This document shows positions 1 to 64,000 of a stretch of DNA of 64,000 nt, piece by piece. The position numbers were made by a program, and so were the translations under genes. How positions within the stretch are numbered: the first letter of the stretch is position 1; the number at the start of each line of letters is the position of its first letter. The notes below the pieces were generated by a model that worked only from the letters and a program-made list of their open reading frames with translations, was not told where the DNA came from and did not search any database. This DNA comes from Leucobacter chromiireducens subsp. chromiireducens (GTDB lineage Bacteria; Actinomycetota; Actinomycetes; Actinomycetales; Microbacteriaceae): positions 310,001-374,000 of the forward strand of contig NZ_QYAD01000004.1 of NCBI RefSeq assembly GCF_016758255.1. The letters run 5' to 3'.

Positions 1-1176
1 CGGATCGTCGGGAAGCGAGTGACACCGGACAATCAGTCCGCTCGAGCTGACCGCGGCGCCACCATCGGACATCGCCGCAACGACCGCATCAACCTGCGCG
101 GGATCGCGCTCGAGCAGCCCCGCCACATGATTGAGCACGGTGACGCGCGTGAGCGCACGGCCGTACAGGCCGGTCATGAGGTACCCGCTCAGCGTGTCGC
201 CGGTCACCTCGGTGCCGTCGCTCGCGACAATCGGCTGCTCGGTGAGAGCGGCCTGCGCTGCGAGCAGCTCATCCTCGGAGGTGATCGGGCACGCCGTCAC
301 GCCGGGCGTCTCCTCACAATCCTCGACCATCGCGACGAGCTCGGTAGCCATCGCGACCGCTTGATCGAAGGTGCCAGCCGGCGCGGCCCAGGTCTCGTCG
401 GGCGCGCTATCGAGCACCATGCGCCCCACACGCTCCGGGAAGAGTGTCGAGTAGGTGGCGCCGAGAATCGTGCCGTAGGAGTAGCCCAGGTAGTTCATGC
501 GGTCCTCGCCCTGCAGCGCGCGCAACAGATCCATGTCGCGCGCCACCTGCGAAGTGCCCATCGTGCGCGCCAAGGGGAAGTCGTCCGCGCACACCGCGAG
601 CTGCACCTCGAAGATGCTCGACACCGGCTCGCAGTCGACCGCGTCACTTCGACCGGTGCCCCGCGGATCGAAACCGATCACGTCGTAGTGGGCGAGCAGT
701 TCCTGAACCCCGGGCGACGCGGTCTGGTTCCAGGTGTAGTCAATGCCGGAGCCGCCCGGGCCGCCCGGGTTGCCGAACAGCGCACCGAGCTTCGTTGGCC
801 CGGTCGCGGGCACGCGCACTACGGCGAGTTCGATCGTGTCGTGATTGCGCGGGGTGTTCCAGTCGAGCGGGGCCTCCACGGTGGCGCACTCGAACGTGTC
901 GACGGGCGCCCCGAGATCGCCCACACGCTTCGCCGTCTCGGCGTCCAGGCCAAAGTCGTCACCGCACTCGCCCAACTCAATCGTCTGCGCGTAGGCGCCA
1001 GGGAACGTCTCGCTCTGCAGCGCGCTCGCGGTCCGCTCCACCGGCGCACACGCGGTCAGCAGTGCGAGCGCGGCGACCAGCCCCGCGCTCGCCGCAGTGA
1101 GCAGCGTTCGGCCCCGAAGCCGGCGGTCGCCCGGCGCGTGCGGTGCGCGCTTGCGGCTCCTCGTGCGTGCAGACAT
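1..1176 (-). CDS. Secreted alpha/beta-hydrolase lipoprotein (tripeptidyl-aminopeptidase-like), C-terminus outside window
   Basis: The reading frame runs from an ATG at 1176 to the window edge without a stop, so 392 residues are seen and the end is missing. An Arg-rich N-terminus precedes a hydrophobic stretch ending in LLTAC, which fits a lipobox with Cys43 as the lipidated residue. An oxyanion-type segment FGNPGGPGGSG is followed by GYSYGT, whose Ser233 fits the nucleophile elbow of alpha/beta hydrolases. This layout matches the secreted TAP-like and SlpD/E-like peptidases of actinobacteria, which remove short peptides from protein N-termini outside the cell. The Asp and His of the triad are expected beyond the visible part. 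A GGAGGAC ribosome site lies just before the ATG. The exact substrate is unknown. Confidence 0.85.
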   Translation of the reverse strand, partial: MSARTRSRKRAPHAPGDRRLRGRTLLTAASAGLVAALALLTACAPVERTASALQSETFPGAYAQTIELGECGDDFGLDAETAKRVGDLGAPVDTFECATVEAPLDWNTPRNHDTIELAVVRVPATGPTKLGALFGNPGGPGGSGIDYTWNQTASPGVQELLAHYDVIGFDPRGTGRSDAVDCEPVSSIFEVQLAVCADDFPLARTMGTSQVARDMDLLRALQGEDRMNYLGYSYGTILGATYSTLFPERVGRMVLDSAPDETWAAPAGTFDQAVAMATELVAMVEDCEETPGVTACPITSEDELLAAQAALTEQPIVASDGTEVTGDTLSGYLMTGLYGRALTRVTVLNHVAGLLERDPAQVDAVVAAMSDGGAAVSSSGLIVRCHSLPDDP

Positions 1177-1317
1177 GGTTGTCCTCCCCCCAGACAGACG
1201 CGACGCAGAGTGCGACTCGCGGTTACACCGAGGTTCTCATCGTTGTGTGCGTCGCGGACTCGGGATCCCCAAACACTGCGCAATGTGCCGCGCTGACTGC
1301 GCGAAATGCCCGCGGGC

Positions 1318-3381
1318 TCAGGAATCGAACACGCCCCGGTCATCGAAGCGGAGCCGCAACGCTTCGGGCCGGGCCCTCCCCGGCGCGCTCTTCGCCCGGG
1401 TGCGCGAGGCGGAGCCCGCCGCGTCTGCAACGAGGGCCCCGCGCAGTCGACTCGCCACTTCGCCGCCCTGCGCGTAATCGAAGCGCACGATCGCGCGCAC
1501 CAAACCCGCGGGCCGCCGAGCCACACCACCGGACGGGAGCGGGGTGGGGCCCAAGAAGTCAACGCCAGGCACGCCGCGTAGCGGCTGCAGTGCGCGCTCG
1601 ACCTCGTCAGGTCCGCCGCTCACGCTCGCCACACGCACGAGGGGTGGATAGCGGAGCGCGTGACGATCCCGGAGTTCCGCGCGTAGCCACTCCTCAGTGC
1701 GCCCGGTCACGAAAGCGCGCACGACAGGCCCACCGCCGGAGGCCATCAGGCAGAGTCCGTCTGGCGCGGCGAGCGCGGCGGCGTTCTCCCACCACCGGAG
1801 GCAGTCCTCCCCCGCGCGCAGCGTCTCGATGCTGAGGAGGCGCTCCGCGTCGAGCAGCACGACGGCACGGTAGCCGCCGGCCGCGAGCGGCTCAGCGCCG
1901 CGCGTGGCCACCACGAGCGCGGGACGGCCGTCTACGCGTTCGCGTGAGTGCTCGCCATCGCTCAGGATCACGCGCGTGCCCTGGAACTGCCGCTCAAACT
2001 GCTCGACGGTGCGGCCGGATCCCATGCCACGCTCCTCGAGTCTGGTGCTGTCGCAGGAGGAGCAGCGCCAGTCGCTCGCATACTCGCCGCACCAGCGGCA
2101 CGAGGCGCGGCCGACCACCCGGAAGCCGATGGGCCCCGCGCACGCGCGACAGCGCGCGAGGTCCCCGCAGTCGCCGCACACCGCAACCGGTGCGTAGCCC
2201 GGGGTGGCCACCTGCACCAGGACCGGGCCGGTCTTCAACCCCTCGCGGATCGTTCGCGCGGCAAACTCCGGCACGCGACCGGCAAACGCGTCCGGGGTGA
2301 GCGACGCGTCAGCGTGCACCACACGGGTACGTCGGGGCGGGTGCTCCTGCGCACGCACGTACCCGATCTCAACGAGTCGCTGCACCTCAGCGCTGCGCGC
2401 GTGCCCCGCAAAGAAGAGGCCGGCCTCGCTCTGTTCCGCCCGCACGAGCGCCGCATCACGCGCGTGTACGTATGGGGTGAGCGGTTCCGCGAGCACGGGA
2501 TCCCCGTCATCCCAAAAGAGGATCGCGCCAAGCGCGTGCGCGGGCGCGTACACGGCGGAGCGGTTCCCGAGAATAATGCGCGGCTCACTGTCGAGTGCGC
2601 GGAGGAACCCCGCGTACCGCTCGCCGTTCGACTGACGCGAGTCCACACGCACTGCGTCCGCGTGTCCGTATGCCTCGAGGGCGTCACGCACCTGATCGAG
2701 GTCGCGATAGTCGGGGACCACGAGGATCGCGCTGCGCCCGAGCGCGTGCACCTCGAGCGCGAGTCGCGCGAGCTGCGCGGCCCAGCCGCCCACCCACTCG
2801 CCAGTGTGGAGTCGCTCGGGACCGTGCGAGGGGGTCAGCGCGAGCCGGGCCCCCATGACGAGCTCACTCGCGATCGGGGCCTCGGGCGTCCCAGGTGACT
2901 CAGTCGCTGAATCAGCGACCGGCGGCTCCGCGGCGGGGGCTTCAGCGACGTCTCCGGCGTGTTCGCTCGCAGCAGCGGCTTCTGCAGCGGCGAGGTGCTG
3001 CTTTTCAACGCGCACCTGCCGGGTGGGGATCGCGAGGCGCAGGATGTCGCCCGCGGAACCGCCCGCGCGATCGGCAACCGCGCGGGCAAGCCGCCACACC
3101 TCGGGGGTGAGTTGCGGCACCCGCGTCACAATGTCAGCGATGGGCGCGAGTTCACCACCGAACTCGCTCCGCGCGACGAACTCGATCACGTAGCCGAAGC
3201 TCTTCCGCTCGCGCGAGCGGAACGGCACCCGCACACGCTGGCCCACGCGGATCTCGTCTGCCAGCTCGGCCGGCACCGCGTAGTCGAAGAGGTGGTCGAG
3301 CTGTGGGAGCGCGGAGTCGAGCAGCACCCGTGCGACGGTGCGAGCAGCCGCCGCCTCGGCGCGCTCGAAGGCGGAGCCCAC
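1318..3381 (-). CDS. priA: Probable replication restart protein PriA, actinobacterial form without helicase motifs
   Basis: PriA reloads the replisome at stalled forks. The first 100 residues match the PriA 3'-DNA-end binding domain (DHLFDYAVP, VGQRVRVPF). The cysteine block that binds zinc is kept near residues 400-441 (CGDC, CRAC, CRWC, CSSC). The P-loop GxGKT is absent where helicase motif I should be, and the DEEH box is replaced by WDDGD. This is the usual state of actinobacterial PriA, which is thought to be inactive as a helicase. Length (687 aa) is normal. It starts 8 bp after the metK stop, so the two are probably co-transcribed. Function is inferred from the family. Confidence 0.9.
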   Translation of the reverse strand: MGSAFERAEAAAARTVARVLLDSALPQLDHLFDYAVPAELADEIRVGQRVRVPFRSRERKSFGYVIEFVARSEFGGELAPIADIVTRVPQLTPEVWRLARAVADRAGGSAGDILRLAIPTRQVRVEKQHLAAAEAAAASEHAGDVAEAPAAEPPVADSATESPGTPEAPIASELVMGARLALTPSHGPERLHTGEWVGGWAAQLARLALEVHALGRSAILVVPDYRDLDQVRDALEAYGHADAVRVDSRQSNGERYAGFLRALDSEPRIILGNRSAVYAPAHALGAILFWDDGDPVLAEPLTPYVHARDAALVRAEQSEAGLFFAGHARSAEVQRLVEIGYVRAQEHPPRRTRVVHADASLTPDAFAGRVPEFAARTIREGLKTGPVLVQVATPGYAPVAVCGDCGDLARCRACAGPIGFRVVGRASCRWCGEYASDWRCSSCDSTRLEERGMGSGRTVEQFERQFQGTRVILSDGEHSRERVDGRPALVVATRGAEPLAAGGYRAVVLLDAERLLSIETLRAGEDCLRWWENAAALAAPDGLCLMASGGGPVVRAFVTGRTEEWLRAELRDRHALRYPPLVRVASVSGGPDEVERALQPLRGVPGVDFLGPTPLPSGGVARRPAGLVRAIVRFDYAQGGEVASRLRGALVADAAGSASRTRAKSAPGRARPEALRLRFDDRGVFDS

Positions 3382-3389
3382 GGCGCCCG

Positions 3390-4580
3390 CTACAGGCCCG
3401 CGGCGGCCTGCAGCTCCGCGACGCGGGGCGTAGCCTCCCAGGTGAAGTCAGGCAGCTCACGACCGAAGTGGCCGAACGCGCTCGTCTGCGCATAGATGGG
3501 ACGCAGCAGCGAGAGGTCGCGGATGATGGCAAGCGGGCGCAGGTCGAACACCTGACGCACGGCCTCCTCGATCCGCTCACGCGGCACCGTCTCGGTGCCG
3601 AACGTCTCGACGTAGAGGCCCACCGGATGCGCGCGCCCGATCGCGTAGGCCACCTGCAACTCAGCGCGCTTCGCGAGGCCTGCCCGCACCACGTGCTTGG
3701 CCACCCAGCGCATCGCGTACGCCGCGGAACGGTCAACCTTCGACGGGTCTTTCCCGCTGAATGCGCCGCCACCGTGTCGGCTCGCGCCGCCGTAAGTGTC
3801 GATGATGATCTTGCGGCCGGTGAGGCCCGCGTCGCCCATCGGGCCGCCTACCACGAACGGCCCAGCCGGGTTGATGAAGAACTCGGCGGTGTCGCTTGCC
3901 AACTCCACACGCTCCAGCACGGGGCGGATTACCTCGCGCTCAATCGCCTCCCGCAGGGCGGGCTGCGAGATGCTCGCCTGGTGCTGCGTCGACACCACGA
4001 CGGCCTCGATGCTCGCGGCACGATCGCCGTCGTAGCCGATGGTCACCTGGGTCTTGCCGTCGGGTCGCAGCTCGGGGATGACGCCCGCACGGCGCACGGC
4101 CGACAGCCGCTCCGCGAGACGGTGCGCGATCCAGCTCGGCAGCGGGTGCAGCTCGGGGGTCTCGTCCGTCGCGTAGCCAAACATGATGCCCTGATCGCCC
4201 GCGCCCTGTCGGCTGAGGTCGTCATCGAGCGCACCGCTGCGCAGCTCGAGCGAGGTGTCCACGCCGCCGGCGATGTCAGGCGACTGCTGACCGATCGACA
4301 CCGACACGCCGCAGGAGGAGCCGTCGAAGCCCATGTCCGAGTTCGTGTAGCCGATATCGCGCACCGCATCGCGCACGATCTGCGGGATCTCCACGTACCC
4401 TGAGGTCGAGACCTCACCGGCAACGTGCACGAGGCCCGTGGTGACGAGCGTTTCGACTGCGACACGCGCGCCCGGATCCTGCTCAAGCATGGCGTCGAGG
4501 ATCGAATCCGAGATCCGGTCGCAGATCTTGTCGGGGTGCCCCTCGGTTACAGACTCCGAGGTGAACTGACGCAGCGACAC
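3390..4580 (-). CDS. metK: S-adenosylmethionine synthase
   Basis: MetK makes S-adenosylmethionine from ATP and methionine in the cytoplasm. The 396-residue protein has the family length. It carries the N-terminal [12 protein letters not shown] motif, the [12 protein letters not shown] hexapeptide region and the Gly-rich [16 protein letters not shown] loop that handles the triphosphate. The ATG at 4580 is preceded by an AAGGAG ribosome site. It lies downstream of rpoZ and directly upstream of priA on the same strand, an order common in actinobacteria (rpoZ, metK, priA). Identification is secure. Confidence 0.98.
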
Positions 4581-4639
4581 AATGGCTCCTTGAGCGTGAA
4601 GAAATGAACGTGGGTGCGGGACAATGCCCGAAAACGCCG

Positions 4640-4674
4640 GTGGCGTCGGTCCCTTTCAGGGTATCCGACGCCAC
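4640..4674 (-). terminator. Hairpin between rpoZ and metK
   Basis: A perfect 10-bp stem (4640-4649 with 4665-4674, GTGGCGTCGG / CCGACGCCAC) encloses a second small hairpin (CCCT-TTC-AGGG). On the minus strand it is followed shortly by CGTTTTC. It sits after rpoZ and before metK, so it could end rpoZ transcripts in part or act as a leader element for metK. The weak T-tract makes full termination uncertain. Confidence 0.55.
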
Positions 4675-4701
4675 AGACACTGCTGCGAGTGCAACAAAAG
4701 A

Positions 4702-4968
4702 TTACTCAGCGGCCTCCGGCGCGCGCTTCGTCATCGTGAGCTTGCCCTCGACGACCTCGTGCAGCGCGATCGACAGCGGCTTGTCGTCGACCGACGAGTC
4801 GACGAGCGGCCCGACGTTGTCGAAGAGGTTGCCGTCGTGCAGATCCGTGTAGTAATCGTTGATCTGACGAGCACGCTGCGAGGCGAAGATCACCAGCGCA
4901 TACTTCGAATCCACCTTTTCGAGCAGATCGTCGATGGGCGGGTCGATGATGCCGTTGACATTTGCCAT
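4702..4968 (-). CDS. rpoZ: RNA polymerase omega subunit
   Basis: Omega helps fold and assemble the beta-prime subunit of RNA polymerase. The 88-residue product contains the RpoZ core: the [21 protein letters not shown] segment near the N-terminus, then RARQINDYY, and the [13 protein letters not shown] helix near the C-terminus. An acidic and Ala-rich tail ends the protein. The ATG at 4968 has a GGAGGAG site 8 bases upstream. In most actinobacteria gmk lies just upstream; here that place is taken by an unrelated unknown gene (5053-5700). Confidence 0.96.
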
Positions 4969-4995
4969 GTAAACACTCCTCCGGTTGACCTCACC

Positions 4996-5001
4996 ATCTT
5001 A
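4996..5001 (-). promoter_or_regulatory. Candidate -10 element of rpoZ
   Basis: On the minus strand TAAGAT lies 27 bases before the rpoZ start codon and upstream of the ribosome site. It fits the TAnnnT consensus of actinobacterial SigA promoters. No convincing -35 is seen. Confidence 0.4.
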
Positions 5002-5052
5002 GCCGAGGTTTTCGTTTCCCGCACCGCAAGGCGCGCCGCCGCGCGAGGCGAC

Positions 5053-5700
5053 TCAGCCGAGCAGCGAACGAACGAGTACGTGTCCGCGTGGCGTCGACAG
5101 CCGCGTCCACGTCAGCGAGCGGGTCACGCGCACCGGTTCCGGCATGCCGAGGAAGCCGAGCGTCTCCCCCGCGAACGCCGCGGCCGCCGGGATTCCCGGG
5201 GCGATCTCCGTGCCCCACACCGTGGCCCGAACCTTGTGCACGAGCGCCTCACCCGGGTCGTCGGGCAGCGCGTCGGCGACCCGGGCAATCCCGTCGCGGG
5301 CAACCTCGCTGAGCGAGGCGGTGTCGAGCGCACCAGCCGCCTCCCACCCCGCAACGGGTGGCAGCACCCCGGCCCACGCCGCCATGGCGGTCACGTCGGG
5401 CACCTCGAGCGCGAGGCCGATGATCCCGAGCCGCGCGATGCGATCGAGCAGCGCCCGCGCTTGCACGGTCTCGTCGATGTCCGACTCCGGCACCTCAGCA
5501 AGCGCGAAGCCACGCATCACGAGCACCACGGGCACTGTGTCCGTGATCCCGCGCGGCGCCTGCGTGCAGCCGTACACCGCAAGCACCGTGCCGCGGGTGA
5601 CGAGCCGCACCTCGTCTTGCCCCACTTTCTGCACACGCTCAAGGAAAATGCGGAGATCGTCTCGCGTCGCGTGATCCGCGAGCTGCAGTGTGGCACCCAT
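5053..5700 (-). CDS. Conserved-looking protein of unknown function, 215 aa
   Basis: I do not recognise this protein. It is soluble, with no signal peptide or membrane segment. It contains regularly spaced hydrophobic strands (TRGTVLAVYGCTQ, PVVLVMRGFALA), a helical Ala-rich middle and a C-terminal GHVLVRSLLG. Codon use matches the neighbours, so it is a real gene. An in-frame ATG at 5727 is also possible, but its AGGGAGGG abuts the start codon. The ATG at 5700 has TACACT exactly 7 bases upstream, which fits leaderless transcription. It stands between rpoZ and a divergent tesB, where gmk is often found in other actinobacteria, but has no kinase motifs. Confidence 0.7.
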   Translation of the reverse strand: MGATLQLADHATRDDLRIFLERVQKVGQDEVRLVTRGTVLAVYGCTQAPRGITDTVPVVLVMRGFALAEVPESDIDETVQARALLDRIARLGIIGLALEVPDVTAMAAWAGVLPPVAGWEAAGALDTASLSEVARDGIARVADALPDDPGEALVHKVRATVWGTEIAPGIPAAAAFAGETLGFLGMPEPVRVTRSLTWTRLSTPRGHVLVRSLLG

Positions 5701-5707
5701 TCCATTC

Positions 5708-5713
5708 AGTGTA
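5708..5713 (-). promoter_or_regulatory. Candidate -10 of a leaderless transcript for the gene ending at 5053
   Basis: TACACT on the minus strand ends 7 bases before the ATG at 5700. That spacing places the expected transcription start on the A of the start codon. Confidence 0.5.
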
Positions 5714-5799
5714 GTGAGCGCGTGCATCCCTCCCTGGGGACTCGCTCGGGCCTAGACTTGCTCCAGATCACCCGATCCAAGCCACCGCCAGGAGGAACC

Positions 5800-6681
5800 A
5801 TGACCGCCGCTGATCTCCTCATGATGCTCGCCGTCTTGGATTCGGGTGCGCGCACCCGCGAGGACATCCTCACCGGGCCAGCGCTGCCCACTCCGCACGG
5901 CCGCTCGTTTGGTGGGCAGGTGCTCGGCCAGGCTCTCGCCGCTGCCGGCACGACCGCGCCGGAGGGGCGCATGATCCACTCGATGCACGGGTACTTCCTG
6001 CGTCCGGGCAACAGCTCCGAGCGCATGACCTTCGAGGTGGATCGCCTGTACGACGGCCGCTCGTTCTCCACTCGGCGCGTCCAGGCCTACCAGGAGGGCC
6101 AGGTGCTCATGTCACTGATCTCCTCGTTCCAGGAGCCGGACACGGGCCTCGAGCACCAGGACGTCATCGACATGTCCGAGCTCCCCGATCCCGAGTCGCT
6201 TCCCACGGTGTGGGAGAAGTACGGCCACCTGGCTTCGAACGGCCAGGCCTCCTGGATGCTGAACCGCCCGTTCGATTTCCGACACGTCGAGTCAGACATC
6301 ACGCTCGAGGTTGCCGAGCGCACCAATCGCCAGCGCGTGTGGATGCGCAGCCGCGACACCCTCGACGCACCGCCCATGCTGCACGCCGCGGCGCTCGCGT
6401 TCGCGAGCGACTACCTGCTGCTCGAGCCGATCGTGCGGAAGCACGGCATCCCTTGGGCAACGCCGGGCATGCGCTTCGCGAGCCTCGATCACGCCATGTG
6501 GTTCCACCGTCCGTTCCGCGTGGACGAGTGGCTGCTCTACGAGCTCGAGTCCCCCACCGCGCAGGGCGGCCGCGGGCTGACCCACGGCCGCTTCTACGAT
6601 CGGAACGGCGTGCTGGTCGCGAGCGTGTCGCAGGAGGGCATGATCCGCACCCCGGGCAGCGAGGATTCCGCGGCGGAGTAG
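5800..6681 (+). CDS. tesB: Acyl-CoA thioesterase II
   Basis: This enzyme hydrolyses medium- and long-chain acyl-CoA to free fatty acid and CoA. The 293-residue protein has the double hot-dog layout of TesB. The first domain carries GRSFGGQVLGQAL and the HSMHGYFLRPG segment. The second carries FASDYLLLEP, SLDHAMWFHRPFR and a final GLTHGRFYDRNGVLVAS with the conserved end of the family. The reading frame is open much further upstream, but the ATG at 5800 has a strong AGGAGG site 5-6 bases before it and is where homology begins. It converges on another thioesterase gene (6709-7176). Confidence 0.95.
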   Translation: MTAADLLMMLAVLDSGARTREDILTGPALPTPHGRSFGGQVLGQALAAAGTTAPEGRMIHSMHGYFLRPGNSSERMTFEVDRLYDGRSFSTRRVQAYQEGQVLMSLISSFQEPDTGLEHQDVIDMSELPDPESLPTVWEKYGHLASNGQASWMLNRPFDFRHVESDITLEVAERTNRQRVWMRSRDTLDAPPMLHAAALAFASDYLLLEPIVRKHGIPWATPGMRFASLDHAMWFHRPFRVDEWLLYELESPTAQGGRGLTHGRFYDRNGVLVASVSQEGMIRTPGSEDSAAE

Positions 6682-6708
6682 CCTGCGCGTGGCGTGAGCT
6701 GCGCCGGA

Positions 6709-7176
6709 TCACCCGCGCCGCATGCGCACGGGCTCATCCATCCACGCTGAGACCGACTCGCGTCCCGCTTCAGACAGTCGAATGGGGCGCATGGTCACGC
6801 CGTCCACGATGACAATGTGAGAGATCGCGCGCGCCACGACCGTGCGCTCAGCAGCCGCACCGTCAATGATCTCGTAGTGCACCTCGAGACTCGAACCGCC
6901 GAGCTTCCCGATCCACAGCTCCACCGTGATCGGTCGCTCCCCGTACTCGAGCACGCTCAGAAACTCGATCTGCTGGTTCGCGACGAGCATCTTCGGGCCT
7001 GCGGGGTCATCGCCGCGGAAGTGGCGCTCCATGCCCGTGCGTTCGCGGCCCGAGCCGAGCCAGAAGGTGCGCACGCGCGCCTCCTCAAGAAAGCGCGCGT
7101 AGGCCACGTTGTTCACGTGCCCGTACGCGTCCTGGTCTCCCCAGCGCAGCTCGAGGTCGATGTGTGTGCGCGCCAT
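6709..7176 (-). CDS. Acyl-CoA thioesterase, 4HBT (hot-dog) family
   Basis: A single hot-dog domain of 155 residues, similar to YbgC/FadM-type acyl-CoA thioesterases. The N-terminal WGDQDAYGHVNNVAYARF motif carries the Asp and the HVNN turn that define the family's active site. A GGGGAGGAC site lies before the ATG at 7176. It ends 27 bp from the end of tesB (convergent) and lies downstream of the ettA terminator, with its own transcription start on the minus strand. Substrate is not predictable; short acyl or aryl thioesters are typical. Confidence 0.88.
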   Translation of the reverse strand: MARTHIDLELRWGDQDAYGHVNNVAYARFLEEARVRTFWLGSGRERTGMERHFRGDDPAGPKMLVANQQIEFLSVLEYGERPITVELWIGKLGGSSLEVHYEIIDGAAAERTVVARAISHIVIVDGVTMRPIRLSEAGRESVSAWMDEPVRMRRG

Positions 7177-7202
7177 GTGCGTCCTCCCCGTTCCAAAACA
7201 GC

Positions 7203-7233
7203 GGGGCCCGGTTCCGCATCGGAACCGGGCCCC
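7203..7233 (-). terminator. Intrinsic terminator after ettA
   Basis: A perfect 13-bp stem (GGGGCCCGGTTCC at 7203-7215 with its complement at 7221-7233) and a 5-base loop start 8 bp after the ettA stop. On the minus strand the stem is followed by GCTGTTTTGG, a short T-tract. Confidence 0.85.
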
Positions 7234-7240
7234 TGTCGCG

Positions 7241-8923
7241 CTAGTCGCGCGTGAGCTTGCGGTAGGTCACCCGCGACGGCTTCGCCGCGTCGGCACCGAG
7301 CCGCTCGATCTTGTTGGCCTCATACGCCTCGAAGTTGCCCTCGAACCAGTACCAGTTCGCCGGGTTCTCCTCGGTGCCCTCGTACGCAAGGATGTGCGTC
7401 GCGATGCGGTCGAGGAACCACCGGTCGTGCGTGATGACCACGGCACAACCGGGGAACTCGAGCAGCGCGTTCTCGAGGCTCGTCAGGGTCTCGACGTCGA
7501 GGTCGTTCGTCGGCTCGTCAAGCAGCAGCAGGTTGCCGCCCTGCTTCAGCGTGAGCGCGAGGTTCAGTCGGTTGCGCTCACCACCCGAGAGCACTCCGGC
7601 AGGCTTCTGCTGGTCCGGCCCCTTGAAGCCGAAGGTCGACACGTAGGCGCGCGACGGGATTTCGACGTTACCGACCTTCATGTAGTCGAGCCCGTCGGAG
7701 ACGACCTCCCAGACCGTCTTCTTGGGGTCGATGCCACCACGGGTCTGGTCGACGTAGCTGAGCTTCACGGTCTCGCCGATCTTCAGCTCGCCCCCGTCGA
7801 GCTCTTCAAGCCCCACGATCGTCTTGAAGAGCGTGGTCTTGCCGACGCCGTTCGGGCCGATGATGCCGACGATGCCGTTGCGCGGCAGCGAGAACGACAG
7901 GCCGTCAATCAGCGTGCGGCCGTCGAAGCCCTTCGTGAGATCCTTCGCCTCGAGCACGAGGTTGCCCAGGCGGGGGCCCGCCGGAATCTGGATCTCCTCG
8001 AAGTCAAGCTTCCGGGTGCGCTCGGCTTCTGTTGCCATCTCTTCGTAGCGAGCGAGGCGCGCCTTCGACTTCGCCTGGCGCCCCTTCGTGTTCGAGCGCA
8101 CCCACTCAAGCTCTTCCTTCAGACGCTTCTGCATCTTCTGGTCCTTCTTGCCCTGCACCTCGAGGCGCGCGGCCTTCTGCTCCAGGTAGGTCGAGTAGTT
8201 GCCCTCGTAGGGGTAGAGGCGACCGCGGTCGACCTCACAGATCCAGGTGGCCACGTGATCGAGGAAGTAGCGATCGTGCGTCACGGCCATGACGGCGCCC
8301 GGGTACTTCGCGAGGTGCTGCTCGAGCCACAGCACGCTCTCGGCGTCCAGGTGGTTCGTGGGCTCATCGAGGAGCAGCAGATCGGGCTTCTCGAGCAGCA
8401 GCTTGCAGAGCGCAACACGGCGCTTCTCGCCACCGGAGAGGTTCGAGATGATCGCGTCAGACGGCGGGCAACGCAGCGCGTCCATCGCCTGCTCGAGCTG
8501 GTTGTCGAGGTCCCAGCCGTCGACCGCGTCGATCGCTTCCTGTAGCTCGCCCATCTCGGGCAGCAGCTTGTCGTAGTCCGCGTCGGGGTTCGCCATCTCC
8601 GCCGAGATCTCGTTGAAGCGGTCAAGCTTCCCCTTGATCTCGGCGACGCCCTGCTGGACGTTCTCGAGCACGGTCTTGTCTTCGTCGAGCTCGGGCTCCT
8701 GCATCAGGATGCCCACCGTGTAGCCCGGGGTCAGGATCGCCTCGCCGTTCGACGGCGTGTCGAGCCCGGCCATGATCTTCAGGATCGTCGACTTGCCGGC
8801 ACCGTTCGGGCCAACGACACCGATCTTCGCGCCGGGCAGAAACGCCATCGTCACGTCATCGAGGATCACCTTGTCGCCGTGCGCCTTGCGCGCCCGAACC
8901 ATCTGGTAAATGTACTCAGCCAT
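7241..8923 (-). CDS. ettA: Energy-dependent translational throttle protein EttA (ABC-F)
   Basis: EttA binds the ribosomal E site and gates the first elongation step according to ATP supply. The protein has two ABC domains without membrane segments: Walker [10 protein letters not shown] and signature LSGGEKRRV in the first, GPNGVGKTT and LSGGERNRL in the second, joined by the arm and linker rich in charged residues ([12 protein letters not shown]). An open frame extends to 8986, but the family start [13 protein letters not shown] is at 8923, preceded by GGAAAG. The 560-residue length fits EttA rather than antibiotic-resistance ABC-F proteins. It has its own terminator. Confidence 0.96.
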
Positions 8924-9096
8924 ATGCTTTCCAGGCGCGAGAAGCGCCCCGAACTCCCTGCTCGTGGTCAATGTGATGAATGCCACTACTCTACCGGCAG
9001 GAAGCTGGGCCGGGAGGGCAGTTCTCCCCGCGGCCCGGACTCTGTCGGCGAGCGCGCCCAGGTGGGCAAGCGGACCGCTGTGGGAGAATCGCCCGC

Positions 9097-9915
9097 ATGA
9101 GTCCCACCGGCCCGCTGGCTATGATCCCCGATGCCCCGCTTCCTGTGCCCGAGCGCGTGCACGAGCTCACAGCGGGGCGCGCACTCGAAGCGGTCTGGGT
9201 GAATGGCTTCGGCGGCGTGACGTTTCGCGATCCGGGGCCCGCGGGCGCGGTGCGCTTTGTGAAGTGGGCCGCGGCGGGCGCACCGGCGGAGGATCTCGCG
9301 GCGGAGGCGGAGCGGCTCACGTGGGCCCGAGCGCACGGCGCACGCGCGGCCGAGCTCGTGAGCGTGGGATCCGATGCGAGCGGTGCCTGGCTCATCACGG
9401 TCGGGATTCCCGCGGAGTCGGCGGTGACTGATCGGTGGCGGGAGGATCCCGAGCGCGCGGCGCGCGGCATCGGCGCGGGGCTCCGGCAACTGCACGAGAC
9501 GCTCCCCGCAGACGCGTGTCCCTATTCCTGGTCGGTCGCCGATCGGCTGCCTGGCTTCGAGGCGCGCGTGGCCCGGGGCGAGGCAGCAGCAGAGTGGGAT
9601 CAGGCCTACCGCCACCTCTCAGTCACAGAGGCCCGCGCGCGGCTGCAGGACACACCCGCGCCAGATCAGCTCGTGGTGTGCCACGGCGACGCCTGCGCCC
9701 CGAACACGCTCCTGCACGCGGATGGCTCATTTGCCGCGCACGTCGACCTTGGTGCGCTGGGCGTCGCTGATCGCTGGGCTGATCTCGCCGTCGCCGCATG
9801 GAGCACCGAGTGGAACTACGGCCCGGGATACGATCACCTCGTGTACGAGGGGTATGGCGTCGATCCCGATCCCGATCGAATCGCGTACTACCGCATGCTC
9901 TGGGATCTGACGTAG
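9097..9915 (+). CDS. APH(3')-family phosphotransferase
   Basis: The 272-residue protein has a kinase-like fold of the aminoglycoside phosphotransferase type. The catalytic loop HGDACAPNTLL and the metal-binding DLGALGVADRWADLA are typical of APH(3'). These enzymes phosphorylate the 3'-hydroxyl of kanamycin-like compounds, but many chromosomal actinobacterial members have no proven resistance role. The chosen ATG at 9097 lies just before homology begins; the frame is open to 8980 but that part is not protein-like. GAGAAT ends 7 bases before the ATG and may be a -10 of a leaderless mRNA. It converges on a lipoprotein gene 16 bp away. Confidence 0.85.
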   Translation: MSPTGPLAMIPDAPLPVPERVHELTAGRALEAVWVNGFGGVTFRDPGPAGAVRFVKWAAAGAPAEDLAAEAERLTWARAHGARAAELVSVGSDASGAWLITVGIPAESAVTDRWREDPERAARGIGAGLRQLHETLPADACPYSWSVADRLPGFEARVARGEAAAEWDQAYRHLSVTEARARLQDTPAPDQLVVCHGDACAPNTLLHADGSFAAHVDLGALGVADRWADLAVAAWSTEWNYGPGYDHLVYEGYGVDPDPDRIAYYRMLWDLT

Positions 9916-9931
9916 CGAGGCGCCGCGGCGG

Positions 9932-10420
9932 CTACTGCCCCGCGATCGGGGCGGTCTTGCCGATCAGGCAAATCGTCTTGTCCGGCCCCAAGGCCGGCTC
10001 GACCGCGGCGACAAAGCTCCGGTCCTCCGTGACGAGCTGGCCGATCAGGCACTCTGCGCCCGCACGCACCGACACGAAGATATTGTCAGCGGGGAGGCTC
10101 GTCTTCGTTTGGTCAAAACTCACCTGCATCAGCGCGGGATCGAAGCCGGCCTCGGTCACCGCCTGCACGACCTGGGCGCCCTGAATCGGGCTCGTGCCGG
10201 TCGAGTATGTGCGCAGCACCTCCGTGAAGTAGGGCAGGTTCTGCTCCGCCGTGCCGCCGGGCACGAACTCCGGGGCAACCTCCGGCACCGCGACGGTCTC
10301 GCGCGGCGGGGTGTCGGGCGTGGGGCCTTCCAGCAGCGAGCAGCCGGCGAGGAGCGGCAGCATGACCGCGAGCGCGGCGAAGGCGGTGGCGCGGCGGCGG
10401 GGCGATGCTCCTGGATTCAC
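9932..10420 (-). CDS. Small secreted lipoprotein of unknown function
   Basis: The 162-residue product begins with an Arg-rich n-region and a hydrophobic core ending in LLAGC, a clear lipobox, so it should be attached to the outer face of the membrane. The mature part is acidic, contains a Thr/Pro-rich start and two Cys residues (AECLIGQL, KTICLIG) that could form a disulfide. It resembles the short conserved lipoproteins of Microbacteriaceae that I believe are filed as DUF6993, but I am not certain. The GTG at 10420 is chosen because TAGACT stands exactly 7 bases upstream, which fits a leaderless mRNA. No function is known. Confidence 0.75.
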   Translation of the reverse strand: MNPGASPRRRATAFAALAVMLPLLAGCSLLEGPTPDTPPRETVAVPEVAPEFVPGGTAEQNLPYFTEVLRTYSTGTSPIQGAQVVQAVTEAGFDPALMQVSFDQTKTSLPADNIFVSVRAGAECLIGQLVTEDRSFVAAVEPALGPDKTICLIGKTAPIAGQ

Positions 10421-10427
10421 GGTCCAC

Positions 10428-10433
10428 AGTCTA
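10428..10433 (-). promoter_or_regulatory. Candidate -10 of leaderless lipoprotein mRNA
   Basis: TAGACT on the minus strand ends 7 bases before the GTG at 10420; no ribosome site is visible between them. Confidence 0.55.
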
Positions 10434-10560
10434 CGCACTCCGTGCCGAACGCAGCTGGTGGCTTGCTCACAGCCGTCGGTTTCCCGGAGGCGGGCGGTGA
10501 CTCTCCACAGGTACGCCGGGCTCCGGCCGCGGCGCTCCGATCCGGGAGATGCTTTCAGTG

Positions 10561-10600
10561 GGCGGACGGTCTGGCACCCGCACGGCACGGGCCGTCCGCC
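10561..10600 (+). other. Hairpin upstream of ssb
   Basis: GGCGGACGG (10561-10569) pairs perfectly with CCGTCCGCC (10592-10600) around a 22-base loop that can itself fold. It ends 46 bp before the ssb start, so it lies in its promoter or leader region. Its role is unknown. Confidence 0.4.
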
Positions 10601-10646
10601 TCCCCAGCCCAGTGCGCCGCAGCGCGTCGATGAAAGCGAGCTCTCC

Positions 10647-11117
10647 ATGACCACACACATCAGCGTTGTCGGCACGATTGGCACGCCGCCCCGCCTCATC
10701 CGCACGGGCGCAGACGTCTCGCTCTGCACGTTTCGTCTCGCGCACACCGCCCGGCGGTACGATCGCGAGACCAACACCTGGGCCGACGGAGATACCAGCT
10801 GGTACACCGTGCACGCGTTCCGCGGGCTCGGCGACCACGCGGCAGAGTCGCTCGCAAAGGGCGATCGTGTGCTCGTTGCGGGTCGACTGCGCATGCGCGC
10901 GTGGCAGAGCGAGGAGCGCAGCGGCATCACCGCGGAAATCGAGGCCGACGCCGTGGGACCGGATCTGCGCTGGGGCACCACGCGGTTCACCCCTGCGGCT
11001 CAGCTCGATGCGGGGCTTGCCGTAGGGGCTGCCTCGATAGCCCCGAGCGCAGCGGAGACGCCCGCTCCCGGCACCGCGCCCGAGCGCCCGGCCGCAGCTG
11101 ACCCAGCGGCGGCGTGA
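10647..11117 (+). CDS. Single-stranded DNA-binding protein without the acidic tip
   Basis: An SSB-type OB fold fills residues 1-115: MTTHISVVGTIGTPP, then VSLCTFRLAH, SWYTVHAFRGLGDHAAESLAKGD and VLVAGRLRMRAW. The C-terminal 40 residues are Ala/Pro-rich and end in DPAAA. The DDDIPF-type acidic tip that recruits repair and replication proteins is missing, and the usual rpsF and rpsR neighbours are absent. It is therefore probably a second SSB (as SsbB in Streptomyces or Bacillus), perhaps for recombination or chromosome segregation, and not the replicative one. The ribosome site is weak. Confidence 0.88.
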   Translation: MTTHISVVGTIGTPPRLIRTGADVSLCTFRLAHTARRYDRETNTWADGDTSWYTVHAFRGLGDHAAESLAKGDRVLVAGRLRMRAWQSEERSGITAEIEADAVGPDLRWGTTRFTPAAQLDAGLAVGAASIAPSAAETPAPGTAPERPAAADPAAA

Positions 11118-11135
11118 TGCTCCGCGAGCCTTCGT

Positions 11136-11660
11136 CTAGCGCAGGTAGCCCGAGAACGCCGCGCGCACCTTGTTCACCTTGGGCACCGCAACCGCGAGGC
11201 AGTAGCCCTGCGTCGGGTTCTTCGCGAAGAAGTCCTGGTGATACTCCTCCGCGGGGAAGACCTCTCCGAGTGGCTCAATGGTCGTCACGACCTCGCCCGG
11301 CCACCACTCGCTCGCACGAGCGCGCGCCGCCGCGAATACCTCAGCCTGCGCGTCGTCGGACGGGAACATTGCGGAGCGGTATTGCGTGCCCACGTCGTTA
11401 CCCTGGCGGTTCAGCTGCGTCGGGTCGTGCATGGTAAAGAACGCATCGAGAATCACCTCGGCAGGGATCTGCTCGGGGTCAAAGGTCACCGCAACGGCTT
11501 CCGCGTGCCCGGTGGCACCGGTGCAGACCTGCTCATAGCTCGGGTTCGGCACCGCGCCTCCCGTGTAACAGGAGAGCACCTCGGTCACTCCGCGGAGCTG
11601 TCGGTAGGCGGCATCGAGGCACCAGAAGCAGCCCCCGGCAAGCACGAATGTGGTGGTCAT
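11136..11660 (-). CDS. msrA: Peptide-methionine (S)-S-oxide reductase
   Basis: MsrA repairs oxidised methionine in proteins. The 174-residue protein starts with the signature [18 protein letters not shown], whose GCFWC holds the catalytic cysteine. Later conserved parts are [24 protein letters not shown] and [12 protein letters not shown]. The ATG at 11660 overlaps the nadE stop in an ATGA arrangement and has a GGAGGAGAG site inside the nadE end, so the two genes are translationally coupled. The coupling links NAD synthesis with oxidative repair in one transcript. Confidence 0.97.
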
Positions 11661-12532
11661 CGGCTCTCCTCCCCCGTGGACTCTGCGCGACTCTGCACGG
11701 TGGCTCCGTCGCGCCACCAAGCGTCGTCCGGCCCGACGGGCAGCTGGCGCTTGTGCTCGGTGCTGCGGTATCGGCGCTCGAGGTTCGCCGCGGCTGTGGC
11801 CGAGACCTCCTCGCCGCGCAGGTAGGCGTCGATCTCGGGGTAGCTCACCCCGAGGCTCGACTCGTCCGACTGGCCCGGCTGGTCGTCCAGCAGATCCGCC
11901 GTCGGCACCTTCTCCCACAGTCGGTCTGGCGCGCCGAGTGCGCGAAGCATCGCCGCCCCCTGGCCCTTGGTGAGGCCGGCGAGCGGCACCACGTCGGCTG
12001 CACCATCGCCGAACTTCGTGAAGAAGCCCGTGATCGCCTCCGCGGCGTGGTCCGTGCCGATCACCAGGAGACCACGGTCGCCCGCAATGGCGTACTGCGC
12101 AACCATTCGCATGCGCGCCTTCACGTTGCCCCGGTTGAAGTCACTCACCGGCTCGCCCAGCGCGGCCGAAACCTGCGAGACGAGGCCGTCCGTGCCGGCG
12201 GCAATGTCCACGGTCACCGCGCGGTCGGGCTCAATGAAGGAGAGGGCGAGCTGCGCGTCGTCCTCATCCTGCTGCACTGCATACGGCAGCCGCACCGCGA
12301 CAAACTCTGCGTCGGCGCCGCCCGCTCGGAGCTCCTCGACAGCCAGCTGCGCAAGCCGACCGGCAAGCGAAGAGTCTTGTCCGCCCGAAATGCCGAGCAC
12401 GAAACCGCGCACACCAGGGATCGATCGCGCGTACTCCACCAGGAAGTTCACGCGGCGTATCACCTCGGCCGCCGGGTCGATTTCGGGCACCGGGCCGAGC
12501 CGTCGAATGATCTCCTGCTGCATCTCGCTCAC
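11657..12532 (-). CDS. nadE: NH3-dependent NAD+ synthetase
   Basis: NadE amidates deamido-NAD to NAD using ATP. It carries the ATP-pyrophosphatase loop [13 protein letters not shown], the [22 protein letters not shown] segment and [14 protein letters not shown]. It has no glutaminase domain, so ammonia is the N donor. Several start codons are possible (GTG at 12541, 12538 and 12532, ATG at 12523). GTG 12532 is preferred because TAGAGT lies exactly 7 bases before it, as in other leaderless genes of this window. The length is then 291 residues. It is followed by msrA with a 4-bp overlap. Confidence 0.94.
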
Positions 12533-12539
12533 GCCCACC

Positions 12540-12545
12540 ACTCTA
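12540..12545 (-). promoter_or_regulatory. Candidate -10 of leaderless nadE mRNA
   Basis: TAGAGT on the minus strand is separated by 7 bases from the GTG at 12532; there is no other purine-rich ribosome site for that codon. Confidence 0.5.
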
Positions 12546-12565
12546 CTCCGGGGTGCCGCGCGCGG

Positions 12566-15500
12566 CTATGCGATCGCTTCGTCCACCGGCATCAGGCAGC
12601 GCGGCCCCAGGAGCCCCTTGAGCTCACCGAAGAGATCCGCGGAGACGCGCACCTGGAGCGGCAGCTCGAACACACGAATCGCCGTGGACGTCATGAGGTT
12701 GAGCCGCACCTCGCTCTCACCCCGGTGCCGCTGCAGCGTGCGCTTCAGCTCATCCATCAGGTCTTCCGTGGCGCGCGTATCCGAGATGGTCAGCATCAGC
12801 GTCTCGGCGTCCTCCTGCACGGCAGCGTCAATGGGACGCACGCCGTACGCGTGCATCGACATGCCGTCGTCGCGCGCGTTCATCTTGCCGCGAATGGCCA
12901 CAATCGAGTCCGGCTGCAGAAGCGCACCAAATTCCTGGTACGACTTGCCCATAAAGAGCGCCTGGACCTCGCCCGTAAAGTCCTCAATCGTCACCATCCC
13001 GTACAGGTTGCCGGACTTTGCGGTGCGATGTTGCACGCTCGTGAGCAGGCCGGCAATCGTAACAATCTCGCCGTCGAAGCCGGGCGATGCGTCGGGGTTC
13101 GTCACCTGCTGTACGGTCGCGCTCGCCTCCTTCGCGAGCGCGGAGTCGAGACCACGGAGCGGGTGATCAGACACGTAGAGGCCCAGCATTTCGCGCTCGA
13201 AGGACAGCTTGTCCTTCTTCGTCCACTCGGGACGATCCGGCACCTGCGACGCCGTATCGGAGCTTTCGCCGGCGGCCTCCGCCGCTTCGGCAAACAGGCT
13301 GTCGAAGTCGAAGCCGACGTTTCCGTTCTCGGCGTCGCGCTTCTCCTTGACTGCGCTCTCAATGGTCTGCTCGTGAATCTCGACGAGTGCTCGGCGCGTG
13401 CCGCCGAGGCCATCGAACGCACCAGCCTTAATGAGGGACTCGATCGTGCGCTTGTTCAGCACCACGAGCGGCACCTTCTTGAGGAAGTCGTGGTAGGTCT
13501 CAAACGAGCCCTTGCCCTCACGCGCCTCACGGATCGCCTCGACCACGTTCGTGCCCACGTTTCGGATCGCGCCGAGCCCGAAGCGGATGTCGTCGCCGAC
13601 CGCCGAGAAGTTCGCGAACGAGTCGTTGACCGCGGGCGGGAGCACCTTGATCCCCATGCGTCGGCACTCATTGAGGTAGATCGCGAGCTTGTCCTTCGAG
13701 TCGCCGACGCTCGTGAGGAGCGCCGCCATGTACTCGCCCGGGTAGTGCGCCTTCAGGTATGCGGTCCAGTACGACACCACGCCGTAGGCGGCGGAGTGCG
13801 CCTTGTTGAACGCGTAGTCCGAGAACGGGAGCAGAATGTCCCAGAGCGACTTGATCGCGGCCTCCGAAAAGCCGCGCTCCTTCATGCCGCCGGAGAAGCC
13901 CGCGTACTGCTTGTCGAGTTCTTCCTTCTTCTTCTTACCCATCGCGCGGCGCAAGATATCTGCCTCGCCGAGCGAGAAGCCGGCGACCTTCTGCGCGATC
14001 GACATCACCTGCTCCTGGTAGATGATGAGGCCGTAGGTTGTGTCGAGGATCTCGCGCAGCGGCTCCTCGAGTTCCGGGTGAATCGGCGTGATCGGCTGCA
14101 GGCCGTTCTTTCGCAGCGCGTAGTTCGTGTGCGAATCGGCGCCCATCGGCCCCGGACGATACAGCGCGAGCACGGCCGAGATGTCCTCGAAGTTATCCGG
14201 CTTCATGAGTCGCAGGAGGCCACGCATAGGCCCGCCATCGAGCTGGAACACGCCCAGCGTGTCGCCGCGGGCGAGGAGCTCGTACGATTCGGTGTCATCG
14301 AGTTCGAGGCGCTCAAGGTCGAGCTCAACGCCGCGGTTTAAGCGGATGTTCTCGAGCGCGTCCGAAATGATGGTGAGGTTCCGCAGCCCAAGGAAATCCA
14401 TCTTGATCAGGCCGAGGCCCTCACAGGTGGGATAGTCAAACTGCGTGACGATCTGGCCGTCCTGCTCACGCTTCATGATCGGAATGATGTCGATCAGCGG
14501 ATCGCTCGACATGATCACGCCGGCGGCGTGGACGCCCCACTGCCGCTTCAGCCCCTCGAGCCCCAGCGCGGTCTCGTAGACCTTCTTCGCGTCGGGATCC
14601 TCCTGGAGCACCGTGCGGAACTCGGCGGCCTCTTTGTACCGCGCGTGATCCGGGTCCGTGATGCCGGAGAGCGGAATGTCCTTTGCCATCACGGCGGGCG
14701 GCATCGCCTTCGTGAGCTTTTCGCCCATGCCGAAGGGGAAGCCAAGCACACGCGAGGAGTCCTTCAGCGCCTGCTTCGACTTGATCGTGCCGTAGGTGAC
14801 AATCTGCGCCACGCGCTCGTCGCCGTACTTCTCGGTGACGTACTTGATGACCTCGCCGCGGCGACGATCATCGAAGTCGACATCGAAGTCAGGCATGGAG
14901 ACACGGTCGGGGTTGAGGAAGCGCTCGAAGATGAGGCCGTGCTGCAGCGGATCGAGATCCGTAATGCGCATCGCGTAGGCGGCCATCGAGCCGGCGCCCG
15001 AGCCACGGCCCGGGCCGACGCGAATGCCGTTGTCCTTCGACCAGTTGATGAAGTCAGCGACCACGAGGAAGTAGCCCGGGAAGCCCATCTGCGTGATGAC
15101 GCCGGTCTCGTACTCTGCCTGCTTCCGAACGGCATCCGGGATCCCGTTCGGGTACCGGTAGTGCAGGCCCTTCTCGACCTCCTTGATGAACCAGCTCTCC
15201 TCGTTCTCCCCCTCCGGAACCGGGTAGCGCGGCATGTAGTTGGCGGAGGTGTTGAACTCCGAGCTGCACCGCTCAGCGATGCGGAGCGTGTTGTCGCACG
15301 CCTCGGGCATCTCACGGAAGATGTGCCGCATCTCCGCGGCGGTCTTCAGGTAGTAGCCGGAGCCACTGAACTGGAAGCGGTTGGGGTCGTCGAGGCGTGA
15401 GCCCGACTGCACGCAGAGCAGCGCGGAGTGCGACTCTGCGTCGGCCTCGTGCACGTAGTGGAGGTCGTTCGTAGCAACGAGCGGAATCCCGAGATCCTTC

Positions 15501-16126
15501 GAGATTGCAACGAGATCCTTCTGCACGCGGCGCTCAATGTCGAGGCCGTGGTCCATGATCTCGCAGAAGTAGTTTTCCTTGCCGAAGATGGCTTGGAACT
15601 CGGCTGCCGCCTCGCGCGCTTCCTTGTACTGCCCCAGGCGCAGGCGGGTCTGGATCTCCCCTGACGGGCAGCCGGTGGTCGCGATGAGCCCCTTCGAGTA
15701 CTGCTGCAGCAGCTCGCGGTCCATGCGCGGCTTGAAGTAGTAGCCCTCGATTGAGGCGTAGCTCGACAAGCGGAAGAGGTTGTGCATGCCCTCAGTGGTC
15801 TCGGACAGCAGCGTCATGTGCGTGTACGCACCGGCGCCCGAGACGTCGTCGCCGCCGCCGTCACCCCAGCGCACACGCGTGCGGTCGCTCCGGTGCGTGC
15901 CGGGTGTGACGTATGCCTCGATGCCGATAATCGGGTTCACGCCGTTGTCGCGGGCAGTCTTCCAGAAGTCGAACGCGCCGAACGTGTTGCCGTGGTCGGT
16001 GACCGCGATCGCAGGCATCCCCTGCTCGGCGGTTGCTTGAATGAGCGGTTTCACCCGAGCCGCACCGTCGAGCATCGAATACTCACTGTGCACGTGGAGG
16101 TGAACGAAACCGTCTTTTTCTGACAC
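12566..16126 (-). CDS. dnaE: DNA polymerase III alpha subunit
   Basis: DnaE is the replicative polymerase. The 1186-residue protein starts with the PHP domain (FVHLHVHSEYSMLDGAARV), then the palm with the catalytic Asp motif PDFDVDFDDRRRGEV, the fingers with the DILRRAMGKKKKEELD region, a helix-hairpin-helix part and an OB domain near residue 1000 (EIVTIAGLLTSVQHRTAKSG). Length and the full PHP domain match DnaE1, not the error-prone DnaE2. There is no intein. The GTG at 16126 has an AAAGGGG site. It is the last gene of the minus-strand series before nadE, separated by a short gap. Confidence 0.97.
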   Translation of the reverse strand: MSEKDGFVHLHVHSEYSMLDGAARVKPLIQATAEQGMPAIAVTDHGNTFGAFDFWKTARDNGVNPIIGIEAYVTPGTHRSDRTRVRWGDGGGDDVSGAGAYTHMTLLSETTEGMHNLFRLSSYASIEGYYFKPRMDRELLQQYSKGLIATTGCPSGEIQTRLRLGQYKEAREAAAEFQAIFGKENYFCEIMDHGLDIERRVQKDLVAISKDLGIPLVATNDLHYVHEADAESHSALLCVQSGSRLDDPNRFQFSGSGYYLKTAAEMRHIFREMPEACDNTLRIAERCSSEFNTSANYMPRYPVPEGENEESWFIKEVEKGLHYRYPNGIPDAVRKQAEYETGVITQMGFPGYFLVVADFINWSKDNGIRVGPGRGSGAGSMAAYAMRITDLDPLQHGLIFERFLNPDRVSMPDFDVDFDDRRRGEVIKYVTEKYGDERVAQIVTYGTIKSKQALKDSSRVLGFPFGMGEKLTKAMPPAVMAKDIPLSGITDPDHARYKEAAEFRTVLQEDPDAKKVYETALGLEGLKRQWGVHAAGVIMSSDPLIDIIPIMKREQDGQIVTQFDYPTCEGLGLIKMDFLGLRNLTIISDALENIRLNRGVELDLERLELDDTESYELLARGDTLGVFQLDGGPMRGLLRLMKPDNFEDISAVLALYRPGPMGADSHTNYALRKNGLQPITPIHPELEEPLREILDTTYGLIIYQEQVMSIAQKVAGFSLGEADILRRAMGKKKKEELDKQYAGFSGGMKERGFSEAAIKSLWDILLPFSDYAFNKAHSAAYGVVSYWTAYLKAHYPGEYMAALLTSVGDSKDKLAIYLNECRRMGIKVLPPAVNDSFANFSAVGDDIRFGLGAIRNVGTNVVEAIREAREGKGSFETYHDFLKKVPLVVLNKRTIESLIKAGAFDGLGGTRRALVEIHEQTIESAVKEKRDAENGNVGFDFDSLFAEAAEAAGESSDTASQVPDRPEWTKKDKLSFEREMLGLYVSDHPLRGLDSALAKEASATVQQVTNPDASPGFDGEIVTIAGLLTSVQHRTAKSGNLYGMVTIEDFTGEVQALFMGKSYQEFGALLQPDSIVAIRGKMNARDDGMSMHAYGVRPIDAAVQEDAETLMLTISDTRATEDLMDELKRTLQRHRGESEVRLNLMTSTAIRVFELPLQVRVSADLFGELKGLLGPRCLMPVDEAIA

Positions 16127-16212
16127 CGAATGGGCCCCTTTCGCCGACCCCTCAAGGGTACCCCGTGCAGATCAGCGGTGGGTGATTCGCGGGGTGGCCG
16201 CGGCGTTTCCCG

Positions 16213-16353
16213 CTACCGCACGTCGGCGGCGCACCACGGGCACGCGTACTCGGCGTTTGGCTGCGTCATTCGCTTGAACGAGGTGTGCCACCGCTCACAC
16301 ACCGCTCGCAGGTTCCAACGGCCAACAGCTACCTTCGATGCCTGAGTCTTCAC
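16213..16353 (-). CDS. Possible 46-residue Cys-rich protein
   Basis: A GTG at 16353 with a GGGAAGGGACG ribosome site opens a frame for a basic 46-residue peptide ending at 16213. It contains Cys19, His23, Cys38 and Cys41, the last two in a CPWC motif, which could bind one zinc ion. The frame continues upstream without a stop to 16482, but that part lacks coding character. It sits in the 419-bp space between dnaE and the rluD-like gene, where otherwise only the terminator at 16483-16512 is seen. I do not recognise the family; a degraded HNH-type fragment is an alternative. Confidence 0.4.
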   Translation of the reverse strand: MKTQASKVAVGRWNLRAVCERWHTSFKRMTQPNAEYACPWCAADVR

Positions 16354-16482
16354 AGCTCGTCCCTTCCCCGTGCGACCCGATGCGGGACGGAAAGGCTCTG
16401 TACCCGCTGTGCCTCCGAGTGAAGCAGCTTTCCACTTGGATCGCGCGGCTTCGTGAAGTATTCGATCGAATCGGAACAACAC

Positions 16483-16512
16483 AAACGCCCCGGGCGACTG
16501 CCCAGGGCGTTT
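16483..16512 (-). terminator. Terminator after the rluD-like gene
   Basis: A stem of 12 pairs with one C-A mismatch (AAACGCCC with GGGCGTTT outside, GGGC with GCCC inside) and a GACT loop. On the minus strand it is followed by GTGTTGTT. It begins 33 bp after the stop at 16546 and probably ends the dcw-divIVA-lspA transcripts. Confidence 0.8.
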
Positions 16513-16545
16513 CTGCGGTGCGCTCCGCGACCAGTCTGTGTGGGG

Positions 16546-17478
16546 TCAGTTGCCCGGCGTGGCGCCGGAGAGCACGTCGAGCGCGTGCTGCAAATCAGCG
16601 GGATAGGTGGAGCTGTACTCGACAAGCTCCCCCGAGCCCGGATGACGGAATCCCAAGCGCATTGCGTGCAGCCACTGGCGGCCAAGGCCAAGACGTGCAG
16701 ACAGCGTGGGGTCCGCACCGTACATGCCGTCACCCACACAGGGGTGCCGCTGCGCAGACATATGCACACGAATCTGATGCGTGCGGCCCGTCTCCAGTTC
16801 AATCTCGAGGAGCGTGGCGTACGGGAACGCTTCGAGTGTCTCGTAGTGCGTGACCGACGGCTTGCCATCGCGAGTCACTGCGAACTTCCACTCGTGGCCA
16901 GGGTGTCGTCCGATCGGGCCCTCGATGGTGCCCGAGAACGGATCCGGGTGCCCTTGCACGACGGCGTGGTAGATCTTTGAGACCTCACGTTCCTTGAACG
17001 CGCGCTTCAGTTCGCTGTAGGCACGCTCGCTCTTCGCGACAACCATCAGCCCACTCGTGCCGGCGTCGAGCCGGTGCACAATGCCCTGACGCTCGGGCGG
17101 GCCCGAGGTCGCGATGCGATAGCCCGCACCAGCGAGGGCGCCCAGGACCGTTGGGCCCTCCCAGCCGAGTGAGGGGTGCGCGGCGACTCCCGCAGGCTTG
17201 TCGATCACCACGATGTCGTCGTCGTCGTGCACAATACCGAGCTCGGGCAGGTGCACGGGGATGATCTCGGGTCCGCGCTTCTCCTCCCAGGAGACCTCGA
17301 GCCAGCCGCCAGCGGCGAGCCGATCCGATTTGCCGAGCGTCTGTCCGTCGAGCGCGACGCCCCCATCCTGTGCAATCTCGGCAGCAAAACTGCGCGAGAA
17401 CCCGAGGAGCTTCGCGAGCGCAGCGTCGACGCGCTCCCCCGCGAGCCCATCGGGAACGGGGAGACTACGGTGTTGCAT
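16546..17478 (-). CDS. rluD: RluA-family pseudouridine synthase (RluD-like)
   Basis: This enzyme isomerises uridines in 23S rRNA. Residues 1-70 form an S4-like RNA-binding domain ([17 protein letters not shown]). The catalytic core holds [19 protein letters not shown], with the catalytic Asp in HRLD, and [22 protein letters not shown]. The 310-residue length fits RluD. The ATG at 17478 lies inside the end of lspA (14-bp overlap), so the two genes are translated together, a pairing widespread in bacteria. The exact target uridines cannot be read from the sequence. Confidence 0.93.
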
Positions 17479-18157
17479 TGCCGCGCCCTTCGGAGTCATC
17501 GGATGCGGAATCGGTGCTCGACGCATCTGTCTCGGGCGCAGACGCCGATTCGGCGGCCTTCGCAGCAAGCTTGGCCTCCTCGGCCGCTGCCTCGTCGGCC
17601 CGGGCCTGCGCACGGCTGCGTCCGTCGATCGGCAGTCCGAGGAGCGTGATCACGATGAACAGGATCATGCCCGACACAATGCCGATATCGGCAATGTTGT
17701 AGATGGCCTCGTTAAAGCCCAGCCACATCCACGGCGTGGAGATGAAATCGATGACGTGTCCCTCGGGGAACCCGGGTTCACGCGTCAACCGATCCGTGAG
17801 GTTGCCGAGCACCCCACCGAGCAGGAGCCCCAAGAAGAGCGCCCACGGCAGCGAGCGGAGGCGGCGAATCTGCCACAGGATGACGATGACAACGGCGGCG
17901 GCCAGGATCGTGAAGATCCAGGTCTGCCCGGTCGCGAGCGAGAAGGCTGCCCCGGGGTTCCGCACGAAGTGCCACCGGAGCACGTCGCCGAGCACGGGGA
18001 CGGTCACGCCCTCCGGAAGGGTGGCGACCACCCAGTTCTTGACGAGCTGGTCGGCGGTGAACACCGCGATCGCAACGACAAACAACACCAGCGGCACCAA
18101 GCGGCGCCACGGCCGAGAGGCCGTGGCGCCGGGTGCCGCGTGAGCGACGAAGTTCAC
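17465..18157 (-). CDS. lspA: Lipoprotein signal peptidase (signal peptidase II)
   Basis: LspA cuts the signal peptide of prolipoproteins after lipidation; several lipoproteins in this window are possible clients. It has four membrane segments (about residues 18-36, 78-97, 103-119 and 151-175). The two catalytic aspartates are Asp122 in GNLTDR and Asp157 in YNIADIG. After the last helix the protein has an unusual 50-residue cytoplasmic tail rich in Ala, Glu, Asp and Ser, which makes it 230 residues instead of about 165. The start is a GTG. It overlaps the rluD-like gene and follows divIVA by 9 bp. Confidence 0.96.
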
Positions 18158-18166
18158 GCGGAACGA

Positions 18167-18838
18167 CTACTGCAGGCCGTCGGGTGCGCCGGCGGGCTCG
18201 GGCGAGCCGTCGAGGCCGCGGAGCTGCGACTGGATGTAGGAGCGGAGCGTCGAGCGGTACTCGCTCTCAAACTGACGCAGATCCTTGATCTTGAACTGCA
18301 GGTCACCGCGCTCATCACCGAGCAGGCGGAGCTCCTCGGCACGCTGCTGCTGAGCTTCCTCAACGAGCTGCTTTGCGGTGCGCTCGGCGTCCTGAATCAT
18401 CTGGTCACGCTTGGACTCTGCCTCAGAGATCAGCTCGTCGCGGGTCGTCTCGCCCTCGCGCACGTGCTTGTCGTGCAGCTCGAGCGCGAGCTGGAGCATG
18501 GCGCTCGACTTGACGGCGTCGGGGCGGGTGCCCTCCGCAGCAGCAACGACCGGAGCGGGCGTGGCAGCGGGCGCCGGTGCGGGCGCGTCAACGACGATGG
18601 TCTGCTCGGACGGTGCGGAGTCGTCCGACCCCTCGTGGCCGGCGCCGGCCTCGCACTCAGCAAGCTTTGCGGTGAGCTCGTCGATCTTCGAGCGGAGCTC
18701 GTCCTTCTCCTGCTCATGCTGGCGGAGTTCCTCGACGATGGTGTCAAGGAAGTCATCGACCTGGTCGAGGTCGTAGCCATCGCGGAACTTGGTGATCGTG
18801 AACTTCTGGTTCACGACGTCTTCGGGAGTCAGGGCCAT
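18167..18838 (-). CDS. divIVA: DivIVA/Wag31 polar growth protein
   Basis: DivIVA marks the cell poles and, in actinobacteria, directs wall growth there. The N-terminal domain MALTPEDVVNQKFTITKFRDG is the membrane-binding part; the segment DLDQVDDFLDTIVEELRQ starts the first coiled coil. A Pro/Ala-rich linker (residues about 85-120) is followed by a long coiled coil to near residue 205. Length 223 is normal. A GAAAGAGA site precedes the ATG at 18838. The upstream 109 bp contain a direct and an inverted repeat and probably a separate promoter. It lies after sepF and yggT, the usual actinobacterial order. In mycobacteria the protein is phosphorylated by PASTA kinases; one such kinase is in this window. 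Confidence 0.96.
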   Translation of the reverse strand: MALTPEDVVNQKFTITKFRDGYDLDQVDDFLDTIVEELRQHEQEKDELRSKIDELTAKLAECEAGAGHEGSDDSAPSEQTIVVDAPAPAPAATPAPVVAAAEGTRPDAVKSSAMLQLALELHDKHVREGETTRDELISEAESKRDQMIQDAERTAKQLVEEAQQQRAEELRLLGDERGDLQFKIKDLRQFESEYRSTLRSYIQSQLRGLDGSPEPAGAPDGLQ

Positions 18839-18860
18839 CGTTTCGTCTCTTTCGATTCGG

Positions 18861-18915
18861 GACCACTGACGTGGTCTGTGACAACGCTCGAACACACGCG
18901 GTCTGTGACCACGCT
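18861..18915 (-). repeat. Direct and inverted repeats upstream of divIVA
   Basis: Two copies of a 16-bp element (GGTCTGTGACAACGCT at 18873-18888 and GGTCTGTGACCACGCT at 18900-18915, one mismatch) have starts 27 bp apart. The first overlaps a perfect inverted repeat GACCAC-TGAC-GTGGTC at 18861-18876. All lie between yggT and the divIVA start at 18838, so they are likely operators or part of the divIVA promoter and leader. Confidence 0.6.
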
Positions 18916-18947
18916 AGCAAATAATGCTTCGTTCGCGCAGAATCCGT

Positions 18948-19244
18948 TTACAGGCGACCGGGGATGATTGCGAGGAGAATGATGCAGACGAGCATGGTGA
19001 GCATCCAGCCCAGGTCGATTGCTACCTGCCCGAGCCGAATCGGAGGCAGCAGTCGCCGGAACATCCGGATCGGCGGATCGGTGATCGAGTACACGAATTC
19101 CACCGCCACCGCAGCAAAGCCGCGCGGACGGAAGTTTCGGTTGAGTACGGTCACCCAGTCAAGGATGAAGCGTGCCCACAGCACCAGGGTGTAAATCCGC
19201 AGTGCGATACGGAGCACCAGGAACAGGACAGCGAGAACTCCCAC
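18948..19244 (-). CDS. YggT family membrane protein
   Basis: A 98-residue protein with two hydrophobic helices at each end (VLAVLFLVLRIALRIYTLVL and GWMLTMLVCIILLAIIPG) around the conserved segment NRNFRPRG and the ITDPPIRMFRRLLPP motif of the YggT family. YggT proteins are small membrane proteins found next to sepF in Gram-positive bacteria and are linked to division or turgor, but their function is unproven. It starts with GTG 3 bp after the sepF stop. Confidence 0.93.
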   Translation of the reverse strand: MGVLAVLFLVLRIALRIYTLVLWARFILDWVTVLNRNFRPRGFAAVAVEFVYSITDPPIRMFRRLLPPIRLGQVAIDLGWMLTMLVCIILLAIIPGRL

Positions 19245-19247
19245 TGC

Positions 19248-19748
19248 TTATTCCGCGGGCGAGACGAAGAACGAACCGCTGTCGTTCTGACGCGACTCTT
19301 CGCCGGCGATCTCGATGTGCTCGGGCGACAGGAGGAACACCTTGCTCGTGACGCGCTCGATACGGCCGTTCAGCCCCATCGTGAGCCCACTGGCAAAGTC
19401 GATAAGACGCTTCGCGTCCCCCTCGTCCATGCGGGAGAGGTTGATGATCACGGGAACGCCCGCGCGGAAGCTCTCAGCGACCACCTTGGCATCACGGTAC
19501 TCCGTGGGGTGAACGGTGAGGATCTCGTTGAGCGGCTGTGCGGCGGGCTGCGTCGTCGGAGTGACGCGGCGCAGCGGCGTGACCGCGGCTCGCGGCGCAG
19601 GAGCTGCGCGCACGGGTTCAGGCTTTGCGGCCTGAGCCGGGGTCGCACGCGGCACAGCGGCGGTCTCTTCCGCGGCGGCCGACTGCTCTTCGAGCTCTTC
19701 CTCGGCCAGGCCGAGGAACACCATCGTCTTCTTCAGCGGGTTGCTCAT
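19248..19748 (-). CDS. sepF: Cell division protein SepF
   Basis: SepF binds the C-terminal tail of FtsZ and tethers the Z ring to the membrane; it is essential in actinobacteria, which lack FtsA. The N-terminal [14 protein letters not shown] is the amphipathic membrane anchor. A linker rich in Glu, Ala and Pro follows. The C-terminal core has [39 protein letters not shown] and [20 protein letters not shown]. The chosen ATG at 19748 has a GGGAGAG site; an in-frame TTG lies 12 bp upstream. It follows yggS and precedes yggT. Confidence 0.96.
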
Positions 19749-19778
19749 ATTCTCTCCCAACGGTGCGGTGCTCCGAGA

Positions 19779-20474
19779 CTATCGGGGCTCGGGTCGATTC
19801 CCTGTGATTGCGCTGCCGATTCGCAGGTGTGTCGCCCCGGCAGCGATTGCTTCGGCGTAGTCGTGGGTCATCCCCGCCGAGATGTCACGCGCTTCAGGCG
19901 CGACGGCGCGCACGCGCTCGGAATAGCCCGCGAGGCGCTCGAACGCTCGCGCAGGCTCTTCGTCTAGCGGGGCGACAGCCATCACACCGCGCAGCCGCAA
20001 CGACGGATTCTGCAGGGCATGCTCGGCAAGGGATTCGAGTTCATCCGCCGCGATCCCCCCGCGACCGGGGTCGTCAGTGAGGTTCACCTGCAGGAATGCA
20101 TCGAGCGGACGCTCAAGGTCGCTGAGCGCGTCGATCAAGCGAGCACGATCGATTGAGTGAATCGCGTGCGCGTAGCGGGCGGCCTGTCGCGCCTTTTTCG
20201 TCTGCAGCTGGCCGACGAAGTGCCAGTTCAGCCCGAGGTCCTCGAGCTCTGCGGCCTTCTCCTGGGCCTCCTGATGCCGGTTCTCCCCCACGTCACAAAC
20301 GCCCAGGCCCGCAAGGGCCCGCACGAGCGCTGCGGGGTGGAACTTCGTCACCACGATCGTGGTGACGTCCTCCGGGTCGCGCCGGGCAGCGCGGCAGGCG
20401 TCAGTGACGCCCTCCCGCACCGCCGCGAGGCGATCCGCAAGACCGGGGAACTCCGGGAGAGACAGCTCACTCAT
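19779..20474 (-). CDS. yggS: PLP-binding YggS family protein
   Basis: YggS/PROSC proteins bind pyridoxal phosphate as an alanine racemase-like barrel without a second domain and help keep PLP and amino acids in balance. The PLP lysine is in TTIVVTKFHP. Other family parts are VGENRHQEAQEKA, NWHFVGQLQTKKARQ, FLQVNLTDDPGRGG and the phosphate-binding ISAGMTHDYAEAIAAGATHLRIGSAITG. The ATG at 20474 lies 5 bp after the ftsZ stop. In many actinobacteria a laccase-domain (YfiH) gene lies between ftsZ and yggS; it is absent here. Confidence 0.95.
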   Translation of the reverse strand: MSELSLPEFPGLADRLAAVREGVTDACRAARRDPEDVTTIVVTKFHPAALVRALAGLGVCDVGENRHQEAQEKAAELEDLGLNWHFVGQLQTKKARQAARYAHAIHSIDRARLIDALSDLERPLDAFLQVNLTDDPGRGGIAADELESLAEHALQNPSLRLRGVMAVAPLDEEPARAFERLAGYSERVRAVAPEARDISAGMTHDYAEAIAAGATHLRIGSAITGNRPEPR

Positions 20475-20479
20475 GCGTG

Positions 20480-21709
20480 CTACTTCAGGAACTCGGGGAT
20501 GTCGAGGTCGTCGTCATCATCCCCGTCAAACGCAGGATCCTTCAGCTGCGCCTCGACCGGCGGGTTCGAGAGCACTTCACCGAACTGACCGGTTGCGGGC
20601 GCCTCTGCGCCCTTGTCGCCGTTCGCATTGAATCCGGGGAATCCCAGGCCGGTCGCGTCGGCGGTGGCACCGGCCGAGACACGGGCACCGGGCACCTCGT
20701 CCAGGCTCTCCACGTGGCTGCCGCGTCGGCCGCGCTCGGGCGCAGCGACCTGGGCTGCAGCCTGATCAGCGTCGAAGCCCGCCGCGATCACGGTGACGCG
20801 CACCTCGTCGCCCAGCGTGTCGTCGATGACGGTACCGAAGATGATGTTGGCCTCGGGGTGCACGACATCCTGCACGAGGGTCGATGCCTCGTAGATCTCG
20901 CTGAGGGCGAGGTTCGAGGAGCCCTGGATCGAGAGAAGCACGCCGTGCGCGCCCTCGACGGATGCCTCGAGCAGCGGGGAGGCAACTGCGAGCTCCGCTG
21001 CCTTAATGGCACGATCAGCACCGCGGGCGGAACCAATACCCATGAGCGCCGCACCGGCGCCCTGCATCACAGACTTCACGTCTGCGAAGTCGAGGTTGAT
21101 AAGACCCGGGGTGGTGATGAGGTCGGTGATTCCCGAGACCCCGGCGAGCAGCACCTGATCGGCAGCCGCGAAAGCCTCGATCATGCTGATCCCGGGCTCG
21201 CTTATGTCGAGCAGGCGGTCGTTCGGAACAACGATCAGGGTGTCGACCGCCTCGCGCAGCGTGTTCACGCCCGCATCGGCCTGCGCAGCACGGCGCTTGC
21301 CCTCGAAGCTAAACGGACGGGTCACGACGCCGATGGTGAGCGCACCAATCGACTTTGCGATCCGCGCAACGACGGGCGCAGCGCCGGTGCCGGTGCCGCC
21401 ACCTTCACCTGCGGTCACGAACACCATGTCCGCGCCCGTGAGCGCTTCCTCGATCTCCTCGGCGTGATCCTCAGCTGCGCGACGGCCCACCTCGGGGTCG
21501 GCGCCAGCGCCGAGCCCGCGGGTGAGCTCGCGACCCACGTCAAGCTTCACATCGGCGTCGCTGAGCAGCAGTGCCTGCGCGTCGGTGTTCACGGCGATGA
21601 ACTCGACGCCACGCAGGCCGAGCTCGATCATTCGGTTGACCGCGTTGACGCCGCCACCGCCGACACCGACGACCTTGATTACCGCGAGGTAGTTCTGGTT
21701 CCCTGACAC
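20480..21709 (-). CDS. ftsZ: Cell division protein FtsZ
   Basis: FtsZ is the tubulin-like GTPase that forms the division ring. The GTP-binding part includes [15 protein letters not shown] near residue 15 and the tubulin signature [13 protein letters not shown] near residues 104-116. The T7 loop [11 protein letters not shown] is intact. A linker of about 75 residues leads to the C-terminal peptide [10 protein letters not shown], which binds SepF and FtsW-type partners. The start is GTG at 21709 with a GGAGGAT site. The 155-bp upstream region is unusually AT-rich and has a 35-bp inverted repeat, so ftsZ probably has its own promoter. Confidence 0.99.
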
Positions 21710-21724
21710 CTGGATCCTCCGCCC

Positions 21725-21759
21725 CTAACCTTCAACCTTTACCTGAAGTTTAAAGTTAG
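21725..21759 (-). promoter_or_regulatory. 35-bp imperfect inverted repeat upstream of ftsZ
   Basis: Two half-sites, CTAACCTTCAACCTT and AAGTTTAAAGTTAG, face each other around a short centre; on the coding strand TAAACT inside it could be a -10 element. It lies 16-50 bp before the ftsZ GTG, upstream of the ribosome site, in an AT-rich patch. It is a candidate operator-promoter, possibly for the MerR-type FtsR-like protein encoded at 59836-60513. Confidence 0.5.
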
Positions 21760-21864
21760 TATTGCTGAATACGTTTCTGCGTCCACGCTAGGGCCACGTT
21801 GCATCACGGCGCCGCAGACACGCCGCGTCCGCGCGCAGAATCACAAAACTTCGCGCGGGAGTTG

Positions 21865-23142
21865 CTACCGGAAGACCGGCGCCTCAGATGAGGACACGTC
21901 GATGTAGCTGACCTCGCGGTCACCGAGCGACTTCAGCATCGTTGCGAGGACGGCCGACTTTCGTCGCGAGGACTCCCCGTCCCCCCACATCACTTCGATT
22001 CCGCTCGCGAGTGTCAGTGTGACGTCCTGCCCGCTCGACGCGGTCACTCCGGAGACCTGGTCACGCAGCTCGCTCGGCATATCTCGGAGAGCACGAGTGG
22101 CGGAACGGAAGGCTTGCGAAGAGCGATCCTTCAACGCCCCGCTCCCAAGCGGCACCCCCTTCGGTGCAGCCTCAGCACTGCCAAGCTTCACTCCGGCGGC
22201 GTCGTACAGGCCCACACCATCTTCTTCGGCGAGGGACACCACCGCGACGCGCTCCTCGATGCGCACCGTAAGCGTGTGCGGAGGAATCCGTTCGACCGCG
22301 TATCGCTGAATCAGCGGGAACGGCTCAAGAGCGCGGTGCACCTCGCCGTCGTCGACGAGCGCGAGCGGCACGCCCTCAAACTGCGCAAGTGCCGCACGAA
22401 CTTCGTCTTCGGGCACGCCTGACGCGCCGACGAGCTCAATGTTCCGCACCGCCATGAGCGGCGTGAACACCCCCGCTGCAACGAAGAGCACTAGGCCAGC
22501 CACCGCCCCGAGCACGATCAACCACATGCGGCGACGGCGACGGGCGGCCACAGTAAAGCGCTGCTGTTCTCTCCGGCGCTGAGACTTCCGCTGCCGTTCT
22601 GCGGCGCGCACGCGGCGCTCGGCAGCGCGCACGGGATCCTCTGCCCGATCCGCGCGCCACCGCGCGAGCGCGCCACCGGAGCGAGACTGCTCCCCCGGCT
22701 CGGCAACATCAGCGCCGGGCCGGATCGAGGAAAGATCGACCGTGTGCGCGTCCGCGGCATCAACGAGGCCGGAGGACTCAACTCCAGGAAGCGAGGCAGC
22801 GTCGCTCCCGGGAAGTCCGTGCTCGGCAGCCTCGTTCTCGGCAACCAAGTTCTCGGCAACCTCGTTGTCGGCAACCTCGTTCAGGGCATCGAAGTTGTAC
22901 ACGTCCGTACCGCGCGCAACGGTGTCGTGAGCGTCCGTATCGCGCGCGGCCGGAGCCTCGGACGAGGACACGCCGGCAACCCCCGAGCGGAGTCGATCAA
23001 GCACACTCCGCCGCGGGGCGGCGGGTGGCGGGGTCGGGGCTTCCGGATCCCACGCTGCCGTCTCTGCGAAATCTTCAGCCGCTGCGGGCTCGTTCGAGTC
23101 CGGACGCTCCGGCGCCCGGTCGAACCCGCTCGGCCGCTTCAT
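21865..23142 (-). CDS. ftsQ: Cell division protein FtsQ (DivIB), long N-terminus
   Basis: FtsQ is a bitopic membrane protein that assembles the septal complex with FtsL and FtsB. It has a cytoplasmic part of about 205 residues (acidic, low complexity, with a run of NEVADNEVAENLVAENEAAE-type repeats), a basic patch RRRRRMW, a membrane helix near residues 206-228, then the POTRA domain (MAVRNIELVGASGVPEDEVRAAL) and the FtsQ domain (HTLTVRIEERVAVVSLAEEDG). At 425 residues it is longer than most because of the cytoplasmic part. The ATG overlaps the murC stop by one base (TAATG). Confidence 0.93.
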   Translation of the reverse strand: MKRPSGFDRAPERPDSNEPAAAEDFAETAAWDPEAPTPPPAAPRRSVLDRLRSGVAGVSSSEAPAARDTDAHDTVARGTDVYNFDALNEVADNEVAENLVAENEAAEHGLPGSDAASLPGVESSGLVDAADAHTVDLSSIRPGADVAEPGEQSRSGGALARWRADRAEDPVRAAERRVRAAERQRKSQRRREQQRFTVAARRRRRMWLIVLGAVAGLVLFVAAGVFTPLMAVRNIELVGASGVPEDEVRAALAQFEGVPLALVDDGEVHRALEPFPLIQRYAVERIPPHTLTVRIEERVAVVSLAEEDGVGLYDAAGVKLGSAEAAPKGVPLGSGALKDRSSQAFRSATRALRDMPSELRDQVSGVTASSGQDVTLTLASGIEVMWGDGESSRRKSAVLATMLKSLGDREVSYIDVSSSEAPVFR

Positions 23143-24566
23143 TACTCGGCGACCTCGAAGCGGCCGCGCAGCGCGGCAACGACCTGCGGGATGATCTGGT
23201 AGACCGTACCGCAGCTCATCGTTACCATGACATCGCCGGGCTGCGCGATCTGTGCCAGGTAGTCGGCAGCGCGGGCCCAGTCGTCGATGTACGACACCTT
23301 GCTCGCATCAGTGAAATCGTTGGAAACGAGCGCGCCGGTCACCCCTTCGACGGGGTCCTCTCGCGCGCCATCGACCGCGAGGACCACCGTGTGGTCGGCG
23401 CCGGCTTCCAGCACCTCTGCGAACTCACGGTGGAACATGCTCGTGCGGCTAAACAGGTGCGGCTGGTGAATCGCGACAAGCCTTCCCTCGCCCACGACGG
23501 CGCGAGCGGAGTCAAGAAGCGCGGCAACCTCGGTGGGGTGATGCGCGTAGTCGTCGTACACACGCACACCGGCCACCTCAGCGTGGAACTCGAAGCGGCG
23601 CTTCGTGCCACCAAACTCGGAGATCGCTGCGAGGGCCGCGGCAGGCTCGAAACCGAGTCCGGTGAGCACGGCGAGCGCACCCACCGCGTTGACCGCGTTG
23701 TGTCGGCCGTAGACCGCGAGCTGTGCGCTGTGCTCGGTACCGTCGATCGCGACGGTGAAACGGACGGGGCCCGAATCATCGACAGAGACGATCCGCACAT
23801 CGGCGTCCGCGGCTTCGCCGAAGGTTCGGATCGGAGCGTGAGACGCCGAGCTGTCAGCGCGGAGCGCGGCGAGCACTTCGAGAGCGCCGGGGTCGTCGGC
23901 CGAAATGACGATCTGCTCGCGCGCGCCGCGCGCAAAATCGACGAACGCCTGCATGAATGCCTCACGCGAGCCATAGAAGTCGAGGTGCTCGGGATCAACG
24001 TTCGTGATGAGCGCGATCGCCGTGTCGTAGAGCAGGAACGACTTGTCTGACTCGTCCGCTTCGATCACAAAGAGGTCGTCAGTGCCCGGACCGGAGCTGA
24101 CGCCGAGCGACTCGATGATGCCGCCGTTCACGAACGACGGGTCGGCGCCTGCGCCGAGCAGCCCGGTGACAATCATGCCGGTGGAGGTCGTCTTGCCGTG
24201 CGCGCCAGCGACCGACACCACACGCTTGCCTCGCGCCAGCCAGGCGAGTGCCTGCGAGCGGTGGAGCACGGGCATGTTCGTCGCGAGCGCCCGCTGGTAC
24301 TCGGGGTTGTCCTGCCAGAGCGCGCCGGTGACCACGAGCGTGTCGGCGGTGCCGACGTTCTCTGCGTCGTGACCGATCGCGACCGGGATGCCGATCTCCT
24401 CGAGCGCCGCGGTCGAGTAGTTCGCGCTGCGATCCGAACCGGTGACGGTGACGCCGGCCTGGTGCATCATGCGCGCGATCCCGCTCATGCCGGAACCACC
24501 GATGCCAACGAAGTGCACCTTCCCGAGTGCTTCAGGGATGGTCAGTTCGAGATCGGGGTAGATCAT
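23142..24566 (-). CDS. murC: UDP-N-acetylmuramate-L-alanine ligase
   Basis: MurC adds L-alanine to UDP-MurNAc, the first peptide step of peptidoglycan. It has the Rossmann start [17 protein letters not shown], the ATP loop [14 protein letters not shown], the [10 protein letters not shown] segment and [12 protein letters not shown], with C-terminal [15 protein letters not shown]. The frame is open to 24593, but the ATG at 24566 has a GGAGG site 6 bases upstream. Length 474. Its stop overlaps the ftsQ start by 1 bp. The next upstream gene is an MFS transporter instead of murG. Confidence 0.97.
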
Positions 24567-24677
24567 GGATCCTCCTAGCGGGTCGACAGTCAAGCGTACC
24601 GCGCCCAGCCTGCGGGGCGCCCGGTGATGCGCGGCGCGGCGCGGGCTCCCCCGCCCCGCGCCGCGCTCCGTCGGGAA

Positions 24678-25922
24678 CTAGGCCGGGGTGCGCTCCGCTG
24701 CGGGCGGTGGCACAAGCGGCACCGCGAGCGCAGGAGTAAGCGCAATGAGCGCGAGCGTCGCCGGGATGCCGAAGAGCCCGATCGCCCCGCCCACCACCGG
24801 GCCAACGGCGGCCGCGGCAAGGAACTGGCCCGTGTTCTGAATTCCAAGCGCGCGCCCTGCCCACGAGGGACCCGCAATCTCAGCCACCGCGGTGAACGCG
24901 AGCCCGTTGTCTGCCACGCTGACGCAGCACGCGATCACATAGGCGACCGCGGCCGGCACGCCCCACTCCAGCCAGCCGCAGGCCGCTGCGGCGAGAAGCG
25001 TGACGATCCCGGCGACCGCGACAATGCGCAGGGGACGCAGCCGCGATCCCGCACGATCGCTCCACACACCAACGAGGATGCGCCCCGCGGCACCAGCGAA
25101 CTGTGCCCCAGCAACCAATGCGCCCGCCGCGAGCGCACTCCAGCCGAAACCGACCGTAAACCAGACGAGACCAAAGGTGGAGAGCGCGAACTGGGGAACG
25201 ACCAAGAGCACGGAGGCTGCGTGAATGCGCACGAGCGTCGCGCCGCCACGATAGGGATTCACCGGCCGCAGGGGCGCTTCCGCCGCCGAGCTCGCCGGGC
25301 GCTGCGCGCGCTCGGGATCGTGGACCACCGCAATCACTGCGGCAAGGCTCACCAGGACGAGCACGCCGCCGAGCGCGAGCGCCGCGGGAATGCCGAACCC
25401 TGCAGCAAGCGGCGGCACCCCAAGCGCCGCGATCGCCATGCCGAGCGGCTGGCAGGTTTGGCGGATTCCCATCGCGAGGCCGCGTCGCTCTGCGGGGAAC
25501 CAGCCCGTGATCAGCCGGCCGCTCGCACTGTTCGTGCACGCCGAAGCGGCACCGCAGGCAACCAGCGCAATGGCGAGCGGCACGAGCGCGCCGAAACCCC
25601 CATCACTCGCACTGGGCTGCTCCGCTCCACCGATCGGGATCGCTGCGGCCATGGCCAACGCGACCATGAGCGTGGTCGCGGCGAGGCCAACAATGAGCAC
25701 GCGGCGCTCACCGAAGCGGTCGGTGGCGGCGCCCCACAGCACGAGCGCTGCGACGAGCCCCAGGTTCGGCGCGCCGGCGAGGAGCCCGGCTTCAGCGAGG
25801 CTCAGCCCCCCGGCGTGCAGGTGCGGAATCAAGAAGGCGGGCGCCGCCGCGACGATAGTGGTGGCTGCCTGAGCCAGCACCATGACGGCGAGCATCACCC
25901 AGAGGCGAACGGGAACGTGCAT
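24678..25922 (-). CDS. MFS transporter inserted in the dcw cluster
   Basis: A 414-residue major facilitator with about 12 membrane segments. The loop between helices 2 and 3 reads GAATDRFGERRVLIVGL, the MFS signature A, and the equivalent in the second half is GVWSDRAGSRLRPL. The ERRGLAMGIRQTCQPLG segment resembles nitrate/cyanate- or sugar-phosphate-like families, but the substrate is unclear. It stands between murG and murC with gaps of 120 bp and 111 bp, and its ATG has a TTGGAG site, so it may be transcribed on its own. A link with wall precursors is only a guess. Confidence 0.85.
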   Translation of the reverse strand: MHVPVRLWVMLAVMVLAQAATTIVAAAPAFLIPHLHAGGLSLAEAGLLAGAPNLGLVAALVLWGAATDRFGERRVLIVGLAATTLMVALAMAAAIPIGGAEQPSASDGGFGALVPLAIALVACGAASACTNSASGRLITGWFPAERRGLAMGIRQTCQPLGMAIAALGVPPLAAGFGIPAALALGGVLVLVSLAAVIAVVHDPERAQRPASSAAEAPLRPVNPYRGGATLVRIHAASVLLVVPQFALSTFGLVWFTVGFGWSALAAGALVAGAQFAGAAGRILVGVWSDRAGSRLRPLRIVAVAGIVTLLAAAACGWLEWGVPAAVAYVIACCVSVADNGLAFTAVAEIAGPSWAGRALGIQNTGQFLAAAAVGPVVGGAIGLFGIPATLALIALTPALAVPLVPPPAAERTPA

Positions 25923-26042
25923 GCGGAAACTCCAAGGATGTGAGCGGAGACCGGCACGACGGAGCCGCCGCGGACGGGGAGCCGGTCGGCTCAGACCCCG
26001 CCGCGGCCCCGAAGGAGGAGCATCGCGCGCATACCGAGGAGC

Positions 26043-27128
26043 CTATCGCGTGCGCTCGGCAGAGACCGCCTCGTGCACGAACTCGAGCAGCCGCTCGGTG
26101 CCGTCGAGCGTGCCAGCGCTCCGCGAGCGCTCGGCCATCGCGGTGAGCCGCTCGTCGTCGGTGAGGAGCGGCAGCAGCGTGCCCGTCACCCAGGAGGGGG
26201 TGAGCTCGCCGTCCTCGACGAGCTGCGCACCGCCCGCCTCGACCACGCCCGCGGCGTTGAATCGCTGCTCGCCATTGCCCACCGCGTAGGGGACGAACAC
26301 GGCAGGGATCCCGAGCCCCGCGATCTCGCTCACGGTGGTCGAGCCAGCGCGCGAGACGACCAGATCGCACGCGGCAAACGCGAGGTCCATCCGGTCGCAG
26401 TACGTGATGACGTGGTACCCGGGCACTCCGGGGTCTTCAACCTCCGTGAGCCCGCCCCACACATGGAGCACCTGGATGCCGGCCGCAACGATCTCCGCAG
26501 CGGACCCCGAGATGCCGCGATTGATGGCGCGGGCACCGAGCGATCCGCCGGTCACGAGGAGCGTGCGTCGATTGGGATCGAGCCCGAAGTGTTCGCGCGC
26601 CGAAGCGCGAAGCGCGACGCGATCGAGCCCGGTGATCTCGGGGCGCAGCGGCATGCCCGTGACACGAGCGTTCGGGATCGGGGTGCCGGCAAATGTTACG
26701 CCAACGTACGGCGTGCGTCGCGCGCCCATCTTGTTCGCCATTCCGGGTCGGGCGTTTGCCTCGTGAATGACCACGGGCACCCCCTCCTTCGCGCCAGCGC
26801 GATACGCGGGTGCTGCGGCGTAGCCACCAAAGCCCACCACCACATCGATACGGCGTGTACGAATCAGCTCGCGCACCTCGCGCACCGCGCGCGCAAAACG
26901 TGCGGGGAACTGCAGGGCCGCGAGGTTGGGGCGCCGCGGGAAGGGCAGGCGCGCAATCGTGACGAGCTCGTAGCCGCGCTCGGGAACGAGTCGAGCCTCG
27001 AGCCCCTCCTTCGTGCCCAGCACCACGATCTCCGCCCCGGGTTCGGTACTGCGAATCAGATCAGCGAGCGCGAGCAGCGGGTTGACGTGGCCGGCGGTGC
27101 CGCCTCCAGCGAGCAGGTAGCGAGTCAT
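26043..27128 (-). CDS. murG: UDP-GlcNAc:lipid I N-acetylglucosaminyltransferase
   Basis: MurG converts lipid I into lipid II at the inner face of the membrane. The 361-residue protein starts YLLAGGGTAGHVNPLLALAD, the glycine loop of MurG, followed by VVGFGGYAAAPAYRAG, VTGGSLGARAINRGIS and the UDP-GlcNAc-binding RAGSTTVSEIAGLGIPAVFVPYAVGNGEQRFN (read here in pieces). The His of the usual E. coli loop is kept. The ATG overlaps the ftsW stop by 4 bp (ATGA), so both are translated together. Confidence 0.97.
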   Translation of the reverse strand: MTRYLLAGGGTAGHVNPLLALADLIRSTEPGAEIVVLGTKEGLEARLVPERGYELVTIARLPFPRRPNLAALQFPARFARAVREVRELIRTRRIDVVVGFGGYAAAPAYRAGAKEGVPVVIHEANARPGMANKMGARRTPYVGVTFAGTPIPNARVTGMPLRPEITGLDRVALRASAREHFGLDPNRRTLLVTGGSLGARAINRGISGSAAEIVAAGIQVLHVWGGLTEVEDPGVPGYHVITYCDRMDLAFAACDLVVSRAGSTTVSEIAGLGIPAVFVPYAVGNGEQRFNAAGVVEAGGAQLVEDGELTPSWVTGTLLPLLTDDERLTAMAERSRSAGTLDGTERLLEFVHEAVSAERTR

Positions 27129-28366
27129 CGGGTGTTCCGAATCCTTTCCTTAGGCCGGGAGACGCCGGCCGCGGCCAGTTCGGCCTGATAGAGCGCGCCG
27201 TCACGCGCAATCGAGATGACAACGCCCATGGCGGCGAGACAGGCGATGAGCGCCGTACCGCCGGAGCTGATGAGCGGAAGCGGTACACCGAGCACCGGCA
27301 GCACCTCCAGCACGACGCCGATATTCACGAGTGCCTGGCCCACGATCCACACGAGGATACCGCCGACCACGGCCTTGCCGAAGCGATCCCGCGCTCGCGA
27401 GATGACCCGCAGCATCACGATCGTGAGCGCCACGAACATCGCGATCACGAGGAGCGCGCCGATGAGACCGAGCTCCTCACCGATGATCGCGAAGATGTAG
27501 TCGTTGTCGGCCGCCGGTAGCCACGACCACTTGGCCTTTGAGCTGCCAAGCCCCACCCCGAAGAGACCGCCGCCGGCGAGCGCCCAGCGCCCGTGCAGTG
27601 GCTGCCAGCCGAGACCCGAGTAGTCGGCATTGCCCGCCGCGTGACCGAAGAGTCGGTCGAGCCGGTTCTGACTCGTAACGACGAAGAAGACCACGGCGAG
27701 GAGTCCGCCCGCGGCCGTCACCGCGAGGCTCTTCCAACTCACCCCACCGAAGTACATCGCGCCGAACACCATGCCCGCCATGATGAGCACCGTGCCGAGG
27801 TCCTTGCCGAGCAGCACCACGCCGAGCGCGAGCAACGCTCCGGGGATCACCACGGGGATGAGCTCGTGCTTCATGTCCCCGAGTAGTGGCTCCTTGCGCA
27901 GCAGCACGGTGCCGACCCACACGACGAGCGCGAGCTTGAGCGCTTCCGAGGGCTGCGCGCCAAAACTGCCGATCTGGATCCAGTTCCTATTGCCGTACAC
28001 CTCGATACCGAGCGGGGTGAAGACGAGCAGCTGAAGGAACAGCCCAAGACCCAGCAGCCACCACGCCCACTTCTTCCAGAAGTCGATGGGCATCGCCGCG
28101 GCAAGCAGCATCATCGGGAGGCCGATGAGGGCGAAGGTGGCCTGCTTCCAGAAACCACCGAAGAAGCCCTGGTCGTTGAGGTACGAGGTGATCGAAGACG
28201 ACGAGAGCACCATGATGAGCCCGAAGCCCACGAGCAGGAACGTGATTGTGTAGAGCGCAATCACGGTGCGGTCGGTGCCGGTGCGCAGCACGGAACCGAG
28301 GTTGATCCGGGCAAAGCCCGAGCCACGCCCCCCGCTCTCCGCCTGCCCCGCGCTCACTCGGGTCAC
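27125..28366 (-). CDS. ftsW: Septal peptidoglycan polymerase FtsW
   Basis: FtsW is the SEDS glycosyltransferase that polymerises lipid II at the septum together with FtsI. The 413-residue protein has ten membrane helices. Conserved SEDS parts are QPSEALKLALVVW, NDYIFAIIGEELGLIG and the C-terminal PLPLISSGGTALIA. The KWSWLPAADNDYIFA segment holds the conserved acidic residue. The N-terminal 35 residues are cytoplasmic and basic. It overlaps murD and murG by 4 bp each. Confidence 0.97.
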   Translation of the reverse strand: MTRVSAGQAESGGRGSGFARINLGSVLRTGTDRTVIALYTITFLLVGFGLIMVLSSSSITSYLNDQGFFGGFWKQATFALIGLPMMLLAAAMPIDFWKKWAWWLLGLGLFLQLLVFTPLGIEVYGNRNWIQIGSFGAQPSEALKLALVVWVGTVLLRKEPLLGDMKHELIPVVIPGALLALGVVLLGKDLGTVLIMAGMVFGAMYFGGVSWKSLAVTAAGGLLAVVFFVVTSQNRLDRLFGHAAGNADYSGLGWQPLHGRWALAGGGLFGVGLGSSKAKWSWLPAADNDYIFAIIGEELGLIGALLVIAMFVALTIVMLRVISRARDRFGKAVVGGILVWIVGQALVNIGVVLEVLPVLGVPLPLISSGGTALIACLAAMGVVISIARDGALYQAELAAAGVSRPKERIRNTR

Positions 28367-29847
28367 CCCAGCTCGGTCACGGCGGCTTGGAACTGCCGCC
28401 CGCGATCCGAGTAGCTCTCGAACTGATCCATCGATGCGGCAGCGGGTGACAGCAGCACGGTGTCGCCCGGCTGAGCAATGCTCACCGCGGCGGCAACCGC
28501 CGCGGCCATCACTGCGTCGCTCGCATCGATCTCGGCAATGGGTCGCTCGCCCAGGTGCGCACGGAGCGCCGCGAGCACGGGCGCCCGGTCAACTCCGATC
28601 ACCACGGCGCCGCGGAGGCGGTGCGCGTGGGTCGCGACCAGCTGTTCGATGTCGACGCCCTTGAGGAGACCCCCGACGATCCAGACGACATCGGTGAGTG
28701 CGCGGAGCGACGCATCGGCCGCGTGCGCGTTCGTCGCCTTGGAATCATCGATCCAGTGCGCGCCAGCGTGCTCGCCGAGGCGCTGGGTGCGGTGCGGATC
28801 GGGCTGGAAGCTCAGGATCGCGCGTGCGATCTCGGCGGGTTCCACGCCGCGCGAGCGCGCGAGGGCCGCCGCTGCGAGCACATTCTGCACCATGTGCGGT
28901 GCCGCGAGATCGCGCTCATTCAGTTCGTCCACCGTGACCAGTTCGAAGGCTTCCCCGCGACGCTCGGCGTGAAAACCCCGGTCGATGAGGATGCCCTCGA
29001 CGATGCCGAAGCCGCTCGGCGGCGGGGTGTCGAGCCCGAAGCTGATGGCGCGGGCGCCCTCAACCACGTCTGCCTCCTCCACCATGCGCTCGGTCGCTGC
29101 GTCTGCGCGGTTGTACACGCAGGCCACCTGCGTGCCGTCGTACACCTTGGCCTTCGCGGCCCAGTACGCCTCGGCACTGCCGTGCCAATCGAGGTGATCG
29201 TCGGCGAAGTTCAGGCACGCACTCGCGTACGGGGAGATCTGGCCGAGCCGCTCGAGTTGGAAGCTTGAGAGCTCCACCACGAGGGCGTCGTACCCTTGCG
29301 GATCGCGCAGCGCGTCAAGAATGGGCGTGCCGATGTTCCCTGCAGGAGTGACGCGCAGGCCACCCGCGGCGAGCATGTGCGCCGTGAGCTGGGTGGTGGT
29401 CGTCTTACCGTTCGTGCCGGTGATGCAGATCCAGTCGGCGATACGGTCGGTCTTATCGCGCAGTCGCCACCCGAGTTCGATGTCACCCCACACGGTCACA
29501 CCGTTCTCAGCCGCCCATGTGGTGAGCGGGTGATCGGGGCGATAACCGGGTGACACCACGACGAGCTCGGGATCGAACGCGACCAGGTCGGCCAGCTGCG
29601 CGGCGTCATCGCTTGCGGCGAAGCGCTCCGAGCCGATCACGTCGAGGAGGCGCTCTCGATCGGGATCGGGGGCGCCGTAGACCACCCGAACCCGTGCCCC
29701 CAGCTCAACGAGCGTGTCGGCAACCGAAAAGCCCGTCACGCCAAGACCGAGCACGGCCACGCGCAGGCGCGACCAGTCGGCATGCCAGCTGGTGAGCGCC
29801 GCGACGCGCGCCGCCACCGTTTCCGCGTGCGTGTTCTCCACGGTCAT
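28363..29847 (-). CDS. murD: UDP-N-acetylmuramoyl-L-alanine-D-glutamate ligase
   Basis: MurD adds D-glutamate to UDP-MurNAc-L-Ala. It starts with LRVAVLGLGVTGFSVADTL, has the ATP loop ITGTNGKTTTTQL, VVELSSFQLERL, NFADDHLDWHGS with the carbamylated-Lys region following (AYWAAKAKVY), and DSKATNAHA near residue 370. The ATG at 29847 (GGACGAGAG site) is preferred over an open frame to 29874. Length 494. It overlaps ftsW by 4 bp and lies 27 bp after mraY. Confidence 0.97.
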   Translation of the reverse strand: MTVENTHAETVAARVAALTSWHADWSRLRVAVLGLGVTGFSVADTLVELGARVRVVYGAPDPDRERLLDVIGSERFAASDDAAQLADLVAFDPELVVVSPGYRPDHPLTTWAAENGVTVWGDIELGWRLRDKTDRIADWICITGTNGKTTTTQLTAHMLAAGGLRVTPAGNIGTPILDALRDPQGYDALVVELSSFQLERLGQISPYASACLNFADDHLDWHGSAEAYWAAKAKVYDGTQVACVYNRADAATERMVEEADVVEGARAISFGLDTPPPSGFGIVEGILIDRGFHAERRGEAFELVTVDELNERDLAAPHMVQNVLAAAALARSRGVEPAEIARAILSFQPDPHRTQRLGEHAGAHWIDDSKATNAHAADASLRALTDVVWIVGGLLKGVDIEQLVATHAHRLRGAVVIGVDRAPVLAALRAHLGERPIAEIDASDAVMAAAVAAAVSIAQPGDTVLLSPAAASMDQFESYSDRGRQFQAAVTELG

Positions 29848-29874
29848 CTCTCGTCCTGTCCTCAGATCCAACAA

Positions 29875-30960
29875 CTACTGTTGCAGCAGCCACTCGCCGT
29901 AGAAGGCGCCAACGCCCGCCACAACGAAGAGCCCGGCGATGATCCAGAACCGCACCACGACGGTCACTTCGGCCCAGCCCTTGAGCTCGAAGTGGTGATG
30001 GATGGGGCTCATCAGGAAGATGCGCTTGCCCTTCGTCACCTTGAAGTAGAGGCGCTGCACAATCACGGAACCGGTCTCGATGATGAAGAGACCGCCGATG
30101 AGCACGAGCAGCAGCTCGGTCCGGCTGAGGATCGCGAGCGCGGCGATAGCGCCGCCGATGCCCATCGAGCCCGTGTCGCCCATGAAGATCTGGGCGGGGT
30201 TGGTGTTCCACCAGAGGAAGCCGGCGACACCGCCGAGGAACGCCGCCGCGATCACCGCGAGGTCCATCGGATCCCGGGTCTCGTAGCATCCCGCTTCGAA
30301 CGCGGTGGTCGCGCAGTTCTGCGAGGACTGCCAGAAGCCGATGATCAAGTACGCGCCGAACGCGAAGATCGCGGAGCCCGCGGCGAGGCCGTCAAGTCCG
30401 TCGGTCACGTTCACAGCGTTCGTGGTCGCGGTGACGATGAGCATCACCCACACGATGACGAGGATCACGCCGAGCACCACCCCGAGCGACATGAAGTCGA
30501 AGGGCAGATCGCGGAAGAGCGAAATGTGGGTCGACACGGGGGTCAGCCCGGCCTCATTCGCGAACTGCAGGCCGAGCAGCGCGAACGACACCGCGATAAT
30601 CACCTGACCGGCGATCTTCGCCCAACCACCCAGTCCCGCCGACTGCTGCTGGCGGGTCTTCATAAAGTCATCGATGAAGCCGACGAGACCCGCACCCACC
30701 GCCATGAGGATGACGAGCAGCGCCGAAGGCGTGGGCGTCTCCCCCATGATGAGCTTGCCCAAGAAGTAGGCGATCACGGAGCCGGAAATGAAAATGATGC
30801 CGCCCATGGTGGGCGTACCACGCTTCACCTCGTGCTCCTTCGGCCCGTCCACGCGGATGGGCTGCCCCCACTTCAGGCGGTTGAAGATACGCACGAACAC
30901 CGGCGTCAGCAAGAGCGAATACAGCAGCGAGAAGCCGCCGGCGATCAACAGAGCGATCAT
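29875..30960 (-). CDS. mraY: Phospho-N-acetylmuramoyl-pentapeptide transferase
   Basis: MraY transfers phospho-MurNAc-pentapeptide to undecaprenyl phosphate to form lipid I. It has ten membrane helices in 361 residues. The catalytic Asp residues are in [14 protein letters not shown] and [12 protein letters not shown]; the magnesium-binding [10 protein letters not shown] and the [13 protein letters not shown] motif are intact. The ATG overlaps the murF stop by 4 bp. Position in the cluster is standard. Confidence 0.98.
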
Positions 30961-32366
30961 GCGAAGGCCTCCCCCAGGCGATCGCCGAGGAAGCGGAGCC
31001 CCGCGGCGTTCGATGATTTCACAAGAACAGTGTCGTTGGGCTGCAGCGTGCGCGCCAGATAGTCGAACGCGGAGTCCTGATCCTCAAAGAAGACGCTCTC
31101 GCCGTCCCAGGATCCCTCGTTGATCGCGCTGATGTGCAGGTTGCGCGCCTCGGTTCCGACCACGACGAGTTCGGAGATGCGCAGGCGAACCGCCTGCAGC
31201 CCGATGCGAATATGCTCCTCGATCGAGTACTCACCGAGCTCGCTCATCGCGCCGAGCACGGCAACCGTGCGCCCCTCGGGCTTTGCGATCTGGGCGAGCG
31301 TGCGCAGGCCCGCGCTCATCGAGTCGGGGCTCGCGTTGTATGCATCGTTGATGATGGTCACGCCGTCGCGGCCGCCCATCACCTCCATCCGCCAGCGGGC
31401 AGCGCGAGTCGCGCCCTCGAGCGCGGCGACCACGTCAGCGAGCGAGAGGCCGAGCTCGAGGCCCACCGTCGCGGCGGCCAGTGCGTTCGTGACGTGGTGC
31501 TCACCGAGGACACGGAACACCACCGGGTGCGATTCGCCGTCGGCATGGATTGTGAAGCGGGTGCCGCTCGCGTCAGAGTCGACGTCGCTTGCGCGAACGT
31601 CGGCCTCCGGGTGGCGCCCAAACCAGCGCACCCGCGCCTGGGTGAGCTCGCCCATGCGTGACACGTACGCGTCGTCACGGTTGAGCACGGCAACCGCCGT
31701 CTCGGGCAGGTCGCGCACCATCTCGCTCTTCGTACGGAAGGTGGTGTCGATGCCGCCGAACTCGCCAGCGTGCGCGAGCCCTACGGTGAGCACGACACCG
31801 ATGTGCGGGGGCGCCATGCCGGTGAGGCGAGCAATTTCACCCTCGGCGCTCGCGCCCATCTCAGCAACGAGCGTTCGGGTGTCGTCTTCGACGCGCAGCA
31901 TGGTGAGCGGTCCGCCCACCTCGTTGTTGAATGACTTTTCCGAAGCCACGAAGGTGCCCACGCGCTCTGCCATCGCGGCGACGAGGTTCTTCGTGGTGGT
32001 TTTGCCGTTGGAGCCGGTGATGCCGACGATGGTGAGTTCGCCAGCGGCGCGCACACGGCGTACCACTTCGGTGGCGAGCGCGCCGAGCGCATCAGTCGTG
32101 TCGGCCACAATGATCTGCGGCACCCGACCATCGATCTCGCGCTCACCGACCACGAGCGCCGCGCCCGCGGCAATTGCCTGCGGGACAAAACGGTGGCCGT
32201 CGGTCTCTTCGCCGCGCCGGGCGAAGAAGATCTGCCCGGGGGCCACCTCGCGAGAATCGGTCTGCGACTCCCCGCGCACGGGTGTCTCGGGTCCGGCACC
32301 GGAAGTGCCGGGCACCAGGCGTCCGCCGGTGGCGGCCGCAATCTCAGCGAGCGTCAGTTCAATCAC
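30957..32366 (-). CDS. murF: UDP-MurNAc-tripeptide-D-alanyl-D-alanine ligase
   Basis: MurF adds the D-Ala-D-Ala dipeptide and completes the soluble wall precursor. The 469-residue protein has an N-terminal UDP-binding domain ([22 protein letters not shown]), the ATP loop [17 protein letters not shown], the [16 protein letters not shown] segment, [13 protein letters not shown] and [12 protein letters not shown]. It lies between murE and mraY with 4-bp overlaps on both sides. Its tripeptide substrate in this organism probably does not carry diaminopimelate, judging from the MurE sequence. Confidence 0.97.
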
Positions 32367-33919
32367 TGGAGCAATCCTGCCTCGCGGAGCGCCCCGCGTA
32401 CTTCATCCCGCGCCGAGTAGGGAAGAAACTGCCCGGCGATTTCCTGGTGATCCTCGTGTCCGGGACCGGCATACAGGATAACGTCCCCCGCTTCGGCGAG
32501 CGAAATGGCGAGCCGCACGGCCTTCCGCGGATCGCCCTCCTCGATCACCTCTGCGTGGTTCGCCGAGCGTGCGCCGGCGAGCAACTGCGCACGGATCGCC
32601 TCGGGCGGCTCCGATCGCGGGTGGTAGTCGCAAATGATCACCGTGTCGGCGCCCGCAGCGGCGATCCGGCCCATCTCCTCGCGCTTCGTCGTGTCACGGT
32701 CGCCGTCAGCGCCAAACATGAAGATGATTTTTCCCGGGGCGACTTCGCCGAGTGCCTCGAGCATCGCCTCGAACGATCCCGGCGTGTGGCCGTAGTCCAC
32801 GAAGAAGCGGGGGCCGCGCGAGCCCGGCTCGGTCATCTCCTCGAGACGCCCGGGGATGTAGACCGGGATCCTGCCCCGCTCAAGTCCAGCCGCGACCTGT
32901 TCGAGTGGCACCCCTGCCTCGTGCAGCATGATGAGCGCGAGGGCGGCGTTCTCCGCCATGAAGCGGCCAAACACGGGCACGCTGCCGCGGAAGTGGGCGC
33001 CCTCGGGTCCCTGCAGCACGAACGACACACCGTCGAGTGTCTGCGCGGTGATCGCGAGGTGCCAGTCGGCCTGCTGCCCGTACTCGGTGGCCAGGCGGGT
33101 CACTGGAATCTGCGACTCACGCGCGATTCGCTGCCCGTACGCGGAATCGACAACCACAACCCCGCGCGCCGCGCGCTCCGGGGTGAAGAGCGCAAGCTTC
33201 GCGGCGAAGTAGGACTCCAGGTCACCGAACTCGTCCAGGTGATCCTGCGAGAAGTTGTTGAACGCGACCACGTCGAAGTGCACGCCGTCGAGCCGGTGAC
33301 GCACCACCGCCTGCGCGGACACCTCGATCGCCACGGCATCAACGTCGCGCTCGCGCATGCGGGCGAGCAGACCGTGCAGTTCGGAGGCCTCGGGGCTCGT
33401 GAGGTTTGCTGGGATCACCTCGTCGCCGACCCGGCGTTCCGCCGTCGAGCTCAGCCCGGGAGTGAGTCCGGCGGCCTGCATCAGCTCAGCGAGGATGTAC
33501 ACGACGCTGGTCTTGCCGTTCGTCCCGGTGACCCCGAGCATCTTCGGCGCGAAGTCGTCGGTGCGGTACACCGCGGCGGAGACCGCGCCGAGCAGCTCGC
33601 GCGGGTGCGCCTCCGAGATGAGGATCGGCAGGGCGATCCCGGCCTCGCCCGCGCGCTCCGCGCCAGCAGCGTCGGTGAGCATCGCGTGAGCGCCGAGCGC
33701 CAGCGCCTGTGCGGCAAAGTCTGCTCCGTGTCGCTTTGCCCCCGGCATCCCGATATACAGATCGCCGGCGCGCACGTCGCGCGAATCGAGCGACACGCCC
33801 GTCACCACCACGCCCTCGAGCGACCCGCGTGCGTCGAGCCCGAAGCGGGTCGCGAGCTCAGCGAGCGAAAACGGGGTGGGGGTCTGCGGGCGAATGCTCA
33901 GCGCATCTCCGGTACTCAC
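32363..33919 (-). CDS. murE: MurE-type UDP-MurNAc-dipeptide ligase with altered specificity motifs
   Basis: MurE adds the third amino acid to UDP-MurNAc-L-Ala-D-Glu. The N-terminal domain (residues 1-105), ATP loop GTNGKTS and the Lys in YFAAKLALF are those of MurE. Several diagnostic positions differ: the diaminopimelate motif DNPR is replaced by DYHPRSEPP (from residue 431), the usual GKGHE is GPGHE, and EVSSHAL is EVSAQAV. The third residue is therefore unlikely to be meso-diaminopimelate, in line with the B-type peptidoglycan of Microbacteriaceae. Length 518. It has a GTG or ATG start at 33919, 26 bp after ftsI, and overlaps murF by 4 bp. Confidence 0.93.
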   Translation of the reverse strand: MSTGDALSIRPQTPTPFSLAELATRFGLDARGSLEGVVVTGVSLDSRDVRAGDLYIGMPGAKRHGADFAAQALALGAHAMLTDAAGAERAGEAGIALPILISEAHPRELLGAVSAAVYRTDDFAPKMLGVTGTNGKTSVVYILAELMQAAGLTPGLSSTAERRVGDEVIPANLTSPEASELHGLLARMRERDVDAVAIEVSAQAVVRHRLDGVHFDVVAFNNFSQDHLDEFGDLESYFAAKLALFTPERAARGVVVVDSAYGQRIARESQIPVTRLATEYGQQADWHLAITAQTLDGVSFVLQGPEGAHFRGSVPVFGRFMAENAALALIMLHEAGVPLEQVAAGLERGRIPVYIPGRLEEMTEPGSRGPRFFVDYGHTPGSFEAMLEALGEVAPGKIIFMFGADGDRDTTKREEMGRIAAAGADTVIICDYHPRSEPPEAIRAQLLAGARSANHAEVIEEGDPRKAVRLAISLAEAGDVILYAGPGHEDHQEIAGQFLPYSARDEVRGALREAGLLQ

Positions 33920-33945
33920 GTGGGTGTGCCTCCTGCGGGCGTGGT

Positions 33946-35742
33946 CTAGTACTCCGTGGGGAGCGGTGTGAACTCCCCGGTGGAGGGCGGGATATGGAAG
34001 GTACGGATTGTCGCTTCAGCGGCTTCACGGAAACTGGTGATCGCCGCGACGCCGCCGTCCCCCGCCGACGGGAACGCAATCGATGCTACCGCGACGTACT
34101 GCGGATCGTCGGCGGGGAAGATCCCGGCGAAGGAGTGAACGTAGTCCTCGCGGTAGCCGCCCTGGTTGTCAGACTGCTCCGCGGTGCCCGTCTTTCCAGC
34201 GATGCGGTAGCCGGGAATCTTGATCAGGTCTTTGTACCAGCCCTCGGTCACGACGGTTTCGAGCATCGCCATCACGTCGTCCGCGGTGCTCTCTGAAATG
34301 GCGCGGACCTCTTCTCCGTGATCCGGCTTCGTGCTGGTGCCGTCGGGTTTCGTGCAGCTCTCAACAAGGGCGGGCGGGATTCGCACGCCGCCGTTCGCGA
34401 ACGTCTGGTAGATCCCCGCGGTCTGCACGATGGTTGTCGAGAGCCCCTGGCCGAACATCGTGTTGTAAGACGTCTGGGGATCCCAATCCTCGACTGCCGG
34501 CAGCTGGCCACTGTCTTCAAGCGGCATGCCCGCCTCGGTCGAGGCGCCCACCCCAAACTTCTGCAGGTACTCGTACCGCTTCTCCGGGCTGACCGCGCTG
34601 CCGAGCGTGGCAATACCCACGTTGGAGGACTGGGTGAGGATGCCGGTGAGCGTCCAGGGCATCGGCTCGTGGTTGAACGAGTCGCCGAAGCGGGCGTCAG
34701 GAACGGGCTCGATGTAGTCGGGGGTGAGGTTTTGGGTGAGCGGCGTCGCGGCGCCTTCCTCGATGAGCGTCGCGGCGGTGAGGGGCTTGAACGTGGAGCC
34801 GGGCTCGTACGGCGAGACAAACGAGCGCGCTTCGCGCTTCAACGGGTCGGAGGCGTCAACATCGTTGGGGTCGACGGAACCGTCCTCAGCGACCGCAACA
34901 AGCTCACCCGTCTTCACGTTCATGATGACGAGATAGCCGTACTCCGCGCCGACCTCCTGGACCTGCGCGTTGATGGTCTGCTGTGCCTCCCATTGCAGGT
35001 CGCGGTCGAGGCTGAGCTTCACCGTGCCGCCGTTCTCCGCCTTCCGCGTCACGACGACGCTGCCGGGCAGCGGCACGCCGTCTGCTCCGCGCTCGTAGAT
35101 CTCCGACCCCGCGACACCGGTGAGGCACGTGTCCTCTGCGAGCTCGATGCCCGCCTGAGGCACGTCCTCAAAGCCCGCGAAACCAACGATGTTGCCGGCC
35201 ACCGCGCCGTTCGGGTATGTGCGGGTGTGGTGGCTTTCGAACGTCAGCCACGGAATCTGCAGCGCCTTGAGCGCATTCAGCTGCTCGAGGTCGACGCCGC
35301 GCTTCACGTATGCAAAGTCAGACTTCTTGTTGATCTCGAGCGCATCGTCAACGATCTTCTGGATCTCAGCGGCGCTCTGTCCCGTAATCTCGCCGATCTC
35401 GCCGAACGCTTGCTTCGCCGTGACCTCGACCGTCGCGATTCCGCCGCGCTCGGGGTCGGCGCGCCAGAATCGGCCGCCCTTGACGATCGTGTTCTTGGGC
35501 GACAGCTGTACGTCGTACCGCTCATCGGTGGTGGCGAGCACCTCGCCGTTGCGATCGACGATGTCGCCGCGAATGCTCGGCACCGTAATCGGCACCGCGC
35601 GCTTATCCTTCGCATCTTCGTTCAGCTGCGGCGCCGAGATCACCTGGACGTCCACGAGCCGGATCAGGAACACCGCGGCCGTGATCACGACGATGATGAG
35701 CGCGATCAGGCGCCGTGTGGCTCCGCCGCGCAGACTCCGCAT
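33946..35742 (-). CDS. ftsI: Septal transpeptidase FtsI (penicillin-binding protein)
   Basis: FtsI (PbpB) cross-links septal peptidoglycan with FtsW. A short cytoplasmic part and one membrane helix (residues 11-28, IALIIVVITAAVFLIRLVDV) lead to the pedestal domain. The transpeptidase domain has the catalytic Ser316 in STFK, the SSN motif in LTQSSNVGIA and GKTGTAEQ. No PASTA domain follows. Length is 598. The 27-bp gap to the ftsL-like gene and the 26-bp gap to murE place it in the main operon. It is a target of beta-lactams. Confidence 0.97.
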   Translation of the reverse strand: MRSLRGGATRRLIALIIVVITAAVFLIRLVDVQVISAPQLNEDAKDKRAVPITVPSIRGDIVDRNGEVLATTDERYDVQLSPKNTIVKGGRFWRADPERGGIATVEVTAKQAFGEIGEITGQSAAEIQKIVDDALEINKKSDFAYVKRGVDLEQLNALKALQIPWLTFESHHTRTYPNGAVAGNIVGFAGFEDVPQAGIELAEDTCLTGVAGSEIYERGADGVPLPGSVVVTRKAENGGTVKLSLDRDLQWEAQQTINAQVQEVGAEYGYLVIMNVKTGELVAVAEDGSVDPNDVDASDPLKREARSFVSPYEPGSTFKPLTAATLIEEGAATPLTQNLTPDYIEPVPDARFGDSFNHEPMPWTLTGILTQSSNVGIATLGSAVSPEKRYEYLQKFGVGASTEAGMPLEDSGQLPAVEDWDPQTSYNTMFGQGLSTTIVQTAGIYQTFANGGVRIPPALVESCTKPDGTSTKPDHGEEVRAISESTADDVMAMLETVVTEGWYKDLIKIPGYRIAGKTGTAEQSDNQGGYREDYVHSFAGIFPADDPQYVAVASIAFPSAGDGGVAAITSFREAAEATIRTFHIPPSTGEFTPLPTEY

Positions 35743-35769
35743 TCCGATCCTCCCGTACGAGCTGCCGGG

Positions 35770-36375
35770 TTAGTGGGTCTCGGGTGCGGGCAGCTTGCCC
35801 TGCCACCGTACCGCCGGCTCGCTCGGACCCGCCTGGGCGGAGGCGCCTGCGCCGTCACGAGGAACGAGAAGCCCCGCTGCGTCGACCACCGGCATCGTCT
35901 CGAGGGTGGCGTTGGGCACCAGGTTCCCCCGCGCCTCAGAGGTCTCCGACTCGAGCGCGCCAAGCACCGCTCCGTCACTCATGCGCAGGGTCGCCGGGCG
36001 TGAGTTCTGCACCATGCCGAGCGCGGCCGCGTTCTCCGCGAGGTTCTGGGGCGAGGAGAGCTTGTCAACGTTCTGCGAGAGCACCCGCTCCACGCGGGCG
36101 AGGTCGCGCTGCTCGAGCTCGAGCGCACGCGTCTCGTAGGCGCCCTGCGAGATCGCGATGCTGAGCCCGAGCTGCGTCGCGAGGATCACGAGGATCACGC
36201 CGACGGCAACGAGCGAGCCAACGAGCGGGCTCAGCCCGGCGCGCTTGCGCTGCTGCGGGGCCGCAGGGGCAAGGCGCAGGTGGCGCTCGCTCGGCGCGGC
36301 CGGGGTGCTCTGTGGCGCGAGTTCGAAGCTGTGCTCCAGATCGCGGTCGAACTCGATCGGCACCGTGTTGTTCAT
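35770..36375 (-). CDS. ftsL: FtsL-like division protein
   Basis: A bitopic protein of 201 residues: 47 cytoplasmic residues, a membrane helix (about 48-70, [20 protein letters not shown]), then a heptad-rich extracytoplasmic helix ([20 protein letters not shown]) that should form the coiled coil with FtsB. The end is Pro/Ala-rich. Sequence similarity to FtsL is weak, as in all actinobacteria (Rv2164c in M. tuberculosis), but the position between rsmH and ftsI and the topology support the call. It overlaps rsmH by 4 bp (ATGA). Confidence 0.88.
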
Positions 36376-37340
36376 CGCACGTCCCTCGCTCGTTCGGCGG
36401 CGCGGAGCCGCACGGGGATCGCTCGCGGGTTGCGGGCGCGTTCAGCGTCGTCAGCGAGCTCGGCGCCGCGGGTGAGCAGACGGAACTCGGGACGGTGCTC
36501 GGGGAGCTCAACCGGCAGCCCAGCGGGAGCGGTCGAGCGGCTCCGCTTCGTGAGCTCGCGCTTCACGAGGCGATCCTCAAGCGATTGGTAGGACATGATG
36601 ACGGCGCGGCCACCCAGGTTCAGCAGATCGAGCGCCGCGGGAATCGCGCGCTCAAGAACGGAGAGTTCACCGTTTACCTCGATGCGGAGCGCCTGGAACA
36701 CCCGCTTCGCGGGGTGGCGCTGATCCCGCACCGCGGCCGGCGTAGCCTGCTGAAGCACGTCGACCAGTTGTCCACTTCGTTCGATGGGCGCCTCGGCTCG
36801 CGCCGCGACAATCGCGCGAGCGTAGCGCCCGGCGAGCGGTTCCTCGCCGTAGCGTTCGAAGATCGCGCGGAGCCGGCCCTCCGGTGCGGTCTGCAGCACC
36901 TCGGCGGCGGTTTCGCCCCGGCTCTGGTCCATGCGCATGTCGAGCGGGGCGTCCTGCGCGTATGCGAAGCCGCGATCCGCCTCATCAAGCTGCAGTGAGG
37001 AGACACCGAGATCGAAGAGCACGCCGTCGATGCGCTCAAAACCGGCGCCGCGCACCGCCTCCGCGATCTCGTCGTAGACGGCGTGCACACGAATTGCGCG
37101 GTCGCCGAAGCGTTCCAGCCGTTTCCCGGCAAGCGCGAGCGCTTCCGTGTCGCGGTCCAGGCCAATCAGTGTGAGGCCAGGGTGAGCGGACAGCAGTGCC
37201 TCACTGTGGCCGCCCATGCCGAGCGTCGCATCAACGAGCACGGCGCCCTCACGGCTCGCCGCGGGGGCGAGGAGTTCCAGGCAGCGATCAAGCAGCACGG
37301 GGACGTGCAGCTCACTGGGGTCGCGGGTATCAATCGTCAT
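36372..37340 (-). CDS. rsmH: 16S rRNA (cytosine1402-N4)-methyltransferase
   Basis: RsmH (MraW) methylates C1402 of 16S rRNA using SAM. The 322-residue protein has [13 protein letters not shown] at the N-terminus, the SAM site [24 protein letters not shown], and [21 protein letters not shown] followed by PLDMRMDQ. The C-terminal part has [13 protein letters not shown]. It is the second gene of the dcw cluster, 10 bp after mraZ, and overlaps the ftsL-like gene. Confidence 0.98.
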
Positions 37341-37350
37341 GATGTCCGGG

Positions 37351-37782
37351 CTAGAACATGCCCGGGATCACCTCCCCGTCAGTTTCGGAAAATGCTGCTT
37401 CTTGTTCACGCAGGTAGGTCTCCCACGCAGTGGCGTCCCAAATCTCAGCTCGAGACCCGGCGCCGATCACGGCGAGATCGCGATCGAGCCCCGCGTAGTC
37501 ACGCAGGCCAGGCGGGATCGTCACGCGATGCTGCTTGTCCGGCGTCTCCGGGTGTGCGCCCGAGAGGAACACACGCAGGTAGTCGCGAGCGTGCTTCGAG
37601 GTCATCGGCGCTTGGCTGATGCGCTCGTGCATTGCGGTGAACTCCTGCTCGCTGAAGACGTACAGGCAGTGCTCCTGCCCACGCGTAATAACGAGTCCGT
37701 CGGAGAGCTCGTCACGGAACTTTGCGGGAAGGATGAGCCGCCCTTTGTCGTCGAGCTTGGGCGTGAAGGTTCCCAAGAACAT
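37351..37782 (-). CDS. mraZ: Transcriptional regulator MraZ
   Basis: MraZ is a ring-forming DNA-binding protein with two SpoVT/AbrB domains that represses (or in some species activates) its own dcw operon. The first domain is [26 protein letters not shown]; the second, from about residue 79, includes [28 protein letters not shown]. The 143-residue length is standard. The ATG at 37782 has a GGAGGGAGG site; the frame stays open upstream but is not coding. Boxes of the MraZ type lie 41-80 bp upstream of the start, so autoregulation is likely. Confidence 0.97.
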
Positions 37783-37822
37783 GGGTTCCTCCCTCCGCCG
37801 GATCGACTTGGGCACCAGACTA

Positions 37823-37862
37823 CTCCACTTTCCTCCACCCCAGGGGGTTTCCCCTCCACTTT
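37823..37862 (-). promoter_or_regulatory. MraZ-type boxes in the dcw promoter
   Basis: On the minus strand the element AAAGTGGAG occurs at 37831-37823 and 37862-37854, with a related GGGGTGGAG at 37841-37833. The steps are 10 and 21 bp, that is one and two helix turns. From the literature, MraZ recognises short GTGG/TGGG-containing repeats at 10-bp steps, for example AAAGTG(T/G)N3 in mycoplasmas. The cluster lies just upstream of mraZ. Confidence 0.7.
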
Positions 37863-37998
37863 CTTCCAGCGAGGCGCAAGACCCGCAAGATTCCGGGCCT
37901 GTTGCGCGTGAACTTCGAACGGCAGACGCGGGCGCTCGGCGCGTTGGGAAGGTCTTTCTTGTGAGTTTGCAGCAAGAATCGCCCTCCGCGAGGTCTCC

Positions 37999-38015
37999 GT
38001 GGAGGAAAGTGGAGT
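37999..38015 (+). promoter_or_regulatory. Inverted second copy of the MraZ-type box pair
   Basis: A 17-bp sequence (GTGGAGGAAAGTGGAGT) on the plus strand is an exact inverted copy of the pair at 37822-37838 on the minus strand, 160 bp away. It lies between mraZ and the DUF3040 terminator, where no plus-strand gene begins. Confidence 0.55.
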
Positions 38016-38065
38016 CAGTTTCGTAGCGGCACTCCTTCGAGCCCGACGCGGGCTGAAGCGGGCAC

Positions 38066-38102
38066 AAAAAAAGAGCCGCGGATCGTTTCCGATCCGCGGC
38101 TC
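38066..38102 (-). terminator. Strong intrinsic terminator after the DUF3040 gene
   Basis: A perfect 13-bp stem (GAGCCGCGGATCG at 38073-38085 with its complement at 38090-38102) and a 4-base loop are followed on the minus strand by seven T residues. It insulates the mraZ promoter from the gene upstream. Confidence 0.95.
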
Positions 38103-38124
38103 GAAGCCGTACTCAGGGGAGGCT

Positions 38125-38508
38125 TTAGCGCTCCCCCTCCATCCGCTCATCCCAGCGGCGCTCCATGCGCTCACTGAGCGACTCACGCGGTGCCGAGCTC
38201 TTCCCACTCGGACCACCGCCGTTCAACACGTCTTCAACCGTCACGGTCTCCGAGCCGCGCGACATCATGAGTGTCACGCCTCCGACCATGACCGCGAAAC
38301 CGATGAGCCCCAACCACAGCTGCTGTGCGGCGACCCCGCCAATGAGCGCGCCAACCCCCACCAAGAGGACGACGATGCCCAGGACGAGGGAGCGATAGTT
38401 CAGACGACGCTGGCGGACCGAACCGGTCTGCATCACGTCGGCCTCGCTCTGATAGAAACCGCGTTCCATCTCGTCAAGCAGCCGCTGCTCGTGTTCTGAC
38501 AGCGCCAT
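38125..38508 (-). CDS. DUF3040 membrane protein
   Basis: A 127-residue protein with the family start MALSEHEQRLLDEMERGFYQ, then two membrane helices (about 44-60 VLGIVVLLVGVGALIG and 64-82 LWLGLIGFAVMVGGVTLM), and a charged C-terminus with two ERMERRWDERM-type repeats. DUF3040 members (Rv2169c in M. tuberculosis) occur beside mraZ across actinobacteria, but have no known role. The ATG at 38508 has a GGGAGGA site. It is divergent from idsA and has a strong terminator. Confidence 0.92.
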   Translation of the reverse strand: MALSEHEQRLLDEMERGFYQSEADVMQTGSVRQRRLNYRSLVLGIVVLLVGVGALIGGVAAQQLWLGLIGFAVMVGGVTLMMSRGSETVTVEDVLNGGGPSGKSSAPRESLSERMERRWDERMEGER

Positions 38509-38568
38509 GACGATCCTCCCGACACTCAAACGATCTGTACCCTACAGTGTACGGCGCTCGGCCGAGAG

Positions 38569-38574
38569 TAGGCT
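38569..38574 (+). promoter_or_regulatory. Candidate -10 of leaderless polyprenyl synthase mRNA
   Basis: TAGGCT ends 6 bases before the GTG at 38581; no ribosome site is seen. Confidence 0.55.
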
Positions 38575-38580
38575 AGTCGT

Positions 38581-39681
38581 GTGCAAGAAACGACGCGACT
38601 CGCAGGGCTTATTCAGGAGCGAATCAACGACACGCTCTCCCATCACCGGGCGGCCCTCGCCCCACTCGGGCCCGACGCACACGCGCTGCTCGATGAGGCC
38701 TTTGGCTTCCTCACCGGCGGCAAGCGCTTCCGCGCGCAGTTCGCGGTGCTCGGCTTCCGCGCGGTGGCACCGCTCGATCTCGTGGGCGAACTCTCCCCCG
38801 AGCTCGACCGTGTGCTCGACGCCGCATGCGCACTCGAACTCTTCCACGCCGCAGCGCTGATCCACGACGACATCATCGACCGCTCTGATACGCGCCGCGG
38901 ACGCCCAGCGGTGCACCGGCTCTTTGCCACGATGCATGAGCAGCAGGGCTGGATGGGTGCTGCCGATCACTTCGGCCTGGCCGGGGCGCTCCTGCTGGGC
39001 GATCTGCTGCAATCGTGGGCCGATGAGCTGATGAACCGCGCGTGCGATGCGACGGCGGACCGCGGCGCGGCACGCCAGGCTCGCGACCACTTCAATCGGA
39101 TGCGCAGCGAGGTGGCGGTGGGCCAGTACCTCGACGTCCTCGAAGAGCAGCAGCCCACCTTCGCGGGACATGAGGAGCAGCTCGAGCGCTCTACTCGAGT
39201 GCTCGTCTACAAATCCGCGAAGTACAGCGTCGAGGCGCCACTGCTCATCGGCGCCGCACTCGCGGGAGCATCCCCCGAGGTCGAAGATGCACTCTCCGAG
39301 TTTGGTTTGCCGATCGGGGTGGCGTTCCAGCTTCGCGACGACCAACTCGGAGTGTTCGGCGATGAAGAGCTCACGGGCAAGCCGATCGGCGACGATCTCG
39401 CCGAGGGCAAGCGCACGGTACTCGTCACGCTCGCGCGCGAGCACCTCCCCACCACACAGCGCAACATCTTCGATGGGCTGCTCGGCACCGATCTCGATCC
39501 CGAGCAGGTGATGATGATGCAGCGCACGATTCGGGAGAGCGGTGCAGTGGAGCGCGTCGAGGACATGATCTCGCGCAACGTGGAGCGAGCGACTGAGTCT
39601 CTGCGCTCAGCCCCGGTCCTTCCCGACGCCGCGGCGCAGCTCATGGTGCTCGCGGAGCGGGCGGCCCGCCGCGCGAGTTAG
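38581..39681 (+). CDS. idsA: Polyprenyl (geranylgeranyl-type) diphosphate synthase
   Basis: The enzyme elongates allylic diphosphates with isopentenyl diphosphate, for menaquinone side chains or carotenoid precursors. In 366 residues it has GGKRFRAQ, the first Asp-rich motif HDDIID (Asp96, Asp97, Asp100) followed by RSDTRRGRP, and the second motif QLRDDQLGVFGD with GKPIGDDLAEGKRT. Residues just before the first motif are small (AALIH), which in this family allows products of C20 or longer; exact chain length is uncertain. The GTG start is preceded by a leaderless-type -10. The order idsA, Rv2175c-like, pknL matches mycobacteria. Confidence 0.93.
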   Translation: MQETTRLAGLIQERINDTLSHHRAALAPLGPDAHALLDEAFGFLTGGKRFRAQFAVLGFRAVAPLDLVGELSPELDRVLDAACALELFHAAALIHDDIIDRSDTRRGRPAVHRLFATMHEQQGWMGAADHFGLAGALLLGDLLQSWADELMNRACDATADRGAARQARDHFNRMRSEVAVGQYLDVLEEQQPTFAGHEEQLERSTRVLVYKSAKYSVEAPLLIGAALAGASPEVEDALSEFGLPIGVAFQLRDDQLGVFGDEELTGKPIGDDLAEGKRTVLVTLAREHLPTTQRNIFDGLLGTDLDPEQVMMMQRTIRESGAVERVEDMISRNVERATESLRSAPVLPDAAAQLMVLAERAARRAS

Positions 39682-39709
39682 TCGCTCGCGCGGTGCGCTC
39701 GCACTGAGT

Positions 39710-40057
39710 TCAGAACGCGAGCGACTGCGTTGCGCGACGTACCGCGCTCTTGCGCCCGGCAACGAGCGAGTCGATGGGGCGCTCGCCGAGCTCCTCATTC
39801 ACTTCAAACAGCCAGTCAAGCGCTTCGTCATCCGCGAATCCGGCGTCGAGCAGCGCGAGCAGCGTGCCACGCAGCGAAGGCAGCGGGTGATCCCCCTGCA
39901 CGAACTCGACGGGGACCATCAGGACGCCGTCGATGCGCACGGCGGCGAGCTGATGATCCTCAATCAGGCGCCGCAGCTTCCCCGGGGTCAGCGCGAAGCG
40001 CTCAACCAGCTCGGGGATCGTGAAATAGGACCTGTCAGGTGCGATGTTCTCGGCCAC
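39710..40057 (-). CDS. Rv2175c-family DNA-binding protein
   Basis: The 115-residue protein matches Rv2175c of M. tuberculosis: a winged helix-turn-helix start (FTIPELVERFALTPGKLRRLIEDHQL) and the C-terminal domain (PLPSLRGTLLALLDAGFADDEALDWLFEVNEELGERP, shown in part). Rv2175c binds DNA and is phosphorylated by PknL, which lowers its DNA binding. Here the gene is divergent from the PknL-like kinase with 94 bp between the starts, so the pair is conserved. The GTG at 40057 has CAAAGT 6 bases upstream and GAGG directly before it; either leaderless or normal initiation is possible. Confidence 0.9.
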   Translation of the reverse strand: MAENIAPDRSYFTIPELVERFALTPGKLRRLIEDHQLAAVRIDGVLMVPVEFVQGDHPLPSLRGTLLALLDAGFADDEALDWLFEVNEELGERPIDSLVAGRKSAVRRATQSLAF

Positions 40058-40139
40058 ACCTCAACTTTGCCAGCGTGATCCACGAAGCGCAATCCGCCCG
40101 AACCCGGCGCGCGTCGAGTTTCAGCCCCCGAATGTTCCG

Positions 40140-40145
40140 TAGACT
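40140..40145 (+). promoter_or_regulatory. Candidate -10 of leaderless pknL-like mRNA
   Basis: TAGACT ends 6 bases before the GTG at 40152. Confidence 0.55.
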
Positions 40146-40151
40146 TCCGCT

Positions 40152-42173
40152 GTGACCTCTGCGCCCTCCGACCCGTTGATCGGGCATACGCTCGATGAGC
40201 GCTACGCGATTCGTTCGCGGATCGCCCGCGGCGGGATGGCGATGGTGTACCTCGCCAACGATCTGCGGCTTGAGCGCCGCGTCGCCGTCAAGGTGATGCA
40301 TGAGCACCTGGCGGAGGACGAGAACTTCACCCGCCGCTTCGAGCAGGAGGCACGGAGCGCTGCGCGGCTGTCGCACCCCAATCTTGTGAACGTGTTCGAC
40401 CAGGGGCATGACGCGGGACGCACCTACCTGGTGATGGAGTACCTGCCGAGCATCACGCTCCGCGATCTCCTCAAGCAGCAGAAGCGGCTGACGGCGGAAC
40501 AGACACTTGAGATCGGCGAGGCCGTCCTCTCCGGTCTCGCGGCCGCGCATCGCGCGGGTATCGTCCACCGCGACATCAAGCCAGAGAACGTGATGCTTGC
40601 GGACGACGGTCGAATCAAGCTCGGTGATTTCGGTCTCGCGCGCGCGGTCTCCGCGAACACCACCACGGGTCAGGCACTGCTCGGCACGATTGCGTACCTC
40701 TCCCCCGAGCTGGTGACCCGTGGCGTTGCCGATGCGCGGAGCGATCTCTATGCCTTTGGCATCATGTTTTACGAAATGCTCACGGGCACGCAGCCTTTCA
40801 CGGGCGAACAGCCCATGCAGATCGCGTACCAGCACGCACACTCCGAGGTACCGCCGCCCTCTGCGAAGTGCGCGGAGGCGACGCCGGAGCTCGACGACTT
40901 CGTGCGCTGGACCACCCAGCGAGAGCCGGATCATCGCCCGAAGGATGCCGATGAGGCACTCGCAGCGCTCACGCAGTTGCGCCTCGGCCAGCCGCTGCCG
41001 CCCGGGGCCACACGGGTGCTCGACTTTGGCGCGGCCGGCGGCTCGCCCGCGACCACGGTGCTCGACGAGGCAGTCCCCAGCGCGGCGGGCGCGGCGACGG
41101 CGGGCACCACCGTGCTCAGCGACGGGACGACGGTGCTGGGCGACGGCACCACGGTGCTCCCCGACGGTACGTCGATCCTGCACGATGGCGCACACACTGC
41201 CTCCGGGGCGCCCGCCTCGGTGCCGGCGACCGCGCTCGACCGCGCTGCGAGTTCGGCACAGCGACGCACTCGCCGCGGGCGGCTGCTCGCCACGGTCCTC
41301 GTGCTCCTCGTGGCGCTCGCTGGCGGTATCGGATGGTGGTTTGGGCAGGGCCCCGGTTCACAGGTCACCGTGCCAGATATCGCCGGCGCGGATATGGCGA
41401 CCGCCGAGAGCGCGCTCGCGGAGCAGGACCTGGTGGTCGAAGTCTTCGAGTGCCCCAGTCTCACCGTGCCCGCGGGACAGGCCGCTCGCACCGAGCCCGA
41501 AGCGGGCTCTCGCCTCGACCGCGGCGCGACGGTGCGGCTGTGCACCTCGACCGGCCCCGAGCTGAAGCCGGTCCCCACGATTGTGGGGCTTGAACTGAAC
41601 GCGGCGCGTGAGGAGATCACGAAGGCGGGCTTCACCGTTGGCGAGGTGGTCGACACGCGGTTCGCAGATGACAACAAGGATGTCGTGCTCGCGGCCCTTG
41701 ATCCGGATGGCGATGCGCTGGGCGAGGAGTATCCCGAGCGCGCGAAGGTCAACCTGGTGGTCTCGGCCGGTCCGCTTCCAAACGTGGTCGGCTCGAGCGC
41801 GGCAGACGCGACCGCGGCGCTCGAGAAGGCCGGCCTCACGCTCGATGCGGGGCTCGGGTCCGAGGCGCACGATCCTGAGATGCCGAATGGCAACGTGCTG
41901 GCGCTCATCACGAACACTGACCCGGTGCGCCCGGGCGACGCCGTCGGCTTGCAGGTATCGCTCGGCCCCGAGCTGTTCGAGATCCCGGACGTCAGTGGGA
42001 AGCCACTCCAGGAGGCCATGGACATCCTGACGGATGCCGGCTTTGCGCCGAGCTCGCTCGTGCCGAGCGGCCCGCTGCGTGACCTCGCGAAGGCGACGTC
42101 GACCGATCCCGCCGCGGGTGAACGCGTCGAGGCCGGCACCGAGATCCGTGTGAAGAGCACGATTTCGCTGTAG
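40152..42173 (+). CDS. pknL: PASTA-domain Ser/Thr protein kinase (PknL-like)
   Basis: A transmembrane Hanks-type kinase of 673 residues. The kinase domain (about 8-270) has GGMAMVYLAND, the catalytic Asp141 in HRDIKPENVML, DFGLARA and an activation loop with NTTTG. A juxtamembrane region carries four 7-residue repeats of the TTVLxDG type (residues 319-346). One membrane helix (about 377-396) leads to four PASTA domains, which bind muropeptides or lipid II. Position next to idsA and Rv2175c identifies it as PknL rather than PknB, which lies near rodA/pbpA. DivIVA, FtsZ, GarA and Rv2175c homologues in this window are known kinase targets in mycobacteria. Confidence 0.94.
   Translation: MTSAPSDPLIGHTLDERYAIRSRIARGGMAMVYLANDLRLERRVAVKVMHEHLAEDENFTRRFEQEARSAARLSHPNLVNVFDQGHDAGRTYLVMEYLPSITLRDLLKQQKRLTAEQTLEIGEAVLSGLAAAHRAGIVHRDIKPENVMLADDGRIKLGDFGLARAVSANTTTGQALLGTIAYLSPELVTRGVADARSDLYAFGIMFYEMLTGTQPFTGEQPMQIAYQHAHSEVPPPSAKCAEATPELDDFVRWTTQREPDHRPKDADEALAALTQLRLGQPLPPGATRVLDFGAAGGSPATTVLDEAVPSAAGAATAGTTVLSDGTTVLGDGTTVLPDGTSILHDGAHTASGAPASVPATALDRAASSAQRRTRRGRLLATVLVLLVALAGGIGWWFGQGPGSQVTVPDIAGADMATAESALAEQDLVVEVFECPSLTVPAGQAARTEPEAGSRLDRGATVRLCTSTGPELKPVPTIVGLELNAAREEITKAGFTVGEVVDTRFADDNKDVVLAALDPDGDALGEEYPERAKVNLVVSAGPLPNVVGSSAADATAALEKAGLTLDAGLGSEAHDPEMPNGNVLALITNTDPVRPGDAVGLQVSLGPELFEIPDVSGKPLQEAMDILTDAGFAPSSLVPSGPLRDLAKATSTDPAAGERVEAGTEIRVKSTISL
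41106..41189 (+). repeat. Four 21-bp repeats encoding TTVLxDG in the kinase
   Basis: Units at 41106, 41127, 41148 and 41169 encode TTVLSDG, TTVLGDG, TTVLPDG and TSILHDG. The DNA of the first three is close to identical. Two related TRVL/TTVL motifs occur just upstream. The array lies between kinase domain and membrane helix. Confidence 0.85.
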
Positions 42174-42177
42174 CGCC

Positions 42178-42229
42178 CCCGTACGTGAGACGCCCCGGAC
42201 CGATCGGTCCGGGGCGTCTCACGTACGGG
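42178..42229. terminator. 52-bp perfect palindrome between convergent genes
   Basis: A 24-bp perfect stem (42178-42201 with 42206-42229) with a GATC loop begins 4 bp after the kinase stop and ends 15 bp before the permease stop. It has no T-tract. It probably stops transcription from both sides. Confidence 0.75.
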
Positions 42230-42244
42230 CGTGGGAGCTGGGCG

Positions 42245-43687
42245 CTACCGCGCTTCTGGAAGCAGTTCGCTCGCGTCGGTCGCGGGAACCGCTGCGGCGT
42301 CGGCGACCGGGGCGAACGTTGTCTCCCCGTGCGGACGGCCGCCTCGCTCGGGGAACCGTGCGCGCATCCCTTGCTCATCATCAAGCCAGTTCGGGCCACG
42401 GTTCTTCAGGAAGAACACGTAGACGATCAGGGAGACCGCGATCACCACGGTCACGTACCCAATGAACCAGGGCACGTGTCCGGCGTCGCCCGCAGCCTGG
42501 TACAGCATGGGAGCCGTGCCGCCGAACACCGAGTTGGCGAGCGCGTACCCGAGCCCCAGGCCCAGCGCTCGAATGTGCGTGGGGAAGAGCTGCGCCTTCA
42601 CCACCGCGTTGATCGAGGTGTAGCCGGTGAGGATGACGAACCCGCCCACGAGGATCGCGAACGCAACGAGAGGGTTCTGCTGTGCCGGGAGCGCGGTGAT
42701 GAAGAACCCGGTGTACAGCACTCCGCCCACCCCGAAGAACACGAGCAGCGTCTTGCGGCCGACGATGTCGGAGAGCCAGCCACCGAGTGGCTGGAGCAGC
42801 ATGAGGATTGTGAGTGCGATGAGATTGATCACAGTGCCCGCAAGCGCGTCTCCGCCGGAGAACGCCGACTTCACGATGCCGGGGCCCGTCACCGAGTAGG
42901 TGTAGAACGCGACCGTACCGCCCGCAGTCACCAGGAAGCAGAGCAGCAGCGGCTTCCAGTGGAAGCGGAGGAGCTCGCGCATCGAGCCCGACTCGACCGA
43001 CTGCCCTGACCGCACCGCCGCGAGCGTCGACTCCCCCAGCGACTCGTCCATGGTGCGTCGCAACCACAGCACTAGGAGCGCGCCCACGCCACCGATCGCG
43101 AAGGCCACGCGCCAGCCCCACGACGCAATCTGGTCATGCGTCATCGTGAGCATCATGATGAGCAGGGTGAACTGCGCGAGGACGTGCCCGCCCACGAGGG
43201 TCACGTAGTGGAACGAGGAGAGGAAGCCACGTCGCCCAGCGATGGCGGTCTCGGACATGTACGTCGCGCTCGTTCCGTACTCCCCGCCGGTTGCGAACCC
43301 TTGGAGGAGGCGCACGAACACGAGGATCACAACGGCCCAGGCACCGATGAGCTCAGCACTCGGGGTCAGCGCAATCACCATCGAGCAGGCGGCCATGAGC
43401 GACACCGAGATCGTCAGGGCGAGTCGTCGACCGTGCCGATCGGCGAAGCGGCCGAAGTACCACGAGCCGATCGGTCGCATCACAAACGTGACCGCGAAGA
43501 TCGCCCAGATATAGAGCGTGGAATTCTGCTCGTCCGCGGAAAAGAACTGCGACTCGAAGAAGCTCAGAAACACCGAGTAGACGTAAACGTCGTACCACTC
43601 AACCAGGTTGCCTGCCGAGCCCTTGAGCGTGTTAGAGATGGACCGTCGAATCGTGGGAGACGTCGCGGTCGTCGTTGACACTGACAT
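42245..43687 (-). CDS. MHS-family MFS permease (carboxylate or compatible-solute type)
   Basis: A 480-residue permease with 12 membrane helices. The metabolite:H+ symporter (MHS) family marks are SAGNLVEWYDVYVYSVFLSF near residue 30, YFGRFADRHGRRLAL, and LLQGFATGGEYGTSATYMSE. Relatives carry alpha-ketoglutarate, citrate, shikimate or proline/betaine. The C-terminal 40 residues are hydrophilic. A GGAAA site precedes the ATG at 43687. It is divergent from a response regulator, kinase and TAXI lipoprotein operon, with tandem repeats in between, so it is the probable output of that sensor. The substrate cannot be fixed from sequence alone; a di- or tricarboxylate is the best guess. Confidence 0.9.
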   Translation of the reverse strand: MSVSTTTATSPTIRRSISNTLKGSAGNLVEWYDVYVYSVFLSFFESQFFSADEQNSTLYIWAIFAVTFVMRPIGSWYFGRFADRHGRRLALTISVSLMAACSMVIALTPSAELIGAWAVVILVFVRLLQGFATGGEYGTSATYMSETAIAGRRGFLSSFHYVTLVGGHVLAQFTLLIMMLTMTHDQIASWGWRVAFAIGGVGALLVLWLRRTMDESLGESTLAAVRSGQSVESGSMRELLRFHWKPLLLCFLVTAGGTVAFYTYSVTGPGIVKSAFSGGDALAGTVINLIALTILMLLQPLGGWLSDIVGRKTLLVFFGVGGVLYTGFFITALPAQQNPLVAFAILVGGFVILTGYTSINAVVKAQLFPTHIRALGLGLGYALANSVFGGTAPMLYQAAGDAGHVPWFIGYVTVVIAVSLIVYVFFLKNRGPNWLDDEQGMRARFPERGGRPHGETTFAPVADAAAVPATDASELLPEAR

Positions 43688-43729
43688 GAATTTCCAATCG
43701 TCATCAATTGGGGTGAGGTGGGGTGCGAG

Positions 43730-43761
43730 AGCCGCACGCCGTCATTGTGGGCCGTGCGGCT
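43730..43761. repeat. Inverted repeat in the permease promoter region
   Basis: AGCCGCACG (43730-43738) and CGTGCGGCT (43753-43761) form a perfect 9-bp inverted repeat with a 14-base loop, 43-74 bp upstream of the permease start. It could be a leader hairpin or an operator. Confidence 0.45.
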
Positions 43762-43779
43762 ACCGCCCAGCGAGCGCGT

Positions 43780-43798
43780 CTTTACACTCCCTTTACAC
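43780..43798. promoter_or_regulatory. Tandem CTTTACAC repeats, 11-bp step
   Basis: Two identical CTTTACAC elements start at 43780 and 43791, separated by 3 bases. Tandem direct half-sites at 10-11 bp steps are the typical target of OmpR/PhoB-type response regulators. They lie between the permease and the response regulator gene, about 90 bp from each start codon. Confidence 0.6.
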
Positions 43799-43883
43799 GG
43801 CGGAGTCACGTTCCGCTTACGATCTGCGCTTCGCAGCTTGTCGTACTGAGCACGGTTTCGAGGCGACCTGCATACTTGAGCGC

Positions 43884-44537
43884 ATGCGTGTACTGGTCGC
43901 TGAAGACGATCGCTCGGTGGCTGCGGCGCTCACCGCGGCGCTGACTCGCGCCGGTCACACGTGCGTACGCGTCGCTCGAGGTGACGAGGTGCTCGCCCGG
44001 TACCGGGACGTCGATGCCGTACTCCTTGACCTTGGGCTCGAAGATATGGATGGGCTCGACGCGCTCCGCGATCTTCGACGGGTGAGCTCAGTCCCCGTGT
44101 TGGTGGTCACCGCTCGCGGCGACGAGCGTTCGACGGTGCACGCGCTCCGGCTCGGCGCGGACGACTACCTCGTGAAACCAGTTCGGGTCCACGAGCTCTT
44201 GGCCCGGCTCCTGGCTGTCACCCGTCGCTACGCGCAGCCGACCCCGGAGTTCATCTCGGTGGGCGACGCGACGCTCGATGCAGCAACTCATGAGGTGCGC
44301 CACGACGACGCGACGGTGACGCTCACGCCGACCGAGGCCGGGATCTTACGTGCGCTCGCCCGCCGCCCGGGCACCCCCGTCGCACGACGCGAACTCCTTG
44401 CAGAAGTGTGGGGTGATGACCACGCCGTCGGCTCGCGCGCGCTCGACGTGCACCTCGCTCAGCTTCGACGAAAACTGCCCATGGTGACGATCACCACGAT
44501 TCGCGGCGTGGGGTTTCGACTTGAGGAGCGCCGGTGA
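43884..44537 (+). CDS. OmpR/PhoB-type response regulator (TctD-like)
   Basis: The receiver domain (residues 1-115) has the acidic pair in LVAEDDRS, the phosphate-accepting Asp49 in LLDLGLEDMDG, Thr in VVTARGD and Lys in YLVKPVR. The C-terminal winged helix (about 125-215) has LTPTEAGILRALARRPG, VGSRALDVHLAQLRRKL and TIRGVGFRL. The ATG at 43884 is followed directly by the conserved start RVLVAEDD; CATACT lies 7 bases upstream. Its stop overlaps the kinase start (GTGA), so the pair is coupled. It probably binds the tandem repeats just upstream and controls the divergent permease. Confidence 0.94.
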   Translation: MRVLVAEDDRSVAAALTAALTRAGHTCVRVARGDEVLARYRDVDAVLLDLGLEDMDGLDALRDLRRVSSVPVLVVTARGDERSTVHALRLGADDYLVKPVRVHELLARLLAVTRRYAQPTPEFISVGDATLDAATHEVRHDDATVTLTPTEAGILRALARRPGTPVARRELLAEVWGDDHAVGSRALDVHLAQLRRKLPMVTITTIRGVGFRLEERR

Positions 44538-45907
44538 GGCTACGTGTTCTCCTCCCCATGCTCCTCCTCGGGCTCGTTGCGGTGATCGCCGTACTGATCC
44601 CGACCGCGGCGTCGATCGCGGAATCTCGCACGCAGCAGCTCCAACTGCAGCGTGCGGGAGCGCTCGGTCAACTCGTGCAACGGGCCTACGCGGCACTCGA
44701 GCGCGGTGATGACACCGGGCTCGAACGCTATCTCGCGCGATTCGCTGAGACCTACGGTGAGTCGGTGCTGGTGGTGGATGGGCGCGGCGAGACCGTCGCC
44801 GCCGTCGGCGATATTTCTGTCGAGGGCCCAGCGAGTGCCGCCGTCACCGCGGCGCTGCGCGGCGTGCCGCAGTGGCAGCTCCCCACGGTGATGCCGTGGA
44901 GCGACGAGACGCACTTCGTTGCGGAACCGATCACCACCGACGGCACGGCACCCGCGGGCGCCGTCGCGCTCCGCGTCGATCAGTCCGTGGCGCGCGCGGA
45001 CGTGGTGTCGGGATGGATCGTCGCGGGCGGCGTCGGAGCCGCCCTGCTCGCACTCCTGTTGCTGGTCGCCGCGCTCTGGACGAATTGGGTGCTCCGTCCG
45101 GTGCATGCCCTTGATGCAGCAACGCGCGCCGTGGCGGGACACCGCGGCTTCAGCCTGAGCACCGTTACTGGTCCCCCGGAGCTGCGCAGCCTCGCGGTCT
45201 CGTTCACACGCATGGCCGAACGTGTCGAGACCACGCTTGAGCAGCAGCGCGGCCTCGTGGCTGACGCCTCGCACCAGCTGCGTAACCCGCTCGCCGCGAT
45301 CCGCCTGCGGGTCGATGCGCTTCCCCGTGCAGACTCAACGGATGATCTGGACGCGATCGATGCGGATCTCGACCGGCTCGATCACACCCTGGAGCGCATG
45401 CTCACGCTCGCAGACGCTGAGCACCGAGCGAACGCGCTGACCGAGGACACGGGAACAGACGCTGCTCTCCCCGCACTCACACTGTCGGCTGCCGAGCTGT
45501 GTGAGCCGCACGCGCCCCAAGTGGCCGCGGCCGGACTGCTGCTGAACGCGGATGACCGGCTCGCGACGGTGCGGTGCCGGCGGCACGATCTCGAGGAGAT
45601 CGTCGGCATTCTCGCGGACAACGCGAGCAGGTACCTCCGCCCGGGTACTCGAGTGGCCGTCGGCTTTGCGCCGCACCAGGGCCGCGAGGTGCTGACCTTC
45701 GCGGACTCGGGCCCCGGCCTCAGCGATGCAGATCTGCGCCAGCTGGGCACGCGGTTCTGGCGCGGACCAGATCGAGACCAACGCCCCGGGAGCGGGCTTG
45801 GGTACCCCATCATCTGGCAGCTCGCTGGCGCAAACCGGGGCATCGTGACCGTCGACCGCGCACCATCGGGCGGCTTGCGCACTCGGATATCGTTGGAGTC
45901 CGCATGA
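44534..45907 (+). CDS. Sensor histidine kinase (TctE/QseC-like)
   Basis: A 457-residue membrane kinase. Helix 1 (residues 4-28) and helix 2 (160-181) flank an extracytoplasmic sensor domain of about 130 residues (SVLVVDGRGETVAAVGD, as in TctE_N-type sensors). HAMP (182-235) is followed by the H box VADASHQLRNPLAAIRL with His247, the N box ILADNASRY, and G boxes DSGPGLSD and GSGLGYPI. It starts with GTG overlapping the response regulator stop and its own stop overlaps the TAXI gene start (ATGA). Such three-gene coupling suggests the TAXI protein feeds the kinase. Confidence 0.94.
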   Translation: MRLRVLLPMLLLGLVAVIAVLIPTAASIAESRTQQLQLQRAGALGQLVQRAYAALERGDDTGLERYLARFAETYGESVLVVDGRGETVAAVGDISVEGPASAAVTAALRGVPQWQLPTVMPWSDETHFVAEPITTDGTAPAGAVALRVDQSVARADVVSGWIVAGGVGAALLALLLLVAALWTNWVLRPVHALDAATRAVAGHRGFSLSTVTGPPELRSLAVSFTRMAERVETTLEQQRGLVADASHQLRNPLAAIRLRVDALPRADSTDDLDAIDADLDRLDHTLERMLTLADAEHRANALTEDTGTDAALPALTLSAAELCEPHAPQVAAAGLLLNADDRLATVRCRRHDLEEIVGILADNASRYLRPGTRVAVGFAPHQGREVLTFADSGPGLSDADLRQLGTRFWRGPDRDQRPGSGLGYPIIWQLAGANRGIVTVDRAPSGGLRTRISLESA

Positions 45908-46845
45908 GCACGATCAGTCGAAGAACCGCGCTCATCAGCGCAGCGGGAGTGGCGAGCGGGCTCGCCCTCTCTCTGGCAGGCTGCACGGAGCGCCAGAGTG
46001 GGCCAGCGCTCGTCCTCGCAGCGGGCGAACCGGGCGGGGTGTACCTCAGCTTCGGGCGGCTGCTGAGCGCTGCGTTCGCGCGGGAAGGCCAGCGTGCTCT
46101 GCGGCTGCGAGAAACGCACGGCAGCGAGGAGAACACAACGCTCCTCGCTACGAACGAAGCGGATCTCGCGCTCGCACTCGCCGACTCCGCCGAGGTGCCC
46201 GGTCACGAGCTCGTCGCGCTCGGCCGCGTCTACCAGAACTATCTGCAGTGCGTCGTTCGAGCAGACTCGGCAATCACCAGGCTTGACGATCTGCGCGGCG
46301 CGCGCGTCTCCATCGGTGCCCGCGGCTCAGGCTGCGCCATCACGACCCGGCGACTCCTGGAGACACGGGGAATCGGCCAGAACGTCGCGGGGACGGAGCT
46401 GCGTGAGTTCCCAATCAGCGATGCGATCGACGAGCTTGCCGCGGGCCGGATCTCCGCCCTCTTCTGGTCGGGCGGCCTGCCGACCCCGCTCCTCACCGAG
46501 CTCGACGCGCGCATTCCGCTCACACTGCTCGATCTCGCGCACGCGCTGCCTGATCTTGCCGCGCGCTACCCCGAACGCTACCTCGCAACGCGCGTTCCGG
46601 CCGGGGTGTACCGAGGAAGCTTGCCCACGCCCACCATCGGAATCCCGAACTACCTCCTGGCGCAGCCGAGCCTTCCGGACGCAGCCGCTGCCTCACTGGT
46701 GGGTGTGCTCATCGATCACGCCCCTGAGCTCGTTCCGAGCGGCACCGTTGGCGTGCAGTTTCTCACGCCAGCAAGCCTCATCGACACCGGAGAGATGCGA
46801 CTTCACCCCGCCGCGGCAGCGGAATACCGGCGCCGCTACGGGTGA
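45904..46845 (+). CDS. TAXI-family solute-binding lipoprotein without transporter partners
   Basis: A 313-residue TAXI (TRAP-associated extracytoplasmic immunogenic) type receptor. The N-terminus is SRRTALISAAGVASGLALSLAGC with a twin-Arg pair and lipobox Cys27, so it is a membrane-anchored lipoprotein, maybe exported by Tat. The mature part has the TAXI starts LVLAAGEPGGVYLSFG, RETHGSEENTTLLATNEADLALALAD and LRGARVSIGARGSGCAITTRRLLE. No DctQ/DctM-like membrane genes follow. Coupled by a 4-bp overlap to the histidine kinase. The likely role is to catch a carboxylate (glutamate, ketoglutarate or similar) and present it to the kinase. That role is inferred. Confidence 0.9.
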   Translation: MSTISRRTALISAAGVASGLALSLAGCTERQSGPALVLAAGEPGGVYLSFGRLLSAAFAREGQRALRLRETHGSEENTTLLATNEADLALALADSAEVPGHELVALGRVYQNYLQCVVRADSAITRLDDLRGARVSIGARGSGCAITTRRLLETRGIGQNVAGTELREFPISDAIDELAAGRISALFWSGGLPTPLLTELDARIPLTLLDLAHALPDLAARYPERYLATRVPAGVYRGSLPTPTIGIPNYLLAQPSLPDAAAASLVGVLIDHAPELVPSGTVGVQFLTPASLIDTGEMRLHPAAAAEYRRRYG

Positions 46846-46861
46846 GCGGCGCCGGCAGACG

Positions 46862-48232
46862 CTATCGTGCGGTCTGCTTGAGCTCTTCGGCGACGAGAAA
46901 CGCGAGCTCGAGCGACTGCATGTGGTTCAGACGGGGATCGCAGAGCGACTCGTAGCGCGTCGCCAGGGTGGCCTCGTCGATGTTCTCAGAGCCGCCGAGG
47001 CACTCGGTCACGTCGTCACCCGTGAGCTCGATGTGGATGCCACCGGGAACGGTGCCCACCTCGCGGTGCGCCTCGAAGAAGCCGCGCAGCTCGTCCATCA
47101 CATCGTCAAAACGACGCGTCTTGTAGCCCGTCTCGGTGGTGATTCCGTTTCCGTGCATCGGATCGGTGACCCAGAGCGGGGTCGCTCCCGCGTCGCGCAC
47201 GCCGGCAAGCAAGCCGGGCAGCACGTCGCGAATCTTTCCGGCGCCCATCCGTGTGATGAAGGTCAAGCGGCCGGGCTCGCGTTCGGGATCGAGCTTGTCA
47301 ATGAGCCGCAGTGCGTCGTCCACGGTGGCCGTCGGGCCGAGCTTCACCCCGATCGGGTTCTTCACGTGCGAGAGAAACTCGACGTGTGCACCGTCGAGGT
47401 CGCGCGTGCGCTCGCCAATCCACAGCATGTGGCTCGAGGTGTCGTACAGCTCACCGGTGCGCGAGTCAACGCGCGTCAGCGGACGCTCGTAGTCGAGCAG
47501 CAGGGCCTCGTGACTGACGTAGAATTCGGTCTGCGTAAGCGCGGTGTGGTCGACGCCGCACGCGTCCATGAACTTCAGTGCACGGTCGATCTCTGCTGCC
47601 AGCGACTCGTAGCGCTGATTTGCGGGGTTCGACACGAAGCCCTTGTTCCACTCGTGCACCTGGCGCAGATCGGCAAAGCCGCCCTGCGTGAACGCGCGGA
47701 TGAGGTTCAGGGTGGATGCGGAGACGTGGTAGCCCCGCACTAGGCGCTCGGGGTCCGCGGTGCGCGACTCGAGCGTAAAGTCGTAGCCGTTCACAATGTC
47801 CCCGCGGTACGCGGGCAGCGTGACGCCCTCTCGTGTCTCGGTGTCACTCGAGCGGGGCTTCGCGAACTGGCCGGCCATGCGGCCCACCTTGATGACGGGC
47901 ATCGAAGCGCCGTAGGTGAGCACGACGGCCATCTGCAGCAGCGTCTTCACGCGATCGCGGATCTTGTCGGCGGTCGCGGCCTCGAAGGTCTCGGCGCAGT
48001 CGCCGCCCTGCAGCAGGAAAGCTTCCCCGCGCGCGGCGGCGGCAAGGCGCGTCTTCAACTGATCCGCCTCCCCCGCAAACACGAGCGGCGGCTGCGTGGC
48101 GAGGTTTGCAGAGGCCCGCTCCGCGGCATCGGGATCCGGCCAGACCGGCTGCTGCTTCGCCTCGAGCGCGCGATAGGCGTCCAGCCCAGCAAACGCTCGC
48201 GATTCTGCAGTCTCGATGGTCTGGCGTGTCAT
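46862..48232 (-). CDS. aroG: 3-deoxy-7-phosphoheptulonate synthase, class II
   Basis: The enzyme condenses phosphoenolpyruvate and erythrose 4-phosphate, the first step to aromatic amino acids. The 456-residue class II (plant-type) protein has the FLLQGGDCAETF motif near residue 65, KVGRMAGQFAKPRSS, the NPIGVKLGPT segment, and VTDPMHGNGITTETG near the C-terminus with metal ligands. The ATG at 48232 has an AAGGGATCG site. A 7-bp hairpin sits at the presumed 5' end of its mRNA. It ends 16 bp from the TAXI gene (convergent). In mycobacteria the same gene follows pknL closely. Confidence 0.97.
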   Translation of the reverse strand: MTRQTIETAESRAFAGLDAYRALEAKQQPVWPDPDAAERASANLATQPPLVFAGEADQLKTRLAAAARGEAFLLQGGDCAETFEAATADKIRDRVKTLLQMAVVLTYGASMPVIKVGRMAGQFAKPRSSDTETREGVTLPAYRGDIVNGYDFTLESRTADPERLVRGYHVSASTLNLIRAFTQGGFADLRQVHEWNKGFVSNPANQRYESLAAEIDRALKFMDACGVDHTALTQTEFYVSHEALLLDYERPLTRVDSRTGELYDTSSHMLWIGERTRDLDGAHVEFLSHVKNPIGVKLGPTATVDDALRLIDKLDPEREPGRLTFITRMGAGKIRDVLPGLLAGVRDAGATPLWVTDPMHGNGITTETGYKTRRFDDVMDELRGFFEAHREVGTVPGGIHIELTGDDVTECLGGSENIDEATLATRYESLCDPRLNHMQSLELAFLVAEELKQTAR

Positions 48233-48271
48233 CTTCGATCCCTTGTGTTGTTGGGGTGGGTTCAGCCTCAA

Positions 48272-48301
48272 GTGTGGCGGGTGCCACACCGCCCCAGCCT
48301 A
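48272..48301 (-). promoter_or_regulatory. aroG promoter -10 with 5'-terminal hairpin
   Basis: TAGGCT (48301-48296 on the minus strand) is a likely -10. Transcription should begin near 48289, exactly at the start of a hairpin GTGTGGC-ACCC-GCCACAC (48289-48272). This is either an operator over the start site or a structure at the mRNA 5' end. No leader peptide rich in Trp, Phe or Tyr is seen before the ATG. Confidence 0.5.
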
Positions 48302-48392
48302 CTACTGACCGGCCACGAGAACGGGCCGTCACGCGCAGGGCGAACGCTGCCTCAGACGGGGAACGAGAAGCTGCCCCGATCCCGATCGCGGG

Positions 48393-49103
48393 TTACGCCG
48401 TTGCGCGTGCGCGCACGCTCGACGCGTACACGTCCACGTACTCCTGGCCGCTGAGCTTCTGGATCTCGAGCATGATCTCGTCGGTCACGCTGCGGAGCAC
48501 GAAACGGTCGGCACTCATGCCTGCGAACCGGGTGAAGTCGAGCGGCTTGCCGATGACCGTGCCGATGCGGCGGATCTTCGGCACCTTCGCCCCGATCGGC
48601 ATCGCTTTCTCCGTGTCGATCATGACGATCGGCACCACGGTTGCACCCGACTCGAGCACGAGCCGCGCAACACCCGTGCGGCCCCGGTAGAGCCGCGCGT
48701 CGGGACTGCGGGTGCCCTCGGGGTAGATGCCGAGCACCTCACCGCGGTCGAGCACGCTGAGTCCGGTGTTCAGCGAAGCCTCCGAAGCCTTGCCACCCGA
48801 GCGGTCGATGGGCAGCTGCCCCACCGCGGTCATGAAGGTCTTGACGAGCCAGCCCTTCAGGCCCTTCCCGGTGAAGTAGTCGCTTTTCGCGAGGAAATAG
48901 ACCCGACGGTCGATCATGAGAGGCATGAAGAAGGAATCGATCACAGAAAGGTGATTTCCCACAATAATCACGGGCCCGGTCTCCGGAATGTTCTCGGCAC
49001 CCTCCACCCACGGGCGGTAGAGCGTTTTCAAGAACGGCCCGATGATCAGGTGTTTAAAGAACCAGTAGAGCACAGTCGGTGATTTCCTCTCGACGGAGTC
49101 CAC
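48393..49103 (-). CDS. plsC: 1-acyl-sn-glycerol-3-phosphate acyltransferase (PlsC-like)
   Basis: PlsC-type enzymes acylate lysophosphatidate to phosphatidate at the inner membrane face. The 236-residue protein has the acyltransferase box NHLSVIDSFFMPL (His and Asp of HX4D), RVYFLAKSDYF, and the GEVLGIYPEGTRSPD block, then PIVMIDTEKAMP. The N-terminus has a hydrophobic segment LYWFFKHLIIGPFL. The start is uncertain: GTG at 49103 is preferred (TAAGG just before it); the frame is open to 49178. It is divergent from the fatty acyl-CoA ligase, and both act in phospholipid synthesis. Confidence 0.92.
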   Translation of the reverse strand: MDSVERKSPTVLYWFFKHLIIGPFLKTLYRPWVEGAENIPETGPVIIVGNHLSVIDSFFMPLMIDRRVYFLAKSDYFTGKGLKGWLVKTFMTAVGQLPIDRSGGKASEASLNTGLSVLDRGEVLGIYPEGTRSPDARLYRGRTGVARLVLESGATVVPIVMIDTEKAMPIGAKVPKIRRIGTVIGKPLDFTRFAGMSADRFVLRSVTDEIMLEIQKLSGQEYVDVYASSVRARATA

Positions 49104-49213
49104 CTTAGCTGACCCAGGGGCCGTGAAGCAGTATGCGTATAGGCTGATGTGATGAAGCTGCGGCGAACTGCCGCACACCGTGAAGGCCTGTACTAGGTAT
49201 CAAGGGAGCTGCC

Positions 49214-51040
49214 GTGAAACAGACTGAAACGCCTATCCTGATCCCCTCGATTCCCGAGGACAACATCTCGGATTTGCTGGAACAACGCGTGATCGCCACG
49301 CCCGAACGCATCATTTTTGCCGTTCCCGAAGGCGGAGCGTGGCGCGACATCACCGCCACGGAGTTCCGCGCACAGGTCGTGGCGCTCGCCAAGGGGCTTG
49401 CCGCATCGGGCATCGAGCCCGGTGATCGCGTCGCACTGATCTGCAAGACGAGCTACCCGTGGACGCTCATCGACTTCGCGCTGCACTACGCTGGCGCGGT
49501 GATGGTCCCGGTCTACGAGACCTCCTCGCCGCTGCAGATCCACTGGATTCTCGAAGACTCGGGCGCACGCGCCATCATCACCGAGACCGCGGAGCACGCG
49601 TCGCGCGTCGCTGAGGTGCGCAGCGACCTCCCCGCGCTGACGCTCGATTGGCGCTTGGACGAGGGCGCACTCGACGCGCTTGTCGCCGCGGGCGCAGACA
49701 TCAGCGACGACGAGATCGAGCGCCGCCGCAACATCGCGGTGGGCAGCGACATGGCCACGTTGATCTACACTTCGGGGTCCACCGGCCGACCGCGTGGCTG
49801 CGTACTGACGCACTCGAACTTCGTTGACCTCGCCCGAAACGCCGGTGCCGCGCTCGACGATGTCGTGCAGCCCGGCGCGTCGACGCTACTGTTCGTCACG
49901 CTCGCGCACGTTTTCGCTCGGTTCATCTCCGTTCTCGCCGTGCACGCGGGTGTGCGGGTGGGGCACGAGCCGGACACATCGCAACTGCTGCCGGCGCTCG
50001 GCTCGTTCAAGCCGACATTCCTCCTGGCCGTCCCTCGCGTATTCGAGAAGGTGTACAACTCCGCGGAGCAGAGCACTGAGGCCGAGGGGAAGGGCAAAAT
50101 CTTCCGCACCGCGGCAAAGGTCGGTGTCGAACACTCTGAGGCGCTCGACGCGGGGCACGTCCCCTTCATGCTGGGCCTCAAGTTCAAGCTGTTCGACAAG
50201 CTCGTCTTCGCCAAGCTGCGCGCCAAGCTCGGCGGCAACGTGAAGTATGCCGTCTCTGGCTCCGCGCCGCTCAGCCACTACCTTGGCCACTTCTACCGCA
50301 GCCTTGGCGTGAAGATCCTCGAGGGCTACGGCCTCACCGAGACCACCGCGCCGGTCTCGGTGAACCTGCCGGACAAGTTCAAGATCGGCACGGTCGGCCC
50401 CGCGCTTCCCGGCCACACCATCCGAATCGCCGACGATGGCGAGGTCGAGATCAAGGGCATCGACGTCTTCAAGGAGTACTGGAACAACCCCTCCGCGACG
50501 CGCGACGCGTTCACGGAGGACGGGTTCTTCCGCACCGGTGACCTCGGCTCGCTTGACGAGGACGGCTACCTCACCATCACCGGCCGCAAGAAGGAGATCA
50601 TCGTAACGGCGGGCGGCAAGAACGTCGCTCCCGCGGCGCTCGAGGATCCAATCCGCGCGAACACGATCATCAGCCAGGTCGTTGTGGTCGGCGACCAGAA
50701 GCCGTTCATCTCGGCCCTCGTGACGCTCGACATGGAGATGCTCCCCGCCTGGCTCAACAACCAGGGCGAGGACCCGACGATGACGCGCCTCGAGGCGGCA
50801 CGTCACCCGAAAGTGCTGGCCGAGGTGCAGAGCGCCATCGATGAGGGCAACAAGTATGTCTCCCGCGCCGAGTCGATCCGCAAGTTCGTGATCCTTCCGA
50901 CCGAGTTCATCGAGGCAAATGGCCACCTCACGCCGAAGATGAGCATTCGCCGTGATGCGATCCTTCGCGACTTCGCGGGTGAGATCTCGAAGATCTACGG
51001 CGACAACCCGCAGACCGCGGCGGTCGAGACGAGGCCGTAG
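49214..51040 (+). CDS. fadD: Long-chain fatty acid-CoA ligase
   Basis: This AMP-forming ligase activates long-chain fatty acids to acyl-CoA. In 608 residues it has the P-loop LIYTSGSTGRPRGC, the GYGLTETTAPV motif, TGDLGSLDEDGYLTITGRKKEII and the C-terminal catalytic Lys region (GHLTPKMSIRRD). It resembles FadD15-type enzymes. The GTG at 49214 has an AAGGGAG site. It lies divergent from plsC, as in other actinobacteria, and is separated from def by a strong two-way terminator. Confidence 0.95.
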   Translation: MKQTETPILIPSIPEDNISDLLEQRVIATPERIIFAVPEGGAWRDITATEFRAQVVALAKGLAASGIEPGDRVALICKTSYPWTLIDFALHYAGAVMVPVYETSSPLQIHWILEDSGARAIITETAEHASRVAEVRSDLPALTLDWRLDEGALDALVAAGADISDDEIERRRNIAVGSDMATLIYTSGSTGRPRGCVLTHSNFVDLARNAGAALDDVVQPGASTLLFVTLAHVFARFISVLAVHAGVRVGHEPDTSQLLPALGSFKPTFLLAVPRVFEKVYNSAEQSTEAEGKGKIFRTAAKVGVEHSEALDAGHVPFMLGLKFKLFDKLVFAKLRAKLGGNVKYAVSGSAPLSHYLGHFYRSLGVKILEGYGLTETTAPVSVNLPDKFKIGTVGPALPGHTIRIADDGEVEIKGIDVFKEYWNNPSATRDAFTEDGFFRTGDLGSLDEDGYLTITGRKKEIIVTAGGKNVAPAALEDPIRANTIISQVVVVGDQKPFISALVTLDMEMLPAWLNNQGEDPTMTRLEAARHPKVLAEVQSAIDEGNKYVSRAESIRKFVILPTEFIEANGHLTPKMSIRRDAILRDFAGEISKIYGDNPQTAAVETRP

Positions 51041-51060
51041 TACCGCGCGCTACTGCACAC

Positions 51061-51105
51061 ACGACCGTGGGCCGGGGAGATTGATTCTCCCCGGCCCACG
51101 GTCGT
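51061..51105. terminator. Two-way terminator between fadD and def
   Basis: A perfect 20-bp stem (51061-51080 with 51086-51105) with a TTGAT loop stands between the convergent fadD and def genes. On the plus strand TTTCGG follows. Confidence 0.9.
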
Positions 51106-51119
51106 TTCGGATTGGCGCG

Positions 51120-51611
51120 TTAGAACCAGCTGGACGTGCGGATCTGCCGCATCGCCTCGCCACGCGCCTCTCGGTCGAGTCGCTGGATGTAGAGCTTGCC
51201 GTCCAGGTGATCGCACTCGTGCTGGAGTGCCTGCGCGAGCAGCCCCTCCCCCGAAATGACGATTTCATTGCCGTCGAGGTCGATCCCGCGCACGGTTGCC
51301 TTCGGGTAGCGCATGACCTCAAACCAGAGATCCGGCACCGAGAGGCACCCCTCGCCGGTTGGCACGGGGTCCCCTTCGAGCGCCACGATCTCCGGGTTCA
51401 AGATGTAGCTGATCTCGCCATCGATGTGCAGCGAGAACGCGCGCTGCTGGTGCCCGATCTGTGTCGAGGCCAGCCCGGCCCGCCCGTCGAAGGCGACCGT
51501 GTCCAGAAGATCCTGGACGAGGGCGCGTACGCCCTCGTCCACCTCCTCGATGGGGTCACAAACCGTGCGAAGGACCGGGTCGCCGAAGAGGCGAATATCT
51601 CGAACTGCCAC
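51120..51611 (-). CDS. def: Peptide deformylase
   Basis: Def removes the formyl group from the first methionine of new proteins. The three metal-site motifs are GLASTQIG (usual GxGxAAPQIG, here with S and T changes), EGCLSVPD with the metal Cys, and HECDHLDG. Length 163 is normal. The GTG at 51611 has TAAGAT exactly 7 bases upstream. That hexamer overlaps the stop codon of pyc, so def may have its own leaderless promoter inside the end of the pyc gene. It follows pyc by 10 bp. Confidence 0.96.
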   Translation of the reverse strand: MAVRDIRLFGDPVLRTVCDPIEEVDEGVRALVQDLLDTVAFDGRAGLASTQIGHQQRAFSLHIDGEISYILNPEIVALEGDPVPTGEGCLSVPDLWFEVMRYPKATVRGIDLDGNEIVISGEGLLAQALQHECDHLDGKLYIQRLDREARGEAMRQIRTSSWF

Positions 51612-51618
51612 GCTCGGT

Positions 51619-51624
51619 ATCTTA
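51619..51624 (-). promoter_or_regulatory. Candidate -10 of leaderless def mRNA overlapping the pyc stop
   Basis: TAAGAT on the minus strand ends 7 bases before the def GTG; its first three bases are the TAA stop of pyc. Confidence 0.5.
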
Positions 51625-54600
51625 GGCGATCACGACGATGAGGTCGCCCGACTCGAGCGCCCGGGTGCCCGCGAACACCACACGTTCAACCACGCCGGAG
51701 ACCGGGGCGGTGATGGCCGCCTCCATCTTCATCGCCTCAATCGTGGCGACGGGCTGACCGGCTTCCACCTGATCGCCCACGGCGACCTTCACCGTGACCG
51801 TGCCCGAGAACGGCGCCGCGACCTGCCCGGCAACCGTGCGGTCGGCCTTCTCGGCCACCGGGGCGGAAACGGCCACGCTCTCATCCTTCACGAAGACCTG
51901 GCGCAGCTGACCGTTGACGCGCACCATCACGGTGCGCACTCCTTTGTCGTCCGCCTCGCCGATCGCCTCGAGCCCCACGTACAGTCGGACGCCCTTCGCG
52001 AGATCGATGGCGTGCTCAGCTCCCGGCACGAGTCCGTACAGGTAGTCGGGAGTATCGAGCACCGAGAGGTCACCGAACTGCGTGCGGTCGCGCTCGTACT
52101 GCTGCGTCGGCTGCGGGAAGAGCAGGCGGTTCAGCGTCTCGCGGCGGGTCGTTCCCGGCGTTTCCAGAAGTGCTGCGTCTTCGTTGCTCACGGGTGTCAC
52201 CTCAGTGTCGACCGTGCGGCCCGCAAGCACCTTCGTGCGGAACGGCTCGGGCCACCCGCCGGGAATCTCACCGAGCTCGCCCGCGAGGAAGCCGACCACG
52301 GAGTCGGGCACATCGTACTGCCCGGGGTTCGCCTCGAAGTCAGCGGGATCTGCGTCGACGGCCGCAAGATGGAGCGCGAGGTCGCCCACCACCTTCGACG
52401 AGGGCGTCACCTTCGGGATCCGGCCGAGAATCCGGTCTGCCGCAGCGTACATATCCTCGATCTTCTCGAAGTCGTCCGCGAGGCCGAGCGCGATGGCCTG
52501 CTGCCGGAGGTTTGACAGCTGTCCACCCGGAATCTCGTGAGTGTAGACGCGCCCCGTCGGGGACGGCAGGCCCGATTCGAAGGGGCGGTAGAGCGAGCGC
52601 ACCGCGTCCCAGTACGGCTCGAGGGCGAAGACCGCGTCGGGATCCAGCCCGGTGTCGCGCTCCGTGTTCGCAAGGCCAGCGACCAGCGCCGAGAGCGACG
52701 GCTGGCTCGTCGTGCCAGACATGGGCGCGGATGCAACATCCACCGCGTCGACGCCGGCCTGTGATGCCGCGAGCAGCGTGGCGAGCTGGCCGCCCGGAGT
52801 GTCGTGCGTGTGCAGATGGACGGGCAGGTCGAAGCGCTCGCGCAGAGCGGCGACGAGCTTCGCCGCGGCCGCCGGGCGGAGCAGGCCCGCCATGTCCTTG
52901 ATGGCGAGCACGTGCGCGCCCGCGTCGACGATCTGCTCGGCGAGGCCGAGGTAGTAGTCGAGCGTGTACTTGTCCTCTGCCGGGTCAAGCAGGTTGCCGG
53001 TGTAGGCCATCGCGACCTCAGCGACGGTGGTGCCCGTCTCACGCACCGCGTCGATCGCGACGCGCATCTGGTTCACATCATTCAGCGCGTCAAAGATCCG
53101 GAACACATCGACGCCGGTTGCCGCGGCCTCACTCACGAATGCGCGGGCCACGTTCTCGGGGTACGGGGTGTAGCCAACCGTGTTCTGTCCGCGAAGCAGC
53201 ATCTGGATCGGCACATCGCCAAGCGACTCGCGCAGGGCCGCAAGCCGCTCCCACGGATCCTCACCGAGGAAGCGGAGCGCCACATCGTAGGTCGCACCAC
53301 CCCAGGCCTCGACCGACCATAGCTGCGGCGTCATCCGCGCAACGTACGGGGCGATGCGCGTCAGATCCTTCGTGCGCACGCGGGTGGCCAGCAGCGACTG
53401 GTGTGCGTCGCGGAACGTCGTCTCCGTCACCGCGAGCGCGGTCTGCTCACGCAGGCTACGCGCGTAACGCTCGGGCCCCAGCTCGAGAAGACGCGAGCGC
53501 AAACCCGCGGGCGCGGGCTGCGACAGGTCGAGCGCGGGAAGCTTCGTGGCCGGGTTGACCTGGCCGGGGCGCTGACCGTTGGGCTGGTTCACCGTCACGT
53601 TGGCGACGTGCTGCAGCAGGCGTGTGGCGCGGTCCTTCGGCTTGTTCATCACGAGGAGTTCGGGGCGCTCCTCAATGAACGAGGTCGCGACGTCACCGGC
53701 CTGGAAATCGGGATCGGCGAGCACTGCCTGCAGGAAGGGGATGTTCGTGGCGACACCCCGGATGCGAAACTCGGCGAGCGCCCGGCGTGCGCGCACCACG
53801 GCATCCTCGAACGTCCGACCACGGCAGGTGAGCTTTGCGAGCATCGAGTCGAAGTGCGGGCTGATCTGAGCGCCCGCGTTGATCGTGCCGCCGTCGAGCC
53901 GAACGCCGCCGCCGCCCGGCGAGCGGTACGCCGTGATGCGGCCGAGGTCTGGGCGGAAGCCGTTTGCCGGATCCTCGGTGGTGATGCGGCACTGCAGCGC
54001 CGCGCCACGCAGCTGGATTCGGTCCTGCGTGAGCTCGAGTTCCTCAAGGGTTGCACCGGCCGCAATGCGCATCTGCGCGCGCACCAGATCCACGTCGGTC
54101 ACTTCCTCCGTGACCGTGTGCTCCACCTGAATACGGGGGTTCATCTCGATAAACACGTGCTCGCCAGCGCGCTCCCCCTCGGTGTCGAGCAGAAACTCGA
54201 CGGTGCCAGCGTTCTCGTAGCCGATCGACTGCGCGAACGCGATCGCGTCGCGCGTCAGCTCAGCTCGCTTCTCCTCCGTGATGTTCGGGGCCGGCGCAAT
54301 CTCCACGACCTTCTGGTGGCGGCGCTGCACGGAGCAGTCGCGCTCAAACAGGTGCACCGCCGCACCCGTGGCGTCGGCAAGCACCTGCACCTCGATGTGG
54401 CGCGGCCGCAGCACGGCCTGCTCAATAAACATCGTCGCGTCGCCAAACGCCGACTCTGCCTCGCGCATCGCAGACTCGAGCGCGTCCCGCAGGTCTTCGG
54501 CCCGCTCGACGCGACGCATGCCACGCCCTCCTCCTCCGGCAACCGCCTTGGCGAACACCGGGAATCCGATCTCGCGCGCGCCTGCGATGAGCGCGTCGAT

Positions 54601-55020
54601 GTCCTGCGACGGCGGCGTGGAGCGCAGCACGGGAACGCCAGCGGCGATCGCGTGCTCCTTCGCGGCTACCTTGTTGCCCGCCATCTCCAGCGCGCTCCGG
54701 CCGGGCCCAATGAAGCGAATGCCCGCTGCCTCGGCCGCTGCGGCGAGCTCGGGGTTCTCCGAGAGGAAGCCGTAGCCCGGGTAAATCGCGTCTGCGCCCG
54801 ACTCAAGCGCCACACGCACGATCTCCGCCACGTCGAGGTACGCGCGCACCGGGTGGCCGACCTGACCAATGAGGTACGCCTCGTCGGCCTTCAACCGGTG
54901 CAACGAGTTGCGATCCTCGTATGGGAAGACCGCAACCGTCGACGCGCCCAACTCGTGCGCGGCACGGAATGCGCGGATCGCAATCTCACCGCGGTTGGCA
55001 ACCAGAACTTTCCTAAACAT
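51622..55020 (-). CDS. pyc: Pyruvate carboxylase
   Basis: This biotin enzyme makes oxaloacetate from pyruvate and bicarbonate to refill the TCA cycle. The 1132-residue protein holds all parts: biotin carboxylase (FRKVLVANRGEIAIRAFRAA; ATP-grasp loop KAVAGGGGRGMRRV; EMNPRIQVEHTVTEE), carboxyltransferase (about 530-830, with RFLGEDPWERL and HTHDTPGGQLATLLA), and biotinyl domain with biotin-Lys1098 in EAMKME. The ATG at 55020 has a GAGAGG site; the frame stays open to 55248, but that region is non-coding. Together with malate synthase in this window it serves C4 acid supply. Confidence 0.97.
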   Translation of the reverse strand: MFRKVLVANRGEIAIRAFRAAHELGASTVAVFPYEDRNSLHRLKADEAYLIGQVGHPVRAYLDVAEIVRVALESGADAIYPGYGFLSENPELAAAAEAAGIRFIGPGRSALEMAGNKVAAKEHAIAAGVPVLRSTPPSQDIDALIAGAREIGFPVFAKAVAGGGGRGMRRVERAEDLRDALESAMREAESAFGDATMFIEQAVLRPRHIEVQVLADATGAAVHLFERDCSVQRRHQKVVEIAPAPNITEEKRAELTRDAIAFAQSIGYENAGTVEFLLDTEGERAGEHVFIEMNPRIQVEHTVTEEVTDVDLVRAQMRIAAGATLEELELTQDRIQLRGAALQCRITTEDPANGFRPDLGRITAYRSPGGGGVRLDGGTINAGAQISPHFDSMLAKLTCRGRTFEDAVVRARRALAEFRIRGVATNIPFLQAVLADPDFQAGDVATSFIEERPELLVMNKPKDRATRLLQHVANVTVNQPNGQRPGQVNPATKLPALDLSQPAPAGLRSRLLELGPERYARSLREQTALAVTETTFRDAHQSLLATRVRTKDLTRIAPYVARMTPQLWSVEAWGGATYDVALRFLGEDPWERLAALRESLGDVPIQMLLRGQNTVGYTPYPENVARAFVSEAAATGVDVFRIFDALNDVNQMRVAIDAVRETGTTVAEVAMAYTGNLLDPAEDKYTLDYYLGLAEQIVDAGAHVLAIKDMAGLLRPAAAAKLVAALRERFDLPVHLHTHDTPGGQLATLLAASQAGVDAVDVASAPMSGTTSQPSLSALVAGLANTERDTGLDPDAVFALEPYWDAVRSLYRPFESGLPSPTGRVYTHEIPGGQLSNLRQQAIALGLADDFEKIEDMYAAADRILGRIPKVTPSSKVVGDLALHLAAVDADPADFEANPGQYDVPDSVVGFLAGELGEIPGGWPEPFRTKVLAGRTVDTEVTPVSNEDAALLETPGTTRRETLNRLLFPQPTQQYERDRTQFGDLSVLDTPDYLYGLVPGAEHAIDLAKGVRLYVGLEAIGEADDKGVRTVMVRVNGQLRQVFVKDESVAVSAPVAEKADRTVAGQVAAPFSGTVTVKVAVGDQVEAGQPVATIEAMKMEAAITAPVSGVVERVVFAGTRALESGDLIVVIA

Positions 55021-55328
55021 GCAGATGTACCTCTCTGTCAATCGGCTCGTCGCCGGTTGCCCAGACCGCGCGATTCGTTCGATATCAAGATACATGCTCA
55101 TGCGGATCACGCGCGGAATACCGCAGGATCTGCGACGCACCGTGTCCGCAGCTGATGAGTCTGCGTGGGGCGCTCTCGCTCCAGATTGGGACTGGAGGGC
55201 TGCAGAGCCTCTGCGAGGGTCCCGTCTTCCGGGGGTGGCTCGGCCCAACTACTCTGGGTCGGGAGCTGCGTCTCGATCACCGCTGATCATGCAGCTATAT
55301 CTCTGTCCCTCCACCGTCGAAGGAACAC
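55021..55328. other. Divergent promoter region between pyc and the M1 peptidase
   Basis: The 308 bp between the two divergent genes carry no convincing gene. Possible -10 elements are TATCTT on the minus strand (55092-55087, for pyc, leaving a leader of about 60 bases) and CTATAT on the plus strand at 55295-55300 (for the peptidase). A palindromic GATATC lies next to the first. No terminator or RNA was recognised. Confidence 0.4.
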
Positions 55329-58004
55329 ATGACCCCCACCACACCGGGAGGTGGCGTGCGTGCGCGCCGCTCCCTTGCCACTACCGCAGTCCTTGCGCTC
55401 ACCGCTGGCCTGCTTGCATTCCCCGCGGCCGGCGCGTTCGCGGCCGACGCCATCGATGGTCCACGGACCTCAGGCGACAGCGTTGTACCCAACGTCGGCA
55501 ACGGCGGCTACGACGCTCTCAATTACGATGTCGCGCTCGCGTGGACGCCCGACGAGGTACAGACCACCTCGCTCGTGTCTGGACGCATCGATACTGCGAC
55601 CACCACGATGACTGCGCGCGCCGAGCAGCCGCTCCGCTCCTTCTCGCTCGACTTCGAGGGCATGGAGGTTGACTCCGTGCTGGTCAACGGCGTAGCTGCC
55701 GATTGGTCGCGCGACGTTGATGCCGACGCCATCAAGTTCAAGCTCATCGTCACGCCGAAGACCCCAGTGTCTGGTGAATTCACCACGACGGTCACCTATC
55801 ACGGCGTCCCGGTCACACACATTGACAAGGACGGGGCCGCGGAAGGCTGGAGCGCCACGAGCGACGGCGCTATGCTGCTGGGCCAGCCGATCGGCATGAT
55901 GGCTGGGTACCCGCACAACAACACCCCGGCCGATAAGGCGAGCTACACCTTCACCGTCGACATTCCGACCACCCTTTCCGCAGCGAACGGTTCCGACCCC
56001 ATGCCCGCGGCGGCCGTCAGCAATGGCGAGCTTGCGTCGCGCACGCCGTCACCAGACGGCAACCGCACCACCTGGAAGTGGGTGCAGGAGAAGCAGATGG
56101 CGTCCGAGCTCGCGATCATCGGCATCGGCCGCTTCGACATCATCGAGGGCAGCGTGCAGCTCAGCGATGGCCGCACGATCCCGAGCTGGTCGTTCATTGA
56201 TTCGAAGCTTTCCGACGCCGACAAGAATATCGTGCGGAACCGGCTCGGTCAGCTGCAGCAGATCACCCAGAACCTCGAGAAGGTCTACGGCCCGTACCCG
56301 GGCAACAGCACCGGCGTGGTGGTCGACAGCGTGCCGCGAGAGATCAACTACGCGCTCGAGACGCAGGACCGCTCGTTCTTCCCGTCCGCGAATTCAGTCG
56401 GCGGAAACACGCTCATTCACGAGCTGGTGCACCAGTGGTACGGCGACAACGTGTCGCCCACCAACTGGACCGATATCTGGATCGCGGAGGGCATGGCAAC
56501 CTGGGGCCCCACCCATTACAACAGCGCCGCGGGATTCGGCACGGGCAGGTCCACTGAACAGAGCTACTTCGAGTCTTGGAACCGAACCCCGGCGGGTGCT
56601 CCGCAGTGGCTCATTCCCCCGGGAGCCCAGAACGACTCGGCGTTGCTGTATGGCTACCAGACGTACACGCGCAGCGCGCAGTTCTGGGAGGCGCTGAAGA
56701 TTAGCGTGGGCGATGAGGCGTACTTCGCCATCGTGCTCGAGTGGCAGAACCGCTACGGTGGGCAGAGCGTTTCTGGTGCGGAGCTTCAGGCACTCGCAGA
56801 GGAACTCTCGGGCCGCGACCTCGACGCGTTCTGGCAGGACTGGGTGATGAAGGCGGGGAAGCCGGCCTGGCCCGAGAAGCTCACGGCCACGCTCGCCACC
56901 CCCGAGCGCACCGAGCGACTCGAGCGCGGCGACCGGGTGGAGTACACGCTCAGCGCCAAGAACACGGGGCTCGTTCCCCTCGCGAGCTCAGTCATCACGG
57001 TCGACGCGCAGTCGCTGCTCGAATCCGCAGAGCTCGATCAGCTGCCCGCGGGGCTGACCCTCGACGGCACCACGCTGAGCTGGCAGGTGCCCGCAACCGA
57101 GCCCGGCGCGACGGCTGAACTGAGCTTCGCGGCGACGGTGAGCGACACGGCCTCCGGTGGCAGCATCACCGCCGAGGCCCGGGTCGCAACGCTTGGCGGC
57201 ACCTGCGCCGAGTGCAGCACCGAGCTCGCGGTCGACGAGTATCCCGTGTCCCCCGCCCCGAAGCCGACGGTCGCCGGGCTCGCCCGCGTCGGTGAGACGC
57301 TCACCGCGAAGACCGACGGCTGGCTCGCTGGCGCCACGCTGAGCTACCAGTGGGCCATCGACGGGGCGGACGTCGCTGGCGCACACGGTGCCACCCTGGA
57401 GCTCGACGAGGCGGCGCTCGGGAAGACGGTCACCGTCACCGTGACGGGCACCAAGGAGCGGTTCCTCCCCGTGACCGTGACGAGTGACCCGACCGCACAG
57501 GTCGCGGCCGCGACGGACCCGGGCACGGATCCAGGAACAGATCCGGGCACCGACCCGGGAACCGACCCAGGAACCGACCCCGGCGCCACCGACCCCGTTC
57601 CGCCGGCCGAGTCGGCCCTCACGGCAGCGCTCCTCGGCAAGATCACGTTCCCCGGAAAGGCGCACCCGGGTGAGCAGATCACTGTGCACGTGGGCCGTGC
57701 GCTCGCGGGCACTGAGATCGAGGGCTGGCTGTTCTCTTCCCCCACCCACCTCGGCACACTGCGCGTCGACGCGAAGGGCGACGTGCGTCTCACAATTCCG
57801 GCAAACACGGAATTGGGTGAGCATCGTCTCGCGGCCGCGCACGCGGATGGCGCGGTGATCGGGTGGGGCCCGATCCTGATCGAACAGGGCGGTCTCGCAA
57901 CCACCGGTTCGGCCGCACCGCTCGCGGCTGTGGCGCTGGCAGCCACACTGCTCCTCGCTGGCGGTGTGCTGATCGCGGCGCGGAGGCGACGCGTGACGGC
58001 CTAG
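55329..58004 (+). CDS. Secreted M1-family metallopeptidase with LAxTG wall anchor
   Basis: An 891-residue exported protein. A signal peptide ends near residue 38 (AFA). The M1 catalytic domain follows: zinc site HELVH (His364, Glu365, His368) with Glu387 in AEGMATW exactly 18 residues further, and YALETQ in place of the GAMEN exopeptidase motif. A CARDB-like domain (about 525-640) and a bacterial Ig-like domain (KPTVAGLARVGETL) come next, then a TDPG linker. The end has LATTG (856-860), a hydrophobic helix and Arg residues, a class E sortase signal. The protein should be attached to the wall and cut peptides outside the cell. Confidence 0.92.
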   Translation: MTPTTPGGGVRARRSLATTAVLALTAGLLAFPAAGAFAADAIDGPRTSGDSVVPNVGNGGYDALNYDVALAWTPDEVQTTSLVSGRIDTATTTMTARAEQPLRSFSLDFEGMEVDSVLVNGVAADWSRDVDADAIKFKLIVTPKTPVSGEFTTTVTYHGVPVTHIDKDGAAEGWSATSDGAMLLGQPIGMMAGYPHNNTPADKASYTFTVDIPTTLSAANGSDPMPAAAVSNGELASRTPSPDGNRTTWKWVQEKQMASELAIIGIGRFDIIEGSVQLSDGRTIPSWSFIDSKLSDADKNIVRNRLGQLQQITQNLEKVYGPYPGNSTGVVVDSVPREINYALETQDRSFFPSANSVGGNTLIHELVHQWYGDNVSPTNWTDIWIAEGMATWGPTHYNSAAGFGTGRSTEQSYFESWNRTPAGAPQWLIPPGAQNDSALLYGYQTYTRSAQFWEALKISVGDEAYFAIVLEWQNRYGGQSVSGAELQALAEELSGRDLDAFWQDWVMKAGKPAWPEKLTATLATPERTERLERGDRVEYTLSAKNTGLVPLASSVITVDAQSLLESAELDQLPAGLTLDGTTLSWQVPATEPGATAELSFAATVSDTASGGSITAEARVATLGGTCAECSTELAVDEYPVSPAPKPTVAGLARVGETLTAKTDGWLAGATLSYQWAIDGADVAGAHGATLELDEAALGKTVTVTVTGTKERFLPVTVTSDPTAQVAAATDPGTDPGTDPGTDPGTDPGTDPGATDPVPPAESALTAALLGKITFPGKAHPGEQITVHVGRALAGTEIEGWLFSSPTHLGTLRVDAKGDVRLTIPANTELGEHRLAAAHADGAVIGWGPILIEQGGLATTGSAAPLAAVALAATLLLAGGVLIAARRRRVTA
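57513..57584 (+). repeat. Six 12-bp repeats encoding TDPG
   Basis: Six head-to-tail units (ACGGACCCGGGC and variants) encode (TDPG)6 in the wall-spanning linker of the M1 peptidase. Synonymous changes between units suggest it is not very recent. Copy number may vary between strains. Confidence 0.9.
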
Positions 58005-58020
58005 CGGGTACCCTGGCGCG

Positions 58021-58065
58021 GCGGGGCCGCGGGAGTGCAGCAATACGCTGCTCCCGCGGCCCCGC
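58021..58065 (+). terminator. Terminator after the M1 peptidase
   Basis: A perfect 15-bp stem (58021-58035 with 58051-58065) around a 15-base loop that can form a further small stem starts 16 bp after the stop; TGCGTTTC follows. Confidence 0.85.
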
Positions 58066-58149
58066 TGCGTTTCGCCCGTCGCGACGGGGAAATTCCGCTC
58101 TCCGCGAGCATGTTTTCCTCGCACTAGCTCGCGCCCAGCCCAGATCGAC

Positions 58150-58155
58150 TAAACT
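58150..58155 (+). promoter_or_regulatory. Candidate -10 of leaderless parA-like mRNA
   Basis: TAAACT ends 6 bases before the GTG at 58162; there is no ribosome site. Confidence 0.6.
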
Positions 58156-58161
58156 CGTCCT

Positions 58162-59001
58162 GTGCATGTATTGAGTGTGAGTTCCCTCAAGGGCGGAGTC
58201 GGCAAGACCACCGTGACCCTCGGCCTCGCTTCGGCAGCGTTTTCGCGCGGCCTGCGGACCCTCGTTGTGGACTTTGATCCGCAGTCCGATGTGTCCACCG
58301 GTCTCGCGGTGAACCCGGAAGGTTTCCTGAACGTCGCAGACGTTCTCGAAAGCCCCAAGGAGAAGACCGTGCGCGCAGCGATCGCGCACAGCGGCTGGAA
58401 CGATTACCACGAGGGCGGCACGATCGACCTCATGGTCGGCAGCCCGTCCTCCATCAACTTCGACGGCCCCCACCCGTCTGCGCGCGACATCTGGAAGCTC
58501 GAGGAAGCGCTTGCGGTCGTCGAGTCTGAGTACGACCTCGTACTGATCGACTGCGCACCGTCGCTGAACGCGCTGACCCGCACGGCCTGGGCAGCGAGTG
58601 ATCGCGTGCTCGTGGTTGCTGAGCCCAGCCTGTTCGCCGTTGCGGCGACGGACCGTGCGCTCCGCGCCATCGAGGAGATCCGCCGCGGCGTGAGCCCCCG
58701 GCTGCAGCCCCTCGGCATTCTCATCAACCGCACGCAGCCGCAGTCGATGGAACACCAGTTCCGCATTCGCGAGCTCCGTGAGATGTTCGGCCCCCTCGTG
58801 CTGACCCCTCAGCTCCCCGAGCGTCCCTCTCTGCAGCAGGCGCAGGGCGCGGCGAAGCCCGTGCACATGTGGCCCGGCGAGCAGTCGCAGGAAATGGCTG
58901 GCAACTTCGACCTCATCCTGGACCGTGTGCTGCGCAGCGCAGGCATGGACGCGACCCGCTCGGGCAAGGCCCCCGCACAGGCGACCACGGTCACCGACTA
59001 G
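58162..59001 (+). CDS. Orphan ParA-family ATPase
   Basis: A 279-residue ParA/Soj-type ATPase with the deviant Walker A KGGVGKTT (residues 10-17), Walker A-prime region VVDFDPQSDVSTG, and Walker B LVLIDCAPSLNALT. It lacks the N-terminal helix-turn-helix of plasmid ParA. No ParB gene is near, so it is an orphan member that may position cell components or link segregation to growth. It is convergent with the ResR-like regulator and separated from it by a terminator. The start codon is GTG with a leaderless-type -10. Confidence 0.9.
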   Translation: MHVLSVSSLKGGVGKTTVTLGLASAAFSRGLRTLVVDFDPQSDVSTGLAVNPEGFLNVADVLESPKEKTVRAAIAHSGWNDYHEGGTIDLMVGSPSSINFDGPHPSARDIWKLEEALAVVESEYDLVLIDCAPSLNALTRTAWAASDRVLVVAEPSLFAVAATDRALRAIEEIRRGVSPRLQPLGILINRTQPQSMEHQFRIRELREMFGPLVLTPQLPERPSLQQAQGAAKPVHMWPGEQSQEMAGNFDLILDRVLRSAGMDATRSGKAPAQATTVTD

Positions 59002-59020
59002 GCGCACACACTCGCACAAC

Positions 59021-59054
59021 GAAGAAGCCCCCTGCCGTGGCAGGGGGCTTCTTC
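59021..59054. terminator. Two-way terminator between parA-like and resR-like genes
   Basis: GAAGAAGCCCCCTGC pairs perfectly with GCAGGGGGCTTCTTC around a CGTG loop. The A/T-rich outer parts of the stem allow termination in both directions. Confidence 0.9.
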
Positions 59055-59105
59055 ATTGTCGGAGAGACAACACCGGCGCCGCGGAGGAGCAACGCCGGGA
59101 AAGCT

Positions 59106-59687
59106 CTAGGAGATCTTGCGGCTGCCGCGACGCTCAGCGAGCTCGTCGACCGATGCGGCCTGTTCGCGGTGCTCGTCCATGTCTACGAGAGAGGTCTCCA
59201 CTTCGCGCAGCACCTTCCCCACAGCGATGCCGAACACGCCCTGTCCACGGCTCACCAGGTCGATGACCTCGTCGCTCGAGGTGCAGAGGTACACGCCGGC
59301 GCCATCGCTCATCAGCGTGGTCTGTGACAGATCGTGCACGCCGGCCTCGTGGAGCTGCGCCACGGCGGTGCGAATCTGCTGCAGCGAGATGCCGGTGTCG
59401 AGCAGGCGCTTCACGAGCTTCAGCACGAGAATGTCGCGGAAACCGTAGAGACGCTGCGATCCCGATCCTGCGGCTCCCCGCACCGTGGGCTCAACGAGCC
59501 CGGTCCGGGCCCAGTAGTCAAGCTGACGGTAAGTGATGCCAGCGGCGCGCGCTGCGGTTGCGCCCTTGAAGCCACCATCCTGATTGGGGCGTGGAAGGCC
59601 ATCATCAAACAGCAGATCGTCCGCGATGGATTCCCCGAGCGTCTGCGAAGAACCGTCTTCCCCGAACGGGTGCTGCGTGTCCTTCAT
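59106..59687 (-). CDS. MerR-type regulator, ResR/McdR (Rv1830) homologue
   Basis: The 193-residue protein has an acidic N-terminus, a MerR helix-turn-helix (KGATAARAAGITYRQLDYWA, then RTGLVEPTVR, RLYGFRDILVLKLVKRLLDTG) and an effector-like part (SDGAGVYLCTSSDEVIDLVSRGQGVFGIAVG). It matches Rv1830 of M. tuberculosis, which controls genes for growth and division. The neighbours are the usual ones (FtsR-like and GarA-like genes upstream), except that the bifunctional nuclease gene normally between the two MerR genes is missing. The ATG at 59687 has a GGAAAGG site. Confidence 0.92.
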   Translation of the reverse strand: MKDTQHPFGEDGSSQTLGESIADDLLFDDGLPRPNQDGGFKGATAARAAGITYRQLDYWARTGLVEPTVRGAAGSGSQRLYGFRDILVLKLVKRLLDTGISLQQIRTAVAQLHEAGVHDLSQTTLMSDGAGVYLCTSSDEVIDLVSRGQGVFGIAVGKVLREVETSLVDMDEHREQAASVDELAERRGSRKIS

Positions 59688-59835
59688 GGCGTTCCTTTCC
59701 CGGGGACGCGAGCGCGCCCAACTTCAACAACGCTACCCACAGGCACTGCCCCGTGCAACGACCCCGAGCCGTCATTTTCACCGTGTCGCCGAGCCCGCAA
59801 TCGCGAAGCTTGAAACGGTGCGGATCTGACCCGAT

Positions 59836-60513
59836 TTAGGCCCCGGAAATTGCCCGCCGCAACACGCCGGACCGCACCGTGTCGAGGTAGCCGGCGAACT
59901 CCAGCGCTTCCTCGTCACCGGCAGGTGTGCCGCTCTTCACACCGCGCGTCGAGGCGGCGCGGGTAATGAGCTCCGCCTCACGCTCAGCCTCCACGCGCAC
60001 CGATCGGAGGTGACGCGGTGTGATGCCGCGCTCCGCCAGGCGCATCAGCGCAGTGAGCTGGGCGACCGCATCATGCGGAAAGACCTCTGCCGCGGGAAGC
60101 AAACCCACCGCGATCGCTTCTCCCAAGAACCGAGTGCTCGCGCCGGTCGACCGGCACAGCTCGTCGGCGCTCAGTACCCGCTTCGGGGACAGGATGCTTG
60201 ACGCGCTCCGACGGGCGGCCCCCGGGATGATCGGGTCGCGGCCCTGATCCAACTCTTCGAGCACCTCAGCGATGACCTTGAGTGGGAGGTAGTGATCCCG
60301 CTGGAGGGTCAGAATCAAGCGGAGTCGCTCGATGTGAGTCTGCGAAAACTTTCGGTAGCCCGACTTCGTACGCTCGGGGGCGACAAGGCCCTGCTCCTCA
60401 AGGAAGCGCAGCTTCGAGGGTGAAAGGTCCGCGAAGTCGTCCGCGAGCAGGCTCAGCACCTGTCCAATACTGAGGAGACCGGAAACGGGCTGGCGTGCTG
60501 CCGCGCCCGTCAT
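59836..60513 (-). CDS. ftsR: MerR-type regulator, FtsR (Rv1828) homologue
   Basis: The 225-residue protein has a MerR-type winged helix (SIGQVLSLLADDFADLSPSK, then LRFLEEQGLVAPERTKSGYRKFS) and a long helical C-terminal domain (LSADELCRSTGASTRFLGEA, AERGITPRHLRSVR). It matches FtsR of Corynebacterium and Rv1828 of M. tuberculosis. FtsR binds the ftsZ promoter and activates it. A candidate site is present before ftsZ in this window. The ATG at 60513 lies 1 bp from the garA stop, so both are in one operon. Confidence 0.92.
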   Translation of the reverse strand: MTGAAARQPVSGLLSIGQVLSLLADDFADLSPSKLRFLEEQGLVAPERTKSGYRKFSQTHIERLRLILTLQRDHYLPLKVIAEVLEELDQGRDPIIPGAARRSASSILSPKRVLSADELCRSTGASTRFLGEAIAVGLLPAAEVFPHDAVAQLTALMRLAERGITPRHLRSVRVEAEREAELITRAASTRGVKSGTPAGDEEALEFAGYLDTVRSGVLRRAISGA

Positions 60514-60514
60514 C

Positions 60515-60979
60515 TCACGCGCCTTCTGCGAGGTCGAACCGCGAAGCGAAGAAGGTGAAGCGGAACTTGCCCACCTGCACCTCGACGCCGTCCTCGAGCA
60601 CGACCTCACCCGAGATGCGCTCGCCGTCGCAGAACGTACCGTTCAGCGAGCCCTTGTCGGCAACCGTGAACGTAGTGCCCGAGCGGCGGAACTCTGCGTG
60701 GCGGCGCGACACCGTCACGTCGTCCAGGAAGATATCGACCGCTGGGTGACGACCGGCGACCGTGACCTCCTGGTCCAGCAGGAAGCGGGCACCGAGGTCC
60801 GGTCCGCGACGCACCACCAGCAGCGCCGCTCCCGAGGGCAGCGCCTCGACGGCCTCGCGCTCGTCGATCGACAAGTCGGTCGCTCGCGAGCGAATCATCG
60901 CTCCCAGGTCTTCGCGGAACTGCTGCGTTGCACGCACCTCCGTGTGGTCGGCGCGACGGGCGTGATTCTCGGTGTTCAC
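60515..60979 (-). CDS. garA: FHA-domain signalling protein GarA-like
   Basis: GarA-type proteins switch central nitrogen and carbon metabolism by binding 2-oxoglutarate dehydrogenase and glutamate dehydrogenase when not phosphorylated. The FHA domain (about 58-140) has AGRHPAVDIFLDDVTVSRRH, the phospho-Thr pocket residues, and GSLNGTFCDGERI. The N-terminal kinase site is ATQQFREDL, a variant of the mycobacterial ETTSVFRAD. The GTG at 60979 is preferred because of an AGGAG 11 bases upstream; a GTG at 60991 is possible. It is followed by ftsR in the same transcript. gcvH, a usual upstream neighbour, is replaced by a RamB-like gene. Confidence 0.93.
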   Translation of the reverse strand: MNTENHARRADHTEVRATQQFREDLGAMIRSRATDLSIDEREAVEALPSGAALLVVRRGPDLGARFLLDQEVTVAGRHPAVDIFLDDVTVSRRHAEFRRSGTTFTVADKGSLNGTFCDGERISGEVVLEDGVEVQVGKFRFTFFASRFDLAEGA

Positions 60980-61105
60980 GTGCTCACCCACTCCTACTGC
61001 TCGGGGCTTCGGTGAGCCAGTCGGCTCAGTCCCTCTACGCTATCGCAGCCGACGGGCGCGGCGCACCCCGCCGAGCGAATTCACGGCCGAGAGCGGCGCG
61101 GCGTG

Positions 61106-62596
61106 CTATGAGCTGCGCTCGTTCTGCTCCAAAAACGCATAGACCTCATTCGAGTCGACGCCCGGGAAGGTTCCCGTTGGCAACGCGGCGAGGAGACTCG
61201 TCGGGGTTGCCGCCTCGGGCCAAGCCGCAGCTTCCCACTTCGTGGTGAGCTCGGTTGACGCCTGCCGGCAGCAGCGATCATCGGGGCAGAACGACTGTGA
61301 GCGGTGCGGGGTCTCTCGGCCGCGGAACCACTTCACGTCCTCGAAGCGCACCCCCACGCTCACGGAGTAGAGCCCTTCTTTGGCCTTCTCAACTCGCGAG
61401 GTGCACCAGTAGGTGCCCCCCGCCGCCATGTCCGTGTACTGGTACCAGGGGTTGAAGCGATCCGGCTGACTGAAAATTGTGCGCGCCGTCCAGTTGCGGC
61501 ACACCATCGCGCCCTCGAAGTTGCCCAGCGCATCGGAGGGGAAACGAACCCCGTCGTTCTCATACGCCTTGATAAGGGTGCCCGACTCGTGCGCTTTCAT
61601 GAAATGCACCTGGAGGTCGAGTCGTTCAGTTGCGAGGTTCGTGAAGCGGTGTGCCGCCATTTCGTACGAGACGCCGAACGCGTCGCGCAGATCTTCCATC
61701 GAGATCTGTCGCTGCTTCTTCGCTGCGGCAAGGTGCTCCACCGCGGCTTCCTCTGGCAGTAGCACCGCACCGGCGAGATAGTTCGCCTCCACCCGCTGAC
61801 GCAGGAAGTCGCCGTAGCTGCGCGGCTCTTCGTGCCCGCAGACGAGGCTCGCAAGGGCGCGCAGGATTGGCGCGCGCGCATCCCGCGACGGGAGATTGCT
61901 GCTCAGATAGATGCGCCCATTGCGCCGGTCAATGACGGATCGGGTGGAGTGCGGCATGTTCGACACATAGTGGAGACTGAAGCCCAACTTCTCCGCGACA
62001 TTCGAGGTGGTCTGCTGCGACACGGGGCCGCCCGTGTAGCCGACACTATCCAGCAGCTGCGAGGCCGCCCGCTCGAGTTCGGGATAGTAGTTGCCGGCAA
62101 CACGCATCTCCGCTCGGAGTTCCGTGTTCGCGCGACGCGCCTCCTCGGGCGTTGCAGCGCGCTCCCGGTGCAGCCGCTCCACCTCCTGGTGCAGTCCGAG
62201 AATGGCCTTCAGCGTGTCGTCGCTTGTTGCCTTCGAGACCCGAATCGGCTGAATGCCGAGCGACCCGAAGACCGTGCCGCGCTGGGCACGCTCGACCGCA
62301 ATCTCGAGCGCTGCTCGCTCGCTGGGAGCCTCGTCGATGAGCAGTTCGTCCACTGTGACGCCGAGCGCTGCGGCGAGCGCGCGGAGCAGGGGCAGCCGGG
62401 GCTCGCGCTTGCCGTTCTCGATCGCGGAGAGCTGCGAGGGAGCGCGGTCAACTGCGGCGGCGAGCTGCTCGAGCGTCATCCCTCGCTCGGTGCGTCGCTC
62501 ACGGACACGGCGGCCGAGCGTCAGCGCGTCTCCCCCGTCTTCAGGCTCTGTATCGAAGCCGACTGCGGGCGTGAGCGGGGTGGCGAGTGACGTCAT
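61106..62596 (-). CDS. ramB: RamB-like regulator of acetate metabolism (ScfR family)
   Basis: The 496-residue protein has an N-terminal XRE helix-turn-helix (LGRRVRERRTERGMTLEQLA, AIENGKREPRLPLLRALAAALG), a middle domain related to the IrrE/ImmA fold but without its HEXXH site (SLVCGHEEPRSYGDF), and a C-terminal domain with Cys residues (SQSFCPDDRCCRQAS). This is the layout of RamB, which represses glyoxylate and acetate genes in corynebacteria and mycobacteria, and of Streptomyces ScfR-like relatives. Its divergent position next to malate synthase strongly supports the call. The ATG at 62596 follows a GAGAGG site. Autoregulation through the shared 151-bp region is likely. Confidence 0.93.
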   Translation of the reverse strand: MTSLATPLTPAVGFDTEPEDGGDALTLGRRVRERRTERGMTLEQLAAAVDRAPSQLSAIENGKREPRLPLLRALAAALGVTVDELLIDEAPSERAALEIAVERAQRGTVFGSLGIQPIRVSKATSDDTLKAILGLHQEVERLHRERAATPEEARRANTELRAEMRVAGNYYPELERAASQLLDSVGYTGGPVSQQTTSNVAEKLGFSLHYVSNMPHSTRSVIDRRNGRIYLSSNLPSRDARAPILRALASLVCGHEEPRSYGDFLRQRVEANYLAGAVLLPEEAAVEHLAAAKKQRQISMEDLRDAFGVSYEMAAHRFTNLATERLDLQVHFMKAHESGTLIKAYENDGVRFPSDALGNFEGAMVCRNWTARTIFSQPDRFNPWYQYTDMAAGGTYWCTSRVEKAKEGLYSVSVGVRFEDVKWFRGRETPHRSQSFCPDDRCCRQASTELTTKWEAAAWPEAATPTSLLAALPTGTFPGVDSNEVYAFLEQNERSS

Positions 62597-62631
62597 GCAC
62601 ACAGCCTCTCACCTCCACATTCTTTCAGCAA

Positions 62632-62644
62632 GCAGAAATTCTGC
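62632..62644. promoter_or_regulatory. 13-bp palindrome between ramB and aceB
   Basis: GCAGAAATTCTGC is a perfect 6-1-6 palindrome in the AT-rich middle of the shared promoter region. The right part, AATTCTGCGAA, agrees with 8 of 11 positions of the corynebacterial RamB box AACTTTGCAAA as I remember it. It is a candidate operator for RamB. Confidence 0.5.
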
Positions 62645-62747
62645 GAATATTCTCCCCCTAAATGCCCTCCCTTAGGGGTTCCGGAGGCCCAAAGATGGAA
62701 GTAGCCAAGCTCCATCGTGGGAGCCACTTCACTTCAAAGGACGCATC

Positions 62748-64000
62748 ATGACCACCACGCAGGCGGCCCCGCAGCAGTCGCAGACCGCCACCTCCTCCTT
62801 CGGTCCCCGCATCGAGGTCACCGGCCGCCCCTTCGCACGCAGCGAAGAGATCCTCACCGCCCCGGCACTCGCATTCCTCACGGAGCTGCACCACCGCTTC
62901 GCGAGCACCCGCCACGAGCGGCTCGCAGATCGCCAGCGTCGGCGCTACGAGATCGGCAACGGCCGCGACCCGAAGTTCCGCGAGGACACCCGCCAGATTC
63001 GCGAAGATGCGAACTGGCAGGTTGCCGGAGCGGGCCCCGGCCTGGAGGACCGCCGCGTGGAGATCACCGGCCCGACCGACCCGAAGATGACCATCAACGC
63101 GATGAACTCGGGCGCGAAGGTGTGGCTCGCTGATCAGGAAGACGCGACCAGCCCCACGTGGAAGAACGTCATTGGCGGCCAGCTGTCACTCTTTGACGCG
63201 ATCCGCGGCCAGCTTGAGTACACGAGCCCGGAGGGCAAGGAGTACCGCATCACCGCGGAGACCACGCCGACGATCGTGATGCGGCCTCGCGGCTGGCACC
63301 TCGTCGAGAAGCACATGCGCTTCACCGACGCACAGGGACAGTCGGGCGCAGCGTCGGGCAGCCTCGTCGACTTCGGCCTCTACGCATTCCATAACGCGCA
63401 GGAGCTGGTCTCGCGTGGCCGCGGCCCCTACTTCTACATTGCGAAGCTTGAGTCGAGCGAGGAGGCGAAGCTGTGGGACGACATCTTCACCTTCACCGAG
63501 CAGCAGCTGGGGCTCGCGCACGGAACGATCCGCGCGACGGTACTCATCGAGACGCTGCCGGCAGCGTTTGAGATGGAAGAGATTCTCTACGTGATGCGAG
63601 ACCACATCGCTGGGCTGAATGCCGGGCGTTGGGACTACATCTTCTCGATCATCAAGAACTACCGCGGTCGCGGCGCACGCTTCGTGCTGCCGGACCGCAG
63701 CGAGGTCACGATGACCGTGCCGTTCATGCGGGCCTACACCGAGCTGCTCGTGAAGACCTGCCACAAGCGCGGCGCACACGCGATCGGGGGCATGAGTGCA
63801 TTCATCCCGAACCGGCGCGACGCGGAGGTGACCGCGCGTGCCGAGGAGAAGGTGCGTGCGGACAAGCAGCGCGAAGCTGGCGACGGCTTCGACGGCACCT
63901 GGGTGGCGCACCCCGACCTGATTCCGGTGGCACAGGCAGAGTTTGACGCGGTGCTCGGCGAGCGCCCGAACCAGGTTGAGCGCCAGCGCGACGATGTTGA
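62748..64000 (+). CDS. aceB: Malate synthase A, C-terminus outside window
   Basis: Malate synthase joins glyoxylate and acetyl-CoA in the glyoxylate shunt, needed for growth on acetate or fatty acids. The 417 visible residues match the type A enzyme: an N-terminal ITGPTDPKMTINAMNSGAKV, LADQEDATSPTW, the active-site MRPRGWHLVEKH, the ATVLIETLPAAFEMEEILY block with catalytic Glu, and GLNAGRWDYIFSIIKNYR with the metal site. The ATG at 62748 has an AAAGGA site. The end, with the catalytic Asp region, lies beyond the window. Isocitrate lyase is not in this window. Confidence 0.95.
   Translation, partial: MTTTQAAPQQSQTATSSFGPRIEVTGRPFARSEEILTAPALAFLTELHHRFASTRHERLADRQRRRYEIGNGRDPKFREDTRQIREDANWQVAGAGPGLEDRRVEITGPTDPKMTINAMNSGAKVWLADQEDATSPTWKNVIGGQLSLFDAIRGQLEYTSPEGKEYRITAETTPTIVMRPRGWHLVEKHMRFTDAQGQSGAASGSLVDFGLYAFHNAQELVSRGRGPYFYIAKLESSEEAKLWDDIFTFTEQQLGLAHGTIRATVLIETLPAAFEMEEILYVMRDHIAGLNAGRWDYIFSIIKNYRGRGARFVLPDRSEVTMTVPFMRAYTELLVKTCHKRGAHAIGGMSAFIPNRRDAEVTARAEEKVRADKQREAGDGFDGTWVAHPDLIPVAQAEFDAVLGERPNQVERQRDDV

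Follow-up and report, generated by a model that had tools for sequence, protein, structure and literature searches.

We found that the tandem repeat in the gap between two divergent genes of this locus is likely to be the dedicated operator of the adjacent response regulator, which would activate the divergent MHS transporter gene in response to a kinase that probably works with a TAXI-family lipoprotein as its sensor. The sequence basis of this reading consists of the conservation of the repeat, its step, its near-uniqueness, the promoter spacing, the gene order and the finding of no fused TRAP permease above cut-off. From these features, we infer the binding, activation rather than repression, the ligand, the contact between the TAXI protein and the kinase and both transcription start sites.

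Tandem repeat and genes of the locus

The window, that is, the whole 64-kb stretch of DNA that was analysed, contains the following features of the locus.

42245..43687, minus strand: MHS-family (KgtP-like) metabolite:H+ symporter (TIGR00883, PRK10406), the predicted target
43744..43749, minus strand: CACAAT, the predicted -10 hexamer for the MHS transporter gene, from an xAxxxT alignment over loci
43780..43798, plus strand: predicted operator, a tandem of two CTTTACAC half-sites with starts 11 bp apart, from conservation, promoter spacing and a genome scan
43871..43876, plus strand: CATACT, the predicted -10 hexamer for the regulator operon, 7 nt upstream of the ATG
43884..44537, plus strand: OmpR/PhoB-class response regulator (PF00072, PF00486), the predicted binder of the tandem
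44534..45907, plus strand: sensor histidine kinase with HAMP, HisKA and HATPase_c domains and an extracytoplasmic PAS/PDC-like domain
45904..46845, plus strand: TAXI-family solute-binding lipoprotein (TIGR02122), the predicted sensing partner of the kinase

The tandem reads CTTTACAC-TCC-CTTTACAC and is located in the 196-bp gap between the start codon of the MHS gene (43687, minus strand) and that of the regulator gene (43884, plus strand). The two 8-bp elements, described in the original prediction as identical and starting 11 bp apart in this gap, are indeed exact copies (43780-43787 and 43791-43798) with that step. Read toward the regulator operon and away from the transporter, each copy is CTTTACAC; seen toward the transporter, the tandem is GTGTAAAG-GGA-GTGTAAAG. 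Single-copy matches to CTTTACAC in the window number two, both in the tandem (shuffle mean 0.26; 2 of 100 shuffles reached two), and the spaced pair with up to three mismatches matched once (5 of 100 shuffles reached one match). Within the window alone, the tandem is only mildly unlikely by chance.

The regulator contains a receiver domain and a winged-helix Trans_reg_C domain, the architecture of the OmpR/PhoB class, with PF00072 and PF00486 scores of 81.2 and 70.3 bits, both above cut-off. The symporter scored 326.7 bits with TIGR00883 and 350.1 bits with PRK10406, below the respective cut-offs of 443.45 and 550. The TAXI protein showed a TIGR02122 score of 150.5 bits against a cut-off of 84.35 and carries a lipobox-like LAGC with Cys27. 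The gene junctions of the regulator-kinase-TAXI operon overlap (GTGA and ATGA).

Conservation of the pair among relatives

Using the window letters alone as the query, we found an 11-bp-step pair scoring at least 12 of 16 in 40 of 43 non-redundant relatives; among the 39 whose neighbour is an MHS gene it was present in 38, and among the 4 others in 2. The three relatives below the threshold at step 11 (L017, L019 and L072) each had a score of 11. Across the range of 8-21, the best other step was 12, with 6/43 relatives, and the remaining steps gave 0-4/43. At most 1/43 relatives showed a step-11 pair in 200 dinucleotide shuffles, and a chance origin of the tandem was ruled out by this conservation. 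The conservation and spacing counts draw on the window, on loci L034-L072 of genome_contigs and on a few loci from the genomes; genome loci that copied the same genomes or had identical sequences were omitted, as were L046 and L073, which have no regulator.

Both expectations of the original prediction were borne out by these data: the pair is kept in relatives with the same gene arrangement, and its 11-bp step matches the tandem sites of the PhoB/OmpR class. As in tandem operators of that class, conserved direct repeats with a step of about 11 bp lie upstream of a promoter, which in this case is itself predicted.

The relatives comprise Leucobacter, Microbacterium, Pseudoclavibacter, Gulosibacter, Agrococcus and Granulicoccus, and the closest named ones are Leucobacter. 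In 14 sampled relatives, identity to the window was 68-89% over the pair, 27-43% over the 30 bases to its right and 8-54% over the 24 bases on its transporter side. The consensus of the pair is CYTWACRY-N3-CYTWACRY, with the half-site variant CTTWACAC in many Leucobacter loci and CCTTACAT in many Microbacterium loci. Locus L035 (the same place as L006) contains three consecutive half-sites, CTTAACAC, CTTTACAC and CGTTACAC, at 11-bp steps upstream of the regulator, at -100, -89 and -78 relative to its start.

Exchange of the neighbouring transporter

The regulator, kinase and TAXI genes were kept together across loci in which the neighbouring transporter varied. The neighbour was an MHS protein in most loci examined, a fused TRAP permease in L055, L069 and L139, and an Nramp-like transporter in L087, L088, L124, L125 and L127. 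For the Nramp-like neighbours, either the ligand differs or these particular proteins carry no metals. The transporter was not divergent in L125, L127 and L130, and the operon was present with no recognisable pair in L125 and L127.

TAXI protein and proposed ligand sensing by the kinase

A fused TRAP permease above cut-off was found in none of the 12 MHS-type Leucobacter genomes, own genome included. TIGR02123 had no match in nine of them (own genome and eight others) and reached 37-64 bits, against a cut-off of 320.65, in the remaining three (G005, G016 and G033), which have strong DctM matches and were scanned separately from the nine; the TRAP-type genomes G007 and G019 scored 409.5 and 417.5. 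The DctM matches of G005, G016 and G033 were about 1e-41 or better and fell below the fused-permease cut-off. A weak DctM-like carrier in the own genome (45.7 bits; Pfam cut-off 23.8), which also matches an antiporter family, was rejected as a TRAP permease. Some partner for the TAXI protein may nevertheless exist in the own genome, G005, G016 and G033. The TAXI protein of the window is therefore probably not the supplier of a transporter of the known TAXI kind; the gene order, the phylogeny and the lack of a fused permease suggest that it most likely reports a ligand to the kinase.

A pair of TAXI genes was found in each of the TRAP-type loci L155 and L156 (the places of L055 and L069), L139 and L157, with one gene next to the permease and the second next to the kinase; this second gene faces the kinase gene in L139 and L157. 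That of L157 (G003, 4751-5645) matches in two pieces. In a tree of 51 selected rows, 22 of them MHS-type with the window included, 34 of the kinase-linked TAXI proteins, whose neighbouring transporters are of the MHS, Nramp-like and TRAP types, formed a 100/100 group, and three permease-linked TAXI proteins, rows of unlike letter make-up, were placed on a separate 100/100 branch. The permease-linked row of L157, which has a long branch, and 13 near-duplicate or redundant rows were left out of this tree; in another tree, the L157 row grouped with the other permease-linked rows with a support of 90. The TAXI proteins linked to GluR-type kinases and that of L139 fell in another group outside the 34, which places kinase linkage on more than one branch.

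It is possible, if somewhat doubtful, that the kinase senses the ligand directly via its PAS/PDC domain, with the TAXI protein being a remnant or working for another transporter. The model of this extracytoplasmic domain (about residues 29-158; pLDDT 86) resembles the sensor domains of WalK, CitA and DcuS, with VIA Z-scores of 13.2, 10.9 and 10.9 and rmsd values of 3.1, 3.1 and 3.4 for 126, 114 and 119 aligned, respectively. Foldseek with the sensor domain alone returned PAS/PDC-like matches, 4u64 being the best (E 8.6e-4), and the whole-kinase fold searches were dominated by matches to the cytoplasmic part; the sensor-domain matches from Foldseek and VIA gave no clear ligand inference. Direct sensing has a precedent in GluK, which itself binds glutamate according to statements in a review (PMC9739842), and it would agree with the DctM-like carriers of some genomes and with the apparently broken TAXI gene of G016, which matches in three pieces in differing frames (L091, 8775-9705). 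G016 retains the kinase, the regulator and a one-mismatch site despite this apparent break. However, the TAXI gene remains beside the kinase across MHS, Nramp-like and TRAP loci, and G002, G008 and G009 keep it without any DctM match at all, which speaks against this reading. Among the matches listed, which are drawn from the open-licence literature, no description of a TAXI protein as a two-component sensor was found. One paper presents TAXI proteins as neglected and still awaiting characterisation (PMC5812351).

Predicted promoters on the two sides of the tandem

On the transporter side, 38 of 39 MHS loci (window included) have an xAxxxT hexamer of the -10 type that begins 28-31 bp from the pair. 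This criterion fixes only two letters (three for the TAxxxT described below) in DNA of high GC content, and the loci are related, not independent. The sole MHS locus without it is L063; L040, where the predicted MHS start overlaps, was omitted. The best single column held the hexamer in 18 loci, and no column in 1000 shuffles gave more than 7; non-touching five-column windows had xAxxxT in 1-6 of the 39 loci. In the window, the predicted CACAAT begins 31 bp from the tandem and would place the transcription start near 43737, and the tandem would span about -43 to -61 relative to this start. Scanning 43600-43960 for a sigma70 consensus gave neither a promoter nor a terminator, and the promoter calls are therefore based on the alignment.

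A TAxxxT hexamer was present on the transporter side in 10 of 11 TRAP, Nramp-like or remote-MHS loci, beginning 38-40 bp from the site, roughly a helical turn beyond the 28-31 bp of the MHS loci. Several of these 11 loci are close relatives, and their pairs are less exact. Any three-column window had it in at most 3 of the 11 loci in 1000 shuffles. The exception, L130, has neither the tandem nor this spacing, and L125 and L127, with no pair and a transporter that is not divergent, were omitted from the count. In ten Nramp/MHS loci, step 10 scored slightly above step 11 (12.6 vs 12.0). We read these results as an activator site that would be held in position relative to the transporter promoter, whichever transporter is present.

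On the regulator side, a hexamer such as the predicted CATACT was found 5-7 nt before the regulator start codon in 43 of 44 loci, compared with 15% at control positions. The transcript of the regulator operon looks leaderless; leaderless transcripts are described as common in Actinobacteria in the part of the literature consulted (PMC3160421). The proposal that the tandem could control both transcripts is supported unevenly: the distance to the transporter hexamer is near-constant, as described above, whereas that from the pair to the regulator start was 35-134 bp across the 44 loci. Direct control of the transporter appears to be the better reading, and the regulator may also control its own gene, the likeliest cases being loci with a gap of about 35 bp.

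That the site mainly autoregulates the regulator operon, with the transporter promoter being incidental, would account for the repeats reading CTTTACAC toward this operon and for L015, L054 and L061, where 35 bp separate the end of the site from the regulator start, as would be reasonable for an activator; we consider this improbable, as the distance to the regulator start varies widely compared with the near-constant distance to the transporter hexamer. Repression of the transporter from the tandem until the regulator is phosphorylated or released is likewise an improbable reading. Sequence alone cannot separate activation from repression, but the pair lies upstream of the would-be -35 and does not overlap the -10, and the lack of a sigma70-like promoter in the consensus scan suits an activator-dependent promoter. 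These points favour activation of the MHS gene by the adjacent regulator; the orientation of the tandem, which points away from the transporter, weighs on the other side.

Specificity of the site and of the regulator

The own genome (3.22 Mb) contains one exact match each for the window pair and the consensus, both at the tandem; with one mismatch allowed, there were 2 consensus matches against 4 for the backward control. In 54 whole genus genomes, the exact consensus matched 12 times, 11 of them at the MHS/TRAP-type locus, and the consensus read backwards as a control matched 5 times. In the 14 genomes in which an MHS- or TRAP-type locus was found, the consensus was exact in 11 and had one mismatch in 3. 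It was not matched in the Nramp-type genomes G039 and G048, and genomes without the locus had no match save one unrelated place (L160 in G038). This match, which directly precedes a LysR-like frame as read from the translation with no family search, was taken as chance: locus genes are absent there, and a single match is below the backward-control count of 5. Within the searched consensus, the tandem is a predicted dedicated, single-target operator.

Direct repeats near an 11-bp step are bound by MtrA. For mycobacterial PhoP, 7-bp repeats with a 4-bp spacer are reported (PMC4832192). That the repeats belong to another, global regulator such as MtrA, GlnR or PhoP, since global actinobacterial regulators also bind direct repeats near this step, is very improbable and was rejected on the near-uniqueness of the consensus, as the site of such a regulator should recur and the counts above place it almost solely at this locus.

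The recognition-helix region in carriers of a clear pair is SR[AST]xDVH[LM], and the 14 GluR-like paralogues examined have the recognition helix RSLEVH and no pair. L125 and L130, which have DVHL and no pair, are exceptions, and the motif and the recognition helix appear broadly to go together. The original prediction named the tandem as the best candidate for the target of the regulator at 43884-44537; the class of this regulator, the conservation of the pair and the broad helix-motif match speak for this predicted assignment.

Paralogous regulator-kinase-TAXI loci were found in all 14 of the chosen genus stretches. The second, GluR-like regulator-kinase-TAXI operon of the own genome (G000 contig C3:44000-57000, L141) has amino-acid ABC permease genes and amino-acid permease genes in its neighbourhood, and amino-acid ABC transporter genes are close by in both paralogous loci examined for them (L141 and L142). 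The 14 GluR-like paralogue loci (L141-L154) showed no step-11 excess, with a mean of 10.79 and values of 10.43-11.0 over steps 8-15. No step-11 excess was seen in L131-L134, and L135-L138 were without the pair. Locus L140 (G126), with a more remote regulator, contains an exact 8-bp repeat of other letters at an 11-bp step, CTGAGCAC-CCG-CTGAGCAC, located 137 bp upstream of the start of the regulator. The neighbourhood of L140 includes a sodium:dicarboxylate symporter (PF00375) as well as a GABA-permease-like gene.

Comparison with known systems

The locus resembles GluR-GluK of Streptomyces coelicolor, which is also actinobacterial and combines an OmpR-class regulator and a transmembrane kinase with an adjacent divergent carboxylate or amino-acid transporter. 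According to two papers, GluR-GluK controls a glutamate transporter in Streptomyces (PMC9739842, PMC10345050). The two systems differ in that the GluR-GluK target is the gluABCD ABC transporter, whereas the predicted target in the window is an MHS symporter, and no adjacent gluABCD-type ABC transporter is present there. The tandem of the window was also absent from the 14 GluR-like paralogue loci examined.

A second likeness is to BctDE/BctC of Bordetella pertussis, a member of the TctD/TctE/TctC group, in which a solute-binding protein acts as the ligand sensor of the kinase and a carboxylate transporter is switched on. Citrate-loaded BctC activates BctE, as described in portions of PMC5812351 and PMC9602780, and GltB activates GtrS, as described in a portion of PMC7927077. 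In contrast to the window protein, which is of the TAXI family, BctC belongs to the TctC family and also serves its own transporter; the regulator of the window scored 122.6 bits with TctD against a cut-off of 337.

The PmrA box (PmrA/BasR) likewise has head-to-tail half-sites at an 11-bp step, and its binding by a phosphorylated OmpR/PhoB-class dimer is described in PMC3973317 and PMC4660055. The half-sites of the window are CTTTAC-N5-CTTTAC, while the PmrA box has CTTAAG and NTTAAT five bp apart, and the targets differ; the PmrA score of the regulator was 150.9 bits against a cut-off of 330. The remote locus L128 has a PmrA-box-like CCTAAC-N5-CTTAAG, and L126 is near the letters of L128. Finally, TAXI-TRAP transporters have a binding protein of the same TAXI family (TIGR02122) as the window. 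These systems usually have a fused DctQM permease, as stated in part of PMC5812351, whereas none was found in the genome of the window (TIGR02123).

Proposed mechanism and significance

In the mechanism that we propose, the TAXI lipoprotein would capture a carboxylate-like ligand outside the membrane, and the kinase, probably together with this lipoprotein through a putative contact, would phosphorylate the regulator. A regulator dimer would then bind both half-sites head to tail and would recruit RNA polymerase to the divergent MHS promoter, and the regulator-kinase-TAXI operon would be transcribed from its own leaderless promoter at the predicted start site. Kinases assisted by a binding protein are already known (BctC-BctE and GltB-GtrS).

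We also lean, with reservation, towards a wider reading in which the regulator-kinase-TAXI operon and the tandem form a portable cassette; the transporter (MHS, Nramp-like or TRAP) would be exchanged while the operator/promoter geometry is kept, with a spacing change of about one helical turn, and a subfamily of TAXI proteins would serve as the dedicated extracellular sensor of actinobacterial two-component systems.

The locus ties an orphan regulator to a predicted target gene and offers a handle on the ligand, as candidate compounds can be used for induction and a single promoter read. With one short, nearly unique operator and a swappable transporter, the putative sensor role of the TAXI protein would be directly testable.
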